DNA of 64,000 bases from Nostoc sp. TCL240-02 (GTDB lineage: Bacteria; Cyanobacteriota; Cyanobacteriia; Cyanobacteriales; Nostocaceae): positions 4,712,501 to 4,776,500 of the forward strand of contig NZ_CP040094.1 in assembly GCF_013343235.1 (NCBI RefSeq). Reading direction: 5' to 3'. A program made the translations under genes and the position numbers. The notes below the pieces were generated by a model that had not been told where the DNA came from, made no database searches, and saw nothing but the letters and a program-made list of their open reading frames with translations. Of this stretch, positions 1 to 64,000 are shown piece after piece (positions within the stretch are counted from its first letter, which is position 1; each line of letters begins with the position of its first letter).

Positions 1-2
1 AG

Positions 3-314
3 ACTTTTTATCGTTACTATAGTAGCAGTGAGAATAGATATGGTAGGTATTTAACAACTGATAAATACGAAACAAATGTAGAAGTAATTAGGAATTTAGC
101 TCTCAATCAATCATGGGGCAATAAAGCCACTATGATCCAACCAGTTACTTTGCCGGCAGGAACGACAGTTTATCAAGGTATTGTTGCCCCTCAAACCCCC
201 ACTCAATGCTATCCTGGCGGTGGTCAACAGACTTTTATTAAAGATACAAGAGATCCAAATATTAAGTGGTCTGAGGGAGAAAATATCATCAAAAAAGATT
301 TTAGTTGTCCGTAA
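3..314 (+). CDS. C-terminal end of polymorphic toxin, TNT-type NAD glycohydrolase domain (partial)
   Basis: This reading frame is open from the window edge, so only the last 103 codons of a longer gene are visible. They resemble the TNT (tuberculosis necrotizing toxin) fold: RYGRYLTT, then an R-x-LAL segment, then GTTVYQGIVAPQ, and finally YPGGGQQTFI. In known TNT domains the matching stretches are an opening G-x-Y/F-L segment, an Arg-Leu strand, a G-x-V/I-A-P strand, and a PGGG-x-Q loop carrying a catalytic Gln. Family members hydrolyse NAD+ and usually form the C-terminal tip of large secreted or contact-dependent toxins. The delivery part would lie upstream of the window. The stop codon is followed within six bases by the next ATG, the usual toxin-immunity layout. 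The family assignment is from motif memory and the activity is inferred. Confidence 0.6.
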   Translation, partial: TFYRYYSSSENRYGRYLTTDKYETNVEVIRNLALNQSWGNKATMIQPVTLPAGTTVYQGIVAPQTPTQCYPGGGQQTFIKDTRDPNIKWSEGENIIKKDFSCP

Positions 315-319
315 AAATC

Positions 320-610
320 ATGGAAACAAAAACAGAAGAATTTATCAAATTGCTCAATAATGCTCTTGAGATAGCCGAGCAGATTCGTAGAGAGAAACAA
401 CCAGAATTTAAACATTCAGAGCGTTTAAATAATCTGATCGGTGCCCTAGAATCTATTAAAAGTAAGACGCTGATTGGTAAACTGGAAGCATCAGGAGGAA
501 TCTCAACCCTTGGGCTGGCTCGTGAAGTGGCTGATTGGATTGAGCCGTTAGATTCGCCATTATTAAAAGCTGTAGGTACGATAGAGGAATATTACCAAAA
601 ATATCTCTAA
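320..610 (+). CDS. Candidate immunity protein for the upstream TNT-type toxin
   Basis: A small acidic-to-neutral, helix-rich protein of about 96 residues with no family I recognise. Its ATG lies just behind the toxin stop codon. An in-frame TTG at 305 would overlap the toxin by ten bases, so the exact start is open; I prefer the ATG. Size, position and orientation match immunity genes of polymorphic toxin systems, which protect the producer by blocking the toxin active site. No signal peptide or membrane segment is visible, as expected for a protein that neutralises a cytosolic NADase. The next gene is on the other strand. The role is inferred entirely from context. Confidence 0.5.
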   Translation: METKTEEFIKLLNNALEIAEQIRREKQPEFKHSERLNNLIGALESIKSKTLIGKLEASGGISTLGLAREVADWIEPLDSPLLKAVGTIEEYYQKYL

Positions 611-727
611 ATACTACAGGTTTAATAAGTAAAGCGGATCGCTCTTTAGCCCAATGTCAACTCAGCTATCGATATTCTTGCATATCAAGCTCTCTTTTTA
701 AAACCTCATATTCATCAATCAGAATAT

Positions 728-771
728 AAAAAAAAGCGATCGTATCCTTAAACTAAGAAGAAGCGATCGCT
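728..771 (-). terminator. Possible terminator built from two HIP1-like sites
   Basis: Read on the minus strand downstream of the DUF3386 gene, AGCGATCG pairs with a second CGATCGCT across a loop of about 20 bases, and the stem is followed by a run of seven or more T. This has the form of an intrinsic terminator, but the stem consists of HIP1 octamer sequence, which is common everywhere in this genome, so it may be coincidence. Confidence 0.3.
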
Positions 772-795
772 AATTTTTTAACTACCAAATAGAGA

Positions 796-1452
796 TTAAG
801 CAGCAACAGGTTCTAACAATTTGATGTCAGAGAAGATAAATTCCTGAATAGATATTTGTCCTGCTGTCTCGGTACGAATCTCCCGACGATTTAGGATAAA
901 ATAATCACCAACTTTTTCATATTCATCGACAAATTCGCTTCTGCCGCCCTTTTGTTCCCCAGTTTTGGGGTCATGGTAAACAGAGTCATAGCGGTGAGAC
1001 AAGTAGCCTTCTCCGGTGTCGTGGCTGCTGAAGGTGTCAATTGTCACAAAAGTACCGTGGATTAGACGGTGAACATGACACACTTCATTATTGCGGACTT
1101 TGTATTTATCACCCTCAGCCTTACCACCCATTAAAAGCTCAATCGCACCAGTTTCATCAGTTTTACCATAGGTAAAGGTATTGGCGCTGTGGGTGTCTTC
1201 AAAGCTGCGGCGGACGCGGTGAATTGCTATCTCCCATGCTTGCCCATGAATTGCTTGCTTGGCTGCCTCGTCATCTACACCCAAAACTTCGGCTTTGAGA
1301 TTGGGGCTGATGCGAACTTGACCTGTGAATACTTTATCATCTTGCTTATAGGTAATATTTGCGGTATAACCGGGGAAATTCTTGTCCCAAGTATAGCGGT
1401 TCTCATAAGCAGCCCGGAAAAGTTCCTGAGCAGAGAGTTGTGTAACTGTCAT
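796..1452 (-). CDS. DUF3386 family protein
   Basis: A 218-residue soluble protein without signal peptide or membrane segment. Its length and overall pattern (N-terminal LSAQELFRAAYENRYTWD, the GYTA strand, C-terminal FILNRREIRTET) match the cyanobacterial DUF3386 family as I remember it, whose function is unknown. The ATG is preceded on the minus strand by AGGAGAAG, about six bases away, a good ribosome binding site that supports this start. It is divergent from the LuxR-type regulator that begins about 100 bases away, so the two may share a promoter region. The gene appears monocistronic. Confidence 0.65.
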   Translation of the reverse strand: MTVTQLSAQELFRAAYENRYTWDKNFPGYTANITYKQDDKVFTGQVRISPNLKAEVLGVDDEAAKQAIHGQAWEIAIHRVRRSFEDTHSANTFTYGKTDETGAIELLMGGKAEGDKYKVRNNEVCHVHRLIHGTFVTIDTFSSHDTGEGYLSHRYDSVYHDPKTGEQKGGRSEFVDEYEKVGDYFILNRREIRTETAGQISIQEFIFSDIKLLEPVAA

Positions 1453-1553
1453 GTGCTTCTCCTAGTCGCTACTGTAAATTAGCGTTTTAGTTTCCTTGGT
1501 ATTAGCATAGAAGTAATTGTTGAGGCTTGGATAGTCCCCAACTGGGTACACTT

Positions 1554-2234
1554 ATGCTTATGGTTAATTCTCTCCACGCCATATTTCATGCGATCGCTAA
1601 TGTCCGAAATGAGCAAGAATTAAGACTAGCTCTCACGGATAAAATTGGTGAGCATTTTGGTGTGCAAAATTGGGGTATTTATCTCCTAGACGATCAGCCA
1701 ACGGCCCAAATCGATGTTCAGGGTATTCCGGCAGTATGCTTAGAAAGCAATCCAGTCGGGCGCTACGTGGTTGAGCGTCACGCTCCCGCCCATGAGCAGT
1801 TATTATTATCACCAGGAGACTGGAAGCATTTTTGCTCGCGTTCTGATCACGAACACGTAATGACTGGGCCAATTGTTTGCGATGGCCGTCTTGTAGGAAC
1901 ACTTAACTTGGCTCGTGATAAGGGAAATCCTGCTTTTAATGGCAACGATTTAGCCGATCTGAGTGCATTATGTATCCATTTATCAGCAAAAATGGCGACT
2001 CTACGGACGACAAAACCACAAATATCCAATTCCCTTTTAATAAATCCTCTAACAGCGCGTGAGTTAGAAATTGCCGAGTTAGTGGCACAGGGGTTAACAA
2101 ACGCAGAAATTGGGGAAAAACTTTGGATTACGCAAAATTCTGTCAAACAAGCTTTGAAGAGGATGTTTCGTAAGTTGAAGGTTTCGGCGCGTGCAGAAAT
2201 GGTGGCAAAGCTGCAAGATATCAAAGTTTCTTAG
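1554..2234 (+). CDS. GAF domain LuxR-family transcriptional regulator
   Basis: About 226 residues. The first 150 look like a GAF-type sensor domain (GEHFGVQNWGIYLLDD, then VCDGRLVGTLNLARDKG). The last 65 form a LuxR-type helix-turn-helix: LTARELEIAELVAQGLTNAEIGEKL, then ITQNSVKQALKRMFRKL. This is a one-component layout: a small ligand or redox signal in the GAF domain would control DNA binding. There is no phospho-acceptor receiver domain. I chose the ATG at 1554; an in-frame TTG at 1527 and another ATG at 1560 are alternatives. It diverges from the DUF3386 gene, which could be a target or simply a neighbour. The ligand is unknown. Confidence 0.75.
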   Translation: MLMVNSLHAIFHAIANVRNEQELRLALTDKIGEHFGVQNWGIYLLDDQPTAQIDVQGIPAVCLESNPVGRYVVERHAPAHEQLLLSPGDWKHFCSRSDHEHVMTGPIVCDGRLVGTLNLARDKGNPAFNGNDLADLSALCIHLSAKMATLRTTKPQISNSLLINPLTARELEIAELVAQGLTNAEIGEKLWITQNSVKQALKRMFRKLKVSARAEMVAKLQDIKVS

Positions 2235-2264
2235 AGGAGGTAGGAGGCAGTTTCCTCTCCTCCT
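2234..2264 (+). terminator. Imperfect GC-rich hairpin after the LuxR-type gene
   Basis: AGGAGG-x-AGG immediately after the stop codon can pair imperfectly with CCTCTCCTCC about ten bases further on. It sits where a terminator is expected, but no clean T run follows, so termination is only possible. Confidence 0.25.
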
Positions 2265-2574
2265 TGCTCTTTACTCTATATAATTTTGCAATGTGTTTAG
2301 TGTCTCAACTATCTAGTTAACATTTACAACAGTTTCCACATTCATAGACTACGCCACATCTTGCTTCCTACCCTAGCTGTAGTCTATGGGTTTAAAATTG
2401 GCTGTAAGGTTAAATTATTTTTGTTGCAATCAATTTTTTAACTATTTTCTTAACTGTCTTATCTGTCATTGCGTTTTGTTGGCGATGACGGCAAAATACA
2501 ACGTGACAGTAAAATTTATTTGTCAAAAATGCAATTATTTCAATAGACTTGATTCTTTTTAGGGAGAAAAATTA

Positions 2575-2952
2575 GTGAGTTCGTTAGAGCAAAAACATAC
2601 CTATATATTAACACAAGATAAGGGTATTAAACTGTCTGGTAATCCCATTCAAACTGAAAAATTTTTTATTCAAAATACCCTACGAGATGGAGGGAAAATC
2701 CGCTTCAAAATTCGTTATTCTGCCGAACTACAGGGTTTTTGCCTGCTGGAAGTTTTTCTGCTCAAAGCACACAACAGAACACAAACTGCTAGCATGACTA
2801 TTCCCAACGGTGGCTCGACAGCTACTGTTCAAGAACAAGAACAAGAATTTGGTATTTGGGAGCCAGGAGATTATTACTTCTTTTTCAAAATGTCTTCCAA
2901 TAATGGCTCTTTTTTTATCGAGGATTATCAACTTTATTGGTCAGCTAGTTAA
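2575..2952 (+). CDS. Hypothetical protein, small beta-rich
   Basis: A 125-residue protein I cannot place in a family. The GTG start is supported by a strong AGGGAG ribosome binding site eight bases upstream. The sequence alternates hydrophobic and polar residues and has many aromatics (EPGDYYFFFKMSS, FFIEDYQLYWSAS at the C-terminus), suggesting a compact beta-sandwich. There is no signal peptide. About 340 bases without a gene precede it, enough for its own promoter, and the next gene is convergent. Its beta pattern recalls small carbohydrate-binding or jelly-roll domains, but that is only an impression. Confidence 0.55.
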   Translation: MSSLEQKHTYILTQDKGIKLSGNPIQTEKFFIQNTLRDGGKIRFKIRYSAELQGFCLLEVFLLKAHNRTQTASMTIPNGGSTATVQEQEQEFGIWEPGDYYFFFKMSSNNGSFFIEDYQLYWSAS

Positions 2953-3122
2953 TTAGTTTAAAATCTTTTCCAGCCGCCATAATTTAAAAATGTAGATAGT
3001 TCTTGGTGTTGCTAATTCAAGATAAAAAAGCTCACGCTCCAGATAAATCTGAGCAAATAAAAACTCCGCCCAGAATTTCGGTAGGCATAGAAGTGTGGGA
3101 AAAAATGTACCTGATAGTTTTT

Positions 3123-4571
3123 TCAAGCACGTTTTTGCAATGATTTATATTCAAATTCAGCAACACCTAGTTGTTTTTTAAAGTAAGCGCGGTAGAGTTG
3201 GCAACGCGGTAAGATGCGATCGCCTTCATAAGTGATTAATCCCAAGCTTTCCAGTTTATGAGCGTCAATGGGATTCAAAGAAATGCTTTGCTTTGAGCTA
3301 ACAACTTCAATATATGCTTTTACCAAACTAGAATTTTCTTGCAGAATTGCCCAGTGTCGCCATAAATGATAACGGTAGATACCGCCGTTAGCGATCGCCT
3401 CATACATTACTTCCTCTAAGGTGATTCCTTGACAGCATATATAATACAGAGCAATCCGAATTAGCGCTGGATGTCCCCCCACCAGAGACATCAGTTGCGT
3501 AACCTCGTTGTGAGAAGTCCAGTCTAGCCCATGCCGTTGGGCCAAATACTCTACTTGATACTTAGTAAATTCTGGCAGACGGATCGGTAGTCCAATGTTA
3601 AATGGGGAACGGTTGATATCTAGAGAGACGTAAACTTCTGTAGAATAAACCACCAGTAGCCTAAGCTTCTGCAAGTTAGCATCTTGTCGTGCTTCTTCAT
3701 ACCAAGAGCGTAACAAACCAAAGAACTCCTGAGCAATTTGAGGATATTCAAAAAAGTGGTCAACCTCATTTAACACTAAAACCACTGGACTTTTACTCTG
3801 CTTCAGCAAGTATGATTGTAAGTATAAACTGCAACTTAACTTACAGCCTATTTCCTCATCCCAGTTTTCATCTAGCTTAGGGTCTATGCCTAATTCTGTT
3901 GCAATTTGCCAGCAAAAAGAACGCAAAAACTTGTTTAAGTCTGTCAGACAGGTTGCATCCATTTGCTTGCAATTCAGGTTCACAGCACGATAACCTTGCA
4001 TCTGGGCAAAAGCCAATAACCGCAACACAAGAGAAGTTTTTCCCATCTCTCTTGGCGCTCGAATTCGGATCACACAGCCTGGTTGAATTATTTCTCGATA
4101 AACTAATTCTTCAATGGGAGGACGTTCGACATAGAAGGGGGAATCTAGAGCTACGGGGCCATCTGGGTATGACCAAAGATTTTCGAGTTGATTATGGTGC
4201 TGAGTAACAAATGATTCTAAGGATAAAGGCGGAGATAATTTCTTTTCTCCTGTATCTAAACTCGACAATTGAGTTGGAGAGACTACAGTAGTATTCGGTT
4301 CACTCAAAATTGTGTAGTCTTCCCTGTGTAATTCTAGGTTAAAGGCGGTAAAGCACAATTTTAAGGTTTTTTGATCCACGCCTGTATTCAACGACCATAA
4401 TCGGTTCAGGGTTTTGGTTGAAACATTCATGCGATCGCCTAAATCTTCTAGAGTGAAGTGATTGCCATTGTTTTGAACCTTTTCCATAGCCAGAATCGCC
4501 GCTTGTAAACGCTTCAATCCAGCGATCGTTAGGACAATTCCCCGCTTTCGCGTACTCTTAGATTGCTTCAT
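3123..4571 (-). CDS. AAA-like ATPase (AAA_35 type) with N-terminal helix-turn-helix
   Basis: A 482-residue cytosolic protein. Residues 1-100 are basic and contain a helix-turn-helix-like stretch (FTLEDLGDRMNVSTKTLNRLW). After a linker comes an ATPase domain of the cyanobacterial AAA_35 type, with Walker A RAPREMGKTSLVLR (GKTS P-loop) and Walker B PVVLVLNEVDHFF, where the usual second acidic residue is Glu. The Arg-rich GLPIRLPEF stretch and the C-terminal winged-helix-like part are also typical. In this group the P-loop ATPase is often linked to signalling or effector modules, and the precise function is not established. The gene stands alone, with a long A/T-rich upstream region. Confidence 0.7.
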   Translation of the reverse strand: MKQSKSTRKRGIVLTIAGLKRLQAAILAMEKVQNNGNHFTLEDLGDRMNVSTKTLNRLWSLNTGVDQKTLKLCFTAFNLELHREDYTILSEPNTTVVSPTQLSSLDTGEKKLSPPLSLESFVTQHHNQLENLWSYPDGPVALDSPFYVERPPIEELVYREIIQPGCVIRIRAPREMGKTSLVLRLLAFAQMQGYRAVNLNCKQMDATCLTDLNKFLRSFCWQIATELGIDPKLDENWDEEIGCKLSCSLYLQSYLLKQSKSPVVLVLNEVDHFFEYPQIAQEFFGLLRSWYEEARQDANLQKLRLLVVYSTEVYVSLDINRSPFNIGLPIRLPEFTKYQVEYLAQRHGLDWTSHNEVTQLMSLVGGHPALIRIALYYICCQGITLEEVMYEAIANGGIYRYHLWRHWAILQENSSLVKAYIEVVSSKQSISLNPIDAHKLESLGLITYEGDRILPRCQLYRAYFKKQLGVAEFEYKSLQKRA

Positions 4572-5324
4572 ATTGCTAATTATCTATCTGTTTTTTTCTT
4601 TACTGCCTTAGCTCTCTCCTCATTGTTTCATGTTTTAAAACAGTTATTCAACAGTTACTTAACTGTTATTAAGTTACTCAATAGTTAGTAAAAAAATATA
4701 CTTGATTATCTTATGAAAGTTAGATAGGTGGGTATAAACAAACATAACTTTTTCTTTCCCCTACGGTAAGCTGCTGATGCTTGTGCATCAAGTGTTTTTT
4801 ACTACTTGCAAATAATAAATGACTTGCCTTAATAGTTCACTTTATTTGTGCAAACTGCCTAGATATTACTTAAAGTTATTTCTTATTTAGTATTGATATG
4901 GATTTTGGAGCGCAAATCCATCCCAATTCTTATCGGGTTTTGGGGAAAAGGAGGAAAGAAAAAACCTTTACTCTTTAACATTTTCCTCGAACCCACTTCC
5001 AAGTTGAAAATGCTTTACCCCACCGAAGCAGTATTGAGTGAGATCCATCCAATAAAGTGTAATATGCTGGCGATATCTACGATCGGCTACGCCACCTACG
5101 CTTCTCAACATTAGCAATTCTTTTTTAGATGTAACATGCAGTAGGGGCGTACAGCTAGCTGTACGCCCCTACTAAAGACCTATATTTTATGCACCTGAAA
5201 AACGCTACAATCTTTTACAAGCAAGGGTAAAGGCGTTATCCAAGTATTAGAATTCGTTATTTAAGGGCATTAGGGGGATTTAAAAGTGCCTAAAGTTACA
5301 GTGAAACACTTTTCAAACGACCTC
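4572..5324. other. Gene-free stretch between two minus-strand genes
   Basis: A/T-rich DNA without a convincing gene. It presumably holds the promoter of the AAA_35 gene near 4600-4750, where short ACTGTTA/AACAGTT repeats cluster around 4635-4690. The only clear structure is the perfect palindrome at 5141-5172, listed separately. Confidence 0.5.
5141..5172. repeat. Perfect 32-bp palindrome, dispersed repeat family
   Basis: The sequence GTAGGGGCGTACAGCT is followed directly by its reverse complement, giving a perfect 32-bp palindrome with no loop. A degenerate relative with the same core (ACAGCTAGCTGT, preceded by GTAGGGACGC) lies at about 56594-56622, so this is a dispersed element rather than a local operator. 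Confidence 0.75.
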
Positions 5325-5720
5325 TTAGCGTCGAACTTGGTTAGAGATATTTTTGCCTGTCTGTGCTGCACTGTTCCCTACATCATTAGCAGTTTCCTGA
5401 GCCCCCTCTACATACCCAGAACCAAATTGTTTAAAGGCTTCTGCTGACTGTTCTCCAATCTTTTGAAGTCGTTCACCAGGAGAACCTTCTGTTTCACGAG
5501 CGTCTTTATACCACTCCCCTACTGTTTTCGGTCTTTGAGAATCATCTTGCTGTATCTGTTCGCTAACTCTCTCCTTTAAGGCTTTGTCATTCTGCCCATA
5601 AGTAACATTCGTCGTCAGCACTAAAAAACCAACTAGGACAACAGCCAAAAAACGTGTTACCTGAAGTCCTTTAAGCACAGAACTGATGTGACCAATTTTT
5701 CTAGAAATCAAATTTATCAT
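5325..5720 (-). CDS. Hypothetical membrane-anchored or exported small protein
   Basis: About 131 residues from the ATG at 5720; an in-frame TTG at 5747 would add nine residues. Residues 20-42 form a hydrophobic segment (FLAVVLVGFLVLTTNVTYG) that could be a signal peptide or anchor. The rest is hydrophilic and helical, with many Gln, Glu, Lys and Ala. The tail (EGAQETANDVGNSAAQTGKN) resembles the repeated amphipathic helices of stress-induced, low-temperature or LEA-like proteins of cyanobacteria. A periplasmic stress protein is plausible, but I have no firm family. It is convergent with nothing and probably has its own promoter in the long gap upstream. Confidence 0.55.
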   Translation of the reverse strand: MINLISRKIGHISSVLKGLQVTRFLAVVLVGFLVLTTNVTYGQNDKALKERVSEQIQQDDSQRPKTVGEWYKDARETEGSPGERLQKIGEQSAEAFKQFGSGYVEGAQETANDVGNSAAQTGKNISNQVRR

Positions 5721-5747
5721 GCCAATTAGCTTGTTTTTTGAGTACAA

Positions 5748-6191
5748 ATAAACATTAACTATAAAAGGGTAATTATCCTTCTAACAAAAGGCATATCTCA
5801 GTTATAAAAAAGAAATACTTTTTAAACCTTGGGGAGGAGGTGGTTTGTGAGATAAATAGATATTTGCATTCATTTATGTGCAAGAGCAACGAGCAATACT
5901 GCCTTTCCCTAGATAGTCCATCGCTGAATAAATTAAACTGTTATGAGAAATATGATAAAGGGCTACACTTCACTATTATCAAGTCTTGTCAATCTAATCA
6001 GTAAAATTATGATGCTAAAAAAATCCCACAATTCCAAGTGAATATAGCTTATAAAAACTCAGTAGATTTGGTTGATATTGCTATTCTAAAAATCTCATTA
6101 TTTTGGTATTTAAGTTTATCAAAAATTGCCTCAAGATTACAAGTATTAGTGTGATATTATTTGAACCAATTAAGTCAATATTTTCAAGGCT
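5748..6191. other. Gene-free A/T-rich stretch
   Basis: No open reading frame of convincing composition. It probably contains the promoter of the minus-strand gene ending at 5325. I see no defined repeat or RNA gene here. Confidence 0.4.
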
Positions 6192-6453
6192 ACTTTGGAG
6201 GATAATATGTCAATTAAACCTCATCATATTGAAACCTAGAGTTTTTTAAAAGATATATTTATGTAGGTTAGGTGGAGTGAAACACAACCCAATATTACCA
6301 CCTTATTTATGTTGGGTTATGCTATCGCTGTACCCAACCTACAAAACTTTGGAGGATAATATATGTCAATTATCTGGTGAAAATCAACGAAAACCTTTAA
6401 ATATCAGCCCTGAACTAGAAGAAATTGCTAAACTAATCTATTTGCTCTAGGAT
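6192..6453 (+). pseudogene. Remnant of a small gene split by a palindromic element
   Basis: The same ribosome binding site plus start (ACTTTGGAGGATAATATG followed by TCAATTA) occurs twice, at 6192-6216 and, with a two-base insertion, at 6346-6372. The first copy encodes only MSIKPHHIET before a stop. The second is out of frame with a downstream stretch reading ENQRKPLNISPELEEIAKLI up to a stop near 6450. Between the copies sits the inverted-repeat element at 6263-6342. The simplest reading is one small gene duplicated at its start, interrupted and then decayed. The original product is unknown. Confidence 0.4.
6263..6342. repeat. 80-bp inverted-repeat (MITE-like) element
   Basis: The element starts GTAGGTTAGGTGGAG and ends with CCCAACCTAC. 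Inside, ACACAACCCAA pairs with TTGGGTTATGC-type sequence. GTAGGTT/AACCTAC termini with CCCAAC blocks are typical of the small dispersed hairpin elements of Nostoc-type genomes. It lies between two copies of a duplicated start region. Confidence 0.6.
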
Positions 6454-6914
6454 ATTTAGTCACGCTTCGAAGACCATTGTAAACAATTGATCGCGTGATA
6501 AAACAGTTGGGATTACCATAAATTTCCATAATTCATCCTAAAAAAGTATTTAAATGCTCAATAACAGCTTTTTTAGGAGTCTTAATCTTTGTTTATAAAT
6601 CATGCTTAAGATTCCTTCGGTTGGCAAATGTAGCACTAAATACATTTTTAATGCTACATTTGGTTTTTAATACAGATAGAGTTTAAAAAAACATATATCT
6701 TTAGTTATAAAAATTATCTATCTAAAGAGATGGATAATTCCTAAATAGCTACTCAGAACAATCAATAGTCACAGAACTTTTAGGCTAGAGATATTATTTG
6801 TCTGATTGAGTGGATTTATACCGTAATCCCTAGATATTTGAAGGGCTTGCAGAGGACAAATTAATCCACATTTTTTCCTCAATACGAGAACTGCTTTAGC
6901 TGGAAAGCCAAAGG
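6454..6914. other. Gene-free stretch upstream of the metalloprotease gene
   Basis: A/T-rich. ATTTTTAGTGCTACATTTG-like sequence near 6630-6665 contains a short imperfect inverted repeat (AAATGTAGC / GCTACATTT) with a following run of T, which could be a small terminator. The remainder presumably holds the promoter of the gene at 6915. Confidence 0.35.
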
Positions 6915-9740
6915 ATGAAATACTGGATCAGGAAATTAGCAATCTTTATAGTATTACTGTATAACTTGTTCATCTGTAGTGATTATGCAGGAGCAAATCA
7001 ACTTTCAAATATTGATGTACAGCAAGTAAATGCACTTCCAGTAGTTGAAAATTTAGCAAATACTGACAACGATATTACTAAGAGTAGAAAGGGAAATTTT
7101 TGCCGATTTAATAAGGTTGTCAAAGGGATAAATAAAGTAGAGGGACTCTTCACACTTTATTGCACTGATAATTCTGGAAAAATTTACTTAGAAATTAAAC
7201 CAGAACAGCTAAATAAAAACTACCTAGCTATAGTGACATTAGAATCGGGCGTTGGGGAAAGTGGAATTTATAGTGGATTACCTCTTTCTGATTTTATCTT
7301 TTGCTTCCAACGAGTAAACAATAGATTGCACTTTGTGGTGCGGAATATAAAATTTCGTGCAGAAAGTAGTCCAGAACAGCGATCGCTTGCTCGTTCGTTT
7401 AGCGACTCTGTTCTTTATTCACTCGAAATAGCCAATATCGATCCACAGAATGAAAATATTCTGATCAACTTGAATGAACTGCTAATGCAGGATTTACCTG
7501 GATTAACTACCATTTTGAAATACTCTTTGCAGGCTGATTACCGCTTGGATGCACACAAGTCATATTTTGGTGATGTTAACAGCTTCTCAGAAAATATAGA
7601 GATTGATTCTATTTACGGTTTTTCATCATTAGAAGGAGCAAATTTAGTTACCGTACCTGATAGTAGGGCGCTCACTCTCAAGGTACACTATAGTTTTTCT
7701 CAACTTAGAGAAACCAATGATTATATTCCCAGACTTGCTGATGATAGAGTGGGATATTTTATTACTGCTTTTCAAGATTTATCTAATAAGAATCCTCATG
7801 AATCATTTGTACGTTACATCAATCGTTGGCATCTAGAGCGATCCGATCCGAATGCTCTCTTATCTCCACCTAAAAAGCCAATTGTGTATTGGATTGAAAA
7901 TGCTGTGCCACTAGAGTACCGCGATGCGATTCGTGAAGGCGTTTTGATGTGGAACAAAGCATTTGAAAAAGCTGGATTTCAAAATGCTATTGAAGTACAG
8001 CAAATGCCAGATGATGCTGATTGGCAACCCGCAGATGTACATTACAATACTATTCGCTGGTTCAACTCTTTGGATGCAGGTTTTGCTAAAGGCCCAATGC
8101 GCGTCAACCCATTCACGGGGGAAATATTGGATGCAGACATTATGGTAGATGCCAATATGGTGCTATCAATTCAGCAAGAATATCACGCATTGATGGAAGT
8201 AAATCCATCTTTAGTGGGCAAAAACCCATGTCTTGCCCTTTGGGGAAGCCAAAAGCCAGGAGTTAATAATTCTCTTCTAGCGGACTCTGAGTTCTGCTAT
8301 GGTATGGAGGCTTCAAATCAAGCTGCGATGGGAGCGCTGGCGTTGTCAATTTTGCCAAATACTACAGCCAGTAGTGAAACGATGAAGAAGTATGTGCATC
8401 AATATTTGCGTTCTCTCATTGCTCACGAAGTCGGGCATACTCTCGGTTTGCGCCACAACTTTCATGGCAGCACAATGTTAGCACCTGAAGAATTAAATAA
8501 TACTGAAATCACTCACACTAAAGGCTTAGTGGGTTCGGTAATGGACTATCTACCGGTGAATATAGCACCGCAGGGAGTACAGCAAGGTGACTATTTTCCA
8601 GGAGTTGTTGGGCCTTATGACGAATGGGCAATTGAGTATGGTTATAAAACAAGCCCATCAGCAGCGCTTGAGGGGATAATTCCAGAATCAGAAAAAAGTT
8701 TTTTAGAGCAGATTGCACTAGCGTCGCCTCAACCAGAATTGTCTTATGCAACTGATGAGGATATCTGGGACATTAATCCTTTGGCGAATGTTTGGGATAT
8801 GAGTAGTGATGTACTACTTTATTCGCAGTGGCAAATGGATAATGCCCGTGTTATGTGGCAGCGCCTTGATAAGGGTTATCTATCAAAAGGAGAAAGCTAT
8901 AGTAACCTGCGCGTCTCATTCAATAGAGTGCTTAAATATTATTTTCGGAACGCCACCTTGCTTTCCAAATATATTGGCGGACAATCGTTTTTGCGTCTCC
9001 ATACTAATGATAATGCTTCTTGGACATTTGTACCTGTTTCACTTTTAAAACAACGCCAGGCATTGACAAAATTGCAAGAATATGTTTTTTCTGAGAATGC
9101 TTTCAGTTTTTCACCAGAATTGCTCAATAAACTAGCACCGTCACGCTGGGAACATTGGGGTAATTCTGTACCTAACAACCGCCTTGATTATCCAATTCAC
9201 GAAAATATTTTGAAGTTTCAAAGTGCGGTGCTGCGATCGCTATTAGACAGCGATCGCCTCAATCGTTTACAAGATATAGAATTAAAAACTCTGCCTGGGG
9301 AAGCACTTTCTATCCCGGAACTGTTCGATACCCTGCAAACAGGTATCTGGGCAGAAGTTTTAACCCCAGGAGAACCAAAGCCAATTTCTAGCATCCGTCG
9401 TTCATTGCAACGGGAATATCTGAATATTTTGCTAGAAATGATGTTGGGTACTACCGATACACCTGAAGATGGCCGGACATTGGCTTGGTATGAATTGCGC
9501 CAACTGCAAAAAGCTATTGATGTCAGACTCAAACAACTTAGCGAGCAACGCTTTGGCGGGGTTCCCTCCCTTGAAGCGACTGGCGTTAGCACAGCGTTAG
9601 CGACATTCGTCTTAGCGTATCCGCAAGAGAAGCAGCATCACCTGGAGAGTGAAAGCCTTGATATTTACACCCTAGCCCATTTAGAAGCTTCTGGCGATCG
9701 CATCACCAAAGCATTAAATGCACATTTACTCTCTAAGTAG
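6915..9740 (+). CDS. Secreted zinc-dependent metalloprotease (DUF5117/DUF4953 type)
   Basis: A 941-residue protein with a classic signal peptide (KLAIFIVLLYNLFICSDYAGA, residues 6-27), so it is exported. The zinc site is HEVGHTLGLRHNF at residues 504-516: His504, Glu505 (catalytic) and His508 of HExxH, with His514 as third ligand in the extended HExxHxxGxxH pattern of metzincin-like enzymes. A Met-containing segment (GSVMDYLPVNIAP), about 35 residues further on, fits a Met-turn. Length and architecture agree with the bacterial zinc-dependent metalloprotease family that carries DUF5117 and DUF4953, whose substrates are largely unknown. AAAGG precedes the ATG closely. The gene is monocistronic and is followed by a heptamer repeat array. 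Confidence 0.85.
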   Translation: MKYWIRKLAIFIVLLYNLFICSDYAGANQLSNIDVQQVNALPVVENLANTDNDITKSRKGNFCRFNKVVKGINKVEGLFTLYCTDNSGKIYLEIKPEQLNKNYLAIVTLESGVGESGIYSGLPLSDFIFCFQRVNNRLHFVVRNIKFRAESSPEQRSLARSFSDSVLYSLEIANIDPQNENILINLNELLMQDLPGLTTILKYSLQADYRLDAHKSYFGDVNSFSENIEIDSIYGFSSLEGANLVTVPDSRALTLKVHYSFSQLRETNDYIPRLADDRVGYFITAFQDLSNKNPHESFVRYINRWHLERSDPNALLSPPKKPIVYWIENAVPLEYRDAIREGVLMWNKAFEKAGFQNAIEVQQMPDDADWQPADVHYNTIRWFNSLDAGFAKGPMRVNPFTGEILDADIMVDANMVLSIQQEYHALMEVNPSLVGKNPCLALWGSQKPGVNNSLLADSEFCYGMEASNQAAMGALALSILPNTTASSETMKKYVHQYLRSLIAHEVGHTLGLRHNFHGSTMLAPEELNNTEITHTKGLVGSVMDYLPVNIAPQGVQQGDYFPGVVGPYDEWAIEYGYKTSPSAALEGIIPESEKSFLEQIALASPQPELSYATDEDIWDINPLANVWDMSSDVLLYSQWQMDNARVMWQRLDKGYLSKGESYSNLRVSFNRVLKYYFRNATLLSKYIGGQSFLRLHTNDNASWTFVPVSLLKQRQALTKLQEYVFSENAFSFSPELLNKLAPSRWEHWGNSVPNNRLDYPIHENILKFQSAVLRSLLDSDRLNRLQDIELKTLPGEALSIPELFDTLQTGIWAEVLTPGEPKPISSIRRSLQREYLNILLEMMLGTTDTPEDGRTLAWYELRQLQKAIDVRLKQLSEQRFGGVPSLEATGVSTALATFVLAYPQEKQHHLESESLDIYTLAHLEASGDRITKALNAHLLSK

Positions 9741-9754
9741 TCATTTGTCATTTG

Positions 9755-9852
9755 TCTCCCTCATCCCCCTCATCCCCCTCATCTTCCCCAATCCCCAGTC
9801 CCCAGTCCCCAGTCCCAGTCCCAATCCCCAGTCCCCAATCCCCAGTCCCCAG
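9755..9852. repeat. Short tandem repeat array (CCCCTCAT / CCCCAGT units)
   Basis: Tandem copies of CCCCTCAT-like units pass into six to eight copies of CCCCAGT and CCCCAAT. This is the short tandemly repeated repetitive (STRR) type of array found between genes of filamentous cyanobacteria. It fills the gap between the metalloprotease and the convergent hydrolase. Confidence 0.85.
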
Positions 9853-10740
9853 TTACCGAAGATATCGTTGCAATAGACCAATGACAACTTCTGGTATTTC
9901 TAAATGAGGTAATATTCCTGCATCTGCGATCGCATAAAAATCTTGAATTGCCCTTGGATTTAAATTTGCCAAGCGTTGTCCTAGTTTGATATTAGTAAAT
10001 TGTGCCTTCTCTCCCCAAAACATCACAGTGGGAATTGTCAGTTGCTGAATATATAAACTCAGATCAAAGTAAAGATCGCCCCGCAAAAATGCTAAAGCAG
10101 AAAATTTGGCATTAGGTTGTTGTGCAGAGGTTAAATAAGCATCCACTATTTCTTGAGATACTCGTTCTGACTTAGCAAACAAAAAACTTTGTAAAAAATT
10201 TCGGACTGCAATTTCATTTTCAGCACCAAGCATATAAATAAAATTGTCCAACAGAGGCGTATTGATTACCGAAAGCGGAAGTCTGCGTCCAGCACCCTGC
10301 CCAAAATCATCAAATCCAGATGGGGAAACCAAAAACAGTGCTTTGAATAGATTGGGTTGAACAATAGCTAGGCGGATAGCAAAAGCGGCTGTTAGAGAAG
10401 AGGCTACCACCGTCACAGGCTGGCGACAAGTTTCGATGATAAACTCTGCGATCGTGCTGAGATAATCCCTAATTTTATAATCCCGGACTGGATGAGCCGA
10501 TTCTCCCCAGCCGATTAGATCGGGAGCTAAAATGTGGTAATTAGAAGCAAAAGCCGGGTAAACTTTAGACCATTCATACGCAGATGCCCCACCACCAAAG
10601 TTATGGAGAAACAGTAGTGGAGGTAAATTTTCAGTATCAGCGAACGCCCAAGGTGTATTAGTTTGGGTATAGTAAACCATTGCCCCCAAGGATGTATGGA
10701 TAAGTTTATGTCCAAAGCCAGGAGGTTGAAACTGAAGCAT
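9853..10740 (-). CDS. Alpha/beta hydrolase
   Basis: A 295-residue soluble alpha/beta hydrolase fold protein. The oxyanion-hole loop is LFLHNFGGGASAYEW, followed by the conserved APDLIGWGES strand-turn. The nucleophile elbow reads VVASSLTAAF, with Ser-x-Ser-Leu instead of the common GxSxG. The catalytic His is probably in GILPHLEIP near the C-terminus, and the acid in FWGEKAQF, where Glu or a nearby residue takes the usual Asp position. Cyanobacterial and plastid relatives with this elbow are general hydrolases of unknown substrate. The gene has its own promoter and no obvious operon partner; the HugZ-like gene is about 160 bases upstream on the same strand. Confidence 0.8.
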   Translation of the reverse strand: MLQFQPPGFGHKLIHTSLGAMVYYTQTNTPWAFADTENLPPLLFLHNFGGGASAYEWSKVYPAFASNYHILAPDLIGWGESAHPVRDYKIRDYLSTIAEFIIETCRQPVTVVASSLTAAFAIRLAIVQPNLFKALFLVSPSGFDDFGQGAGRRLPLSVINTPLLDNFIYMLGAENEIAVRNFLQSFLFAKSERVSQEIVDAYLTSAQQPNAKFSALAFLRGDLYFDLSLYIQQLTIPTVMFWGEKAQFTNIKLGQRLANLNPRAIQDFYAIADAGILPHLEIPEVVIGLLQRYLR

Positions 10741-10899
10741 AAAATTAAAAAGTATAGTTTAATGGCACTTTACCCGAAGGCAAAATTAAGAGGTATAAAT
10801 TCAAACTTACCGATAAATATCAGAGTAAGTAAAATTTTTCTGTCCTAAGCTATTTCATATTTAATTTGTATACAGTCAAACTAATTCATAATTCATTTT

Positions 10900-11403
10900 T
10901 TACTTTTGATTACTATCTCCTGTGATCTGAACAAGTTGATGGAGGTTATCGCCACTAATATGATAAGCTGCCCCAAAACCAACTACAAAACGCCCTTCAC
11001 TAGGAATTAGCTGAAAAATCCGAAAGTCAGACAAGCCGCGTAAAACTTCGATAATTTCACCAAATCGCCCTTGAAATTGCTCAACAATTTGATTCCACTT
11101 GTCAGTTTCACGCTCTATCAAAGTTGCCGTACAATCAAAACTTAAACGACGACGGGCAAAAATTAGATTACTCTTGGCTTCATCCTCGATAAATAAGACA
11201 CTTACATGAGAATTAGTATAGATATTTTTGGTATGAGTTGAAAGACCACTGACATAAATGTAGATGTTTTTAGAATTATCCATTACAAAAGGAGCATAAC
11301 TAGCATTTGGTATTGCTTGGGCGTTCACGGTGCTAATGATTACACTCTCAAATTCTTCAGTAAACTTTTCATACTCAGCTTGAATCTTTTCAAGTTGACT
11401 CAT
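10900..11403 (-). CDS. HugZ-like / pyridoxamine 5'-phosphate oxidase-fold protein
   Basis: A 167-residue protein of the split-barrel FMN-binding fold. The N-terminal half (VIISTVNAQAIPNASYAPFV) is the typical first barrel strands. The C-terminal motif RFVVGFGAAYHISGDNL resembles the GR-x-V-x-G-F-G-x-A motif of HugZ-type proteins, which bind or degrade heme and serve iron acquisition in several bacteria. Length agrees with the short form that lacks the extra C-terminal domain. A role in heme or iron use is inferred from the family; I see no Fur box that I can support. It sits upstream of the alpha/beta hydrolase on the same strand. Confidence 0.75.
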   Translation of the reverse strand: MSQLEKIQAEYEKFTEEFESVIISTVNAQAIPNASYAPFVMDNSKNIYIYVSGLSTHTKNIYTNSHVSVLFIEDEAKSNLIFARRRLSFDCTATLIERETDKWNQIVEQFQGRFGEIIEVLRGLSDFRIFQLIPSEGRFVVGFGAAYHISGDNLHQLVQITGDSNQK

Positions 11404-11518
11404 AAGTAAATTACCGTTTAATTAGTAGCAATTAGTTATTGTAACGTTATTGAGCGATGTCTAGGATGGGCTACTGTCTGGAGTTCGAGTGAATCCCCAT
11501 TCCTTAGATGTTTAATAA

Positions 11519-11630
11519 GTAGGATTGCAATACTGCTCGGTTAAAGGGAAAAAGAGTGGAAGACTTGAGATATAAGGTTTTTCCCCTTTAACCCAAAACC
11601 CGACAAGTATTGAGTAGGATTGCTATATTG
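11519..11630. repeat. Inverted-repeat element with flanking direct repeats
   Basis: CGGTTAAAGGGAAAAA pairs with TTTTTCCCCTTTAACCC about 50 bases away. The hairpin is bounded by near-identical AGTAGGATTGCAATA and AGTAGGATTGCTATA segments. TAGGATTGCTATA also occurs near 43770. This is a dispersed element of the kind common in Nostoc intergenic DNA. Confidence 0.6.
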
Positions 11631-11853
11631 CCAACACTGTTAACGCAGACCAAGTAAGTGGTAACATCCAGAACAAGTATGCTGAAGAACGCTCAACGAT
11701 CAAAAGGCTTGATTTGACATGATTTTCCGTGATAACCTACGTTCATCTCTTGAAAATACGGTTTACCCATAGTTTTATAGTAGTTTTAATAGCATACTGT
11801 ATTTTTAATTTGAGTTAGCACAAGTAATTCTAAAACTGTCTTAAGAAAAACTC

Positions 11854-12819
11854 ATGGTCATTACACAAAGGCGTAAACTTGGACGTTCAGAACTAGAAGT
11901 ATCACCAATATCTTTTGGTGGTAACGTATTTGGCTGGACTATTGATGAAAATAGTTCATTTGAGATTTTAGATAGTTTCATAGAGGCTGGAGGTAATTTT
12001 ATTGACACAGCTGATGTCTATTCCAAGTGGGTTCCAGGAAATCAAGGTGGAGAGTCTGAGACAATTTTAGGAAAATGGCTCAAGCAGCGCGGTCATCGTG
12101 ACCAAGTGGTGATTGCAACTAAGGTTGGTAACGATATGGGTGTTAGAGGCCAAGGGCTTTCTCGTAAACACATTCAACAAGCTGTGGAAGACTCGTTGCA
12201 GAGGTTACAAACCGATTATATCGATCTATATCAATCGCATATCGACGATGAAAACACTCCACTTGAAGAAACTCTTGAAACCTACGCAGAATTGATTCGT
12301 CAGGGAAAAGTACGTGTGATTGGTGCTTCAAACTATAGTGCGGAGCGTTTGGGGCAGGCATTAGAAATTAGCCGTCAGCATGGCTATCCTCGCTACGAAA
12401 GCCTTCAGCCCCGTTATAACTTGTATGACCGAGATGGTTATGAACAGGATTTACAACAAATTTGCCAAGAACAGGAAATTGGCGTAATTAACTATTCCTC
12501 TCTGTGCAGTGGTTTTCTCTCTGGTAAATATCGCTCAGAAAAAGATTTATCTATTAGTCTCCGTGGTAATTCTGTAAAAAGATATTTAAACCCTCGTGGC
12601 TTGCGAATTCTAGAGGCAATTGATCGGGTGGCAACGACTTATAATTCTACTCCCACCCAAGTTTCTCTGGCGTGGCTCATTGCCAATCCCAGCATTACTG
12701 CTCCTATTGTTAGTGCAACAAAGGTTAAGCAACTCAACGATATCATCAAAGCTGTCAATATAAAGCTCGACCAAGATGCTATTGACCTTCTCAATCAAGC
12801 CAGTTCCTCAAACGCCTAG
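11854..12819 (+). CDS. Aldo/keto reductase
   Basis: A 321-residue NADPH-dependent oxidoreductase with a TIM barrel. The catalytic tetrad is visible: Asp51 and Tyr56 in DTADVY, Lys90 in ATKVGN, and His129 in YQSHID. The C-terminal part carries the cofactor-binding strand (TAPIVSATKVKQL), with Ser/Thr/Lys contacts as in the family. The length is normal. It belongs to the group that includes general stress protein 69 and YajO-like enzymes, which reduce a range of aldehydes and ketones; the substrate cannot be read from sequence. A gap of about 450 bases upstream contains a dispersed repeat and room for a promoter. No operon partner. Confidence 0.9.
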   Translation: MVITQRRKLGRSELEVSPISFGGNVFGWTIDENSSFEILDSFIEAGGNFIDTADVYSKWVPGNQGGESETILGKWLKQRGHRDQVVIATKVGNDMGVRGQGLSRKHIQQAVEDSLQRLQTDYIDLYQSHIDDENTPLEETLETYAELIRQGKVRVIGASNYSAERLGQALEISRQHGYPRYESLQPRYNLYDRDGYEQDLQQICQEQEIGVINYSSLCSGFLSGKYRSEKDLSISLRGNSVKRYLNPRGLRILEAIDRVATTYNSTPTQVSLAWLIANPSITAPIVSATKVKQLNDIIKAVNIKLDQDAIDLLNQASSSNA

Positions 12820-13036
12820 TATGGCTACCCGAAAGTCAACACTCAACAGTTATTCCCCTAACCAAGAGCTTTCTTCTTTGATAAAAGGGCGTGTCGCATT
12901 TAGTACATTATTTGGTGCAGTTCTGTGTGGATATTAGTCATAAGAGCGATCGCTGGGCAAATCCTTCAAACAGAAAAAAATTATACGAAAACTTTCCGTA
13001 CAATAAATAGTTATGTCTGTGGTTTGATTTTATCCA

Positions 13037-14029
13037 ATGACGTGGTTTGAAACATTGACCGGTTTTCCTGAAGAGTCCCCACAACAGGTTTGGCAGAATA
13101 TCACTGTTGACGGTAAGGTATTGAAATCTCATGTGAATGGGAAAGTAATGGTTTGCGGTCAGTTGGAAACACCGTCTTTAGCCGAACTCAGAGAACGTGT
13201 CCATTCAAGTGGATATGAGGTTGGAAAAATATCGGTACGTGAAATAGTTGCCAACGTCCAGGATTTGCACATAAATAAATCGAATGCTGATTCGCTTTTT
13301 CAAGTAGCTTCCCAGTTCAATCTGCTTGAAATGGTATCTCCAAATGTAACGCCTGAGAGAGGTGTGGGGATTTATGAGAATGATCCTACTCAGGGGCCAG
13401 CTTGTGCGATCGCGGCTGGTGCAGGAACGATTTATCGAAACTACTTTGCAACCGTAAATGGGCAAACCGGACAATCAACAACAAACCAAATCGATTGTCT
13501 TGCAGATATGGGAGTAGCATTGGGAAATTCCAAAAGCCGTCTTTGGGAAATGAGAAACGGCTATGCTTTGGCATCACATAGCGGTTTGGTCGAGATTTCA
13601 AATCGACTTCGAGCAGCAAGCGAGAGTGAACTTGATGGATTGCGAGAGTTGTTACGAATCGGCATTCAATGGAGTACACAAGTAACGCTCAATGATTGCA
13701 AGCATACCGTCTCACAAGCCTATTGCTCTGCCTTGCCAGTTAGCTACTCACGTCATTCCTCAAATCTTTGGACGGAATTTGCACGCCTCGTTTTAGAAGC
13801 ATCCTATGAAGCAACTATTTGTACTGCAATCTTGAATTCGATCAGAAATGGAAACAACAGATTGTTTCTTACGCTTCTCGGTGGTGGAGCATTCGGCAAC
13901 GAAACCGATTGGATTATTGGAGGAATCCAACGTGCCTTGAACCTTTACAAGTATGCTGATCTTGATGTGGCGATCGTCAGCTATGGCTCGTCCAAGCAAT
14001 ATATCCAACAACTTGTAAACCAATACTAA
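13037..14029 (+). CDS. Macrodomain-like protein (possible ADP-ribose binding)
   Basis: A 330-residue soluble protein. The key segment is LTLLGGGAFGNETDWI at about residues 278-293: a glycine-rich loop after a hydrophobic strand, like the ADP-ribose phosphate-binding loop of macrodomains and PARG-type hydrolases (GxGxxGNxxxxI). An upstream stretch (NADSLFQVASQFNLLEMVSP, then TQGPACAIAAGAGTIYRNYF) recalls the first part of microbial PARG-like proteins, in which a polar loop holds the distal ribose. If correct, it binds or removes ADP-ribose or related nucleotides. The assignment is by motif and fold logic, not by a clear family hit. It is monocistronic. Confidence 0.5.
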   Translation: MTWFETLTGFPEESPQQVWQNITVDGKVLKSHVNGKVMVCGQLETPSLAELRERVHSSGYEVGKISVREIVANVQDLHINKSNADSLFQVASQFNLLEMVSPNVTPERGVGIYENDPTQGPACAIAAGAGTIYRNYFATVNGQTGQSTTNQIDCLADMGVALGNSKSRLWEMRNGYALASHSGLVEISNRLRAASESELDGLRELLRIGIQWSTQVTLNDCKHTVSQAYCSALPVSYSRHSSNLWTEFARLVLEASYEATICTAILNSIRNGNNRLFLTLLGGGAFGNETDWIIGGIQRALNLYKYADLDVAIVSYGSSKQYIQQLVNQY

Positions 14030-14665
14030 TATAAGTAATACATAGCTCGTAACCGTAATATAAAAACTCAGTGTAAGCGATGGGAACCTGGCTCAGATAA
14101 TTAGAATATGTATACAACGGCAGCTTGTGGTTAAAATAGCGACAATATCAGCAGCTACCTACTAAAACAGCTAATTTAGAGTTTGAGCTAGATGATCCGC
14201 ATTTTTAATGCAATTTTTGCGACTTCGCGCCAGATTTACCACCAACACACCACTCATAACTCCAATAGCCCACATCAGCAAGGCTTTCGGCAATCGCGGA
14301 TGTTGTCAATGGATGCGGTAGTAGTTGGGATTACCTTGAAACTGTAGGCATCCTTACCTTGTGCCAACCGTAGGCAAAGTGCTTCGACATGTAGATAAAA
14401 AGGGTATAACATAAGACCAGCCCTTTCAAAGTGAGTATAAATTATCGAAGTGAATTCCTCTCTAAACCTCTTTTCTATATTTTCTCTATTTTAGAAAATT
14501 TGATGCCTGCTCTCAGACTTTCTGCTGTGCCTCTGCGGTTAAATAAATAACTTATAAACCACTTTCGACACACACAATGTTCCGAGAAAAAGATTTTGCG
14601 AGTCATGTTGAAAAGGTTAGCTTGATCATTTGTTCCTATTTAATACTTGTGCTGGAGATTTGCCG
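14030..14665. other. Gene-free stretch with no defined element
   Basis: I find no intact gene. On the minus strand around 14200-14290 a short reading frame contains a hydrophobic segment (MWAIGVMSGVLVVNLA), which may be the relic of a membrane protein, but this is too short to claim. The downstream part presumably holds the promoter of the gene at 14666. Confidence 0.35.
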
Positions 14666-15517
14666 ATGAAAACTATATCTAGTCTCGATGCAGTAACTAA
14701 ACATTTAGAACAGCATGAAAACTCCAAACGGATTAAAAAATTAATATACTCTGCTTGTAAAAATATTTGGGAGAATGATGAAGAGACGCTAGATAGGTTT
14801 AAATTACAAGAATTAATTCAAGAATTATTTAGATTGAATCCTACTACCAACAACTTAAATTATAGTTTATCTGAAGTTGTCAAAACTCTTAACAAACAAA
14901 CTGAATACGCCATAATTGCTAATGTTATTTTTCATTACATGCAGAAGCTATATATAACGCCTGAAGAACCAACAGGAATATTATTAAATCAACCTCGCCA
15001 AGAGGAACAAACATTTTATAATTCTGAACCAATATCATTAAAATCTATAGATAAATCTCCAAGCAGTCAAATCAAATATCAATATAATCAGTTTGATTTA
15101 CGGCAAAATATTATGAAGTATACTAACCCACTTAGGGCTAAAATAATTCTATTTTCTGCACTTGACAAAAAATTTACTTTCACTGAAGAAGACTGGTTGA
15201 AACTGAAAACTCAAAAACTTGATGATTTATTGCTGAGATTATTTAATACCTGTCCAACTATTAGAGAGCTTGAATCTAAATTAAATAGTGCTGTTACATC
15301 TCTAGGGAAGCCGGATGAAAATATTCAAGCAGCTAGTGCAATTACACAATCTATGCGAGCTTTATATGGCGATATATCACCTAGTGCCAATGGATATAAA
15401 CCGTTTAATAATGATCTATCTCTAGAAACAAAAACACCAGTTAATCCTTATCAGAAAACTGGACTCAATGATGATGGTAATACCTGTCAATTTATAGCAC
15501 CCCCTACCAAAGAATAA
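14666..15517 (+). CDS. Hypothetical protein with two tandem copies of an unknown domain
   Basis: About 283 residues from the ATG at 14666, which has GGAGA about nine bases upstream; a TTG at 14630 is less likely. No known family. The protein contains the same domain twice. Residues about 20-95 and 160-240 align with matching landmarks: a K-x-I/L-I-x-S-A helix, then D/E-E with a later K-x-Q-x-L, then a LFxxxPT turn, an alternating Leu/Val helix, and M-x-x-LY at the end. It is helical and soluble, with no signal peptide. The pentapeptide-repeat gene follows after 67 bases on the same strand, so the two may be co-transcribed. Confidence 0.6.
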   Translation: MKTISSLDAVTKHLEQHENSKRIKKLIYSACKNIWENDEETLDRFKLQELIQELFRLNPTTNNLNYSLSEVVKTLNKQTEYAIIANVIFHYMQKLYITPEEPTGILLNQPRQEEQTFYNSEPISLKSIDKSPSSQIKYQYNQFDLRQNIMKYTNPLRAKIILFSALDKKFTFTEEDWLKLKTQKLDDLLLRLFNTCPTIRELESKLNSAVTSLGKPDENIQAASAITQSMRALYGDISPSANGYKPFNNDLSLETKTPVNPYQKTGLNDDGNTCQFIAPPTKE

Positions 15518-15584
15518 TGGTAACTTTTGATTATTGTTAATCCGAGAAAAACTTAAATATTTGTGGTAATTAATAGGAAAAAAT

Positions 15585-16577
15585 ATGGATGCCAATGAAC
15601 TCCTGAAGCGCTATGAGGATGGAGAAACAAAATTTATTGAGGCCAACTTAAATGGAATAAATTTATTTGGTGCAGACTTGATTGGTATAGCTTTGAATAA
15701 AGCAGATTTGGGTAATGCTATCCTAATTTTTAGCTATCTAAATCGGGGAATTCTGAATCACGCAAATCTAGTTTGTACAAAGCTAAGTGGTGCGAACCTA
15801 AATCAGGCAAGTTTAATCAGCGCCAACTTGCATGATGCTAATTTACATGGTGCAACTTTGCAGGGTGCTGATTTGCGTAATGCAAATTTAACCTTGGCAT
15901 ATATGCTAGATACTAACTTGATGAATGCCGATTTACGTGGTGCAGATTTGAGTGGTGCAAATTTAACTGGAGCGTGTCTGCGTGGGGCTAACCTGCGAGA
16001 AGAAAAGAGAATGTACTCTGCTAGTCTACGGGGTACTAATCTTCATAAGGCTGATCTGCGGGGTGCTGATTTAACTGGTGTAGACTTGTCTAAAGTTGAT
16101 TTGAGTGGTGCTAACTTGAGTGAGGCAACGCTACGTTATGCCGATTTGAGTGATGCCAATTTGAGTGAAGCGATTTTGCATAATACATCTCTGGCAGATA
16201 CTAACATCGGGGGTGCTAATTTGAAAGGTGCTAACCTGATGAACGCTAGATTAGAACGTTCAAACCTCATTGATGCCGAACTTACAGGTGTTAATTTGTA
16301 TGGTGCAATTATGGCAGATGCTAAACTGACTAGATGTCAGATGAGTGGAGTAAACCTGAGTTTTGCAAGGCTAAATAGAGTTGATTTAAGTAGGGCGAAC
16401 CTGCGTCATGCTAACCTCACAGAAACAGACTTGGTTGATGCCTATCTTGCCAGAACAGACTTGACTGGTGCTAATTTAAGTAAGGCAAATCTGATCAGAG
16501 CAGAAATGAGTAGTACAAACTTGACGGGTGCAAACTTGCGTGGTGCAGTTATGCCTGATGGAACAATTAATGATTAA
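15585..16577 (+). CDS. Pentapeptide repeat protein
   Basis: A 330-residue protein made almost wholly of A(D/N)LxG/x pentapeptide units from about residue 15 to the end, for example ANLNGINLFGADL, ADLRGADLSGANL and TGANLRGA. Such sequences fold into a right-handed quadrilateral beta helix. A small interruption near residue 140 (REEKRMYSASL) breaks the periodicity. No signal peptide or other domain. Pentapeptide proteins are abundant in Nostoc-type cyanobacteria and mostly of unknown role; some mimic DNA or bind partner proteins. AGGAAAAA before the ATG is a reasonable ribosome binding site. It may be co-transcribed with the duplicated-domain gene just upstream. Confidence 0.9.
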   Translation: MDANELLKRYEDGETKFIEANLNGINLFGADLIGIALNKADLGNAILIFSYLNRGILNHANLVCTKLSGANLNQASLISANLHDANLHGATLQGADLRNANLTLAYMLDTNLMNADLRGADLSGANLTGACLRGANLREEKRMYSASLRGTNLHKADLRGADLTGVDLSKVDLSGANLSEATLRYADLSDANLSEAILHNTSLADTNIGGANLKGANLMNARLERSNLIDAELTGVNLYGAIMADAKLTRCQMSGVNLSFARLNRVDLSRANLRHANLTETDLVDAYLARTDLTGANLSKANLIRAEMSSTNLTGANLRGAVMPDGTIND

Positions 16578-16680
16578 AAATATACATGGGCAATACCCAC
16601 TATTTGATCTCGAACAAGTCTGCCTAAGTTAGGATTTACACATAAAGATTCTCTGGCAAGATTGGCTGTAAAGTTTACTA

Positions 16681-17046
16681 TTAACGCTGCCAATCATATA
16701 TTAATCGTCCATGACGATCGCGCACAAGTTCCCATTCTCCATGACGATATGGTTGTCCGTGATAATTTACAGAGCGATAGCGCCGTCTATAATAATGTCG
16801 TCGATTCCTCTGGCGTTGATAATAATATTTTCCAGTCCGTTGCCGTCTATGATAACGTCGTCGAGTCCGTCGGTGAGCTAACAAAAGCTCTTCACTTTGC
16901 TCTCCAACTGATTTTGTCTGTCCGTCAAGAGCCTGTTCATTGAGAACATTATTGAGAGTATTATCCTTGGCTTCAGCCAAGCCAGGTGGATAAATAAAGG
17001 CTAATAGCAAGAACACAATTGAGGATAGCTTTTTGAACCGGTTCAC
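16681..17046 (-). CDS. Exported Arg/Tyr-rich small protein
   Basis: A 121-residue protein with a clear signal peptide (KLSSIVFLLLAFIYPPGLAEA, residues 6-26, cleavage after AEA). After a short acidic linker the mature part is extremely rich in Arg, Tyr and His (RRTRRRYHRRQRTG, YYYQRQRNRRHYYRRRYR) and ends in a less biased tail (GEWELVRDRHGRLIYDWQR). The basic aromatic core should bind polyanions, such as exopolysaccharide, lipid A-like surfaces or nucleic acid, in the periplasm or outside. No family recognised. The opposite strand also has an open frame here, but it lacks any protein-like signal, so I take the minus strand as real. Confidence 0.6.
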   Translation of the reverse strand: MNRFKKLSSIVFLLLAFIYPPGLAEAKDNTLNNVLNEQALDGQTKSVGEQSEELLLAHRRTRRRYHRRQRTGKYYYQRQRNRRHYYRRRYRSVNYHGQPYRHGEWELVRDRHGRLIYDWQR

Positions 17047-17284
17047 GTCTTTGCTTTTCCTAAACTATTGGTAATGATTTTATTTAATACTTAAATTGAA
17101 TAACCATATAGTTCATAATTCACAAACTTGAAGAGAGCAAAAGTAATGAAAGTACTTGTATTAAATATGAAGATAATTAACTGTAACAGGCAACCAGATG
17201 ATGTACATCTGTTATGAGGCAAATTGACACAAAAACCTTCAATTTTACAACTTTGTTATGTTAGATATTATTGAAATAGCAATT

Positions 17285-17311
17285 ATGAATTATGAATTAT
17301 GAATTATGAAT
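17285..17311. repeat. ATGAATT heptamer tandem array
   Basis: Four consecutive ATGAATT-type heptamers directly behind the stop codon of the peroxiredoxin-like gene, which is read on the minus strand. A short STRR array typical of filamentous cyanobacteria. Confidence 0.8.
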
Positions 17312-18100
17312 TTAGGTAAAGCTATCTGTTTCAATAAGGGATAAAAATGATAGGGGCTGACTCATATTAGCTGCAAAGCCCAAAATTCCTGGATCTCGAT
17401 GTTCGTAAAGTAACTGGCCTTGGGTATCAAACAGAAAAGTTCCACCACGCTGAGTTAAGTAAGCAGAATTAGGTACATAAGTATGCCAATTGCTCAGAAC
17501 TTCCACCATATTGCGTAGCCGTAGAGTAGCTAATTCAAAGGGACGTTGAAACCCAATTCCACCAGCTAATTGGAAAAACGAGCCTTTAAAGGCAGGTAGA
17601 GGAGTACCTTGAATAATTTCATCATCTTCAATGAGTTGAGGGGCTTGACGATCGCCTCTGTATCCCCGAAAAACTTCTTTTAGCGTTCCAGGACTTCCAA
17701 ACCCTGCACACATGAACAGTAGATTTAGCCAAGCTTTCTGAGTAGGGGAAATTCCAGGGACAGGGAGATTTAGACCTGAATAAAGTTTGAGTTGGTGATG
17801 TAGTTCTGCATTAGGTTCAACAAATAAATTTTCGGGTGGAAATCCTGTATATTCACAGAATTTTGTTCCAGAGGCGCGATCGCCAATTCCGACTGCACGA
17901 ATAGCGAGTTTTTCAGGAGACAATTTTTTAGCTTCGCGCTGTAACCACCACGCATATTCAAGACTATCAAAATCCCCAAGTTGTGGCCAGACTAAAATAA
18001 GGATATGTGAGGCAGTTTCGCAATTTTCTAGTAGAGGTCGGGTTATGCCATCACTAACACACTGAAGTTTGGTCTGATTAAGGATAGCGTAGGGATTCAT
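17312..18100 (-). CDS. Peroxiredoxin-like (AhpC/TSA-2, PRXL2 type) protein without active-site cysteines
   Basis: A 262-residue protein with a thioredoxin-like fold of the AhpC-TSA_2 group. Near the N-terminus the strand ILILVWPQLGDFDSLEYAWW occupies the place where active members carry a C-x-x-C or single peroxidatic Cys; here it reads GDFD, so classical peroxidase chemistry is unlikely. The C-terminal GGTFLFDTQGQLLYEHRD with PGILGFA is the signature of the family. This fits the cyanobacterial group annotated as peroxiredoxin-like, whose function is unknown. The start ATG lies 100 bases before a gap with dispersed repeats. It is monocistronic. Confidence 0.7.
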   Translation of the reverse strand: MNPYAILNQTKLQCVSDGITRPLLENCETASHILILVWPQLGDFDSLEYAWWLQREAKKLSPEKLAIRAVGIGDRASGTKFCEYTGFPPENLFVEPNAELHHQLKLYSGLNLPVPGISPTQKAWLNLLFMCAGFGSPGTLKEVFRGYRGDRQAPQLIEDDEIIQGTPLPAFKGSFFQLAGGIGFQRPFELATLRLRNMVEVLSNWHTYVPNSAYLTQRGGTFLFDTQGQLLYEHRDPGILGFAANMSQPLSFLSLIETDSFT

Positions 18101-18180
18101 TACAAAGTATTAACGGCTATTTAGCTATTCAATTTTAGTCGATTTTAACTCAATACAGTTCAGATAAGACCAAAACACTT

Positions 18181-18206
18181 GTAGAGACGGCGATTTATCG
18201 CGTCTC
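18181..18206. repeat. Dispersed GTAGAGACG palindromic repeat, copy 1
   Basis: GTAGAGACGGCGATTTATCG followed by CGTCTC. The arms GAGACG and CGTCTC pair around an AT-rich centre. The same unit recurs at 44263-44331 (two inverted copies) and at 49474-49498. Confidence 0.75.
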
Positions 18207-18295
18207 AAAAACCCAAAATTTTTATCAGTAGCCCTTAATTGAGGAAACCGAATATATAGGAATCATATTTGATTTTTGAACAAAATTAGGTATTG

Positions 18296-18372
18296 TAGGG
18301 TGTGTTAGAACGCAGTTCGTAACGCACCAAACCCAAGATGATCGTGCATTACGCTATCGCTAACACAACGTC
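18296..18372. repeat. GTGTGTTA / TAACACAAC inverted-repeat element
   Basis: GTAGGGTGTGTTAGAACGC and GTAACGCACC on the left side are matched by GTGCATTACGC and GCTAACACAAC on the right. It forms a roughly 75-bp imperfect hairpin of the dispersed Nostoc type, located between the peroxiredoxin-like and permease genes. Confidence 0.5.
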
Positions 18373-18483
18373 AGTGACCCTCAAGTCGGGAAACCCGCCC
18401 ATGCGACTGGCTCCCCTACGTATCTTTTCGCAAATCAAATACTAGTCCTATAGCAGATTAAAAGTAACTGATTCATCCTGCAT

Positions 18484-18771
18484 TTATCCAACACCCTTGG
18501 TTGATAACCAAGCAGGTTGTCTAAAGAGCGATCGCACTGCCTCGACAATAGAAGTCTTTGCTGCAAAAGGTACAAAGCGACAATTAACTATTTGTATGAA
18601 AGCGATCGCAGCTGCCACCGAATTTTGCTGTGTTAAAAAGTCGCCTTTCCTAGAGGCGATAATTTTGAGATTCAGCCCGTTGGATTCGTCAAAGGAAAAA
18701 ACTACTATTAGGTAAATTGAGAAATCATCTTTTTCATACAGACGCACAAAATAGTTAAACTTCCTTCTCAA
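18484..18771 (-). CDS. Possible small or decayed protein of unknown family
   Basis: A 95-codon minus-strand frame with protein-like composition (IVEAVRSLFRQPAWLSTKGV at the C-terminus, and a GLNLKIIASRKGDFLTQQNS stretch that looks like a real domain end). It has no clear ribosome binding site, stands alone in a repeat-rich gap, and contains HIP1 sites. It could be a short intact gene or the C-terminal relic of a larger one. An overlapping plus-strand frame is less convincing. Confidence 0.3.
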   Translation of the reverse strand: MRRKFNYFVRLYEKDDFSIYLIVVFSFDESNGLNLKIIASRKGDFLTQQNSVAAAIAFIQIVNCRFVPFAAKTSIVEAVRSLFRQPAWLSTKGVG

Positions 18772-18996
18772 GAAAGATGACTTTAATGTCTAGACCTCTC
18801 TGAGGATAAATAGAATAAAAGTAAAGCTAGGGAGTAAAATATCTGAGCGAATTAAAACTGACTTGACTATATGGTCACAAACAGGAGAGAAAAACTATAC
18901 TTGTGGCGATCGGGCTTATAGCTACCTTTAAAAAGAAAATCTGTGCTATCCCAGGCACTAATTTGGAAAATTAAAACAGAAGAATAAGTGATAGTA

Positions 18997-20073
18997 ATGA
19001 CAAATCTCAGAGATACAGAGAATGGATGGTCGCAGTTAACTCGTGGTGCGCCATTGGCAGTGATGTTAGCAGCAGCACTCTACATTTTATATCAACTTTT
19101 ACCAGTATTAGAACTTTTAGTTGTTGCAGCATTGATTGCTTTAATTTTAAGAACGCTATTAAGGTTTTTGCAAAAGTTAGTCAAATCACAGGATGTTGCT
19201 GTTTTGCTACTAATTGGATTAATCATCGGATTTGTTGTGGTATTAGCTACTGTAGTTCTACCTAGTGTGACATTTGAATCTCAGAAATTAATCAAAACAT
19301 TACCAACTTATCTCAATAGATTGACAGGAGATGTTGAGCAACTGCGTCAGAAATTCACTTTTATTCCTGACATTTCCCAAGCACTAATACAATTACGAAA
19401 TTTAACCAACCAGTTACTAGGAGGAGTACCCGTTTTCTTAGGTGAAGCTTTAAATTTAACCGTTGAGTTGGTAGCGACGTTAATTTTAGCGCTTTACATG
19501 GCTTACGATCCTAATTCCTTAGTGAAAGGGATTTTAAGATTAGTACCAAGGCGACATCATCAACGGTTTAAACGAATCCTTAAGGCTTGCGAGACAAGAT
19601 TGCGAGGCTGGATTTTTGGGACAGGAATAGCGATGATATTTCTGGGTGCTGGAGCAACATTTGGACTTTTTATTTTGGGGATTCCGTCAGCTCTACCATT
19701 TGGTATTATTGCAGGATTATTTGAAATAATTCCTTACTTTGGTTCGATCATTGGTGCTTTTTTACCAGCATTAGTAGCATTGAGTATTTCACCACTAAAA
19801 CTAGTATTTGTGTTGATACTTTTCTTTTTAATGAATCAAATAGATGCCCATGTTGTTCAGCCTTTAGTGATGGGTCAGCAAGTTAATATCCATCCAGTAA
19901 TGGTGATTGTGACATTTTTGGTAATGGGTAAGCTATTTGGATTTATTGGTGTGCTGCTTGCAGTGCCTGCGGCAGCAGTCATAATTACGCTTATTGATGA
20001 GTTTACACCTGAAGAAAACCTGATAGAGCCAGTAGGAGTTGAAACTAGAATAGATGTTCAATCGAACGATTAA
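18997..20073 (+). CDS. AI-2E family transporter / PerM-type permease
   Basis: About 358 residues from the ATG at 18997 (a GTG three codons earlier is possible). An integral membrane protein with seven to eight hydrophobic segments: two close together at the N-terminus (PLAVMLAAALYILYQLLPVL and the next helix), one after the first loop, and a C-terminal block of four, including the conserved GIPSALPFGIIAGLFEIIPYFG and the DAHVVQPLVMG motif. This is the AI-2E transporter (formerly UPF0118 or PerM) family, used for export of signal molecules or as Na+/H+ antiporters. The substrate here is unknown. It is convergent with the giant kinase gene. Confidence 0.85.
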   Translation: MTNLRDTENGWSQLTRGAPLAVMLAAALYILYQLLPVLELLVVAALIALILRTLLRFLQKLVKSQDVAVLLLIGLIIGFVVVLATVVLPSVTFESQKLIKTLPTYLNRLTGDVEQLRQKFTFIPDISQALIQLRNLTNQLLGGVPVFLGEALNLTVELVATLILALYMAYDPNSLVKGILRLVPRRHHQRFKRILKACETRLRGWIFGTGIAMIFLGAGATFGLFILGIPSALPFGIIAGLFEIIPYFGSIIGAFLPALVALSISPLKLVFVLILFFLMNQIDAHVVQPLVMGQQVNIHPVMVIVTFLVMGKLFGFIGVLLAVPAAAVIITLIDEFTPEENLIEPVGVETRIDVQSND

Positions 20074-20163
20074 ATAAGCCTTCTTGCTTCTAGTACAACA
20101 CGGCGGAAATAAACCACCTATTTTCAATCAATGAAATGCTTACGCTGTATTCATTTTTAATTT

Positions 20164-23100
20164 TTAATTTTTAATTCCGCCTTGGGGTACTAGCCTTGCC
20201 TTAAGGGGGATAGAAACAATAAATTCAGCCCCTTGTCCTAAAACGGATACACATTCTAACTGTCCTCGATGCTTTTTAGTCACAATCTGGTAACTAATAG
20301 ATAGCCCTAAACCAGTGCCTTTACCAACAGCTTTGGTAGTGAAAAAGGGTGTGAAGAGTTGCGATCGCACATTCTCACTGATACCAGAACCGTTGTCAGC
20401 AATGCGAATGACGGCTAAATCGCCTTCAACAGTAGTACGAATTGTAATGATACTTGGCTGAAGTGCGATATCGGCATAAGTCCGATGTTCATTAAATTCC
20501 TCTAAAGAGTCGATCGCATTTGCGAGCAGATTCATAAATACCTGATTCAGTTGTCCAGGGTAGCACTCTACAGGTGGCAGGTTGCCATACTCCTGTATTA
20601 CCTGAATTCCGGGAGAGTCAGGTTGGGGTTTGAGCCGATTTTGCAAAATCATTAGAGTACTATCAATGCCCTCATGGATATTAACGGCTTTAACATCAGC
20701 TTCGTCTAGGCGGGAAAAGTTTCGTAAAGATAATACAATTTGACGAATGCGATCGGTTCCCACTTGCATGGAAATCAACAGCTTAGGTAAGTCTTCCATC
20801 AAAAAATCTAAGTCAACTGCATCTATTTCATTTTGAACTTGAGGTGGTAAATTCTGGTTTTGCTGCTGATAAAGTTGTACTACACTCATCAAGTCTTTGA
20901 CATAATTATTTACGTAAGTCAGGTTGCCGTAGATAAAGCTGACTGGGTTATTAATTTCGTGAGCAACACCTGCCACCAACTGCCCTAGGCTAGACATTTT
21001 TTCGCTTTGCACCATCTGAGACTGGGTAAGCTTCAATTCATCGAGTGTGTGTTCTAGCTGCTTTGCTTTCTCACGCGCTTGTGTTTCCGAAATTTCTAAC
21101 TCCTGGGAGTATATGTGCAAATTTGTGTAGAGCCGAGCATTTTCTATAGAGATGGAAACTTGCGAAGTTAATAAGTTCAGTACCTCTAATCGATCTGCGG
21201 TAAAGACTCCGGTAGTGAGATTATTTTCCAGGTAAAGAACTCCAGTTAGCTTACCCTGATGAGAGAAAGGCAAACACAAGATTGATTTGGGTTGATTGGC
21301 AACAATATAGTTGTCACTCACAAAACGCTCTGTGTGGCTAGCATCGTCTAAAACCAAATTTTCTTTTGTTCTTTCAACGTAGTTAATCAGCAAAACTGGT
21401 AGCTTATGCTTTACTTGAAATAGACTCGACGATCGCACTGTTACTTGATCTCGATCAATACTTCCTTCGGCTTCGATCACCCACTGGTTCTCTCGTTTTA
21501 CAAGTAGATAACCCATTTGGGCACCAGCATTCTCGATCGCGATCGTCATCATTTTCTCTAGCAGCGGATTTAGCTCCATCTCGCTTGAGAGTGCTTGAGA
21601 CGCTTTAATTGCTGTGCTTAAATCTAGAGTTTGGGTTTTAGCTTCAGAAATATCCCGAATCTGTTTTGTAGCCGTACTACGCCCATTTACCTCCCTGGCT
21701 GGATCTCTAAAAAGTTGGGAGTATTGTTCATCCAGTTGTCGGACTTTACCTGTAGCTTCCCACTTGAGATACCGATAGCGGGCTTCTTTAAAATAAACTT
21801 TGGCAAAGTTTATTCTATCCTTGTCCAAGTAAAATCGAAATGCAAGTTCGTTTGCTAAGGCTTCATTTTGTAAATAACCGTTTTCGCCAGCAGAAGCGAT
21901 CGCTAGATCATACAGCTCCATTGCCTGATAATCTTGTTTAGAAATCCGAGCAATTTCAGCTTGAATCAGCAAAAACTTGTGTTGATAATTGGTTGGGCAG
22001 TGCATTGCCCATTGCTGGAATTTTTCTAAGTTGGCATTTAATTTATGCAGATAAATAACTTGAGTTGCGGTATCGGCCTCCACACAAGCCCCTGCTAAGG
22101 CAATACTTTGGTGAAAATAGAAAACAGGATTAATAAAAATTCCTCGCGCTCCCGCAACAAATTTTTCGGCATTCTCTGCATATTCAACAGCTTTGGTATA
22201 CTCTCCATACCAGTTACAGAGCGCCAGTTTATAGATGTAAACTACAAATGCACTCAACATATCCGAAGATGCCAATGCAAACTCTAGCACTTGCCGTTCA
22301 TCTGCCCAAGTGCCCACAAGTTCGTCAATCTTGCCTGCTGGCTTAGTCAAATTAGCGATCGCTTCCATAGCCAGCAGATGGTAGTTCAACATATTTTTGT
22401 CAATCTTGCGGAGGCTAGGAATAAAATCTTTGGCTACTTCTGCGGTTTTTTCTAAAGATTCATTTCCAAATAAGCACTGCCATAAAAAATTAACTGAACA
22501 ATAACCAGACCACTGATAAGAACCTGTTTCTAAACCACTATTAAATCCTTTTAATAAATAAGGTTTACCCTGGCTAATATGGTCTTTGTAGTGACGAATT
22601 AAACCTCCCCACATATTCAAAATATTCGCTTCCAATTCCTTCGTTCTTAAAATCTCATGCAAACGCAGAGATAATTCACCAAATTCATAACCTGAATCTA
22701 CTTCACCATATTCAAATACTAAGTTGAAAGAATACAGCATATAACCAAATACAGAAATTCGTGAGTTTCCATACTGAACTGAAAGTTGAGTTATGTTCAT
22801 AGATGTAATATGCAACGCTTTAGATCCTAAAAAGTAGGCAATGGGCCAAACTTCTTTTAAGATGCGTTGAGCTATTAGCTTTTCCTCGTCTTGCATTTGT
22901 GGTAATTCTGCAAGACTAAAAGTTGTGCGATCGCCAATAACTTTTTTTGTTTGATTAAGTTTTTCTAATAGATATGCATCATCGGGATAGGCTGCAAACT
23001 CAAAACCTAAAAGTTCTAAGGTGTTTAACCCAATTTTATATGCAGAGTTTAAATCATTCTCCATGCGATAACACATAATCAAATATTCATTGACTCGACA

Positions 23101-25626
23101 CATATCAAGAGTAGTTTTAACCTTGGTGAAAGTCTGCCCGAAAATCAGCAAAGCTTTCTCATAGTTACCATTTAAAAACTCTGCTTCTCCAACTTGCAAA
23201 TATAAAGTTAACGTAAGTAAATATTTATCTTCCCAGCTATTCTCAGGTAGATAATTCATCCCAATTTCCAGCAATTTGAGTGCAGTTACAAACGCCGAAG
23301 ATGATTTTGCCCGTTGACCTGCTTTCAGATTTAATTCTGCTAGTTCATATCTTTCTGCTAGTTCTACAATCAATGAACTGCCAGCATTGAGATGGTTGAC
23401 GATCTCAAAAAGATGTTCTTCTAATTGGGCTTTTTCAGTATTATGTAATAGTAATTTACCTACCTTCAGGTGTACTTGTTTTTGCTGATCGGTGGGAATT
23501 AAAGAATAGGCAGCTTGCTGAACGCGATCGTGCAAAAACTTATAGTCAACTTGTACCGCCGTATCACAGTATGTTGCCAATTCTGACTGATTCAACAACT
23601 GAGGAATTTTGTAAGTATCGCTTAAAGGTAGAATTAATCCCGCCCGCAAAGCTGACCATAAATCAATTGCTGTTGCTGATGCAGATTTTTCGTTGACTAC
23701 AGCTAGTATTTCTAAATTAAAGCGGTTTCCAACACAAGCAGCTAATTGTAAAACTTGCTGCGTTGGTGCTGATAATCTCTGAATTTTATTCACCATTAAA
23801 TCGACTACATTATCGGTAATATCTTGTTCCTGAATTCTGTTAAGATTCCACTGCCATAAACCTAAACGATAATCAAATGTCAAGAGATTATCTTGATGCA
23901 ATACTTTTAGTAACTGAGTCAAGAAAAAGGGATTACCTTGGGTTTTTTGAAATAGCAAATCAGCTAGAGGTTCTGCCTGAGATGATTCGCAGTTGAACGT
24001 GTCACTAAGCAGTTGAGTAATATGAGGTGTTGCTAATGGCTTCAAAAGCAACTCTTCAATGGTTGCCCCAGATGCTCGAATTGCCTCTAGCATTAGCATC
24101 AGTGGATGGGTGGGACTAACTTCGTTATCTCGGTAAGCCCCAATCAGTAATAGATACCGACTTTCTGGGTCAGTCATCAAATTTTCGACCAGCTTCACAG
24201 AGGCAGCATCCGCCCATTGGAGGTCATCTAAAAACAATACTAAGGGATGTTCAGCAGCAGTAAAGGCATGGATAAATTGCTTAAACACCCGATTAAAACG
24301 GTTTTGAGACTCAGCAACCCCCAATTGGGGTACAGGCGCTTGCTGTCCAATAATCAGTTCTACTTCCGGGATGACATCAATAATAACTTGACCATTAGCT
24401 CCCAATGCTTGTAGTAATTTATTTTTCCAAACCTCAACTCTGGCTTGGCTTTCAGCTAACAGTTGCCGCATCAATTCTCGAAATGCTTGAATCAAAGAAG
24501 CATAAGGAATATCTCGCTTGAGTTGGTCAAATTTGCCACCGATGAAGTAACCTCGTTGCCGTACAATCGGTTTGTGAACTTCGTTAACTAGTGAGGATTT
24601 ACCGATGCCTGAATATCCTCCTACCAAGACAACTTCACTCTCACCAAGACTAACTTTATCGAAGGCAGACATTAGAGTTGCTACTTCTACTTCCCGACCA
24701 TAAAGTTTTTGAGCTATTTGGAATTGATGCGAAAAATCCTGCTGACCCAAGCTAAAAAGGTCAATGCTGCCTTTTGTTTGCAGTTGTATCGCTGCTTGCT
24801 CTAAGTCAGCCTTTAACCCGTAAGCACTCTGGTAACGGTCTTCAGCAGTTTTGCTTAGAAGTTTCATAGCGATCGCAGAGATTCCCAATGGTACATTAGG
24901 ATTAATCTCGTGCGGAGCTACAGGAATTTTGGCAATGTGACAATGCACCAACTCCATTGAGTCTTGAGCATTATGGAAGGGAAGCTGACCAGTCAGCATT
25001 TCGTAGAAACTGACACCTAATGAGTAAAAATCTGTCCGATAATCTAAGGTTCGGTTGATACGTCCGGTTTGCTCTGGTGACATATAAGCCAGTGTTCCTT
25101 CTAGAAGGTTGAGGCTAGTAATTTCTGGACTTTCTTTGGATAACAGCGAAGCGATGCTGAAATCAATCAGTTTTATTTTTTCGGTATTGGGGTTATAAAG
25201 AATATTTTCGGGCTTAATATCCTTATGGATAATGTGGTGGGTATGTAACTCTCCCAATGTTCCAGTAATTTGATCGGCAATGTTAAGAAATTTTGTAATT
25301 TCAATCCCTGTCGTAGATATCTGATGTTTTAAGCTTTCTCCACCAAAGTCTTCTAAAACCAGTGCTAGACCATTATTGTAGCCGTTGTCATAACTGATTA
25401 ATTCATGGGCTTTAATTACACCTGCAATATTCAAATTTTGGATGATTTCGTATTCGTGCTTGAGTTGGGCAATCTCTTTGATACTGGGATACTCTGCTTT
25501 GAGCAGTTTGATAACAACTGAGTGTCCGTTAGCCTTGGAGTATGCTCGATAAATTACTGTGGTAGCAGCTTCATAAATTAAACTTGTAATACTATAGTTA
25601 GGGATGTGAGCAATTAATTTAAACAT
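20164..25626 (-). CDS. Serine/threonine kinase - AAA ATPase - GAF - sensor histidine kinase fusion
   Basis: An 1820-residue signalling protein. In order: a Ser/Thr kinase domain (residues about 1-270) with [14 protein letters not shown], catalytic Asp136, and LIDFSIASL instead of DFG; a P-loop ATPase ([15 protein letters not shown], Lys343; Walker [13 protein letters not shown]) of the AAA_16 type; a long helical TPR-like middle; a GAF domain at about 1330-1490; and a histidine kinase with phospho-acceptor His1556 in [12 protein letters not shown] and an ATPase with [10 protein letters not shown] and GTGLGLS. Such trifunctional proteins are typical of filamentous cyanobacteria. Asp-Phe-Ser in place of Asp-Phe-Gly is seen in some active family members. 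Signals and partner regulators are unknown. Confidence 0.92.
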
Positions 25627-25872
25627 TAATACTTGTCTGAATTTTGTTTTCTAAGAGATTTTGGTAGTTACTATGATAGTTCCCAGAATTCAAGTCAAGT
25701 TAACTCTTCAAATACTAATTAAATAGAGATTAGCTTTGCTAATCTTTAACACCACGCAATGACTATAAACTTTCTCTGACAGTGTGTACTGTTCGTTGAT
25801 TTACGTAATAGTCTAAGTCTAGTTATGCTAAATAACTAGCGAATTTACCTACTTGCGTCAGTTTAAGAACCT
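25627..25872. other. Gene-free upstream region of the giant kinase gene
   Basis: A/T-rich DNA that should hold the promoter of the minus-strand kinase gene. I see no operator or repeat that I can support. Confidence 0.35.
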
Positions 25873-26084
25873 TCACGGGGTATTGATGCTGCGATCACTA
25901 ACGTCTGGCTGAAGACGGCGCAGATATTGCCATCAGTTACGCCACCTCATCGGAAAAGGCCGCGATCGTTGTCCGGGAACTCGAAGAAAAAGGCGTTAGT
26001 GCCGCCGCCTTCAAAGCCGACCAAGCTGATCCTCTCCAGGTGGGAAATTTGGTTAAGATGGTCGCCGAACGCTTTGGATTTTGA
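25873..26084 (+). pseudogene. Decayed fragment of an SDR (3-oxoacyl reductase-like) gene
   Basis: The fragment reads SRGIDAAIT and, after the loss of one base near 25901, continues RLAEDGADIAISYATSSEKA, then a VVRELEEKGVSAAAF stretch and KADQADPLQVGNLVKM, ending VAERFGF and a stop. This is the nucleotide-binding start of a short-chain dehydrogenase/reductase (TGxxxGIG region through the first helix-strand pairs), with the glycine motif mutated to GID. The N-terminal Met, the catalytic YxxxK and the C-terminal two thirds are missing. It is therefore a relic cut at both ends and frameshifted once. Confidence 0.75.
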
Positions 26085-26620
26085 TAAAGGGACGGTAAGA
26101 GAAAAGAATATCTCATTGCTGTGTAAGTAGAAGAAACATTGGAGACATAGGAAGCAGAAGAATCTAATAGTCGTCCTCCTAATGTTGTTCCAGTAGTTAA
26201 AATGTCAACTTTGACACAGTATTTTAGTCCGAAAGTGTTATTGGGGAATTGTTTCTAAATCTTGGCAAGTATCATTTGTAGCGCTAAATATTCCTTGCAA
26301 AATTTCGAAACATTTAGCTTGTGGCTCAGGAGTTGAGAAATTCCAGAAAATTTCTTTAGAAAAATCGAAATTTCAAACTTGATTGCGATAATAAGTTTAG
26401 GTAAAAGCAACAGAGAACAGGGCAGGGGTTGGAAGGAGACTGTTAACCCATCCAACACAATGTCCCATTGGGACGGGGCTTCTGACCCAATGAAAGGTCG
26501 AGGGAACAAGATCCGTATCTAACCAAAAACCTTCACTGTTGCCGACGGCCAAAAGTTAGTAATTCAAACCTGTTTATCCTCAAGTGTTAAATTTCCCAGT
26601 ACTACACATGAGTAGAGCCA
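26085..26620. other. Gene-free stretch upstream of the lipoxygenase gene
   Basis: No convincing gene. Around 26440-26500 there is a GTCCCATTGGGAC hairpin followed by GGGGCTTCTGACCC, which resembles the structured ends of IS200/IS605-type elements. I could not find a transposase relic next to it. The last 100 bases likely carry the lipoxygenase promoter. Confidence 0.35.
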
Positions 26621-28513
26621 ATGACTGCTTTATCACCAGATCATTCAATCAGTTCATCAAGTACTCATACTTTAGATATAGCTAGGCAAGAGTATCAATA
26701 TAACTACAACCATATTCCATCTATTGCAATGGTGGATCAGCTTTCTATTGCGGAAGAGTTCACCACTAACTGGTATTTTTTATTAGCCCAGCAGTTACGA
26801 GTTATTTTTATCAATACCTTGATTGTCAACAGAGGCAATCAAGATTCTAAATCGATTCGTGATGATGTCGAAAGATTTATTTTAGAAGCTTTTCTTAAGG
26901 GAGCAGTACCAGCCCGAATCAGCATTCTGGCAAGAATCCTGCAAATTGTCCCTCAGCTTTTGCTCAAAGGGATATCTAAGGATTTTAGAGAACTCGACGA
27001 GCTTTTTCATTCTATTCTGAAAGAAAACGGACTAGTAATCCTTAGAGATGCTCTAAATAGGATAATTAATCTTCTATATGAAGGACAGCCTACAGGACAT
27101 GTAAGCAGTCTAAAGGACTATGAAGATTTGTTTCCGGTGATTAGTCTACCAGCCATCGCTAAAACTTACCAGGAAGATGAAGTCTTTGCGTACATGCGAG
27201 TGGCTGGCTATAATCCCGTAATGATTGAGCGGGTAACTACTCTAAGCGATCGCTTCCCAGTCACAGACGAACATTACCAAGCAGTGATGGGAACTGACGA
27301 TTCATTAGCAGCAGCCGGGCTTGAAGGGAGACTCTACTTAGCTGACTATAAAATTTTAGATGGTGCGATCAACGGTACATTCCCACACGAGCAAAAATAT
27401 CTCTATGCTCCCTTAGCACTATTTACCTTACCCAAAGGTTCAGACCCCACCCGTCTATTGCGTCCAATAGCAATTCAATGCGGTCAAACCCCAAGCCCAG
27501 ATTATCCAATTGTTACCCCTGACTCCGGTAAATACGCTTGGCTTTTTGCCAAAACAGTTGTTCAAATAGCAGATGCAAACTACCACGAAGCTGTTACTCA
27601 TCTGGCAAGAACTCATCTTTTAGTTGGTGTTTTTGCGATCGCAACTGCTCGACAATTGCCACTCACACATCCCCTCAGAATCCTTCTGCGCCCGCATTTT
27701 GACAGCACATTAGCAATTAACGATGCCGCCCAACGTACTCTCATTGCTCCAGGCGGTGGTGTCGATAGATTACTCTCAGCATCAATCGATAATTCTCGCG
27801 TTTTAGCAGTGCTAGGGTTGCAAAGCTATGGTTTCAATAGTGCCATCTTACCTAAGCAATTCCAACAGCGCGGTGTAGACGATCCCAATCTCTTGCCTGT
27901 TTATCCTTACCGGGATGACGCATTATTAGTGTGGGATGCCATTCATCAATGGGTTTGGGACTACCTGAATCTTTATTACACCACCGATGAAGACATTCAT
28001 CAAGACACAGCCCTGCAAGCGTGGGCAGCCGAAATCTTAGCTTACGATGGTGGTCGTATCCCCGATTTTGGCGAAGATGGGGGCATCAAAACCCTAAATT
28101 ACCTGATTGATGCCACTACACTGATTATTTTTACTGCCAGTGCCCAACATGCAGCCGTTAACTTTCCGCAAAAAGATTTGATGAGCTACGCCGCAGCTAT
28201 ACCAATGGCAGGTTATTTACCAGCCTCAACTCTTAAAAGAGAAGTTACTGAACAAGACTACCTTAATTTGCTCCCCCCTTTAGATCAGGCGCAACGGCAA
28301 TACAACCTACTCAGCTTATTAGGGTCTGTATACTACAACAAGCTAGGCGAGTATGAGCAAAGATACTTCACAGACCAAAAAATAAAACCATTGTTGCAGG
28401 CATTCCAAAGTAATCTTCAGCAGGTAGAAGATACCATCAAGCAACGTAATTTCTACCGTCCACCCTATGAGTATCTACTTCCTTCTAAAATTCCTCAGAG
28501 CATCAATATCTGA
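26621..28513 (+). CDS. Lipoxygenase
   Basis: A 630-residue non-heme iron dioxygenase that inserts O2 into polyunsaturated fatty acids to give hydroperoxides. The iron ligands are visible: His322 and His327 in HEAVTHLARTH (residues 322-332, the lipoxygenase signature), His510 and Asn514 in AQHAAVN, and the C-terminal Ile630, with the chain ending SINI as in genuine family members. The catalytic domain fills nearly the whole protein and there is no PLAT domain. No signal peptide. The P450 gene begins 32 bases after the stop on the same strand, with two further same-strand genes behind. Regio- and stereospecificity cannot be read from the sequence. Confidence 0.92.
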   Translation: MTALSPDHSISSSSTHTLDIARQEYQYNYNHIPSIAMVDQLSIAEEFTTNWYFLLAQQLRVIFINTLIVNRGNQDSKSIRDDVERFILEAFLKGAVPARISILARILQIVPQLLLKGISKDFRELDELFHSILKENGLVILRDALNRIINLLYEGQPTGHVSSLKDYEDLFPVISLPAIAKTYQEDEVFAYMRVAGYNPVMIERVTTLSDRFPVTDEHYQAVMGTDDSLAAAGLEGRLYLADYKILDGAINGTFPHEQKYLYAPLALFTLPKGSDPTRLLRPIAIQCGQTPSPDYPIVTPDSGKYAWLFAKTVVQIADANYHEAVTHLARTHLLVGVFAIATARQLPLTHPLRILLRPHFDSTLAINDAAQRTLIAPGGGVDRLLSASIDNSRVLAVLGLQSYGFNSAILPKQFQQRGVDDPNLLPVYPYRDDALLVWDAIHQWVWDYLNLYYTTDEDIHQDTALQAWAAEILAYDGGRIPDFGEDGGIKTLNYLIDATTLIIFTASAQHAAVNFPQKDLMSYAAAIPMAGYLPASTLKREVTEQDYLNLLPPLDQAQRQYNLLSLLGSVYYNKLGEYEQRYFTDQKIKPLLQAFQSNLQQVEDTIKQRNFYRPPYEYLLPSKIPQSINI

Positions 28514-28552
28514 ATTAGGGACAAATAACTAATGACTAATGACAAATGACAG
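28514..28552. repeat. Heptamer array overlapping the P450 start
   Basis: Copies of AATGACA / ACTAATG heptamers fill the lipoxygenase-P450 spacer, and the first possible P450 start codon lies inside one of them. It is the same STRR type as at 53213. Confidence 0.7.
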
Positions 28553-29910
28553 TAAATATTATGACACTTAAAGATAAAGTTCTCAAAGGTCACGATCGCC
28601 AGCTTTGGCTTGCACCCATACTAGCCAAAGTAGGTTATGACACTGCGATCGGCAAGTTTCTGCGTTTGATTTTCTATTATACAGATGCTTTAATCATACT
28701 CAAAGCGTGGCGGGACTTTCTCTACATCCGTAAGGATAATATTGGAGATAAGTATTTTGCAGTAGACCAAGCAATTATGCATTCCTCTCACTCGCAGGTG
28801 AGGGAACTAATGCAAACCCAACCACAATTGCGGGGAAATGATTTAGGCATCATCAGAATATTAGCTCCTAACTACCTGCTTGATAATCCTCTGAGCTTGG
28901 GAACAAACGGTAACGAACACACAGGAATACGTAGTGTAATCTTACAAGCCTTACCAGAACCCTCTCAAAAGATAGACTTTTTAGGTAATATAGTTGAGCA
29001 AAGCTTGTTAGAAGCTGCTAAACAAGGCAAATTACACATCGGCAACGATTTGCCAAAGATCATGCTATCGGTTTTGCATCAACTGGTTTTTCAGATATCT
29101 TTATCTGAGGAAGAAATCACAGCATCCGATAGTTACATTAAAGGTTTGGCTCTCGCATCCTTGCCTAATTTTATTAACAAGTATCTGCTGGCAATATTAA
29201 CAGCGCCAAAAATTCGGCATCGTCAATATTTAACTAAGCGATATAAACAATCAGCTAAATGGGCATCTTACTTTGAAACAGGCGCTCAGTATCAGTTGAA
29301 TGAACACCAAATCGCTAATACCCTTTTCGATATGATTCATATCGCTGGTACTGCCGGCACGAGTGCGCTTTTAGGATCAGTTATTGGTGTTCTCTGTTTG
29401 GATAATGCCCTCAGAAATGATGTAGTCTCAGAAGTTAATGCAGCCTGGAATGGTAAGAAAACTTTAGACCCAGACGCTCTAGAACAGTTAACACTTCTCA
29501 ATCAAGTGATTCTAGAAACGGCTCGTCTCTATCCACCTGTGCGGTTTGTTAGCCAACTCACCACTGAAGGGGGTGAAGTTGAGATTGGAGAACAAAAATG
29601 TCCATTCCAAAAAGGTACTCGTTTGCTTGGCTCTATTTTTACGGCTAATCGAGATACCAACAGATACCAAAATCCAGATGACTTTGACCTAACACGGAAT
29701 TTTTCAGATATTTTATCTTGGAACGGTGAAGGGCATGAACGAGCCTGTCCTGGTAAATCCTTATCAATTGGCTTTATCAAGATTTTCTGTTTACATCTGT
29801 TCCAGAACTATCAATGGGACTCAATTACAGAAGTCAAATGGGATTTTGAAAAAGTGACTGCCGTTACTCCTAATAATTTAGTACTACAAGGTTTTGCTCA
29901 ACGAATGTAA
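28546..29910 (+). CDS. Cytochrome P450, probably acting on oxidised fatty acids
   Basis: A 454-residue heme-thiolate protein. The heme loop is WNGEGHERACPGKSL with Cys401. ExxR appears as ILETARLYPP. The I-helix carries HIAGTAGTSALL, an A/G-G-x-x-T/S-like oxygen-binding kink. The N-terminus lacks a membrane anchor, so it is probably soluble or peripheral. The start could also be the ATG at 28561, because the first ATG lies in a repeat. Because it directly follows a lipoxygenase, it may act on fatty acid hydroperoxides like plant CYP74 enzymes (allene oxide synthase, hydroperoxide lyase), or it may be an ordinary oxygenase; the intact I-helix Thr favours some monooxygenase ability. Confidence 0.8.
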   Translation: MTVNIMTLKDKVLKGHDRQLWLAPILAKVGYDTAIGKFLRLIFYYTDALIILKAWRDFLYIRKDNIGDKYFAVDQAIMHSSHSQVRELMQTQPQLRGNDLGIIRILAPNYLLDNPLSLGTNGNEHTGIRSVILQALPEPSQKIDFLGNIVEQSLLEAAKQGKLHIGNDLPKIMLSVLHQLVFQISLSEEEITASDSYIKGLALASLPNFINKYLLAILTAPKIRHRQYLTKRYKQSAKWASYFETGAQYQLNEHQIANTLFDMIHIAGTAGTSALLGSVIGVLCLDNALRNDVVSEVNAAWNGKKTLDPDALEQLTLLNQVILETARLYPPVRFVSQLTTEGGEVEIGEQKCPFQKGTRLLGSIFTANRDTNRYQNPDDFDLTRNFSDILSWNGEGHERACPGKSLSIGFIKIFCLHLFQNYQWDSITEVKWDFEKVTAVTPNNLVLQGFAQRM

Positions 29911-30035
29911 GTCATAAAGTTAGGAGTTGGCAGCTTTGAATTAGAGGATGTTTGTAAAGTGTTTTTTGGATGTGTATTAATTACGAATTACGTTAGCAGT
30001 AGCGGGGCGTAGCCCATTACGAATTAAAAATCACT

Positions 30036-30620
30036 ATGGCTGAATTAATTGAAAAAAAGCAACTCGATAATATTGCAACCTGGATGATTCAAATTAAAGA
30101 AACAAACTTACCATCTATCCTAAAGGGTGTGTTCTTTATGGATGGTAATCCCCTTCCAGATACTTGCATCACTATGTACAATTTGGAATGGGACACACAG
30201 ACAAGAACTTTGGTTTTACCAATTTTTTCACCGTTACAGTGGACTTTTCATAACTCGATTGCGGGTTGGATATTACTACGTTTAATTCAATGGTTTCAAG
30301 TAACTTATAAAATTCAATTTGAAGATGAAACGTTGCAACAAGCTCAAATCATCCCCATTTTGCTGGGAATACCAATTTCAACATTGATTGTAAGTTGTAC
30401 AATGTCCCAAGACAAAAATTCTCTTAATGGAGATATTTGGCACAGAAAAAACGTTTGGTTCGGCGGACTTTCTAGGGCTGGTGAGTATACTCTCCGTAAG
30501 GTTGTTGATAAAGATGGTTGTTATACTCCTGCTTTTAACGATATGCTTTCTAGGGTGAAAAATGAGTGTTTAGTGATTGTACACCACTCAAATCAACAAA
30601 AAGCGATTACGATATCTTAA
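30036..30620 (+). CDS. Hypothetical protein in the lipoxygenase-P450 cluster
   Basis: A 194-residue protein of no family known to me. It has one hydrophobic stretch (ILLGIPISTLIVSCTM, around residue 110) and aromatic-rich segments (WTFHNSIAGWILLRLIQWFQ). The middle part could be a membrane-associated helix pair. The N-terminus (MAELIEKKQLDNIATW) has no signal peptide. About 125 bases separate it from the P450 gene, a spacer that includes a dispersed repeat (ATTACGAATTACG). The membrane hydrolase starts 28 bases after its stop, so at least these two genes should be co-transcribed. Context suggests a role in lipid or oxylipin handling, but nothing in the sequence proves it. Confidence 0.55.
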   Translation: MAELIEKKQLDNIATWMIQIKETNLPSILKGVFFMDGNPLPDTCITMYNLEWDTQTRTLVLPIFSPLQWTFHNSIAGWILLRLIQWFQVTYKIQFEDETLQQAQIIPILLGIPISTLIVSCTMSQDKNSLNGDIWHRKNVWFGGLSRAGEYTLRKVVDKDGCYTPAFNDMLSRVKNECLVIVHHSNQQKAITIS

Positions 30621-30647
30621 CCCAAATTGTAAAAGGAAATATACCTG

Positions 30648-32324
30648 ATGAACTATTGTGATAATCAAAATCTGCCAGACAATCAACCGTATAAAATTTA
30701 CGAATTTAAAAAAACTAATCAGGAAAAAATCCCTGGCTACTTAGTAGTTAGTACTGCAAAACTGAACGTTGAGACAGAAGAAAATAATTCTAATAGATAT
30801 TTATCATTAGTTGTTAATAAAAAGCTTTTTAATATCAATGATGGACAAGCTGAACCTTCAACCCAAGACATGATTGAGAAAATTGCTAAAATTTTGGAAT
30901 CAAGCCCCGAACCAGAAATTATTATAAATATTCATGGATATAGTTCTACACCATCGGATACAGAGACAGGCTGCAAAAAGATTTATGAATATATTAATAC
31001 GTCTATTCAGCAACCAAATAAGTATATTTTTATTGGATATAGATGGCCATCGGAAAATCCCACAAAAATGGATGAGTCTGGTTCTTTTGGGCAAAAGCTA
31101 ATCAACGCACTTTCTTCTCTACCAACTTTACTAGCTATCAATTTAGCTCTGGGACTAACAATTAGTATATGGTCTGCTATAGCTTTATTGTTCCTAAATA
31201 TTTTGAGTAATAGCGCTGTCCACTTTTTCACAACGATGTTAATTTTATCTGGCATTGTATCTGCAATTATTTTTACATTAATCATTCTTAGGCTATCTAC
31301 TTATTTTCGTGATACTTATAGAGCGACTAATTACGGAGTTACAGATTTAGTTGAATTGATTAGACAGCTTGATTATACGGTAAAGCTGCCTCGAAATAAA
31401 CGGATTAAATTATCTTTTATTAGTCATAGTATGGGATGTTTTGTAGTTACAAATGTAATTCGGATTCTCTCTGATGTTTTTGATGTAAAGTCTATTAATA
31501 AAAAACCAGATTCGGATATTGGCAATGTATTTAGATTAGGCAGACTTGTGCTAGTTGCACCTGATATTCCTGTAGAAAGTATCTTCCCAGGACGTGCTAA
31601 TTTTCTTCGTTCTTCTTTACGTCGCTGCGAAGAAGCTTATATATTTTGTAATGAGGGAGACTTAGCGTTACGATTTACCTCTACTGCCGCAAATTATTTT
31701 AGTTTTCCAGCGCGAACTCGTATTAGTGGATACAGGCTTGGTAATATAACAGTTAAGCATTTCAAGGATAAAAATGATTTAGTGGGTCACGCACCTAGAT
31801 ATGGAGTTGTTAATTTGCACAAGCAAGACTATGGCAAAGGTTATAGACTTGACAACCCTTATAAATATTTAGAAATTCGTTCTTCTAGTAGCGAGCATAG
31901 AAAAATTGAAGAGATAACTAAAATGTCAGAAGATTGGGTACAACCCGCAGATTTATTTACATATTTTGACTGTACAGATTATAAAGATGACCGAATGGAT
32001 CAGATCGGAATTGTTAGTTCTGCCATCCAAAAGCCAGCGATAAATGTTGGGAATTATATTCTCCTAACCTTGGCATTTATTCGGAAGTCTATTAACAATA
32101 GAGATCCTCAAGGTATTGATACCCACACAGGCTATTTTGGAGGTGGTTTTAGTCAAAAAGCCATTTACGAATTAGCTTTTTTAGGATTTCAAGGATTTTT
32201 ACGATCTTTGTCAATTGAAGGAGACGAGTCTGAGCAAATTAGCGTTTTTTCTCAAAGATGCCAAGAAAAGCAAATTCAAGTGATTCTTGCGCCGCAAATT
32301 TATCAACAAAAAACTCAACGTTAG
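30648..32324 (+). CDS. Membrane alpha/beta hydrolase (lipase-like)
   Basis: A 558-residue protein. An oxyanion-hole motif IINIHGYSS is followed by two transmembrane helices (about residues 165-220: LLAINLALGLTISIWSAIAL and the next), and the nucleophile elbow SFISHSMGCFVV (GHSxG-like, with Ser in the GxSxG position as S-H-S-M-G). Later come LVLVAPDIP and a VGHAPRYGV region that could supply the acid and His. The shape is that of DUF900/lipase-like hydrolases anchored in a membrane. It is the last gene of the same-strand lipoxygenase-P450-unknown run and could release fatty acids as lipoxygenase substrate, which is inference. AAAGGAAA before the ATG gives a good binding site. Confidence 0.7.
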   Translation: MNYCDNQNLPDNQPYKIYEFKKTNQEKIPGYLVVSTAKLNVETEENNSNRYLSLVVNKKLFNINDGQAEPSTQDMIEKIAKILESSPEPEIIINIHGYSSTPSDTETGCKKIYEYINTSIQQPNKYIFIGYRWPSENPTKMDESGSFGQKLINALSSLPTLLAINLALGLTISIWSAIALLFLNILSNSAVHFFTTMLILSGIVSAIIFTLIILRLSTYFRDTYRATNYGVTDLVELIRQLDYTVKLPRNKRIKLSFISHSMGCFVVTNVIRILSDVFDVKSINKKPDSDIGNVFRLGRLVLVAPDIPVESIFPGRANFLRSSLRRCEEAYIFCNEGDLALRFTSTAANYFSFPARTRISGYRLGNITVKHFKDKNDLVGHAPRYGVVNLHKQDYGKGYRLDNPYKYLEIRSSSSEHRKIEEITKMSEDWVQPADLFTYFDCTDYKDDRMDQIGIVSSAIQKPAINVGNYILLTLAFIRKSINNRDPQGIDTHTGYFGGGFSQKAIYELAFLGFQGFLRSLSIEGDESEQISVFSQRCQEKQIQVILAPQIYQQKTQR

Positions 32325-32374
32325 ACAAGAGATTTCGAAATCATTGGTGATACGGGTTGGCAAACGCTACATCC

Positions 32375-32593
32375 TCAGTATTTAACGTGAGATAGATTGT
32401 GCTTGGAGAATTCTGCCAAAACCTGAATCATCGCCTTGTCGCCTTTAATCTCAACCCCACTCATTAGATCGATCAACACCACTCTCAGTCCATTAATGCC
32501 CACAATGGCACTATATCCTTTGGCTTTAGCCAGGGATGGAACCACGTTATTGAAGAACCATTCAGTGTCCTTGATATCCAGCCAGATTCCCAA
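32375..32593 (-). pseudogene. Short relic resembling a small sensory/STAS-like domain
   Basis: A 72-codon minus-strand frame (WFFNNVVPSLAKAKGYSAIV, then GINGLRVVLIDLMSG, ending SKHNLSHVKY) has protein-like composition but no ATG; it would start with TTG. It overlaps the beginning of the TpsB remnant on the other strand. It may be the C-terminal fragment of an unrelated gene; the family is not identifiable. Confidence 0.25.
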
Positions 32594-32890
32594 TCTTATG
32601 AATTAGGCTATTGGCAACCACTAGTGCAAAAACCAACCCAAGAGTTGGCAGTTGGGCTGTCGTTTTCGCGCCAATCAAGCCAAACTGAGTTGGGTATTGA
32701 TAATATTGGGCCGTTTCGCCTCTCACCAGATGCAGATGAGAACGGAAAAACAAATATTTCGGCTGTGCGCTTTTTTCAAGAATATACCCAGCGAAGTAAC
32801 CAGTATGTGTTTGCGGCGCGATCGCAATTGAGTTTTGGGGTAGATTGGTTTGATGCCAATGTCAGTGAGAATGAATTAGATAGTCGCTTT
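32570..32890 (+). pseudogene. TpsB (ShlB/FhaC/HecB) outer-membrane transporter fragment
   Basis: The frame reads QPDSQSYELGYWQPL, then TQELAVGLSFSRQSS, LSPDADENGKTNISAVRFFQ, and SFGVDWFDANVSENELDSRFF. These are consecutive beta strands of the TpsB barrel (the PTQELALGLTFSR and TRISALRFFQE-type motifs of cyanobacterial ShlB/HecB proteins). The POTRA domains and the C-terminal strands are absent; the frame runs into unrelated sequence (AWLVLFTALFPI) and stops near 32986. It is a truncated relic of the transporter that would normally export the neighbouring TpsA protein. Confidence 0.75.
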
Positions 32891-33000
32891 TTCGCATGGC
32901 TGGTACTTTTCACTGCGTTATTCCCCATTTTGAGGCGATCGTTTCAAAACTATACTGTTTTGGGCAACCTAAAATGCAAGGTATAAATAAAGGCTTGGCA

Positions 33001-35445
33001 ATGACAACGAACTCTATTTGGTTGGGTCTGTGCATTGGAATAGTGCCGTTGATGGTAATGCCTGTCAGTGCCCAGATAATTCCTGATAGCACTTTAAATA
33101 CTACTGTCTCTCAAAGTGGCGATAACTTTACCATCATTAACGGTAATCGAGTTGGCAACAATTTATTCCACAGCTTCAGCCAATTTTCAGTTCCTAGCAA
33201 CGGCTCGGCTTTTTTCAACAATGCCGCAGATATCCAAAATATCTTCAGTCGCGTCACTGGAGGTAGTGTTTCCAACATTGATGGTTTAATTAAAGCCAAT
33301 GGTGGCGCTAATCTATTTCTGCTCAATCCCAGTGGGATTATTTTCGGTGCGAATGCCCAACTTAATATTGGCGGCTCATTTATTGGGACAACTGCTGAGA
33401 GCATTAAATTTAGTGATGGTGCTGAATTTAGCGCAATTAGTCCCCAAGCTAACCCCTTATTAAGCATCAATGTTCCCATTGGGCTACAAATGGGTAGTAA
33501 TCCTTCTTCAATACAAGTTCAAGGTACAGGACATACCTTAACTATTACCAGTAATCTGGCTCCTTTAATTCGTACTCCTAGCCCAACAGAGTTGCAAGTA
33601 CAACCTGGAAAAACCCTGGCGCTGGTGGGTGGTAATCTGAATCTGAATGGAGCAACCCTAAACGCCGAAACAGGACAAATAGAATTAGGTAGCTTGGGAG
33701 GTTCAGGATTAGTTACTTTAGTTCCAAACACTCAAGGTTATACGCTTGGGTATGAAAACGGGCAAAGCTTTGGTGATATTCAACTAGCACATAAGTCACT
33801 GTTAAATGTCAGTGGGGTAAATGCGGGTTCGGTTCAGATTCAGGGACGCAAGATTAAATTAACTGATGGATCGCTAGTGCTGACAACAAATCTCGGCAAT
33901 CTCCCGAGTGGTAACATCCACCTTCAAGCATCAGAAGCGATCGATATTATTGGCACAACAGCCGATGCCAAAATTCGCAGTGGGATTCGTAGTGAAATCT
34001 TGGGTAGGGGAACTGGTGCAAATATCTCTATCATCACTCCTCAGTTAAGGCTTCAGCAAGGGGCAGGGTTGAATAACACAGCATTTGCAGTTGCAGATAG
34101 TGGCAAAATTCAGATTGAAGCCTCAACAATAGAATTATCTGGCTCCTCTTCCCTCAATCCAACTGGCGTTACTAGCATTACGACTACTGCACGCGGTACT
34201 GCTACTGCCGGTGATATCTCCATCAATTCCGATCGCTTGCTAGTGTCTGATGGTGCAGCATTATCTTCTGTTGCCTTTGGTAATGGCTCTAGCGGTCAGG
34301 TAAGCATCCACAACAGTGACACTATAATTAGAGGAGACAATCCCGCCGGACTTTACAGCAATATTAGCGCCCTCACCTACGGTACTGGCAGCGCCAAAAC
34401 CTTGACACTGGATACTGCAAGATTACAAGTGTTAGATGGAGGAGTGGTTGCCGGAACCTCATTTTTTATCGGTAATGGAGGAGATATTAGGATAAATGCC
34501 ACAGAATCCATCCAAATCAGTGGTCGCAGTCGATTAAATCAAAGCAGCATTAACTCCTCCGTTCTCAAGTCAGAACCATTAATCCGCAAGTTATTTAGTT
34601 TGCCAGATATACTAACGGCAAATGCTGGTAATGTCAGCGTGACTACACCTAATCTGATATTGCAAAATGGCGGTACTTTGAGCGTTACTAACCAAGGTAG
34701 TGGTAATGGTGGCAATCTTAACATCACAGCCGATCGCATCCAATTAAAAAATCAAGGTTTAATTCAGGCACAAACAGAATCTGGTAATGGTGGCAACATC
34801 AGCTTACAAGTCGAAAAGTTTTTGTTGATCCGCGATCGCAGCCAAATAACTGCAACAGCTGGCGGTTCAGGGGATGGGGGCAATATCAATATTAATGTAC
34901 CTATCGTTGCTGGGTTGGAAAACAGCGACATTATTGCTAATGCAGTTAAAGGACGTGGGGGTAATATTCAAATCGCCACACAGGGAATTATTGGCTTACA
35001 ATATCGTCCTCAAATCACTGGTGAAAATGATATTACTGCCAGTTCACAGTTTGGTGTTAGTGGTACGGTACAGATTAATCACATTGGTGTCGATCCAAAT
35101 TCTGGCTTAGTGGAATTGCCAGCAAATGTTACCGACCCATCCCAGCAAATAGCTAGTGCTTGTTCTGCAAATCAAGGCAGTCGATTTGTCGCAACAGGAC
35201 GGGGTGGGATACCGCAAAATCCCAATCAAGATGTGACGAGCGATCGCACTTGGTCTGATATCCGCGATATCTCTGCATACCGCAAAACTGGCGAAATCAC
35301 GACGCAAACCCCTGCATCCTCAGAGCTTTTTGTCCAAGCTACAGGTTGGCATCGTAACACTCAGGGAAAAATTGAGTTAGTTGCAAATAAATCTTCTGTT
35401 CAGGTACAACAATCATTGTCAACTTGTGCTGCAATGCCAAACTAA
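33001..35445 (+). CDS. Two-partner secretion exoprotein (TpsA, filamentous hemagglutinin N-terminal domain)
   Basis: About 814 residues from the ATG at 33001 (an ATG at 32974 is possible). The signal peptide is IWLGLCIGIVPLMVMPVSAQ. Next is the conserved TPS domain (VSQSGDNFTIINGNRVGNNL, SQFSVPSNGSAFFNNA, NIFSRVTGGSVSNIDG, NPSGIIFGANAQL), whose NPSG and N-x-N loops direct it to TpsB. The rest is a right-handed beta helix of Asn/Gly-rich repeats (GNGGNLNITADRIQL). The C-terminus has ACSANQGSRFVATGRGGIPQ and SDRTWSDIRDISAYRKT, shared with its paralog downstream. The cognate TpsB is broken in this window. Function as an adhesin or surface structure is inferred from the family. Confidence 0.9.
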   Translation: MTTNSIWLGLCIGIVPLMVMPVSAQIIPDSTLNTTVSQSGDNFTIINGNRVGNNLFHSFSQFSVPSNGSAFFNNAADIQNIFSRVTGGSVSNIDGLIKANGGANLFLLNPSGIIFGANAQLNIGGSFIGTTAESIKFSDGAEFSAISPQANPLLSINVPIGLQMGSNPSSIQVQGTGHTLTITSNLAPLIRTPSPTELQVQPGKTLALVGGNLNLNGATLNAETGQIELGSLGGSGLVTLVPNTQGYTLGYENGQSFGDIQLAHKSLLNVSGVNAGSVQIQGRKIKLTDGSLVLTTNLGNLPSGNIHLQASEAIDIIGTTADAKIRSGIRSEILGRGTGANISIITPQLRLQQGAGLNNTAFAVADSGKIQIEASTIELSGSSSLNPTGVTSITTTARGTATAGDISINSDRLLVSDGAALSSVAFGNGSSGQVSIHNSDTIIRGDNPAGLYSNISALTYGTGSAKTLTLDTARLQVLDGGVVAGTSFFIGNGGDIRINATESIQISGRSRLNQSSINSSVLKSEPLIRKLFSLPDILTANAGNVSVTTPNLILQNGGTLSVTNQGSGNGGNLNITADRIQLKNQGLIQAQTESGNGGNISLQVEKFLLIRDRSQITATAGGSGDGGNININVPIVAGLENSDIIANAVKGRGGNIQIATQGIIGLQYRPQITGENDITASSQFGVSGTVQINHIGVDPNSGLVELPANVTDPSQQIASACSANQGSRFVATGRGGIPQNPNQDVTSDRTWSDIRDISAYRKTGEITTQTPASSELFVQATGWHRNTQGKIELVANKSSVQVQQSLSTCAAMPN

Positions 35446-35495
35446 TCAATCATGACGCTGGAAATGATAAAGTCAAAACAAGTGGAAATTTTGAT

Positions 35496-35660
35496 ATGGC
35501 TCAAGCTTTACCCAAAGTATTTACCTTAGAATAATTTATCGAATGGCTGCCGAAAAACACTTTTAAGCACTAAGAAAAATTGAGCTATTATGCAGATAAA
35601 TACCCTGCTCAGGTTCAGCAATTATTAACTTGTGCTGCTATTTTCAAAAATTAATTACAA
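35496..35660 (+). pseudogene. Relic of a Uma2-type (DUF820) endonuclease-like gene
   Basis: The frame starts MAQALPKVFTLE, then has a stop where family members read EEFIEWLP (here *FIEWLPKNTFKH*), and later continues YYADKYPAQVQQLLTCAA. The opening is the standard N-terminus of the DUF820/Uma2 proteins that are expanded in Nostoc genomes. Two stop codons and the lack of the catalytic core make it a remnant, truncated by the IS630 element to its right. Confidence 0.45.
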
Positions 35661-35687
35661 CTCTTAATAATGTTGTTATAGCGGTTA

Positions 35688-36261
35688 TCAGTCTTGTGAG
35701 GTACAGTAGCAGCAGTGAGTAAACCAACCCAGCAAATTCTCTATTGTCACTTCTGCGAATGCCGTATCTAATGCCTGGAGTAAATCAGGGTATGTCCTTG
35801 CACCGATGCGACGGAGAATGTTCTTAATCTTGGACCAACAATTCTCAATCGGTGAAAAATCGGGAGAATAGGGGGGGAGATAAATGAGATGAGCGCCAGC
35901 AGCGATGAGCAAAGCTTCAAGTTCATCACTTTTATGGATTGAGCAGTTATCCATGATCACCACTGCACCAGGCCAAAGTTTGGGTACGAGCTTTTGGGCG
36001 ATGAAGGCATCAAAAGTCAAAGCATCGATAGAACCTAAGCCACTCCATTGGGTGAGCAGTCCTTTCAAGCTAATTGCACCAATTACCGAGACATTTTTCC
36101 CTTTGCGGTTGGGCTTTTGAGCATAGGCCTGAAGGCCAGGCAAGGCGCGGGCACATTTGCGGATGAAGGACAGATTAACTCCCGATTCATCTAAGAAAAT
36201 CAGCTCTTCGACGGGTATCCCCCTCAAGAGTTTCCAGTACTCAAATCGGGCTAGTTGGACT
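35688..36261 (-). CDS. IS630 transposase, DDE catalytic part (orfB)
   Basis: The frame can be followed upstream through GSDEVQLARFEYWKLLRGI before the first start-like TTG at 36227, so it is meant to be read as a fusion with the HTH part after frameshifting. Catalytic residues: first Asp in IFLDESGVNL, second Asp in VIMDNCSIHKS, and Glu in YSPDFSPIENCWSKIKN. The PYSPDFSPIEN box is diagnostic of the IS630/Tc1-mariner superfamily. It makes the cutting and joining enzyme of the element only if slippage joins both parts. Confidence 0.85.
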
Positions 36262-36267
36262 TCATCA

Positions 36268-36654
36268 CTACCTTTTTTTGTGAGGTGGAGACTTTTTTTT
36301 GAGGTTGAGGTGAAGTTTCCAGCGAACCATCCGATTCACCGTAGCTACCCCAATTAAGACCTCTGTTTTCTCGTAAAGTCGTTCCCGCAATTCGCTTAAC
36401 GTCGCATCGGGCTGTGCTATGACGAGTTGGCGCAGGATTTCTAACTGTTCAGCATTCAACTTTGTTGCTGTCTGCTCAGTCCGCACCTTGGGGCCTATCA
36501 TCCCCAATTCTCGATGGCGTTTGAGTAAATTTTGCACAAAACTTAAGGTGACACCAAAGTTTTTAGCCAGTTTTCGTTGGGAAATGTCACCGCAGGCATA
36601 AGCATCAACTATTTTTTGACGCAAGTCGAGAGAGTAGGCTTTCATCACCACCAA
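36268..36654 (-). CDS. IS630 transposase, N-terminal helix-turn-helix part (orfA)
   Basis: 128 codons: MKAYSLDLRQKIVDAYACGD, then QRKLAKNFGVTLSFVQNLLK, a typical IS630 N-terminal HTH region that binds the terminal repeats. The frame ends shortly after a run of eight A (NLKKKSPPHKKR). In related elements the sequence continues KKKSLH into the DDE part, which here lies in the next frame. The homopolymer A8 is a likely site for programmed or transcriptional slippage; alternatively the copy has suffered an indel. Confidence 0.85.
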   Translation of the reverse strand: MVVMKAYSLDLRQKIVDAYACGDISQRKLAKNFGVTLSFVQNLLKRHRELGMIGPKVRTEQTATKLNAEQLEILRQLVIAQPDATLSELRERLYEKTEVLIGVATVNRMVRWKLHLNLKKKSPPHKKR

Positions 36655-36766
36655 TTATCAGTAGAATTGCTCTCTCCTACTGTACTGAAGTAGACTGATA
36701 ACCGCTATAATACCACTAATATTATTTATGGGAACCATAAATCTATAAAGTATAAAAGGTAACTTC

Positions 36767-39232
36767 ATGATGAGTGTGACCTCTGCTTGGTTAGGTTTAA
36801 TTAGTGGAATACTAACAGGTGCGATGTGGTCTGGTCTTGCCAATGCCCAAGTTACTCCCGATGGAACCCTTAACACTACCGTCTTCCAAAATGGTAATAA
36901 CTTCACTATTACTAATGGAAATCGTGTTGGCAACAATCTTTTCCACAGCTTCAGCCAATTCTCAATTCCTAGCAAAGGCTCTGCATTCTTCAATAATACT
37001 TTAGATATCCAAAACATTTTCAGTCGCGTCACTGGGGGCAATATTTCCAGCATTGATGGTTTAATTAAGGCAAATGGTAGCGCCAATTTCTTTCTGCTCA
37101 ATCCCACTGGGATTATGTTTGGTCTGAATGCCAAACTTGATATTGGTGGTTCATTTTTAGGTAGCACAGCGTCAAGTATCCGCTTTGCCGATGGAGTAGA
37201 GTATAGTGTCGCAAATCCTACGACTTCGCCATTATTGACGATGAGTGTGCCGATCGGTTTACAAATGGGAAATAATCCCGGTGCTATTAACATCCAGAAC
37301 ACTGGTCATCGTTTGGTGTTCCCGATCAACCCTTTCGCCTCTTCTCCAGATCGAAGCAACAATCCTGTAGGATTAGGTGTTAACCCTGGCAATACCTTGG
37401 CATTAATAGGGGGAGATATCACCTTAGATGGTGGAGTGTTAAATACACCCTCTGGACATATTGAACTCAGTAGCGTCAGAAATGGGACAGTTAATCTGAA
37501 CACTTCGTCTCCTCGTTGGAGTTTTGATTATGGCAATCTTCAGACATTTGGTAACATTTATCTGTCGCATCAATCCCTGACCGATGCCAGTGGTACTCCT
37601 GCGGGTTCGATTCACTTTCAAGGTCAAAAGATTAGCTTTAATGATGCTTCTGCTGCCTTATTAGTTAATCAAGGAAGTCAAAATTCTGGCGATATTAACG
37701 TTAACGCTAGTGAGTCCTTAGAACTAGGGGGACTCGGCACTGATGGATTTCCACAAAGTTTATTGCGTGCTGATAATTTCGGTGATGGTGCTGGGGGTAA
37801 TATCGTGGTTTCTGCCTCACAAGTATTCCTCCACGATGGTGGTTCTTTTCATGGATTCAATTTTGGTAAAGGTCTAGGAAGTAATATCTCTGTAGAAATT
37901 GAAGATTTGCTTCAGATTGTCGGATTATCACCGATTAGTGGATTTGCCAGTTCACTAAACACAAACACCAGTAATTCTGGGAAAGGTGGTGATATTCGAG
38001 TAGTTACCAACAAATTGCAGGTTTTAGATGGTGCTGTCATCGGCAATTCTAGCTTGGGAAATGGTATAGGAGGTAATACCACGATTAATGCTACTGACTT
38101 CATCGAAGTGATCGGAGAAAACCCACAAAACTTAGCTGATAGCGTCATAGTTGTCGGCACATTCAGCCAAGCAAATGCAGGTCAATTAACCATTAACACT
38201 TCCAAGTTAAGGGTGCGAGATGGAGGAGGCATTGTTGCTTCTACCGTTAATAGCGGTAATGGTGGGGATTTGCTAATCAATGCTTCAGACACTGTTGAAG
38301 TCAGTGGAGTAGGTAGTATTTCTCGTCTTCCTAGTCGAATTGGTGCTAGAGCAGAATTACTGGCACCACCCATTCGGCAACTATTTAGATTACCAGATGT
38401 GATCACAGGTAACATAGGTAAACTCGTTGTTAACACCCCGCGCTTGCAGATTACAGATGGGGCAATTGTAGGCGTTGATCATCAGGGTGTTGGCGATGCA
38501 GGAAAACTGGAAATTAACGCACATTCAATCCGGCTCGACAATGGTGGTAGCGTGACCGCCGCTACTGCTCAGGGTGAAGGTGGTAACATTTTTGTCCAGG
38601 CTAATGACTTGATCTTGCGCCGTGGTAGTTCAATTGTTACTAACGCAGGTGGTATTGGCAACGGTGGCAACATCACTATTAACTCTCCGATCATCGTTGG
38701 ATTAGAAAACAGCGATATCATTGCCAATGCCGTCGTAGGTAAGGGCGGTAACATTAACATTGCTACTAAAGGCATATTCGGTTTAGAATATCGCCTCCAA
38801 CTCACCCCAGAAAATGACATCACTGCCAGTTCACAATTTGGGGTTAACGGTACGGTTCAAATTAATAACATTGGTGTCGATCCCAATTCTGGCTTAGTAG
38901 AACTGCCAGAGAATGTCACTGACCAATCCCAGCAAATTGCTAGTGGTTGTTCTGCAAACCAAGGTAGTACTTTTGTGGCAACAGGACGAGGTGGCATACC
39001 GCAAAATCCTACGCAGGAAATTGGGAGCGATCGCACTTGGTCTGATATCCGCGACATCTCTGCATACCGCAAAACACAGCCAGTAGAAGCCCAAATTCCC
39101 CCATCCTCAGAGGTTCTTGTCCAAGCCACTTCTTGGCATCGCAATGCTGACGGCAAAATCGAGTTAATCACAGATAAATCTCCTGTTCAAGTGCAACAGG
39201 CATTAAACTGTGCTGCTGTTCCCAAGAGTTAA
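36767..39232 (+). CDS. Two-partner secretion exoprotein, second TpsA-like copy
   Basis: 821 residues, paralogous to the gene at 33001 over its whole length. Signal peptide SAWLGLISGILTGAMWSGLANAQ. TPS domain with FTITNGNRVGNNLFHSFSQF, NIFSRVTGGNISSIDG and NPTGIMFGLNAKL. Beta-helix repeats follow, then the same C-terminal block (GCSANQGSTFVATGRGGIPQ, SDRTWSDIRDISAYRKT). In the C-terminal coding region long stretches are nearly identical at DNA level to the first copy, indicating recent duplication or gene conversion. AAAAGGTAAC precedes the start as binding site. It is exported through the outer membrane by a TpsB partner that is not intact here. Confidence 0.9.
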   Translation: MMSVTSAWLGLISGILTGAMWSGLANAQVTPDGTLNTTVFQNGNNFTITNGNRVGNNLFHSFSQFSIPSKGSAFFNNTLDIQNIFSRVTGGNISSIDGLIKANGSANFFLLNPTGIMFGLNAKLDIGGSFLGSTASSIRFADGVEYSVANPTTSPLLTMSVPIGLQMGNNPGAINIQNTGHRLVFPINPFASSPDRSNNPVGLGVNPGNTLALIGGDITLDGGVLNTPSGHIELSSVRNGTVNLNTSSPRWSFDYGNLQTFGNIYLSHQSLTDASGTPAGSIHFQGQKISFNDASAALLVNQGSQNSGDINVNASESLELGGLGTDGFPQSLLRADNFGDGAGGNIVVSASQVFLHDGGSFHGFNFGKGLGSNISVEIEDLLQIVGLSPISGFASSLNTNTSNSGKGGDIRVVTNKLQVLDGAVIGNSSLGNGIGGNTTINATDFIEVIGENPQNLADSVIVVGTFSQANAGQLTINTSKLRVRDGGGIVASTVNSGNGGDLLINASDTVEVSGVGSISRLPSRIGARAELLAPPIRQLFRLPDVITGNIGKLVVNTPRLQITDGAIVGVDHQGVGDAGKLEINAHSIRLDNGGSVTAATAQGEGGNIFVQANDLILRRGSSIVTNAGGIGNGGNITINSPIIVGLENSDIIANAVVGKGGNINIATKGIFGLEYRLQLTPENDITASSQFGVNGTVQINNIGVDPNSGLVELPENVTDQSQQIASGCSANQGSTFVATGRGGIPQNPTQEIGSDRTWSDIRDISAYRKTQPVEAQIPPSSEVLVQATSWHRNADGKIELITDKSPVQVQQALNCAAVPKS

Positions 39233-39314
39233 GATGGTAATGGGCAGAAGTTACACTGATAAAATTTGCTTATCAAATTAGATGTGTTTTCGCTTAATGC
39301 TGTAGTTCACAGAA

Positions 39315-39824
39315 TTAAATAATCCGGTTGACAATTGTCCACACTTCTAAATCAGAGCGGACATAAGGAACAGAAATTGTTTTGAACCCAGTAATAAAAG
39401 GCTTGTAATAAATCTGCCAATACATTGGACTCAGTTCATTGGCACAAGCCTTAAGAAAACGGACTTCTGCCGCCAATTCCCCAGCCAGTTGATTAATGCG
39501 TTGAGCATGAACCTGTGCTACTTCTTTCGCTTCTTCTAGCTGCTGCTGTTGGGTAAGTTGTTTTGATTCAACTTGCCAACGCACTAATTTATTTTGTTTT
39601 TGTTTGATTTGGACTTCCAAAGCTGCGATCGCAGCATCAATGCCTTGGAGTTCAACTGATAATTGGGCATTTTCTCTAGCTTGACGGCGATATGCTTCAA
39701 CCATTGCCTGGGGTGAATCATTGTCGCTAGAGATGACATTATTAATAGTGAGTGCAGCGCGTTCTTCTAAAAGAATTTCAATTTGAGAGTTAAGCGCCGC
39801 CATTTCAGCCTGAATTTGCTCCAT
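39315..39824 (-). CDS. Coiled-coil protein of unknown function
   Basis: A 169-residue protein dominated by Gln, Glu, Ala and Leu heptads (about residues 1-30 and 55-125: QIEILLEERAAL, LQGIDAAIAALEVQIKQK, QLTQQQQLEEAKEV), then a C-terminal globular tail with aromatic residues (MYWQIYYKPFITGFKTISVP). No signal peptide. It lies 43 bases downstream of thrB on the same strand, so it may be co-transcribed with it, although no functional link is evident. I do not recognise a family. Confidence 0.6.
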   Translation of the reverse strand: MEQIQAEMAALNSQIEILLEERAALTINNVISSDNDSPQAMVEAYRRQARENAQLSVELQGIDAAIAALEVQIKQKQNKLVRWQVESKQLTQQQQLEEAKEVAQVHAQRINQLAGELAAEVRFLKACANELSPMYWQIYYKPFITGFKTISVPYVRSDLEVWTIVNRII

Positions 39825-39867
39825 AAATCGAGTTTTAAGTGCTGAGTTTTAAGTGCTGAATAAAATC

Positions 39868-40788
39868 TTAAAAGCTTTTTGCGCCTTGGGTATCGAGAGA
39901 AAGCGATCGCACCTCGGCTGTAATTCCTTCTTCTTGCCAAGCAGCTAACATCGCCGCCTCCACAGCCTCTGAGTGTAATTTATCCGCCAAAGCTAACAGT
40001 GTCGGCCCCGCACCACTAATTACCATACCATAAGCACCAGCACTAACAGCTGCGATATTGAGAGCATCATAACCAGGAATCAAAGCTTTCCGATAGGGCT
40101 GATGCAACTTATCTTGCAAAGCTGTCTTTAACCATTGTCCGTTACCAGTTTCCAAGCCGCGCAGCAGTAAGCCCAAATGTGCCGTATTGAAAATCGCATC
40201 AGCGCGACTCACCTCAGTTGGCAAAACACCCCGCGCCTCTGAAGTCGAAAGTTCAAAATTAGGAATAGCCACAACTGGTACAACATCTTTATGCCAGGGA
40301 ACATCACAAATTTCCCAAGCTGTGCCACTGGTAGCAGCCAGACGACATCCTCCCAACAAAGCTGGTACTACATTATCAGGATGTCCTTCCATTGCGATCG
40401 CTAACTCCATCACCTGCGACTGAGAAAGAGTAGCACCCTCAAGTTGATTGGCAGCAACTAATCCGCCCACAATCGCTGTCGCCGAACTACCCAAACCTCT
40501 CGCCAGTGGGACACCTAACTTAATCTCTATTTTCACAGTTGGCGGTGTTTGCTCTATATGTTGATAGAATTTGACAAACGCCTGGTAGAGGAGATTGCTT
40601 TCATCAGTTTGGACTCGTTCAGCTTCGGTACCAGTGACATGAATAATTAGCCCACCTTCTTCTAGACGAGTGAACTTGAACTCGTTGTACAGCTTTAAAG
40701 CTGCACCAATGCAATCAAAACCAGGCCCCAAATTAGCAGTTGTGGCAGGAACGGTAACAGTGATAGTAGAAACAACAGACATTGGCAA
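39868..40788 (-). CDS. thrB: Homoserine kinase
   Basis: A 306-residue GHMP-superfamily kinase that phosphorylates L-homoserine to O-phosphohomoserine in threonine biosynthesis. The ATP-binding GHMP motif is PLARGLGSSATAIVGG. The N-terminus has TVPATTANLGPGFDCIGAAL, the homoserine kinase signature, and the C-terminal motif 3 is YGMVISGAGPTLLAL. Length agrees with bacterial ThrB. The alternative ATG two codons further in (MSVV) is equally possible. It shares its upstream region with the divergent TrmJ-like gene, about 170 bases away. Confidence 0.95.
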   Translation of the reverse strand: MPMSVVSTITVTVPATTANLGPGFDCIGAALKLYNEFKFTRLEEGGLIIHVTGTEAERVQTDESNLLYQAFVKFYQHIEQTPPTVKIEIKLGVPLARGLGSSATAIVGGLVAANQLEGATLSQSQVMELAIAMEGHPDNVVPALLGGCRLAATSGTAWEICDVPWHKDVVPVVAIPNFELSTSEARGVLPTEVSRADAIFNTAHLGLLLRGLETGNGQWLKTALQDKLHQPYRKALIPGYDALNIAAVSAGAYGMVISGAGPTLLALADKLHSEAVEAAMLAAWQEEGITAEVRSLSLDTQGAKSF

Positions 40789-40955
40789 AACTCACTAATC
40801 ATCAATCAGCATCTCACATAAGTGGTTGAATTCCACCCCTTCTCGGGGTGAGTGCGTCAAACAGGTAAAATGATTTTAAGAAAACTCTTCAGCAGAACTA
40901 CAACGCTGAGAGTTAGCCTAAAAATATTTTATGGTGCGATCGCAGGAGGCAAAAA

Positions 40956-41696
40956 ATGGGCTTGGCTGGATTAAGAATTGTGTTGGTAGAACCAGCTGGG
41001 CCGATAAATATTGGGGCGATCGCCAGGGTAATGAAAAATTTCGGTCTATATAATTTAGTATTAGTCAACCCCCAATGCGATCCGCTATCGACAGAAGCTT
41101 TGATGATGGCTGTTCATGCTCAGGAAATTATAGAATCTGCGGAATTAGTAGCCACCTTACCAGAAGCATTACATGGATGTGTACGGGCGATCGCTACCAC
41201 AGGTCGGGTTCGCAGTTTAGAAACACCTTTAGAAAACCCCCGCACTGCACTACCCTGGTTACTGGAGGAACCAGAAAAACCCACAGCGCTGATTTTTGGC
41301 AGGGAAGACCGGGGATTAAGCAATGAAGAATTAAATTATGCCCAGAGGTTTGTTGGTATTCCCACCAGTAAAGATTATGTAGCCCTGAATTTAGCTACTG
41401 CCGTGGCAATCTGCTGTTATGAATTGTCACAATCTGCCCAACAATTTGACACTCAGACCATAACCCAAACTGAACTCGCACCCTTAGATGTTTTAGAAGG
41501 ATACTACCAGCAATTAGAATCACTATTACTGAAAATTGGTTATGTATATCCCCATACAGCAGCTAGTCGCATGGGAAAATTTCGCCAACTATATAATCGC
41601 GCTCACCTGAAAACTAGGGAAGTAGCCATGCTGCGAGGAATTTTGCAGCAAGTAGAATGGGCTTTGAAAAACCAGAGGGATAGTGAAAACTTGTAA
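40956..41696 (+). CDS. TrmH/SpoU-family RNA 2'-O-methyltransferase (TrmJ-like)
   Basis: A 246-residue SPOUT methyltransferase. Motif 1 is VEPAGPINIGAIARVMKNFG (with the N-x-G and the R that contacts RNA). Motif 2 is ALIFGREDRGLSNEEL. Motif 3 is VGIPTSKDYVALNLATAVAI, which forms the knotted S-adenosylmethionine site. The extended C-terminus with RRAHLKTREVAMLRG-like sequence matches the TrmJ group that methylates position 32 of certain tRNAs. The start is preceded by GGAGG at a good distance (GCAGGAGGCAAAAAATG). It diverges from thrB. Confidence 0.85.
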   Translation: MGLAGLRIVLVEPAGPINIGAIARVMKNFGLYNLVLVNPQCDPLSTEALMMAVHAQEIIESAELVATLPEALHGCVRAIATTGRVRSLETPLENPRTALPWLLEEPEKPTALIFGREDRGLSNEELNYAQRFVGIPTSKDYVALNLATAVAICCYELSQSAQQFDTQTITQTELAPLDVLEGYYQQLESLLLKIGYVYPHTAASRMGKFRQLYNRAHLKTREVAMLRGILQQVEWALKNQRDSENL

Positions 41697-42067
41697 TTAT
41701 TCGTTTAATATATACGCAATCACCCCCCCAAATATTTAATACGGCTTAAACTAAACACAAAAAGCTACTTAGTGGCAAAGTGGAATTTGAGTATTAATAT
41801 TGCTTAAGGATTAAGTTTTGGGTCAGAGAAGAGACAGGGGGCAGGGGGCAGGGGAGCAGGGAGCAGGGAGAAGAGGAAAGGGAGACAAGGGGGACAAGGG
41901 AGACAAGGAAGACAAGGAAGACAAGGGAGAATTATTGAATAAATCTCTCCTGTCTCCCCTGCCCCCTGCTCCCTGCCCCCTGCCCCTCCGCCCCTCCGCC
42001 CCCCGCCCCCCGCCTCTTCAGTCAGGAGTCTGCAAGAAAACAGTCAAGTCGGTCACAAGGAGTAACT
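41697..42067. repeat. G-rich/C-rich low-complexity array with inverted halves (about 41820-42013)
   Basis: After about 120 bases of ordinary spacer, tandem GGGGGCA, GGAGCAG and GACAAGG units on one side are mirrored by CTGTCTCCCCTGCC, CCCTGCTCC and CCCCGCCCC on the other. The halves can pair over about 40 bases, forming a large G/C hairpin or, on the G strand, G-tetrads. It ends just ahead of the AAGGAG ribosome binding site of the next gene. Confidence 0.75.
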
Positions 42068-43633
42068 GTGTCAGAGTCAAGTGACGAACTAACAGCTTTC
42101 TCGCGGCGACAACCCCTAAATCGCCGCCAACGTCCACAAAAAGTTCAAAAAGTGGCGCAAAAGAAAGTTAAAGCTAATAGCCAGCAGCAAGCTGCCAATG
42201 GACGGGAAGCGGCGCTAGCACGCCAAAAAAATCGTGTTGCTCCCCCCCCAACCCCTGGTACTACACGTAGGGTAAAATCGGGATTAGTCATGCCAATGGC
42301 AGTGAAACCAATACCTACTGTAAAGGGGAAAATTCCTCCCTTTCGACCAGGTGCTGTGATGGTGAAAACAGTGCGGATGGAAAAGCCAAAAAGGGGCCTG
42401 CGTTCATCGCGGAAAACGCGATTAAAGCCAATGGCAAAAACCATATTATATGTTGTGCGATTGTTGATAGTGGGTGTTGGGATGGGTGCAATTGTGGGCA
42501 CAGTGTTGTCAGTATTAGACCCAGCTAATCGCATCAGTACAACTTCTGCACCTCAATCTAATAGTAATGTGTCGCGATCGCAGCCACAACCTACCCAAGC
42601 TCCCCCAACTGCATCTTCGAGCCTATATCTATCCCAGGAAATTATCTCCTTGAAAAATGCCGTGCAAAATTTAGCGGCGAACAACCCAAATCTTTCACCC
42701 GGTGTTTTCTTGGTAGATTTGGACACTGGTAATTATGTAGATGTCAACGGCTCTACCAGTTTTCCAGCAGCTAGCACAATTAAAGTGCCGATCCTACTTG
42801 CCTTTTTCCAGGATGTAGACGCGGGAAAAATTCGCCTGGATGAAATGCTGACCATGCAACAGGATATGGTAGCTGGTGGTTCTGGAGATATGGGGTCAAA
42901 ACCAGCCGGAACCAAGTACAATGCCCTGGAAGTCGTCACTAAAATGATTACCATCAGCGACAACACGGCGACAAATATGCTGATTGCGCGATTGGGAGGG
43001 ATGGAGGCGTTAAACCAGCGTTTCCGCACTTGGGGATTGACAACCACAACAATTCGTAATAGCCTACCAGATTTGCAAGGGACAAATACTACTAGTCCCA
43101 AAGAATTGGCGAATTTGATGGCTATTGTGAGTCAGGGGAATTTAGTTAGTATGCCATCACGCGATCTCATGCTCGATATCTTGCGTCGCACCCAAAGAGA
43201 CACTCTGCTACCATCGGGTTTGGGAACAGGGGCAAGAGCATTCCACAAAACGGGCGATATTGGGACTATGCTGGCAGACACAGGTTTAATTGTTGTTCCT
43301 ACTGGCAAGCGCTATATAGCTACCGTCATGGTACAACGCCCCGAAAACGACCCTCGCGCCGAAAAACTGATTAGCTCAATTTCTCGTGCTGCCTACCAAG
43401 AGTTTAGCCAAAATGCTGTTACACCCAACAGTACCACAAGCACTATACCCGCAAATGGTTATCAGCCCCAGATTGGGAGTCCTGCTTTACCCAATAGTAC
43501 GACAGGTACTGTACCTATGAGTGGTTATCAGCCTCCTGTTGTCAGTCCTGTACCTAATGATATGGGAAGTACTGTACCGGCAAATGGTTATCAGTCTCCA
43601 GTTATGAATCAACAGTATTATCCCCAAAGATAA
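42068..43633 (+). CDS. Class A beta-lactamase-fold serine hydrolase, membrane anchored
   Basis: 521 residues. The GTG start is supported by AAGGAG six bases upstream. A basic, Pro/Gln-rich cytosolic part of 125 residues precedes one transmembrane segment (ILYVVRLLIVGVGMGAIVGT). Then follows the penicillin-interacting fold: Ser236-x-x-Lys239 (STIK), Ser297-Asp298-Asn299 (SDN) and Lys394-Thr-Gly396 (KTG). The omega-loop position where true class A beta-lactamases have the deacylating Glu reads LPDLQGTNTTSP without a Glu, so drug hydrolysis is doubtful; a peptidoglycan-related role is more likely. The C-terminus has three Pro/Thr-rich repeats (about TTGTVPMSGYQPP). Confidence 0.85.
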   Translation: MSESSDELTAFSRRQPLNRRQRPQKVQKVAQKKVKANSQQQAANGREAALARQKNRVAPPPTPGTTRRVKSGLVMPMAVKPIPTVKGKIPPFRPGAVMVKTVRMEKPKRGLRSSRKTRLKPMAKTILYVVRLLIVGVGMGAIVGTVLSVLDPANRISTTSAPQSNSNVSRSQPQPTQAPPTASSSLYLSQEIISLKNAVQNLAANNPNLSPGVFLVDLDTGNYVDVNGSTSFPAASTIKVPILLAFFQDVDAGKIRLDEMLTMQQDMVAGGSGDMGSKPAGTKYNALEVVTKMITISDNTATNMLIARLGGMEALNQRFRTWGLTTTTIRNSLPDLQGTNTTSPKELANLMAIVSQGNLVSMPSRDLMLDILRRTQRDTLLPSGLGTGARAFHKTGDIGTMLADTGLIVVPTGKRYIATVMVQRPENDPRAEKLISSISRAAYQEFSQNAVTPNSTTSTIPANGYQPQIGSPALPNSTTGTVPMSGYQPPVVSPVPNDMGSTVPANGYQSPVMNQQYYPQR

Positions 43634-43846
43634 GTAGGTCGACGTATCGTTGAGATAACATAAGGGGCTAGGAGAACTAGCGGTATGCAAACGCTGCAAA
43701 CCATAAAGTCTACTCCGTAGAGGCTGGCGATCGCAATTGAAGTGACAATTTATGTTTGCAAATCAAATAGGATTGCTATACCCGAAACTATCAACCAAAT
43801 AGTCATTGCTCAAATTTAAACACTAATTGTCAAAATTCAAACGTTT
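43634..43846. other. Spacer between the beta-lactamase-fold gene and the tandem repeat
   Basis: Contains a HIP1-like site and one TAGGATTGCTATA repeat unit near 43770 that also occurs near 11615. No gene is visible. Confidence 0.4.
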
Positions 43847-44056
43847 GCAACAAATGTTCCTCCATATATAAGAAACGCTTAAGTATTTCTTGCAAATGTA
43901 TAATCAGTTGCCGCAAACGCTTAATACTTTGCAACAAATACTCTTCCATATATAAGAAACGCTTAAGCATTTCTTGCAAAGGTATAATCAGTTGCAGCAA
44001 ATGCTTAATACTTTGCAACAAATACTCTTCCATGTATAAGAAACGTTTAAATCATT
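43847..44056. repeat. 84-bp tandem repeat, about 2.5 units
   Basis: Unit starts (GCAACAAAT-CTTCCAT-TATAAGAAACG) occur at 43847, 43931 and 44015, a constant period of 84 bases, the third unit being partial. Within each unit TATAAGAAACG-TTAA and a GTTGC-GCAA block form small inverted repeats. Because 84 is a multiple of three, the minus strand is open and encodes 28-residue repeats (MEEYLLQSIKHLLQLI, then PLQEMLKRFLY), rich in Leu and amphipathic. No ribosome binding site is evident, so I call it a repeat first. Confidence 0.85.
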
Positions 44057-44154
44057 GCAACAATTGTTGTAATGAACTTATGAATTGATTAGTTATTGGT
44101 CATTAGACTTGTTGCAAAAGTCCCTAACACCTCTCCTCTAAGGACACACAAGTT

Positions 44155-44188
44155 TAATTACCCCCCTTAATCCCCCCGATGTATTGGG
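44155..44188 (+). repeat. 34-bp direct repeat flanking hsdR, copy 1
   Basis: TAATTACCCCCCTTAATCCC followed by CCCGATGTATTGGG occurs identically at 47804-47837, on the other side of hsdR. In both places GGCTACGGTGTA adjoins the repeat, after it here and before it there. Confidence 0.8.
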
Positions 44189-44385
44189 CTACGGTGTACA
44201 CACAAGTCAGATCCAGTTTTAGTTTTATCCCAATACGCTTGGGATAAGCCAGAAAGCCTCATGTAGAGACGCGATTTATCGCGTCTAAAAGACTGATACG
44301 TTAGAGAGACGCGATAAATCGCCGTCTCTACAAAGAATTTAATTCCTTGACAGACTACTATTTCCGACTTGTGTGTACACCGTAG
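44189..44385. repeat. Nested inverted-repeat element upstream of hsdR
   Basis: The outer arms CTACGGTGTACACACAAGTC (44189-44208) and GACTTGTGTGTACACCGTAG (44366-44385) are perfect 20-bp complements. Inside are two inverted copies of the GTAGAGACG-CGATTTATCG-CGTCT repeat (44263-44286 and 44304-44331). The whole is about 200 bases and looks like a non-autonomous mobile element that has received a second one. It sits directly in front of the hsdR promoter region. Confidence 0.75.
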
Positions 44386-44456
44386 GGGGTAAAACCCTAG
44401 TTATGGCGTAGAGTTTAAATAATAACTCCGTGCAGTTAGTGTATTTAATACCAAAT

Positions 44457-47400
44457 ATGCCATCATTAAACTTCTCATTTCTTGCAGTCCACGATACACA
44501 ACTTGTAAGATTAGGCGCTCTAGCTGAACGATATTTTGCAGATGACCCCAATACTTGTTTAATTAAGTTGCGACAGTTTGGGGAATTGCTGGCTCAGTTA
44601 GCAGCAGCCAATATTGGACTTTATGAGGTAGCGGATGAACGGCAGATTAATTTACTGAATCGGTTGCGCGATCGCGGTTTAATTAAAGGAGAAGTCGATC
44701 GCTTGTTTCATGAGTTACGAAAAATTGGCAATCAGGCAACTCATGAGCTTTCTGGCAATCACCGCACAGCTTTAAGTGGGCTGAAGTATGCGCGTGAGTT
44801 GGGGATTTGGTTTCATCGTTCATTTAGTGGTAATCGTAATTTTGACCCAGGCGCGTTTATTCCCCCACCTGACCCCAAAATAGAGACACAGGCACTTAAA
44901 GCCGAGTTAGAGCGCCTGCGAGATGAGGTACAAAAGAATTTTTCGGAGGCTGAGGCGGCACAAGCATTAGTAGCAGCTGAGACGCTGCGTAGAAGTGCCT
45001 CCGAAGATTTAGCACGGGAAGCAGAGTTGAAAGTAGAGGAGGTGTTAAATCACCTAGCAGAAATTCAGGCTCAAGCAAAAAGTGAGACTCAGCAAACCAT
45101 TCAGCAAACCATTACTCAAGCTCAAGTGGCGGAAAGTGGTGTGTTGCTGGATGAAAGAGAGACACGCAGACTAATTGATGCTCAACTGCGGGCAGCCGGT
45201 TGGGAAGCAGATTCCGAAGAACTGACTTATCAAAATGGTGTGCGTCCTCAAAAGGGAAAAAATTTAGCAATAGCTGAGTATCCCACTGTGAATGGACGGG
45301 CTGATTATGCGTTATTCTGCGGTTTGCAAATTGTGGGAGTAGTGGAAGCTAAACGGCAAAGCAAAGATGTTTCTGAAGGTGCGCTTAATCAAGCTAAACG
45401 ATACAGTGAGGGATTCCAAATTACGGGAGAAATGTTTGCAGGTGGGCTGTGGCAAAATTATCAGGTTCCATTTGTCTTTGCAACCAACGGACGACCATAT
45501 TTACAGCAACTTCAAACTAAGAGTGGCATCTGGTTTTGTGATTTGCGGCGAGCGACTAATCTTCGCGTCTGTCTACCTACCTGGCACTCTCCTCAAGGAT
45601 TACTTGATATTTTAACTCAAGATGTTGACCAGGCAGTAACTCGTTTAGCCCAAGAAGGTTTTAGCTATGGGTTGAAATTGCGCGATTATCAAATTCGCTC
45701 CATCCAAGCGGTAGAGTCTGCCTTGGCACGAGGACAACGAGAATTACTCGTGGCGATGGCAACAGGAACAGGAAAAACTAAAACTTGCATTGGTTTAGTT
45801 TATCGGCTGCTGAAAACTAAGCGGTTTCGCCGAGTGTTGTTTCTAGTCGATCGCACCGCATTAAAAGAGCAAACCACTAACGCCTTTAAAGATTCTCGCA
45901 TGGAAAACCTGCAAAGTTTCGCTGACATATTTGAGATTAGCGATCGCAACAACACCGAATTCGACCGCGATCTTAAAGTTCACGTTACCACAGTGCAGGG
46001 CATGGTCAAGCAAGTTCTCTACCCTGCTGATGGTACAATTGTTACACCCGATCAATATGATTGCATTGTGATCGATGAGTGTCACCGGGGCTATTTATTA
46101 GATCGAGATTTAAGTGATACAGAATTAGAGTTTCGGGATTTTAACGATTACGTGTCGAAATATCGGCGGGTTTTGGAGCAGTTCGACGCAGTTAAGATTG
46201 GTTTAACCGCAACTCCAGCACTACATACTACAGAAATTTTTGGCAACCCTGTCTACACTTACAGTTATCGAGAAGCTGTAATCGATGGTTGGTTAATTGA
46301 CCATGAGCCGCCCTTTCAAATTAAGACAAAGCTTTCTGAAGAAGGGATGGTGTGGAATCCTGGTCAGCAGATGGAGTTTTTCAATCCCCAAACAGGGCAA
46401 CTTGATTTAGTTCATGCCCCGGATGAAGTGCGAATTGATATCGAGCAATTTAACCGCAAAGTTGTGACTGAGGAATTTAATCGCGTCGTCTGTGAAGCTT
46501 TAGCGGAGCATATTGACCCCTCCCTAGCAGAAAAAACCTTGATTTTTTGCGCCACTGATGCTCATGCAGATATTGTTGTCAATCAACTTAAACAGACGTT
46601 TCAGGATAGATATGACAGCGTTGAAGATGATGCTGTGGTCAAAATTACCGGGAATGCAGATAAGCCATTGGAGTTGATTCGCAAATTCCGTAATGAAGTT
46701 AATCCGAAAGTTGCTGTAACCGTAGACTTATTAACTACCGGGATTGATGTGCCGGCAATTTGTAATCTTGTGTTTATTCGCCGAGTCAATTCTCGAATTC
46801 TCTATGAGCAGATGTTGGGAAGGGCTACCCGCCTTTGTGATGAAATTGGGAAAGAAGTGTTTCACATTTTTGATGCAGTGCGGCTATATGAAGTGATCGC
46901 ACCTGTTTCCACGATGAGACCCATTGTAGTTAATCCTAACATTACCTTTACCCAACTACTGCAAGAGTTAGAGACAGTTAACACTGATGCCGTCGAGATA
47001 GTAATTGAGCAATTGCTAGCCAAACTGCAACGGCAACGGAGACATTTAAGCGACAGTAACCGCGAACAATTAGAAGCGATCGCGCAAATGCCAATAGAAA
47101 ATATCGGATCTCACCTCAAGCAAAGTACAATACAACAAGTGCGGGAATGGTTTCGAGAGAAAAAAACAATCGCTCAAATTCTTGACCGTCGAGATGGTGG
47201 AACTCAGCCAATATTAATTTCCCATCATCTTGATGAATTAGTCTCAATTGAACGCGGTTATGGCAGTGCTGCACGTCCAGAAGATTATCTAGAAAGTTTT
47301 AGAGCCTTTTTGCTAGAGAACATGAACAAAATTCCGGCGCTGATTGTTGTCACACAGCGCCCCCGTGAGTTAACAAGGGCGCAACTTAAAGAACTGCGAA

Positions 47401-47783
47401 TGCAGCTTGATGCAGCCGGATACTCTCAAACCAGTTTACAAACGGCATGGCGAGAAACGACTAATGAAGATATTGCCGCTTCAATTATCGGCTTTATTCG
47501 TCAAGCGGCCTTGGGTGATGCTTTAATTCCTTACAGTGAACGGGTTGAAGGCGCTATGAAAAAAATTCTCGCAAGTCAGCCTTGGAATACACCACAACGC
47601 AAATGGTTGGAACGGATTGGGAAGCAACTCAAAGCGGAAATAATTGTTGATTGCGAAGCCTTTGAGAGAGGAGAGTTTAAAAGTCAAGGTGGTGGATTTG
47701 AGCGATTAAATAAGGTTTTCGGTGGAGAATTAGAGAATATTGTGATCAAGATTCATGAGAGTCTTTGGGATGTTGCGATTTGA
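44457..47783 (+). CDS. hsdR: Type I restriction endonuclease subunit R
   Basis: About 1108 residues from the ATG at 44457 (a GTG at 44430 is possible). N-terminal DUF4145-like segment and coiled coil (to about residue 235), then the HSDR_N nuclease domain with the E/D-x-K core (a VVEAKR strand near residue 290), then a helicase: Walker A ATGTGKTKTC (435-444), DECH box (540-543), KIGLTATPAL and a C-terminal helicase motif VTVDLLTTGIDVPAICN, with LYEQMLGRATR. It cuts foreign DNA after ATP-driven translocation when complexed with HsdM and HsdS. The C-terminal helical part (ERIGKQLKAEIIVD) is as in the DUF4145-containing group. The operon continues with hsdM, 170 bases downstream. Confidence 0.93.
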   Translation: MPSLNFSFLAVHDTQLVRLGALAERYFADDPNTCLIKLRQFGELLAQLAAANIGLYEVADERQINLLNRLRDRGLIKGEVDRLFHELRKIGNQATHELSGNHRTALSGLKYARELGIWFHRSFSGNRNFDPGAFIPPPDPKIETQALKAELERLRDEVQKNFSEAEAAQALVAAETLRRSASEDLAREAELKVEEVLNHLAEIQAQAKSETQQTIQQTITQAQVAESGVLLDERETRRLIDAQLRAAGWEADSEELTYQNGVRPQKGKNLAIAEYPTVNGRADYALFCGLQIVGVVEAKRQSKDVSEGALNQAKRYSEGFQITGEMFAGGLWQNYQVPFVFATNGRPYLQQLQTKSGIWFCDLRRATNLRVCLPTWHSPQGLLDILTQDVDQAVTRLAQEGFSYGLKLRDYQIRSIQAVESALARGQRELLVAMATGTGKTKTCIGLVYRLLKTKRFRRVLFLVDRTALKEQTTNAFKDSRMENLQSFADIFEISDRNNTEFDRDLKVHVTTVQGMVKQVLYPADGTIVTPDQYDCIVIDECHRGYLLDRDLSDTELEFRDFNDYVSKYRRVLEQFDAVKIGLTATPALHTTEIFGNPVYTYSYREAVIDGWLIDHEPPFQIKTKLSEEGMVWNPGQQMEFFNPQTGQLDLVHAPDEVRIDIEQFNRKVVTEEFNRVVCEALAEHIDPSLAEKTLIFCATDAHADIVVNQLKQTFQDRYDSVEDDAVVKITGNADKPLELIRKFRNEVNPKVAVTVDLLTTGIDVPAICNLVFIRRVNSRILYEQMLGRATRLCDEIGKEVFHIFDAVRLYEVIAPVSTMRPIVVNPNITFTQLLQELETVNTDAVEIVIEQLLAKLQRQRRHLSDSNREQLEAIAQMPIENIGSHLKQSTIQQVREWFREKKTIAQILDRRDGGTQPILISHHLDELVSIERGYGSAARPEDYLESFRAFLLENMNKIPALIVVTQRPRELTRAQLKELRMQLDAAGYSQTSLQTAWRETTNEDIAASIIGFIRQAALGDALIPYSERVEGAMKKILASQPWNTPQRKWLERIGKQLKAEIIVDCEAFERGEFKSQGGGFERLNKVFGGELENIVIKIHESLWDVAI

Positions 47784-47803
47784 TATGATTCGTGGCTACG
47801 GTG

Positions 47804-47837
47804 TAATTACCCCCCTTAATCCCCCCGATGTATTGGG
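47804..47837 (+). repeat. 34-bp direct repeat flanking hsdR, copy 2
   Basis: Identical to 44155-44188 over TAATTACCCCCCTTAATCCC and the following 14 bases. It lies in the hsdR-hsdM spacer, preceded by GGCTACGGTGTA. Confidence 0.8.
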
Positions 47838-47955
47838 GGAAACAAGAAATAAATCTAGTTCCCTCCCCAATACATACGGGGAGGGTTAGGGTGGGGTAAA
47901 ACCTTACGTCTACTACTCTCCGCGCCTCTGGGCCTCTGCGTGAAAAAAATCTATT

Positions 47956-49425
47956 ATGACCGCTACCACCGATATTGTTCAAAAACTCTGGAATTTATGC
48001 CACGTCTTACGAGATGACGGCGTTACTTATCTGCAATACGTTACAGAATTAACCTATCTGCTGTTCCTAAAGATGGCGCAGGAAACGGGGGCGGAGGCGC
48101 AATTATTACAAGGCTATCGCTGGGACGACTTGGTTACTCAGGATGGGGTAGAGCAACTAACATCTTATAGAAAACTCTTACTTATGTTGGGTTCGGAGAA
48201 TTCATCTTTGCGAGTACAGGCGATTTTTGCTAATGCTCAAACTTCCCTCAAGCAACCCCGCATTCTTAAGAAGCTTGTCACCAGTATTGATGAATTGGAC
48301 TGGTTTTCAGAACATCGAGACGAGTTTGGCGATTTGTATGAAGGACTATTACAGAAAAACGCCGACGAGAAGAAATCTGGTGCAGGACAGTATTTTACAC
48401 CCAGACCGTTGATTGATTGCATGGTTTCCTTACTGAAGCCACAACCAGGAGAATTAATCCAAGATCCGGCAGCTGGAACTGGAGGGTTTTTGATAGCCAG
48501 TGATCGCTATATTCGACAATACCATGATCCCTTCGAGTGGACAGAAGCACAGCAATCTTTCCAGCAGCATCAGGCGTTTTATGGTATGGAGTTGGTGCAG
48601 GATGCTCACCGCTTGCTGTTGATGAATATGATGTTACACGGAATTGAAGGGGCTGTAGATTTGGGTGATAGCCTTTCCGCAGAGGGACAGCGACTAGCAA
48701 AAGCCGATGTCATTCTGACCAATCCACCCTTTGGGACAAAAAAAGGAGGTGGGCTACCTTCACGGGATGATTTTACTTATCCCACCTCAAACAAGCAATT
48801 AGCCTTTTTGCAACATATCTATAGAACCCTCAAACCAGGGGGACGGGCTGCGGTAGTTTTGCCAGATAACGTATTGTTTGAAGATGGACAAGGGCGAGCA
48901 ATTCGGGCTGACTTGATGGCTAAATGTAATTTGCATACCATTTTAAGGTTGCCCACTGGGATATTTTACGCCCAAGGTGTTAAGACAAATGTATTATTTT
49001 TCCAGCGTGGCACAACGGAGAAAGGCAACACTAAAGCAGTTTGGATTTACGATATGCGTACCAATATGCCCAGCTTTGGTAAACGTATTCCCTTGACTCG
49101 TGGGCATTTCTCTGAGTTTGAGCAGTGCTATGGAAATGATCCCAATGGCAATAGTCCCCGTGTCGATTTGGAAGAAAATGGGCGTTTTCGGTGCTTCACG
49201 CGAGAGCAGATTACTAAGCGTAACGAAAATTTGGATATTTCTTGGCTGCGAGATGATAGCTTGCGATCGGGTGATAATTTACCAGAGCCGGAGATAATTG
49301 CAGCTGAGATTATGGAAAAGCTGCGAATTGCCACAAAGGAGATGGAAGCTTTGATGATATTGCTAGAAGGTGAAGAAGCGGCGGAGGCGGTGAGTGCTTC
49401 GGTGGGAATGCCAACTTTAGAATAG
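47956..49425 (+). CDS. hsdM: Type I restriction-modification methylase subunit M
   Basis: 489 residues: HsdM N-terminal helical domain (residues about 1-130, QKLWNLCHVLRDDGVTYLQY), then an N6-adenine methyltransferase domain with the S-adenosylmethionine motif DPAAGTGGFLI (170-180) and the catalytic NPPFGTKKGGG (from residue 256). It methylates adenine in the recognition site set by HsdS and forms the core of the complex. The C-terminus (AEIMEKLRIATKEMEALMIL) is a helix that contacts HsdS. The expected partner hsdS is not adjacent: four small toxin-antitoxin genes intervene. Confidence 0.95.
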   Translation: MTATTDIVQKLWNLCHVLRDDGVTYLQYVTELTYLLFLKMAQETGAEAQLLQGYRWDDLVTQDGVEQLTSYRKLLLMLGSENSSLRVQAIFANAQTSLKQPRILKKLVTSIDELDWFSEHRDEFGDLYEGLLQKNADEKKSGAGQYFTPRPLIDCMVSLLKPQPGELIQDPAAGTGGFLIASDRYIRQYHDPFEWTEAQQSFQQHQAFYGMELVQDAHRLLLMNMMLHGIEGAVDLGDSLSAEGQRLAKADVILTNPPFGTKKGGGLPSRDDFTYPTSNKQLAFLQHIYRTLKPGGRAAVVLPDNVLFEDGQGRAIRADLMAKCNLHTILRLPTGIFYAQGVKTNVLFFQRGTTEKGNTKAVWIYDMRTNMPSFGKRIPLTRGHFSEFEQCYGNDPNGNSPRVDLEENGRFRCFTREQITKRNENLDISWLRDDSLRSGDNLPEPEIIAAEIMEKLRIATKEMEALMILLEGEEAAEAVSASVGMPTLE

Positions 49426-49473
49426 AAGCATGAGTAGTAGTGCATCAAGGATTAATTGACAGATAGATTTTCT

Positions 49474-49498
49474 GTAGAGACGGCGATTTATCGCGTCT
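49474..49498. repeat. Dispersed GTAGAGACG palindromic repeat, copy after hsdM
   Basis: GTAGAGACGGCGATTTATCG followed by CGTCT, the same family as at 18181 and 44263-44331. It separates hsdM from the first toxin-antitoxin pair. Confidence 0.75.
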
Positions 49499-49565
49499 AT
49501 CTAACCGTCAAAATGAGATAGAAGCGTCAACTGATGAATTTTGGTAAAGGCTAGGGAGTAGTTAA

Positions 49566-49820
49566 ATGACCATTGAACAAGCCATTGTAGAAAAGCTGCG
49601 GATATTACCGCCTGAGAAGCAACAAGAGGTATTAGCCTTCGTTGAATTTTTGCAAACTGACGAGTGGGAAAAAGTTTATCAAGGACGCTTTAAGGAACTT
49701 CAGCAGGAAATTCAGATTGGCATTGAGGCGGCTGAACGGGGTGAAGTGGTGGATGCAGAAGAGGTATTTCAAAGGTTACGCAGGAAGTTGCAACAAAAAC
49801 GCGCTCAGGCTGGTCAATGA
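49566..49820 (+). CDS. Antitoxin of a ParD/ParE-like module (DUF2281-like N-terminus)
   Basis: 84 residues. The N-terminal part (MTIEQAIVEKLRILPPEKQQ, EVLAFVEFLQ) is a DUF2281-type segment. The C-terminal half (FKELQQEIQIGIEAAERGEV, VDAEEVFQRLRR) has the helix pattern of ParD-type antitoxins that wraps the toxin. The stop codon overlaps the start of the next gene by four bases (ATGA), giving coupled translation typical of a toxin-antitoxin pair. It probably represses its own promoter; TAGGGAGTAG is the ribosome binding region. Confidence 0.75.
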   Translation: MTIEQAIVEKLRILPPEKQQEVLAFVEFLQTDEWEKVYQGRFKELQQEIQIGIEAAERGEVVDAEEVFQRLRRKLQQKRAQAGQ

Positions 49821-50128
49821 GCAACATTTGCAGGTTTACTATTCTGGCAAGTCGAGACATTGAGACTATCATCGACTATATTGCCGACAATAGCAGTTTT
49901 GATGCTGCCGATCGCCTTCTCGCCAAAATCAACAATAAATGTGAAAGGTTGGCAAACTTCTCTGGTATGGGACGTAGGCGAGATGAATTAGCTCCAAATA
50001 TGCGGAGTTTTCCAGTTGATGATTACCTAATTTTCTATCGTCCAATTGATGAAGGCGTTGAAATTTTACGTGTTGTGAGCGGCTATCAGAATTTGAAAGA
50101 TTTGTTTTCAGAACAGGATGAGATTTAA
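49817..50128 (+). CDS. ParE/RelE-superfamily toxin
   Basis: 103 residues with the compact toxin fold: TILASRDIETIIDYIADN at the N-terminus, then ERLANFSGMGRRRDELAPN, and a C-terminal beta sheet SFPVDDYLIFYRPIDEGVEI with LRVVSGYQNL. The GMGR-x-R-x-E-L motif followed by YLIFYR is characteristic of the ParE branch (which targets gyrase) rather than of ribosome-dependent RelE. It overlaps its antitoxin by four bases. The hicB-like gene follows six bases on. Confidence 0.8.
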   Translation: MSNICRFTILASRDIETIIDYIADNSSFDAADRLLAKINNKCERLANFSGMGRRRDELAPNMRSFPVDDYLIFYRPIDEGVEILRVVSGYQNLKDLFSEQDEI

Positions 50129-50134
50129 CAAGTT

Positions 50135-50353
50135 ATGAAGACGTTTACCGCTTATGTGGAATACGATTCAGTCACAAAATTATATGTCGGTATTGTTCCA
50201 GGGATTCCAGGGGCACATACTCAAGCAGAGAGTTTAGACGAATTACAGGAAAATTTGAAAGAAGTAATTGAGCTTTGTTTGGCTGAGTATGGTAATGATT
50301 TAGACGAGTTACCCCGGTTTGTGGGAATTCAACAAATTGAGGTAAGTGCATGA
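50135..50353 (+). CDS. hicB: HicB-family antitoxin
   Basis: 72 residues with the HicB partial RNase H-like fold: TAYVEYDSVTKLYVGIVPGI, PGAHTQAESLDELQENLKEV, IELCLAEYG. It lacks the extra C-terminal DNA-binding domain present in longer HicB proteins, so self-repression may be weak. It overlaps hicA by four bases. Order antitoxin then toxin is the reverse of the usual hicA-hicB order, and is known in some cyanobacteria. Confidence 0.85.
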   Translation: MKTFTAYVEYDSVTKLYVGIVPGIPGAHTQAESLDELQENLKEVIELCLAEYGNDLDELPRFVGIQQIEVSA

Positions 50354-50583
50354 GCAAACTGCCAATTGTCAATTATCAGACAATGGAAAAGCTTTTGCTA
50401 AATTTGGGTTTTGAAGCAGTCAGACAAAAAGGTAGTCACGTTTTTTATCGACATCCCGATGGTAGAACGACAACAGTTCCTCATCACAAAGGTCGAGATA
50501 TTGCCCGCCCATTAATTCGGGAAATTCTTAGAGAGATTGAGTTAAGTCCAGAAGAGTTTGTACAAGAGTTAGAGAGTTTGTAG
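50350..50583 (+). CDS. hicA: HicA-family mRNA interferase toxin
   Basis: 77 residues with the double-stranded-RNA-binding-like fold. The catalytic His is in RQKGSHVFYRHPDG, with the classical G-S-H-x-x-Y signature, and TTTVPHHKGRDIARPLIREI follows. HicA cleaves mRNA when free of HicB. It ends only five bases before hsdS, so the module is embedded in the restriction operon. Confidence 0.9.
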   Translation: MSKLPIVNYQTMEKLLLNLGFEAVRQKGSHVFYRHPDGRTTTVPHHKGRDIARPLIREILREIELSPEEFVQELESL

Positions 50584-50588
50584 TTTAC

Positions 50589-51989
50589 ATGAATGACGAA
50601 TTAATAGAATTGCCTGATGGTTGGTGCTGTGTAATGCTCAACGATTTAGGTGAGCTAAAGAGAGGTAAATCGAAGCATAGGCCAAGAAATGATCCAAAAC
50701 TGTATGGTAATTTTGTTCCATTCATTCAAACTGGAGAGGTTGCACGTTCAAAAGGAAGAATTTTAAAGTTTTCAAAGATGTATAGTGAATTTGGTGTTCA
50801 ACAAAGCCGTATCTTTCCACAAGGCACAATTTGTATAACAATTGCTGCAAATATTGCAGATACAGGAATTTTAGGTTTTGATGCTTGTTTTCCAGATAGC
50901 ATTGTTGGTCTCATCACTGAAGATAAACTAGCTGATCCTTATTTCATTGAATATTTCCTCCGAACTATACGAGAAGATTTAGCGCAATTTGCACCAGCTA
51001 CAGCACAAGCAAATATCAATATAGAGATACTTAATAAAGTTGTCGTACCTCTACCACCACTCAACGAGCAAAAGCGGATTGTTGCCAAGATTGAAGAATT
51101 AAACGATCGCACTCAACGAGCCAAGGAAGCGCTAGAGACTATACCCCAATTGTGCGATCGCTTTCGCCAATCCGTCCTCGCTGCCGCCTTTCGAGGCGAT
51201 TTAACAGCCGACTGGCGTGAACAAAACCCAGACGTTGAATGGAAAGAATTAACACTGGGAGATGTAATTAAAAATAAACCTAGAAATGGTTATTCTCCTA
51301 AACCAGTTGACTACCCGACCAAGGTTAAAAGCTTAACTTTAACTGCTACTACATCGGGAACTTTTAAGCCTAAGCATTTTAAATATATTGATGAAGATAT
51401 TGAGCCTACCTCACATTTGTGGCTCACTCCAGGAGATATTCTTATCCAGAGAAGTAACACTTTAGACTATGTTGGTACTAGTGCAATTTATGATGGTAAC
51501 TTAAGAGAATTTATTTATCCTGACTTAATGATGAAAATTCAGGTTATAGAAGAAAAAGTAAAAATTGAACTTATTCATTATCTTCTTTCTAGTCAAGCAA
51601 CTAAAGAATATTTCAAAAATAATGCAACTGGAACGGCAGGCAATATGCCAAAAATTAACCAACAAATTGTGATGAATACTCCTGTTTTTATCCCTCCTAT
51701 TGAGGAGCAAAAAGAAATTGTGTCTCTAATTCAGCAATGTTTCACAGCTATTGATTGTATTCAACAACAATATCAGAAAGCTAAAACCAATTTAGATCAA
51801 CTCAATCAATCAATCCTCGCCAAAGCCTTCCAAGGTGAACTCGTCCCCCAAGATCCCGATGATGAACCTGCATCAGTCTTACTAGAACGAATTCGAGCAG
51901 AACGAGAAAAATTAAACAATGGCAAACAAAAAAGCCAACGAACAAGCAAGCGCAAAAGCAAGACAGTAGAAGAACAAGGAGTAACGTAA
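50589..51989 (+). CDS. hsdS: Type I restriction-modification specificity subunit S
   Basis: 466 residues with two target recognition domains. The first (about 1-165) ends in PLPPLNEQKRIVAKIEELND, followed by a helical conserved region (AKEALETIPQLCDRFRQSVL). The second begins near residue 220 and ends with IPPIEEQKEIVSLIQQC and another coiled coil with FQGELVPQDPDDEPAS. The two domains each read half of the bipartite DNA site, and the helices set the spacing and bind HsdM. Recognition domains differ from each other and are not assignable to a known specificity. The Lys/Arg-rich tail (KSQRTSKRKSKTVEE) is usual in this group. Confidence 0.93.
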   Translation: MNDELIELPDGWCCVMLNDLGELKRGKSKHRPRNDPKLYGNFVPFIQTGEVARSKGRILKFSKMYSEFGVQQSRIFPQGTICITIAANIADTGILGFDACFPDSIVGLITEDKLADPYFIEYFLRTIREDLAQFAPATAQANINIEILNKVVVPLPPLNEQKRIVAKIEELNDRTQRAKEALETIPQLCDRFRQSVLAAAFRGDLTADWREQNPDVEWKELTLGDVIKNKPRNGYSPKPVDYPTKVKSLTLTATTSGTFKPKHFKYIDEDIEPTSHLWLTPGDILIQRSNTLDYVGTSAIYDGNLREFIYPDLMMKIQVIEEKVKIELIHYLLSSQATKEYFKNNATGTAGNMPKINQQIVMNTPVFIPPIEEQKEIVSLIQQCFTAIDCIQQQYQKAKTNLDQLNQSILAKAFQGELVPQDPDDEPASVLLERIRAEREKLNNGKQKSQRTSKRKSKTVEEQGVT

Positions 51990-52015
51990 TTGCGAATTGC
52001 GGATTGCGAATTGTT

Positions 52016-53131
52016 TTAACTTTTTTGATACCGCATTCCTGGTAATTGCGAAACTAAACCCATAAGTTCCAACTGTAACAAAGCACCCGAAACTGAGCCA
52101 GCAGCCATACTGCTTTGTTGGACAATAAAATCGAAGGGTAAAGCATCACTTGTAAACGCATCCATTACCCTTTGCAATTCTGGCGATAAAGTTGGCATTA
52201 ACTGTTCTGGCGCTGTGGAAGCCTCGACTGCATCAATTTGTGGTATTGCTCCTAGCATTGTTAACAGTTCGTCTAATTCCTTGAGAATGAAAGAAGCTCC
52301 CTGACTCAGTAACTTTAAGCACCCTTGAGATGGATGATCGTCCACTCTACCAGGCAATGCATAGACATCTCTGCCAAATTCATTTGCGTAGGTTGCAGTA
52401 ATTAACGCACCAGATTTTAAAGGCGCTTCCATTACCAAGATAGCGCGGCTTAAACCTGCAATAATTCGGTTGCGGCGGGGAAAGTGAGTGCGATCGGGTG
52501 GGGTTTTTGTGGGGTACTCACTTACAACTAACCCAGCCGTCAAAATTTGCTTGTACAAATCTCGATTTTTATGTGGATAAATGACATCTACACCAGTTCC
52601 TAAAACTGCGATCGTGCGTCCACCTGCTTTCATGGCAGCGATGTGGCTTTCTGTGTCAATTCCCTCTGCCATCCCAGAAACAACTGTAAAGCCATTTTTA
52701 GCCAAAGCTGTACTAATTTGGCGAGTCCAACGGATGCCATATTCTGAGGGTTGGCGTGTGCCGACAATCCCAACCATCGGTTTTTGTCCAAGATTTTCTT
52801 GGAGTTCGACTTCACCGCGATAGTACAAAATCGGCGGTGGACTGGGAGTTTCTAATAGTAAGCGGGGATAATCTGCATCTGCTGGTGTCCAGAAATGAGA
52901 GTTTTCCTGCTGGTGCTTGGTAAATAGTTGTTCTGGATGCAAACGCGATCGCTGTTGTACTACTTTTTCTAGTGTCTGAAAACCAAAACCCTCCACTTCT
53001 CCTAACTCTACCTTGGTAGCGTTCCAAGCTGTTGCCAACGTGCCAAAATGCTGTTGCAGTCGTCGCAATAATACCGGGCCAATTCCCGAAATTTGCGCCC
53101 AAGCTATCCAATATGCGCCTTCTTCCACCAC
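52016..53131 (-). CDS. dprA: DNA-processing protein DprA
   Basis: 371 residues: N-terminal helical helix-hairpin-helix/SAM-like region (WIAWAQISGIGPVLLRRLQQ), then the Rossmann-like DprA core with VGIVGTRQPSEYGIRW, SGMAEGIDTESHIAAMKAGG and TIAVLGTGVDVIYPHKN, then ALPGRVDDHPSQGCLKLLSQ. A C-terminal winged-helix part follows. DprA loads RecA onto incoming single-stranded DNA in natural transformation. The order and length are normal. It is convergent with hsdS. Confidence 0.93.
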   Translation of the reverse strand: MVEEGAYWIAWAQISGIGPVLLRRLQQHFGTLATAWNATKVELGEVEGFGFQTLEKVVQQRSRLHPEQLFTKHQQENSHFWTPADADYPRLLLETPSPPPILYYRGEVELQENLGQKPMVGIVGTRQPSEYGIRWTRQISTALAKNGFTVVSGMAEGIDTESHIAAMKAGGRTIAVLGTGVDVIYPHKNRDLYKQILTAGLVVSEYPTKTPPDRTHFPRRNRIIAGLSRAILVMEAPLKSGALITATYANEFGRDVYALPGRVDDHPSQGCLKLLSQGASFILKELDELLTMLGAIPQIDAVEASTAPEQLMPTLSPELQRVMDAFTSDALPFDFIVQQSSMAAGSVSGALLQLELMGLVSQLPGMRYQKS

Positions 53132-53212
53132 GGTTTCATCCTCACGCCCACTGGATTGAGTATTCCCAAATTGGGCTTGGCTGTTGATGGGGATGAGGGA
53201 GCAGGGGAAGAA

Positions 53213-53311
53213 TTAATGACAAATGACAAATGACTAATAACTAATGACAAATGACAAATGACTAACCCCTTGACTTTTGACTCTTGACTCTTGACTATTA
53301 ACTATTGACTA
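53213..53311. repeat. Heptamer tandem array (AATGACA and TTGACTC units)
   Basis: About ten AATGACA/ACTAATA-type heptamers are followed by a second set (CTTGACT, TTGACTA, ATTGACT). Together they form an array of about 100 bases directly upstream of the SGNH-fusion gene. Classic STRR of filamentous cyanobacteria. Confidence 0.9.
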
Positions 53312-53329
53312 TCTATCTTCTGATCTTCT

Positions 53330-54469
53330 GTGATGAAATATTTTTATCGTCTTTTAATAAGCCTATCTGGGTGCTTAATATTTTTACTGGTGCATAGTGG
53401 TCTTGGTTTGTTGCCTAGTTTGGCAGCCGAGAAAGTTACTGTCAGATACGGGTTGTTTGAGCAATCGATCCCGGTGGCAGATATACGCAACTATGGCGAG
53501 AAGCAAAAGGCTTCTAGCGATCTACAATCTTTCTTAGATTACCTCAGCGCTAAAGAGAAAGAAAAGTTTCAAGAAGCCCTGCAAGTGAAAATGTCGCTTG
53601 ATATTGTGGCTTTAGATAAGCTGGTAAATACAGGAATGGGCAAGCAAATTTTATCTTTTGCTTCTGGTGCGATCGCCCGTCGCGATCAAGCCAGTACACA
53701 AGCCCTACGTTCTGCCATTATCATCGGAGCAAAATCACCAGAAGGTCTAGGATTAATCAGCTTTTTAGAAGCATATCCTAGTAATCAACTAGTTGTTGAC
53801 GTGTCAAAAATTTCTAAGCTAGTTGGACTGGCAAATTCCTCTTCTAACTCTGCTGATGCACCACCAAAAGACAATGTAAGTTCTTCAGCTTTTGGAAAAA
53901 TTGCACTGCAATATCAAATACTCGCCGCCCAAGATAAACAGTTTTCAGGTTGCTTATTTGGCGATTCTATTTCGGCTGGACTTGGTAATACCCTTGGGAG
54001 CGGCACTTTTAATTTTGGGTTAAATGGCTTAAGCACAATCTCATTACTAGAACAATTGAAAAGTTTAATTCCTACTAAAGTTAAATGCGAAAAAGCTATT
54101 ATTGCTGTGGGTGGGAATGATGCTTGGTATGGAATTAGTGATGAGTTGTTTAGCAAAAATCTACAAGAGGCGATCGCACTTGTCAGAACAATGGGAAATA
54201 AAGAGATTTTTCTGATTCCGGCTTTTTATTCAACAGTTGCAGCAAGCTTAGATCCAACTTTATCAGCCCCACTTCCTAAAGTTGAGCAAATTAATGTTCT
54301 GATTAATCAAGTTGCTGAGAAAGAAAAAGTGCCAGTTGCAGCAGCAGGATTAGCACCATTGTATGAGAATAATGTTCTTAAAGATAATTTGACGAGTGAT
54401 GGCGACCATCTCAATGCCGAGGGTCTAAAAATTTATCGACAAGCATTATTACAAATCCTGAAAAAATAA
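53330..54469 (+). CDS. Exported DUF1400 - SGNH hydrolase fusion protein
   Basis: 379 residues. Signal peptide LLISLSGCLIFLLVHSGLGL, with SLAAE at the cleavage site. Residues about 35-180 are the DUF1400 N-terminal domain of cyanobacterial secreted alpha/beta hydrolases (VTVRYGLFEQSIPVADIRNY, GAKSPEGLGLISFLEAYPS). Instead of the alpha/beta hydrolase that usually follows, residues about 205-379 form an SGNH/GDSL hydrolase: block I LFGDSISAGLG (Ser213), block III GGNDAWYG, block V SDGDHLN (Asp359, His360 approximately). This domain combination is unusual. It should act as a periplasmic esterase or lipase; substrate unknown. Confidence 0.8.
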   Translation: MMKYFYRLLISLSGCLIFLLVHSGLGLLPSLAAEKVTVRYGLFEQSIPVADIRNYGEKQKASSDLQSFLDYLSAKEKEKFQEALQVKMSLDIVALDKLVNTGMGKQILSFASGAIARRDQASTQALRSAIIIGAKSPEGLGLISFLEAYPSNQLVVDVSKISKLVGLANSSSNSADAPPKDNVSSSAFGKIALQYQILAAQDKQFSGCLFGDSISAGLGNTLGSGTFNFGLNGLSTISLLEQLKSLIPTKVKCEKAIIAVGGNDAWYGISDELFSKNLQEAIALVRTMGNKEIFLIPAFYSTVAASLDPTLSAPLPKVEQINVLINQVAEKEKVPVAAAGLAPLYENNVLKDNLTSDGDHLNAEGLKIYRQALLQILKK

Positions 54470-54576
54470 TATAATGTCGTCTAATTTTCCATACTAAAAC
54501 CACCTACCAAAGTTACGTTTATCTAAACATAATTCGTAGTTCGTAACTCAAAATTACGAATTACAAATTATTACTT

Positions 54577-55266
54577 TTAGGCTTTCCAATTCAAAAACCG
54601 CGCATAAATATAAGCGATGCCTTCATCAAGAATTGTCCGCACACCTTGGCTAGAAACCCACCATTTGTTTGGATCGTAATCATGTGTTTTGGCTGCGATC
54701 GCACCAACTTGGACTTTAGGTGTAAGTATTTTTCTGAATAGCAACCAACTCCTACGGGTGTGAACATCCAGAGAAAAAACATTAATTGATTGTAGCTTTA
54801 AATTGGAATCGGATAGCCAGCGATAAAATTCAACAGCAGATGCATAACTACGATCCTTTATTACCGTTGGTGTCGGGACAGCTACTACCTTCTCTGATTC
54901 TAAACCGAGTTTCTCGAAGGTAGCGGCTGATACTTCTGCAAAGCTTTTGTATTCGCTAAGATAATTTCCTTTTTCTATTGATCCTCCTGTAGTAATTACT
55001 AGATTATAAGAACCGTTTTTAAATTCAGTTAAAGCTTGTTGTATGGCATAATCTGGTAGCCATCCTTCAACAACTAATACTTCTGCTGATTTGATAGGGG
55101 AAGTCACGGCGAGAAATGAGTGTACATGAGTAATAGCGAAAAATATTAAATAAGCAATCAAAGCGATCGCAATCGCCCACCCCTGAGCCGTAAGTGTCCA
55201 CATTTCTTGGCGTTTTATTAGTTTGATTTTTGGAAAATTTTTACGCCGACGGTTTTTTGCCTGCAT
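54577..55266 (-). CDS. YdcF/SanA-like (DUF218) membrane protein
   Basis: 229 residues. A basic N-terminus is followed by one transmembrane segment (WAIAIALIAYLIFFAITHVH), then a soluble DUF218 domain: VLVVEGWLPDYAIQQAL, LVITTGGSIEKGNYLSEYK, and a later polar region (IKDRSYASAVEFYRWLSD) that carries the usual conserved Arg/Ser positions. The family has roles in cell envelope or peptidoglycan-related processes. The start codon overlaps the stop of the upstream membrane-protein gene by one base, so the two form an operon. Confidence 0.75.
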   Translation of the reverse strand: MQAKNRRRKNFPKIKLIKRQEMWTLTAQGWAIAIALIAYLIFFAITHVHSFLAVTSPIKSAEVLVVEGWLPDYAIQQALTEFKNGSYNLVITTGGSIEKGNYLSEYKSFAEVSAATFEKLGLESEKVVAVPTPTVIKDRSYASAVEFYRWLSDSNLKLQSINVFSLDVHTRRSWLLFRKILTPKVQVGAIAAKTHDYDPNKWWVSSQGVRTILDEGIAYIYARFLNWKA

Positions 55267-55922
55267 TAAACCTTAGTTAAACGTTGTTCTTTCAAGTAAG
55301 TAAATACAGATTTATCTCCAATATCAGCAGGAATTGCTTGCACTGTCTTTCGCAGGGCAAATACCAAAAACAACGTTGCCCAAATTCCTAATAAAACACT
55401 TTCCCCCTGAGTTGGTAAAATTCCCACCAAATGTCCTAATAACAGTAGCGGTACTATTAGGGTTAATACTTTGGTTTCTAAGCGATTGAAGCAAAAAGCC
55501 TCTTTAAAAAAAATCCCTGTCAAAGCAACGAAGATAAAACCAACTCCAAATAAGGTAAGAGGCTGGTTGTAAACAGTCAGAGCTAAAGGTTCAGTACTAG
55601 AGATTGCCAGAATAACTGATGCTATACTACCGATCGCCCAAAAAATTTGCAACATTCGATGCAGTGATGCCATATAGATATGAATGGTAAATAAACTTAC
55701 ACCAAGAGCGAGACTAAAACAAGCATATAAAGGTGTAAGTGCAGTTACAACAGTTGGGTTATTGTTGAACAAAATCAAAACGCTGCCTATAGCAAAGCTG
55801 ACTGCTGCTATTATTAAGCCAGCACGGTAGATAATTACGCCAGTGCGATCGCTCTGAGTAATTGTAAATTCCCCAAACTGACCTTGATAAACTTCTGGTG
55901 GAGGTAGTGTTTGTGTAGTCAT
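55266..55922 (-). CDS. DUF2301-type integral membrane protein
   Basis: 218 residues with six to seven hydrophobic segments, beginning at about residue 28 (AGLIIAAVSFAIGSVLILF). The C-terminal conserved stretch is FCFNRLETKVLTLIVPLLLL, then FLVFALRKTVQAIPADIGDK and SVFTYLKEQR, which I recognise as DUF2301, a cyanobacterial and algal family of unknown function. It forms a tight operon with the YdcF/SanA-like gene just downstream. Confidence 0.7.
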   Translation of the reverse strand: MTTQTLPPPEVYQGQFGEFTITQSDRTGVIIYRAGLIIAAVSFAIGSVLILFNNNPTVVTALTPLYACFSLALGVSLFTIHIYMASLHRMLQIFWAIGSIASVILAISSTEPLALTVYNQPLTLFGVGFIFVALTGIFFKEAFCFNRLETKVLTLIVPLLLLGHLVGILPTQGESVLLGIWATLFLVFALRKTVQAIPADIGDKSVFTYLKEQRLTKV

Positions 55923-56355
55923 AGTTAAAAATATTGTTACGATTTACTAATAGAGTACAATGGGAGATTGCTGAAGGGTTACTTTTCTTATCGATAACGA
56001 AACGAACTTTTTTTAATTATCGCCAAAGTCTTCAGCAATTTTTGTCGTATTAGTTGACTTAATAGACGCGGTAGCGGACGAATCATCTCTACCATTTGAC
56101 CAGATTTTCCTGAAGAGCGTATAGTCTCTAGTTTAGCTGAGGACTTGATTCTAAAATTGGACTTTAGTTGTAGACACTAGATATTGACAAATTTGAAATT
56201 TAGTGTATAAGAGAATTTTGCATCAGATAACTCCATAGCTAAAGGTTCAGATGAGCGATCGCATTACAGAATAATTTCCACTTAAGTCCATAGCGATCGC
56301 AATCATTAAATTGTATGATTTGACTCAAAAATATGCTTGAAGATAAGGGAAGGTC
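55923..56355. other. Gene-free stretch ahead of the DUF4157 region
   Basis: Contains two HIP1 sites and, at 56271-56310, ATAATTTCCACTTAAGTCC plus HIP1, which is repeated almost exactly at 58804-58840 ahead of the second intact DUF4157 gene. It is therefore the duplicated promoter-proximal block of the decayed copy. Confidence 0.55.
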
Positions 56356-56582
56356 ATGGATGTCGAACAGCAAACCTCTGTGCATCTAAGCTAATCGTCC
56401 TTTAAATTGCACTATTTTCATAGTAATAAACCCTCTCCCCTGCCCCCTGCCCCCCTGCGGTCTCAATGTGCAAATTAAATGCTTGACAGCTTACCCATAT
56501 TTTGGCGCAAGAAAGCAGGGGCATCCACTTTTTAAAATCCGTCGTTTGTCTCACCAAAAATTCCAACACTGGCAAGCCCAAC
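56356..56582 (+). pseudogene. Decayed N-terminus of a third DUF4157 (eCIS core domain) paralog
   Basis: An ATG at 56356 begins MDVEQQTSVHLS and then stops; the DNA aligns with the start of the gene at 58925 (CAAxCTTCTGxGCATCTAxGC). At 56508-56582 a second piece reads ASTF*NPSFVSPKIPTLASP, which matches the leader of the intact paralogs (STFINPSLASSTIPTLASP). Between them about 110 bases of unrelated DNA, including a CCCCTGC array, have been inserted. Its upstream region is also duplicated. Everything past the leader is gone. Confidence 0.75.
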
Positions 56583-56593
56583 ACATAACCACG

Positions 56594-56622
56594 TTGTAGG
56601 GACGCACAGCTAGCTGTGCAAC
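56594..56622. repeat. Degenerate copy of the GTAGGGGCGTACAGCT palindrome
   Basis: TTGTAGGGACGCACAGCTAG followed by CTGTGCAA. The central ACAGCTAGCTGT is the same as in the perfect palindrome at 5141-5172, the outer arm differs. Confidence 0.55.
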
Positions 56623-56886
56623 TAATGAAACAATGATTTTTGGGGAATTAAACCGCGTCTATGTTGAAAACTGTAGTTTTTTGGAATTAGGGTAAAGCTC
56701 AAAACTCAAGCTACGACCTAATAATATACTCTTCTTAATCACTCCAGGTTTCAACACGGACAAGGTTGATATCAAGTATAAAATCGGATAATTTATACTA
56801 AAGTCCATTAGGATTTGATACAAACAAATTGTATCCTGTATCTTAGCAGTATGCTGTAGTTAGGCTATTGATGGAGGAAAGTTAAG
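56623..56886. promoter_or_regulatory. Upstream region of the first intact DUF4157 gene
   Basis: A/T-rich DNA with TATAATTT-like and TATACT sequences (for example at 56723 and around 56795), preceding GGAGGAAAG and the ATG. A promoter is expected here, but no start point can be fixed. Confidence 0.35.
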
Positions 56887-58602
56887 ATGAGCAATGTCCA
56901 AAGACGAGCCACTTTGCGTCCCAGTACGGTTGGACATCAGAAAGCAAATACATCTACTTTTCTGAATCCATCCCTTGCCTCACCAAGTATTCCAACGCTG
57001 GCGAACCCGATACGCGGCTTTGGCTCCCAAACAATGTCATCAACAGACCTTCAAGAGGTGCAGTCTGCTGATGAGCAAGGAGTAAAATCTGAACCAATCA
57101 AACAATCGCCTCTGAGTCATGACATTAGTCGTATGTCATTGCGTCCACAAAAAGCATTCACCAAAGGCGTGATTAATAGATTAGAAAATGCAGTCATTCA
57201 GGGAAGTGGTATAAAAAACGCCTCCTATGGAGCCGACGTTGTGCCTCCTAGTGGTGGACAAAATCTTCCAGAACCTATCCTAGCAAAGATGCAGACAGCA
57301 TTTAATGCAGATTTATCAGATGTGAAAATTCATACAGATGGTCAAGCAGAAAAGCTAGGTTCTCAGGCTTTCGCATCTGGTAATAATTTACATTTTGCTC
57401 AGGGAAAGTACGATCCGGAAAGTCAATCTGGTCAAGCTCTAATTGGACATGAATTAAGCCATGTAGTACAACAACGACAGGGACGGGTTAATATCCCAAA
57501 ACTACCTGGAGAAGGGAATTCCATAGTTGTGCAAGACCAAGCTTTGGAAGCAGAAGCTGATTTACTAGGTAATAAGGCAGCAGCAAGCCCTGATGCAATC
57601 ACGAAACAGTCTATTCAAGCCAAGAAAATAGACGGAACTGTAAGCAAGGCAGTTCAGCAAAAGCCAATTGTACAAAATGTTCTACCAGTAATTGGTACGA
57701 TCGGTGCTTGGGGTGCTAGTCTCGTAACTGAATCAGCAGCAGCAGCAGCAACCGTAGCAGCAGCAACCATTCAAGCGGGACAAGCAGCTGCACAGGTAGG
57801 AAGTGCGCTTGCTCCTGGACAAAGCGGTGTTCAAAGCGTTCAACTAGATAATGGATATATGTCACCTGTAGATAAACAAAAACTACAGTTGATTACCCAA
57901 TATCGTCTAATTAATGCCTATGTGAGTCACTGGAAACGACAGCATCCTGATGTACCCCTAGCTCCACCGACCCAAGGAACTGCCCCAGCCCCGACCCCAG
58001 CAACTCCAGCACCGACCCCAGCCCCAGCAACTCCAGCACCAGATTCACTTAATCAATCTGGTGGTACTTTGGATTTAGCCATCTTGGAAGCTGTAAAGGC
58101 AGAAGTTCAGTTGCAGATTGAAACACTACTTAATACAAATCAAAAAACAACAAACAATGTAGAATTTATTTGGTCAGACAGTGGAGATCACACAGCAGAT
58201 ATAGTCGGTACTGTTGGAGCAGTTGGGTTTAGCAATCTTAGAGGAACTTTTATCAAGGAAACTCTGCAATTAAGTAGTGATGCGGCTCAAATCCCGAACT
58301 TAGATCCGCCAAGCAGGGGACAAGAAATGGATGTGAGACAATTCCGAGGTGGAAGTATGCGTCGGGGTTCTTCAATGTCAATTGGCTATGGTGATTCGTT
58401 ATCCATCAATTTGACAGGTAGCGGCCCGACAATTGACCATGCGGGCAACAATGGTCATGGAGAACACACTTACTCTACTGACTGGAATTGGGATGGCAAT
58501 ACAACACAAGGAGATTTCCCTCTATATATTCTATCTGATGGAACTCCTGTATTTAATTATGCAAAATGGAGCGGTACACCCGACGATAATTCCTATTTTT
58601 AG
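56887..58602 (+). CDS. DUF4157 (eCIS core domain) protein, candidate injection-system cargo
   Basis: 571 residues; GGAGGAAAG is a strong ribosome binding site. The leader (residues 1-75) is shared with the next paralog: STFLNPSLASPSIPTLANP, RGFGSQTMSS, LQEVQSADEQ, PLSHDISRMSL. Residues about 130-205 are the DUF4157 domain with HELSHVVQQRQG (HExxH at 188-192). An Ala-rich hydrophobic stretch (about 275-310) and a Pro/Ala/Thr linker (PAPTPATPAPTPAPATPAP) lead into an unknown C-terminal domain (about 395-571; GGSMRRGSSMSIGYGDSLSI, DHAGNNGHGEHTYSTDW). DUF4157 proteins are associated with extracellular contractile injection systems. The C-terminal part is the presumed effector; its activity is unknown. 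Confidence 0.75.
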   Translation: MSNVQRRATLRPSTVGHQKANTSTFLNPSLASPSIPTLANPIRGFGSQTMSSTDLQEVQSADEQGVKSEPIKQSPLSHDISRMSLRPQKAFTKGVINRLENAVIQGSGIKNASYGADVVPPSGGQNLPEPILAKMQTAFNADLSDVKIHTDGQAEKLGSQAFASGNNLHFAQGKYDPESQSGQALIGHELSHVVQQRQGRVNIPKLPGEGNSIVVQDQALEAEADLLGNKAAASPDAITKQSIQAKKIDGTVSKAVQQKPIVQNVLPVIGTIGAWGASLVTESAAAAATVAAATIQAGQAAAQVGSALAPGQSGVQSVQLDNGYMSPVDKQKLQLITQYRLINAYVSHWKRQHPDVPLAPPTQGTAPAPTPATPAPTPAPATPAPDSLNQSGGTLDLAILEAVKAEVQLQIETLLNTNQKTTNNVEFIWSDSGDHTADIVGTVGAVGFSNLRGTFIKETLQLSSDAAQIPNLDPPSRGQEMDVRQFRGGSMRRGSSMSIGYGDSLSINLTGSGPTIDHAGNNGHGEHTYSTDWNWDGNTTQGDFPLYILSDGTPVFNYAKWSGTPDDNSYF

Positions 58603-58803
58603 GTTTGACTTTACCTAGCAGAAAATTTCCGAAAACGCTCAAAATAATTGCTAAATAGTGAAGAAGGAATTTTCATTGAAAGTCACAGATTCCCGACTTT
58701 TTGAGAAGTTGAGATCTGTAACTTTCACGAATGATTAGAATGCTATATGATGGTCACTTGATTGCTGCTTATTAAAGCTATCTAAGCTCCACGTATGGAA
58801 GAG
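58603..58803. other. Spacer between the two intact DUF4157 genes
   Basis: GAGTTGAGATCTGTAACTTTC-like sequences around 58680-58735 form an imperfect inverted repeat (GAAAGTCACAGAT / ATCTGTAACTTTC), a possible terminator or regulatory hairpin of the first gene. Otherwise no element. Confidence 0.4.
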
Positions 58804-58840
58804 ATAATTTCCACTTAAGTCGATGGCGATTGCCTACGGC
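58804..58840 (+). promoter_or_regulatory. Duplicated upstream block of the second DUF4157 gene
   Basis: ATAATTTCCACTTAAGTC followed by a HIP1-like GCGAT site, the same as at 56271-56310 before the decayed copy. Conservation of this block outside the coding part points to a shared promoter or operator. Confidence 0.4.
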
Positions 58841-58924
58841 ACACTACGTAATCGCAATTAGATAAATTTTATGATGTGTGTTATCAATATGCCTTGGTTG
58901 AGCCATAAATGAAGGAAGGGTGAT

Positions 58925-60898
58925 ATGAGCAATGACGGACGACAAGCTTCTGGGCATCTACGCATAGTTCAGCATCAGAAAACAGGTATATCCACTTTTA
59001 TAAATCCGTCTCTTGCCTCATCAACTATTCCCACACTGGCTTCTCCAATGCGTGGCTTTGGTTTACAAACAAATAATCCTCCAATCCAAAGACTAACTGA
59101 GGCATCAACTGAGCTTCAAGAAGTGCAGTCTGCTGATGAGCAATTCTTGGAACCAGAAGCCGTCAAACAACAGCCCCTTAGTCATGATATTAGTCGCATA
59201 TCCTTGCATCGTCCCCAGGCAAAACTCACAGTTGGTGCGACAGACGATCATTATGAGCAGGAAGCCGATCAAGTTGCCGATCGGATTATGCGAATGGCTG
59301 AACCAGAGCCAATAGGTTTACAGAATACACAAACTCAAGACCAAGTGCAAACTAAGCCTCTAGCCTCTGCCATAACTCCTCTAGTGCAACGGGAGGCAAT
59401 GCCAGAAGAGGAAGAGGAGTTACAAACTAAACTTATTAATGCACCTATCCAAAGAGAGATTTTACTAGAAGAAGAATTACAAACTAAGCGATCGCTACAA
59501 CTCGCTACCAATGACAGCTTTCAGACTGAGGACAACTTTGAAAGTCGGCTAAACAGCAGTGAAAGTGGAGGAAGCCCGTTACCAGATACAGTGCGTTCTT
59601 TCATGGAACCACGTTTTGGTACAGATTTTAGTCAAGTACGGTTACATACAGGCACTCAAGCGGTGCAGATGAATCAGGATTTGAATGCTCAGGCATTTAC
59701 CCACCAGCAAAACATTTTCTTTGGTGCAGGCAAGTCACCAGGTAATGATGCATTAACCGCCCATGAACTGACTCATGTGGTGCAGCAGACGGGAACAGCC
59801 CAGAGAAAATTAATTCAACGGGCAATTAATCCCACATACGATCTGACACATGGTGTTTTTGAAGTAAATGCCACACCAAACGGCGCGAGTTTACCGATTA
59901 CTATTCGTTTCAAACCCAAAACCACCGCTCCCTACTCTAACCAGATTGGACTGATTCAGATTGTGCGTCTGACAAATGCTACAGGTACAAATGTCGAACC
60001 TCAGTCTTTACCTGCTGCTAGTGGTGCTAGCCTCCGTACCACTGCTGATGCAACCACGGGAGTTGAAGGCGGATATTTCACTGATGCGCTGCATAATGAT
60101 GCACCTGCCCACGGTGGTACAGGAACCAATGCCGCAGCCGGAAGTGCATTACCTGCCCAGTACCCCTTTGGCAACGACCCAGCCCAACCCAATCCCGCAA
60201 CCCCTGGACTTTCACGACCCTCTTCTAGCGGTGCAAGCGGAGCCACTATTGGTTACAAACGCTCCGATGACCCCACTGATATCAAAGCAGCAGAACTAAC
60301 CGATGCTCCCGGAGGGGCTGGTGAGTTCAACTTCGACTTTCAGACGGTGGCTAAGGGAGAAGACACCATGACAACTTACGGAGCGCTTCATTGGGGCTTC
60401 CAAATCCGTGCTGGCAAAGTTGAGAACGATCATGCATCAGCACAGGATGGTCAATCTGCCACCTTCGATGCAGCTTTGCAGAAGCATCAAGATTTTTACG
60501 TACACGAACCAGTCATTTTTTACTTTGATTTCGACAGTGACCAACTGAGTTCCAGCGAAACAGGCAAGATTGATACATTCTTAGATTACCTGCGGCGATT
60601 CCCTGATGTAAAAGTAACTCCTGAAGGCTTCGCTGACAGGCGCGGCGGTGCTTCTCAGCACAACCTCGATCTATCTCTACGCAGAGCGCAGGCAGTGGGA
60701 GCAGCCCTGCGTGCTAAGGGTGTAGCTGAAGCTCAAATTAGTGCTGTTACTATCGGCTCTGGTTCAACCGAAGACTTTACCCCTGATGCCACAACTAACC
60801 AAGATACAGAAGCAAATCGTCGGGGCAATCGCCGGGTCGTTTTGAGCTTTCAGCATGTGCCAGCAGCAGCACCAGCAGGGGGAGGAGGGACACCTTGA
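58925..60898 (+). CDS. DUF4157 (eCIS core domain) protein with C-terminal OmpA-like domain
   Basis: 657 residues. Leader as in the previous gene (STFINPSLASSTIPTLASP, RGFGLQTNNP, LQEVQSADEQ, PLSHDISRISL). A short Glu-rich region and a QREAMPEEEEELQTK-like repeat follow. The DUF4157 domain ends with AHELTHVVQQTGTAQ (HExxH at 280-284). An unknown middle domain (about 300-530) leads to an OmpA-like peptidoglycan-binding domain (about 535-650): FYFDFDSDQLSSSE, DRRGGASQHNLDLSLRRAQA, and the ANRRGNRRVVLSF end. The OmpA part suggests anchoring to peptidoglycan. The HEAT-repeat gene overlaps its stop codon. Confidence 0.8.
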   Translation: MSNDGRQASGHLRIVQHQKTGISTFINPSLASSTIPTLASPMRGFGLQTNNPPIQRLTEASTELQEVQSADEQFLEPEAVKQQPLSHDISRISLHRPQAKLTVGATDDHYEQEADQVADRIMRMAEPEPIGLQNTQTQDQVQTKPLASAITPLVQREAMPEEEEELQTKLINAPIQREILLEEELQTKRSLQLATNDSFQTEDNFESRLNSSESGGSPLPDTVRSFMEPRFGTDFSQVRLHTGTQAVQMNQDLNAQAFTHQQNIFFGAGKSPGNDALTAHELTHVVQQTGTAQRKLIQRAINPTYDLTHGVFEVNATPNGASLPITIRFKPKTTAPYSNQIGLIQIVRLTNATGTNVEPQSLPAASGASLRTTADATTGVEGGYFTDALHNDAPAHGGTGTNAAAGSALPAQYPFGNDPAQPNPATPGLSRPSSSGASGATIGYKRSDDPTDIKAAELTDAPGGAGEFNFDFQTVAKGEDTMTTYGALHWGFQIRAGKVENDHASAQDGQSATFDAALQKHQDFYVHEPVIFYFDFDSDQLSSSETGKIDTFLDYLRRFPDVKVTPEGFADRRGGASQHNLDLSLRRAQAVGAALRAKGVAEAQISAVTIGSGSTEDFTPDATTNQDTEANRRGNRRVVLSFQHVPAAAPAGGGGTP

Positions 60899-61572
60899 TC
60901 TTGAGAACGATCGGAATATTCGTGATACTTGTGATGCTGGCGATCGGAGGAAATTTGTATATGAATAATCAAGACGCTACCGCGACACCTATGAAGCAGA
61001 TCAAAGCACGTCTCTACTCCACAGATCAAGACACTAGCGCTTTAGCACTAGGTGAATTGATCCGTTTAGGCAAAAAGGCTACCCCGGTTTTATTGGAAGC
61101 TTTGACTAATCCCAACCCCCGTACCCGTCGGCTTGCAGCCGAGGGACTGAGCGAAATTGCCGATCCCGCTAGTGCCGATGCTTTGTTCCAAGCCACTCAT
61201 GACACTAATCCAGAAGTGCGTGCCCGTGCTGCCACTGCTCTACACCAATTAGGAGATAAACGTTCATTATCCGCTTTGGTCGCTACCCTTGATGATTACC
61301 CTGACATCCTGCACAATCCCTACACAGCTTCGATGTATCCTTTAATGCGAGGTGGAAAAGAAGTTTTACCTTTGGTAATTCCTCTTTTGCAAGCACCAAA
61401 TGATCTCACTCGTGAGCGGGCTTTTTTGATTGTTAAAGCTGTAGTGAGTAAGCTACCCCAAGGGCAAGACTGGAATCAGTTGTGGCAGAGTTTGGGAAGT
61501 TATGATCCCGCAGGTCAAAAGACAGAACGTGACAAGGCTGCTCAAAAATGGCAGGAATGGTTGAGCAAATAA
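60895..61572 (+). CDS. HEAT-repeat protein with N-terminal membrane segment
   Basis: 225 residues. The TTG start overlaps the TGA of the OmpA-DUF4157 gene by four bases, with GGAGGAGGG a few bases before, so translation is coupled. Residues 5-22 (TIGIFVILVMLAIGGNLYMN) are a signal anchor. HEAT/PBS-type repeats follow: ALALGELIRLGKKATPVLLEAL, RRLAAEGLSEIADPASADALF, VRARAATALHQLGDKRSLSAL, and a less regular last part. HEAT solenoids bind proteins, so it probably is a partner or chaperone of the DUF4157 protein that it is coupled to, in the periplasm or at the membrane. Function is inferred from position. Confidence 0.75.
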   Translation: MILRTIGIFVILVMLAIGGNLYMNNQDATATPMKQIKARLYSTDQDTSALALGELIRLGKKATPVLLEALTNPNPRTRRLAAEGLSEIADPASADALFQATHDTNPEVRARAATALHQLGDKRSLSALVATLDDYPDILHNPYTASMYPLMRGGKEVLPLVIPLLQAPNDLTRERAFLIVKAVVSKLPQGQDWNQLWQSLGSYDPAGQKTERDKAAQKWQEWLSK

Positions 61573-61701
61573 TTTAATTAGTCACAAAAAAACCAAGTAT
61601 GTTAGAAACGTAAATAGGCTTAAAACCCTGACTAATGAGAAATGACAGCCTTAGCTAGTTAGCTTTAATTTCGCCGACCTACTTACCCATTAGTAGCGGA
61701 G

Positions 61702-62238
61702 TTACCTAACCGTATTATCCAGTCCCCCTACGATTCTTGAACCCAAACAAAGCGCGATCGTGAGCGATGCCGCTGCTGCTAGCGCCGCTACCGTCCGAAT
61801 GTGATTCCAGATTGTCCAGTTGCTCAAGTAGCTAGACCATAGGTTCGCACCTTCAGTGCTGTCCGGCTCGACTTTCGCCAGGGCTTCGTTGAGCGGCACA
61901 TTGAAAACTATTGTCACGCCTAATGTACCAACGAGGTAGAGCAAGCTGCCGAGAAGCAAGTAGGCGGCACCGGGTTGATGCCACTTTAATAGCGAGGAGA
62001 TTAAAAGAAAGATACAAGCCGCAGCCGTTCCCAAAAACGCTGTCATAAAAAATGGATTGATTACCGTGATATTGATGGATTGCATAGCAGCAATGCCCTG
62101 CGGCGGTTTCAGACGAGCAAGAGCGTTCATCACGAAAGTCGAGAAGGCGAAGAAAACTCCGGCTATTAGCCCGCAGCCCAGTGCCGAGAAAAGCTTTAAT
62201 GCGAAATAATATTGTTGAGTTATCAGATGTTGCAGCAT
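61702..62238 (-). CDS. DUF1772 (anthrone oxygenase-like) membrane protein
   Basis: 178 residues with four hydrophobic helices, starting at about residue 13 (ALKLFSALGCGLIAGVFFAF). The family signature is visible as FNVPLNEAL in the loop after helix 3 and SNWTIWNHIRT before helix 4. DUF1772 is related to fungal anthrone oxygenases, but most bacterial members are of unknown role. The start codon is followed upstream by remnants on the other strand; no operon. Confidence 0.75.
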   Translation of the reverse strand: MLQHLITQQYYFALKLFSALGCGLIAGVFFAFSTFVMNALARLKPPQGIAAMQSINITVINPFFMTAFLGTAAACIFLLISSLLKWHQPGAAYLLLGSLLYLVGTLGVTIVFNVPLNEALAKVEPDSTEGANLWSSYLSNWTIWNHIRTVAALAAAASLTIALCLGSRIVGGLDNTVR

Positions 62239-62305
62239 CGCCTCACCGAAAAAATGGGTATGAAGCCCCGTCCTTGCAGGACAGCTTTTGTTAATAGAAA
62301 TACTA

Positions 62306-62455
62306 ACGCTTTGGTATCCTATTTATTGGTTAGCAGGATTAGCAAAAGCTATCACTGCCTTAGTATCTCTATATACAGCAATAGCTCTAGCACCTTTAAT
62401 TCCTAAAGTATTAGCATTACCAAGTACAGCACAGTTAGAAGCAGCGAATCTTTCA
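62306..62455 (+). pseudogene. Relic of a sensor histidine kinase N-terminal membrane region
   Basis: The frame reads WYPIYWLAGLAKAITALVS, LYTAIALAPLIPKVLALPS, TAQLEAANLSM and stops near 62468. Such a transmembrane pair followed by P-S-x-A-Q-L-E-A-A-N is the standard link between the membrane part and the coiled coil or PAS domain of many cyanobacterial sensor kinases. Neither the beginning nor the kinase domain is present. Confidence 0.6.
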
Positions 62456-62466
62456 ATGTATAACGT

Positions 62467-62780
62467 GTGACTGTTAATGACAAGGTTGTTGAAGATTGTC
62501 AGAATTGGCTGAGTTTCCATCCGGTTTGGGGAGAATTGCCAGTAGAGGCACTGCAAGCGATCGCTCAGTCGTTCCATTGCTTTGGTGTAGAACCCCAAAC
62601 GTTGATCTACCAAGAGGGACAAACCCCCATCGGGCTGTACCTGTTGAAGTCGGGAACAGTGGAGATTTTCCAGCGTTCACTGATTGTCAATTGCTAATTC
62701 GCTACCGGAATGCAGGGGATTTGTTTGGTCATACGCTGATTGCAAATAGGAACCTATCAAACCAGGGCGATCGCCCTGGA
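62467..62780 (+). pseudogene. Decayed cyclic-nucleotide-binding domain gene
   Basis: An opening frame reads WLSFHPVWGELPVEALQAIA, SFHCFGVEPQTLIYQEGQTP, IGLYLLKSGTVEIFQ, the start of a Crp-type cyclic-nucleotide-binding barrel. After a frameshift near 62680 the domain goes on in the next frame as DCQLLIRYRNAGDLFGHTL and then loses similarity. No DNA-binding part follows. Confidence 0.65.
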
Positions 62781-62923
62781 AGAAGTGAACCACAAGTCCG
62801 TAAACGCCGCCCAAAAGCTTACCCTTTAATGACAAAACCTCGGCACTCATTACAAAAGCAACTGCAAACCGCTTAAACCAAAAGTGTTTCGGCTTTTCTT
62901 AGTGTCATTCGTCCTTAGGCATT

Positions 62924-62968
62924 GGGAAGAATTTCTTCCCTATTCCCCGGTTTGTCAGTCGGGAATAG
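62924..62968 (+). terminator. Pair of short hairpins before the cupin gene
   Basis: GGGAAGAATTTCTTCCC (62924-62940) is a perfect short hairpin, and directly overlapping it CTATTCCC (62940-62947) pairs with GGGAATAG (62961-62968), followed after three bases by TTTTT. The second resembles an intrinsic terminator, the first could also be a regulatory site for the downstream gene. Confidence 0.4.
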
Positions 62969-63027
62969 TGACTTTTTAGCTCAAATATAGAGTATACTCT
63001 TCTTAACAGTTAATTAGTCTTTTTGTC

Positions 63028-63582
63028 ATGGCTAACCTACTACTTGACAACGGTACGATTGAGAGCGATTTAGGCGAAATAGCTCGTGAACTTGCGCCTT
63101 TTGACATTCAACTCAGACATTACGACCCAGGAACATCGCTACTCTTCCCCAATCTGTTAAACCAGGACGTTTTAACTGAGTCTGAGAAACGTTATTGCGT
63201 AGAACTCCATAACAGCGTCTTTGAATTTCTTCAGCAAGAAAATGGCGCTATCTGGTGTGACTTGCTAAATGTGCATCCAGGTTCCTTTAATCTTCATCAT
63301 CTGATAGCAACCTACAGCCGTTACCATACTCATCCTGCGCCTGAAGCCCTCTACGTGTTAGCAGGAGAAATGATCTATGGCTTTGTACGACCTGATGGCA
63401 GTCAGGTACAGCTTTTAGTTCAGGCACAAGACTATCTTTACATCCCCGCTGAGGTTGAGCATTGGTGTAGTCCAACTGCGTCGTTGAATTTCAAAGCAGT
63501 ACGCTATTTTGCAATAGCCGAAGGTTGGGTTCCCAATTATACGGGTACTCAAGTTAGTGATTCGCTCAATAAGCCAGGTTAA
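63028..63582 (+). CDS. Cupin protein related to acireductone dioxygenase
   Basis: 184 residues, a single cupin barrel. The metal-binding motif is YHTHPAPEALYVLAGEM (His-x-His then Glu), with a further ligand His in IPAEVEHWC, and the closing strand FAIAEGWVPNYTGT is a characteristic of acireductone dioxygenase (ARD), which acts in methionine salvage. The N-terminal half is longer and different from canonical MtnD proteins and the H-x-H-x-x-x-E spacing should be compared before assigning this substrate. The gene stands alone, with a promoter-like AT-rich region ahead of it. Confidence 0.65.
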   Translation: MANLLLDNGTIESDLGEIARELAPFDIQLRHYDPGTSLLFPNLLNQDVLTESEKRYCVELHNSVFEFLQQENGAIWCDLLNVHPGSFNLHHLIATYSRYHTHPAPEALYVLAGEMIYGFVRPDGSQVQLLVQAQDYLYIPAEVEHWCSPTASLNFKAVRYFAIAEGWVPNYTGTQVSDSLNKPG

Positions 63583-63724
63583 AGCTCAGTTACATTATTG
63601 CAAACTGTGATATTAGTTTTTATCCAATTGAACAGGTTGTCATCTACCTCAAAGAAACCACGGCAAACGCAGTATCATCTGACTTGACAAAATGGTTAAA
63701 TAATGTAGTGTAAAACTGAAAGAT
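63583..63724. other. Short gene-free convergent spacer
   Basis: No defined element; the convergent genes on both sides end here. Confidence 0.4.
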
Positions 63725-64000
63725 TCACTCAACTTCCTCACAGAGAATTAACAGCGTTTCCATCGCCTCTGCTAGAGAAATCAACTCTGTCCAAGAGGAG
63801 CCACTAACTAAATTTTGGGCGTGAGCTAATCGGTTTCGCAACTGTTCCGCAGACTTTAGGAAGCGTTCACCAAACCGTTTGGATTTTAATCCCAGTTGCT
63901 GGAGAAGTTCTGGCTGATTTAAAATTAACTCTCGCTTATCACAGAATTGCAGATAATCTAACAAATCCGTAGCTTCGTTTCTTTCCTGACTCTCTCGCCA
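63725..64000 (-). CDS. C-terminal end of a HEPN-like domain protein (partial)
   Basis: The frame is open to the right edge of the window, so about 91 codons of the C-terminus are seen. It is all helical: LLDYLQFCDKRELILNQPEL, then FLKSAEQLRNRLAHAQN, then LISLAEAMETLLILCEEVE. R-N-R-L-A-H is an R-x4-H motif as in HEPN-type nuclease or nucleotide-binding domains. Full-length Nostoc relatives often have CBS or other sensor domains ahead, which cannot be checked here. Confidence 0.55.
   Translation of the reverse strand, partial: WRESQERNEATDLLDYLQFCDKRELILNQPELLQQLGLKSKRFGERFLKSAEQLRNRLAHAQNLVSGSSWTELISLAEAMETLLILCEEVE

Follow-up and report, generated by a model that had tools for sequence, protein, structure and literature searches.

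We identified two intact genes towards the 3′ end of the window (the whole 64,000-nucleotide stretch of Nostoc sp. TCL240-02 DNA that was analysed), each encoding a protein with a common N-terminal leader followed by a DUF4157 (eCIS_core) domain, together with a HEAT-repeat gene and the remains of a third leader gene. The two proteins are referred to as w1 and w2, and the features are as follows.

56235..56336, + strand: upstream element of the decayed copy, common to regions 5′ of long-leader genes in relatives
56356..56394, + strand: start of the decayed leader gene, MDVEQQTSVHLS*, read directly and similar to the w2 start region by blastn
56509..56580 (about), + strand: box A relic with one internal stop codon (tblastn E 8e-8; leader HMM)
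56887..58602, + strand: w1, intact ORF of 571 aa, with leader, DUF4157, hydrophobic helix and beta-rich C-terminal domain
56887..57180, + strand: w1 leader (aa 1-98), from alignment with other leaders and AF2 pLDDT
57265..57483, + strand: w1 DUF4157 domain (HELSH), aa 127-199, Pfam eCIS_core/DUF4157, E 1.7e-24
58804..58924, + strand: upstream element of w2, 90% identical over 30 nt to that of the decayed copy
58925..60898, + strand: w2, intact ORF of 657 aa, with leader, DUF4157, unassigned middle and OmpA
58925..59245, + strand: w2 leader (aa 1-107), from alignment with other leaders
59576..59797, + strand: w2 DUF4157 domain (HELTH), aa 218-291, Pfam eCIS_core/DUF4157, E 3e-28
60521..60805, + strand: w2 OmpA domain (peptidoglycan-binding type), aa 533-627, Pfam, E 5.4e-15
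60895..61572, + strand: HEAT-repeat protein with hydrophobic N-terminus, strict partner of w2, Pfam HEAT_2, E 3.7e-24

The preliminary description of this DNA had reported two intact genes, at 56887 and 58925, with a common leader, DUF4157 behind it, OmpA in w2, otherwise unrelated C-terminal parts and a coupled HEAT gene, and each of these observations stands. The leaders (w1 residues 1-97 against w2 residues 1-107) are 56% identical (E 6e-28) in an alignment separate from that of the DUF4157 block, and the comparison yielded none for the C-terminal parts at E<=1e-3. The leader is about 95-107 residues long in w1 and w2, and about 70-107 aa across leader proteins, with box A centred on PTLANPxRGFG and box B on PLSHDISRISL. 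In w1, AF2 pLDDT per 10-residue block is 27-36 over aa 1-100 and 30-36 over aa 1-50, the latter below the mean of 40 under which a signal counts as disordered; disorder is a criterion applied to PVC-type signals in the available text of PMC11495950. The w1 leader is predicted from this model to be disordered; the result covers w1, and the predicted model of w2 is poor overall.

Structure prediction of the C-terminal parts, proposed earlier as a check, delineated the helix and the beta-rich domain of w1 and returned no confident structural match for its predicted fold. No toxin domain was recognised in w1 or w2 by Pfam, NCBIfam or the w1 fold comparison. We regard the C-terminal domain of w1 as a putative effector, and the OmpA part of w2, which has Pal/YiaD-like NCBIfam matches below cut-off, suggests action at a cell wall. 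The window ORFs include no separate gene between w1 and w2, and the start of the HEAT gene overlaps the end of w2 by 4 bp. Among the candidates scored (part of them where first-look candidates were many), the HEAT gene lies directly 3′ of w2 in 16/16 genomes and occurs in the same 16 genomes as w2. Its product is the dedicated partner of w2 and perhaps serves in immunity or self-protection or as an anchor.

The third copy retains an ATG at 56356, with a stop after 12 codons, and a box A relic that reads KKAGASTF*NPSFVSPKIPTLASP and scores 28.8 bits against the leader HMM over model positions 5-35. The closest DNA to this relic among nine relatives' loci is the leader of a gene in L115 that encodes a 388-aa leader protein (83% over 96 nt), and positions 56000 to 56900 of the window match upstream segments in L114, L115 and L155-L157 at about 79-87% identity (blastn). 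A decayed copy had been described here correctly as to its start and box A, but LQEVQSADEQ and PLSHDISR were not recovered in it, and the earlier claim of three motifs common to every copy is therefore incorrect.

A CIS gene set and a candidate loader elsewhere in the genome

Comparison of 19 reference proteins (CIS, loader and HEAT) with the window ORFs gave the HEAT protein as the sole strong match and none for sheath, tube or baseplate, in agreement with the earlier reading of the window. Weak matches to the reference proteins fell on a kinase (7.9e-9; 20164-25626) and a response regulator (3.8e-7; 1527-2234).

The search of the same genome for tube, sheath and AAA genes, also proposed beforehand, located a contractile injection system (CIS) gene set at 3.19-3.22 Mb, comprising a sheath, three gp19 tubes, Pvc16_N, a spike hub, gp25, baseplate J and CIS_tube. 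Two short-leader cargo genes lie within this set (leader classes were assigned by eye). A Pvc16b gene paired with one for a winged-helix AAA protein lies away from the CIS operon, at 5.57 Mb. The AAA gene (AAA domain 1e-23, WHD 2.5e-20) overlaps the Pvc16_N gene (8.3e-44) by 4 bp. Its product has one Pfam AAA stretch and two stretches matched to Cdc48/p97 chains, and it falls under every NCBIfam cut-off, with the anti-phage ATPase IteA as the best, far below. On these sequence features, the pair resembles the PVC loader.

The genome contains six DUF4157 genes with seven domain matches. A further two DUF4157 proteins, encoded at 1.738 and 1.973 Mb, have a different N-terminus (RPFG/RPYG..., GHNxANIPL), and despite this second type a single close AAA was found in the genome. 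The window genes are separated from the CIS operon by 1.55 Mb and from the AAA gene by 0.8 Mb. They lack the adjacency to a CIS operon that is usual, though not required, for cargo, and we therefore rate their membership in the CIS cargo as probable. Homologues adjoin Pvc16b/AAA in L114 and L115, where Pvc16b, AAA, leader genes and HEAT form a single block.

Distribution of the leader and its covariation with the AAA protein

The leader is a mobile module separable from DUF4157, which refines the initial reading in a first respect. We collected 81 complete, non-identical leader proteins (leader E<=1e-6), of which 59 have DUF4157 and 22 do not, absence being judged by a purpose-built HMM at E<=1e-3. 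Their C-termini form 55 groups with no similarity detected between them, and the median leader identity is 47% over the 2511 pairs from different groups whose leaders align over at least 60 aa. A looser leader cut-off (E<=1e-3) gives 89 proteins, 63 with and 26 without DUF4157, in 63 groups; the leader begins by residue 55 in 89/89, and two of the 26 without DUF4157 are <200 aa long. Toxin- or enzyme-like proteins account for 9/10 further leader-protein matches, which were chosen because they were annotated. Relatives of the w1 C-terminal domain have a full leader in 7/32 cases and a weak one in 1/32 (P0131, E 6.5e-6); the other 24/32 are without a leader, although a few may lack their true start. 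One leader scan relied on two peptide patterns and for this reason missed distant leaders.

Leader matches are present in 56/247 relatives. The earlier proposal to check whether the leader is confined to CIS genomes led, in sets assembled by hand from match tables, to Pvc16_N in 55/56 leader-positive versus 85/191 leader-negative genomes and to a sheath match in 55/56 leader-positive genomes, with E<=1e-100 in 54 of them. The one exception is G076, which has a leader remnant of 61-62 aa with a stop. The outcome named beforehand as refuting, a leader widespread in genomes that lack contractile injection genes, was thus not observed among these relatives. A second refinement is that the closest partner of the leader is the Pvc15-like AAA together with the Pvc16 protein, found beside leader genes in relatives. 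At a threshold chosen after table inspection (E<=1e-290), an orthologous AAA is encoded by 50/56 leader-positive versus 2/191 leader-negative genomes, and by 48/52 versus 2/9 when the comparison is confined to the 61 genomes whose sheath match has E=0. The six leader-positive genomes without a close orthologue are G024, G030, G074, G076, G118 and G126, and the leaders of G024 and G076 are fragments of about 60 aa alone. At least 13/52 AAA orthologues have a leader match <=10 kb away (0.29 expected), a lower bound because leader places were taken from the matches listed. In G127 (L216), AAA, leader gene and CIS core genes adjoin one another.

Covariation was analysed in 60 regions picked non-randomly for AAA diversity, 34 of them with a usable linked DUF4157 gene. 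Across these 34 loci the leader covaries with the AAA (Mantel r 0.35, p 0.0002), whereas the DUF4157 domain gives r 0.11 (p 0.15); because the genomes are related, the Fisher and Mantel tests overstate significance. Within one genus the leader-AAA correlation is r 0.67 (p 0.0002, 15 loci) in a set edited by hand: G057 was left out, a substitute was used for G077, the entries for G081 and G084 were trimmed, and six leader genes lacking DUF4157 were included. The 34-locus test, free of those edits, has the same sign. The covariation could partly reflect co-transfer, AAA and cargo being frequent neighbours. The result for DUF4157, which served as the control, speaks against co-transfer, although this domain is short and conserved.

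The leader as a candidate loading signal

We consider it likely that w1 and w2 are orphan cargo of the organism's own cyanobacterial CIS, with the leader as a loading signal read by the AAA protein. The modularity, co-occurrence, gene linkage and covariation observed above support the earlier suggestion that a leader with exchangeable C-termini marks putative CIS cargo. The leader would probably act as an address label for loading into a phage-tail-like injection machine via a dedicated motor protein. Specifically, the disordered two-box leader (about 95-107 residues) would be the CIS loading signal, most likely read by the winged-helix/AAA ATPase at 5.57 Mb that is encoded with a Pvc16-type protein. 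By analogy with Pvc15 in PVC, this ATPase may thread cargo into the tube, from which the proteins could be injected and act as effectors or toxins. Distinct AAA clades would pair with distinct leader classes. Several observations weigh against this reading: the distance of the window genes from the CIS operon and the AAA gene, the second N-terminal type in a genome with a single close AAA, the six leader-positive genomes lacking a close orthologue, the AAA protein's failure to reach any NCBIfam cut-off and the unmatched fold of w1.

Alternatively, the leader may be no more than a passenger in evolution, part of a conserved 5′ stretch of upstream DNA and leader codons at which recombination exchanges C-termini; it would then play no part in loading, and DUF4157 would do the docking. 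We judge this unlikely. The upstream DNA is conserved too, as profile matches to the upstream element occur in 64/71 long-leader rows versus 1/44 short-leader rows (rows not deduplicated between collections; profile built from 46/64 long-leader matches). The DNA of e1 and e2 is 91-93% identical from about 100 nt upstream through the DUF4157 end, with no detectable similarity beyond, and the accessible part of PMC13277306 describes a spike-protein binding test with a DUF4157 protein from Streptomyces. However, the leader is recognisable in protein sequence across genera, and it tracks AAA type where the neighbouring DUF4157 domain does not. Leader proteins without DUF4157 exist, and short-leader genes, despite their other upstream DNA, encode the same two boxes as long-leader genes. 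In the favoured reading, the upstream element and leader DNA, sometimes through the DUF4157 end, are common to many cargo genes, and this shared 5′ DNA may allow C-terminal parts to be swapped by recombination. The w2 upstream element matches in its own genome itself, the decayed copy and two weak, short places elsewhere. It was not found at the CIS and AAA genes of that genome, so a regulon is unsupported and we count the element as shared DNA.

It is rather improbable that w1 and w2 serve the CIS as accessory structural or anchoring parts (w2 via OmpA and HEAT) instead of being injected as effectors. Such a role would fit the OmpA domain of w2, its obligate pairing with a HEAT protein whose N-terminus is hydrophobic, and the failure to find a toxin domain in either protein. 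Strong w2 matches (E<=2.1e-189), however, are limited to 16/198 genomes among the candidates scored, unlike a structural part, and the other 35/51 matching genomes have weak ones (E 1.5e-9 or worse). Furthermore, the same chromosomal site carries other leader proteins in one relative, and toxin or enzyme domains occur on other leader proteins. It is very improbable that the leader is a signal for another route or place (for example thylakoid or envelope) or a propeptide that DUF4157 cleaves off, as leader genes are restricted to CIS-bearing genomes among the 247 relatives, bar one relic, 22/81 leader proteins have no DUF4157 for cutting in cis, and the first 35 residues have negative mean Kyte-Doolittle hydropathy (-0.47 and -0.34), unlike a Sec signal.

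Beyond the assignment of w1 and w2 as cargo, we see evenly balanced prospects for an address code, in which each winged-helix AAA clade reads its own conserved leader class and any leader-bearing protein is cargo, with or without DUF4157. Such a code would let multi-loader cells (e.g. G036, G043, G063) keep cargo sets separate. For the question of how a CIS selects cargo, a two-box leader covarying with the AAA offers point-testable residues, and the natural series of leader/AAA pairs is usable for specificity tests. A leader search finds cargo without DUF4157 and without gene adjacency, and the leader would account for orphan cargo belonging to a distant CIS operon.

Polymorphic toxin systems (CDI, Rhs, MIX-type) combine a conserved N-terminal trafficking part with exchangeable C-termini. 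The leader proteins are alike in this and in having a downstream partner gene (seen for w2, the sole gene examined), but differ in that they are probably delivered by a CIS. The w1 leader type resembles the Pvc15-dependent signals of PVC as a predicted disordered N-terminal tag on unrelated payloads, and in both cases the AAA ATPase is encoded with a Pvc16 homologue and cargo genes adjoin the loader (in relatives of the genome studied here). The available text on PVC signals gives a length of about 50 aa and describes homology as rare, yet the signals as groupable (PMC11495950), and Danov et al., in the part accessible, detected no conserved sequence in the PVC/Afp signal and described it by composition and disorder (PMC11297309). 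In contrast, the cyanobacterial tag is about 70-107 aa long, with boxes conserved in sequence and DUF4157 often next, and the cyanobacterial AAA, unlike Pvc15, is a WHD-AAA protein with one Pfam AAA match.

As in eCIS-associated toxins (EATs; Geller 2021; Danov 2024), DUF4157 stands between the N-terminus and variable C-terminal domains, which in EATs are toxin domains. EATs usually adjoin a CIS locus, whereas w1 and w2 lie a long way from the CIS operon. The accessible text on EATs describes neither an alignable leader that is shared between proteins and present on some lacking DUF4157, nor covariation of such a leader with AAA type. We found no description of a conserved cyanobacterial CIS leader in the accessible text of the open PMC literature, and the available portion of the account of the thylakoid-anchored CIS (tCIS) of Anabaena PCC 7120 mentions no leader (PMC8894136). 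That account names Alr3311/Alr3312 as putative effectors, and in gene content the genome studied here likewise has a CIS core set with two adjoining DUF4157 cargo genes.

Leader genes of the window and the HEAT-repeat partner

The window encodes two intact proteins, w1 and w2, that carry a conserved N-terminal leader with two boxes, box A (around PTLANPxRGFG) and box B (around PLSHDISRISL), and the genes involved are as follows.

Upstream of w1: relic leader gene; start codon (ATG) at 56356, then a stop; box-A fragment at ~56509-56580 with one stop
56887-58602, + strand: w1, intact; leader of ~95-107 aa, DUF4157 domain
58925-60898, + strand: w2, intact; leader of ~95-107 aa, DUF4157 domain, OmpA domain
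Sharing 4 bp with the end of w2: HEAT-repeat gene, 225 aa

The two intact leaders share 56% identity (E 6e-28); for the C-terminal parts of w1 and w2 the comparison listed no alignment at E ≤ 1e-3. The preliminary description credited the decayed copy with all three leader motifs; the relic yielded the box-A fragment but neither of the other two motifs. When its DNA was compared with nine relatives' loci, the nearest match (83% over 96 nt) fell in the leader of a leader gene of 388 aa that lacks DUF4157. The leader of w1 is predicted to be disordered. The w1 C-terminal domain is modelled with pLDDT of 86 or more in every block between residues 401 and 560, but no convincing match to any solved fold was found. 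An element upstream of w2 was matched weakly (~36-45 nt) at ~1.4336 and ~6.1184 Mb of the same genome (L166, L167), away from leader genes.

Of 247 genomes, 16 have the HEAT-repeat gene at E ≤ 1e-20. A search of 198 genomes for w2 gave strong matches in exactly these 16, and in each of them the listed coordinates place the HEAT-repeat gene directly downstream of w2. The first ~25 residues of its product are hydrophobic. Roles as a dedicated immunity protein, an anchor or a chaperone would all fit.

Contractile injection system and candidate loader

The 7.89-Mb genome, a single contig, contains six DUF4157 genes (seven domain matches). The preliminary description proposed a search for tube, sheath and AAA genes in the same genome, and these are present. 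A contractile injection system (CIS) at ~3.186-3.219 Mb includes the sheath, three gp19 tube proteins, Pvc16_N, spike hub, gp25, baseplate J, Tail_P2_I and CIS_tube, and a second Pvc16_N protein (Pvc16b, 425 aa) is paired with a winged-helix/AAA ATPase (hereafter AAA, 662 aa) at 5.570-5.573 Mb. The ORFs between 3.18 and 3.25 Mb, which span the CIS, included no relative of this AAA at E ≤ 1e-5.

Two DUF4157 genes within the CIS, e1 and e2, encode the same leader in a shorter form (FSIPSLKHPTPGFG ... PVTHDISRIPL). Their DNA is 91-93% identical from ~100 nt before the start as far as DUF4157 extends, beyond which similarity is undetectable, the pattern expected of C-terminal exchange. Between leader and DUF4157, both (L013:1777-3456 and 4477-6600) contain ~22-residue repeats (QREALPEDEEELQMKPLDNSTL-like) that differ in copy number and form a variable acidic spacer.

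Elsewhere in the CIS, a 1180-aa protein that matches nothing in Pfam or NCBIfam (L012:15228-18770, minus strand) adjoins a 177-aa tube-like gene; its uncut relatives span 1006 to 1304 aa, and it is possibly the tape measure protein. The third gp19-type tube gene (L012:18794-19327, minus strand) lies on the opposite strand, away from the two that adjoin the sheath.

The leader follows the AAA

A leader scan of genome contigs returned 63 loci, all with cyanobacterial names, and 33 of these have a CIS core gene or a Pvc16b/AAA pair within the available flank. The leader was matched in 56 of 247 relatives, and leader-positive exceed leader-negative genomes in Pvc16_N (55/56 versus 85/191, p 3e-15), in sheath matches at E ≤ 1e-100 (54/56 versus 51/191), in close AAA orthologues (50/56 versus 2/191, p 6e-43) and, among the 61 genomes with a sheath match at E=0, again in AAA orthologues (48/52 versus 2/9, p 2e-5), although these p-values are optimistic because the genomes are related. 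The only leader-positive genome without Pvc16 (G076) has just a short broken leader fragment. As for AAA-bearing genomes counted as leader-negative, a gene of G070 ~1.7 kb from the AAA carries a diverged leader (E 0.006), and the best match in G016 reaches only E 0.74.

The association is also physical: at least 13 of 52 AAA orthologues have a listed leader match within 10 kb (0.29 expected). G035 and G015 have Pvc16b followed by the AAA, a leader protein of 386-388 aa that lacks DUF4157, and then w1, w2 and HEAT, one or two other genes being interspersed. In two relatives a gene for a Uma2-type putative endonuclease (Pfam, L114 copy) is placed after the AAA and before the block of leader genes (L114:14097-14807 and L115:8368-9078).

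DUF4157 proteins linked to other AAA clades begin with different leaders, such as QFEGRGFAVQ, QFAPRRFVIQP, LQTRPFA and LLQRKCACG. Across 34 loci, the more alike two AAAs are, the more alike their leaders tend to be (Mantel r 0.35, p 0.0002; partial r given DUF4157 0.34); the DUF4157 domains of these proteins show no such correlation (r 0.11, p 0.15). Inside one genus the leader-AAA correlation is r 0.67 (15 loci, hand-edited set). Median leader similarity is 0.19 for similar AAAs in different genera (138 pairs) versus 0.07 for different AAAs in the same genus (76 pairs), the pairs not being independent, and G036 and G063 each have two AAA loci whose leaders are unlike one another. Counting against leader classes following the AAA are g1738 (L016:9597-11492) and g1973 (L017:9596-11863), DUF4157 genes at 1.738 and 1.973 Mb of the window's own genome. 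Their products have a third kind of leader, and the genome showed no AAA to match it. The two are 74% identical across their first 292 residues, with an N-terminus (RPFG/RPYG..., FGHNxANIPL) that differs from the leader, and g1973 has two DUF4157 domains.

By analogy with Pvc15, the cargo-loading AAA of Photorhabdus virulence cassettes (PMC11495950), the leader is probably recognised by the AAA, which would load the cargo into the tube. Danov 2024 states that no conserved signal sequence for eCIS loading was detected (PMC11297309); Evans and Waterfield consider homology rare among lineage Ia signals, yet find them groupable (PMC11495950); and Geller 2021 proposed that DUF4157 might serve loading, release, maturation or trafficking (PMC8213781). 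Given these statements, a sequence-conserved, AAA-matched leader is therefore new as a variant within the literature searched.

A modular leader and exchange of cargo

The leader is modular. Residues 1-100 of w1 matched 17 proteins, five without DUF4157 annotation (P0005, P0006, P0012, P0015 and P0016), and residues 1-75 of e1 matched 110. The loci yielded 135 leader ORFs at E ≤ 1e-3 (128 non-identical, 89 complete); the complete proteins, 63 with and 26 without DUF4157, fall into 63 C-terminal groups, and a stricter cut-off (E ≤ 1e-6) retains 81 proteins in 55 groups, 59 of the proteins having DUF4157 and 22 lacking it, both window proteins and both CIS-operon proteins being counted. A Pfam scan of ten leader proteins, picked for annotated extra domains so that the proportion is no frequency estimate, found a toxin- or enzyme-like C-terminal domain in nine: Tse2-like ART, RNAse_A_bac (just under cut-off), M35 peptidase, EndoU, aldo/keto reductase, Scabin-like ART, actin-fragmin kinase, Ntox16 and M15 peptidase. 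The tenth matched mTERF.

The window's chromosomal site holds w1, w2 and HEAT in G052 and G047, and two other leader proteins together with w2 and HEAT in G022; G026, which has one flank in common with the site, has w2 and HEAT only. These differences indicate that the site changes cargo by cargo. In G018 and G043, w2 and HEAT are located elsewhere.

The C-terminal domain of w1 is common to 32 proteins. The leader is absent from 24 of them (P0132-P0155, best E 0.25), which have N-termini of other kinds, a few maybe cut short; P0131 has a weak leader (E 6.5e-6), and seven (P0001-P0004, P0128-P0130) have it in full. One of the seven, P0128, is recorded on a plasmid of Nostoc linckia NIES-25, suggesting that the cargo is mobile.
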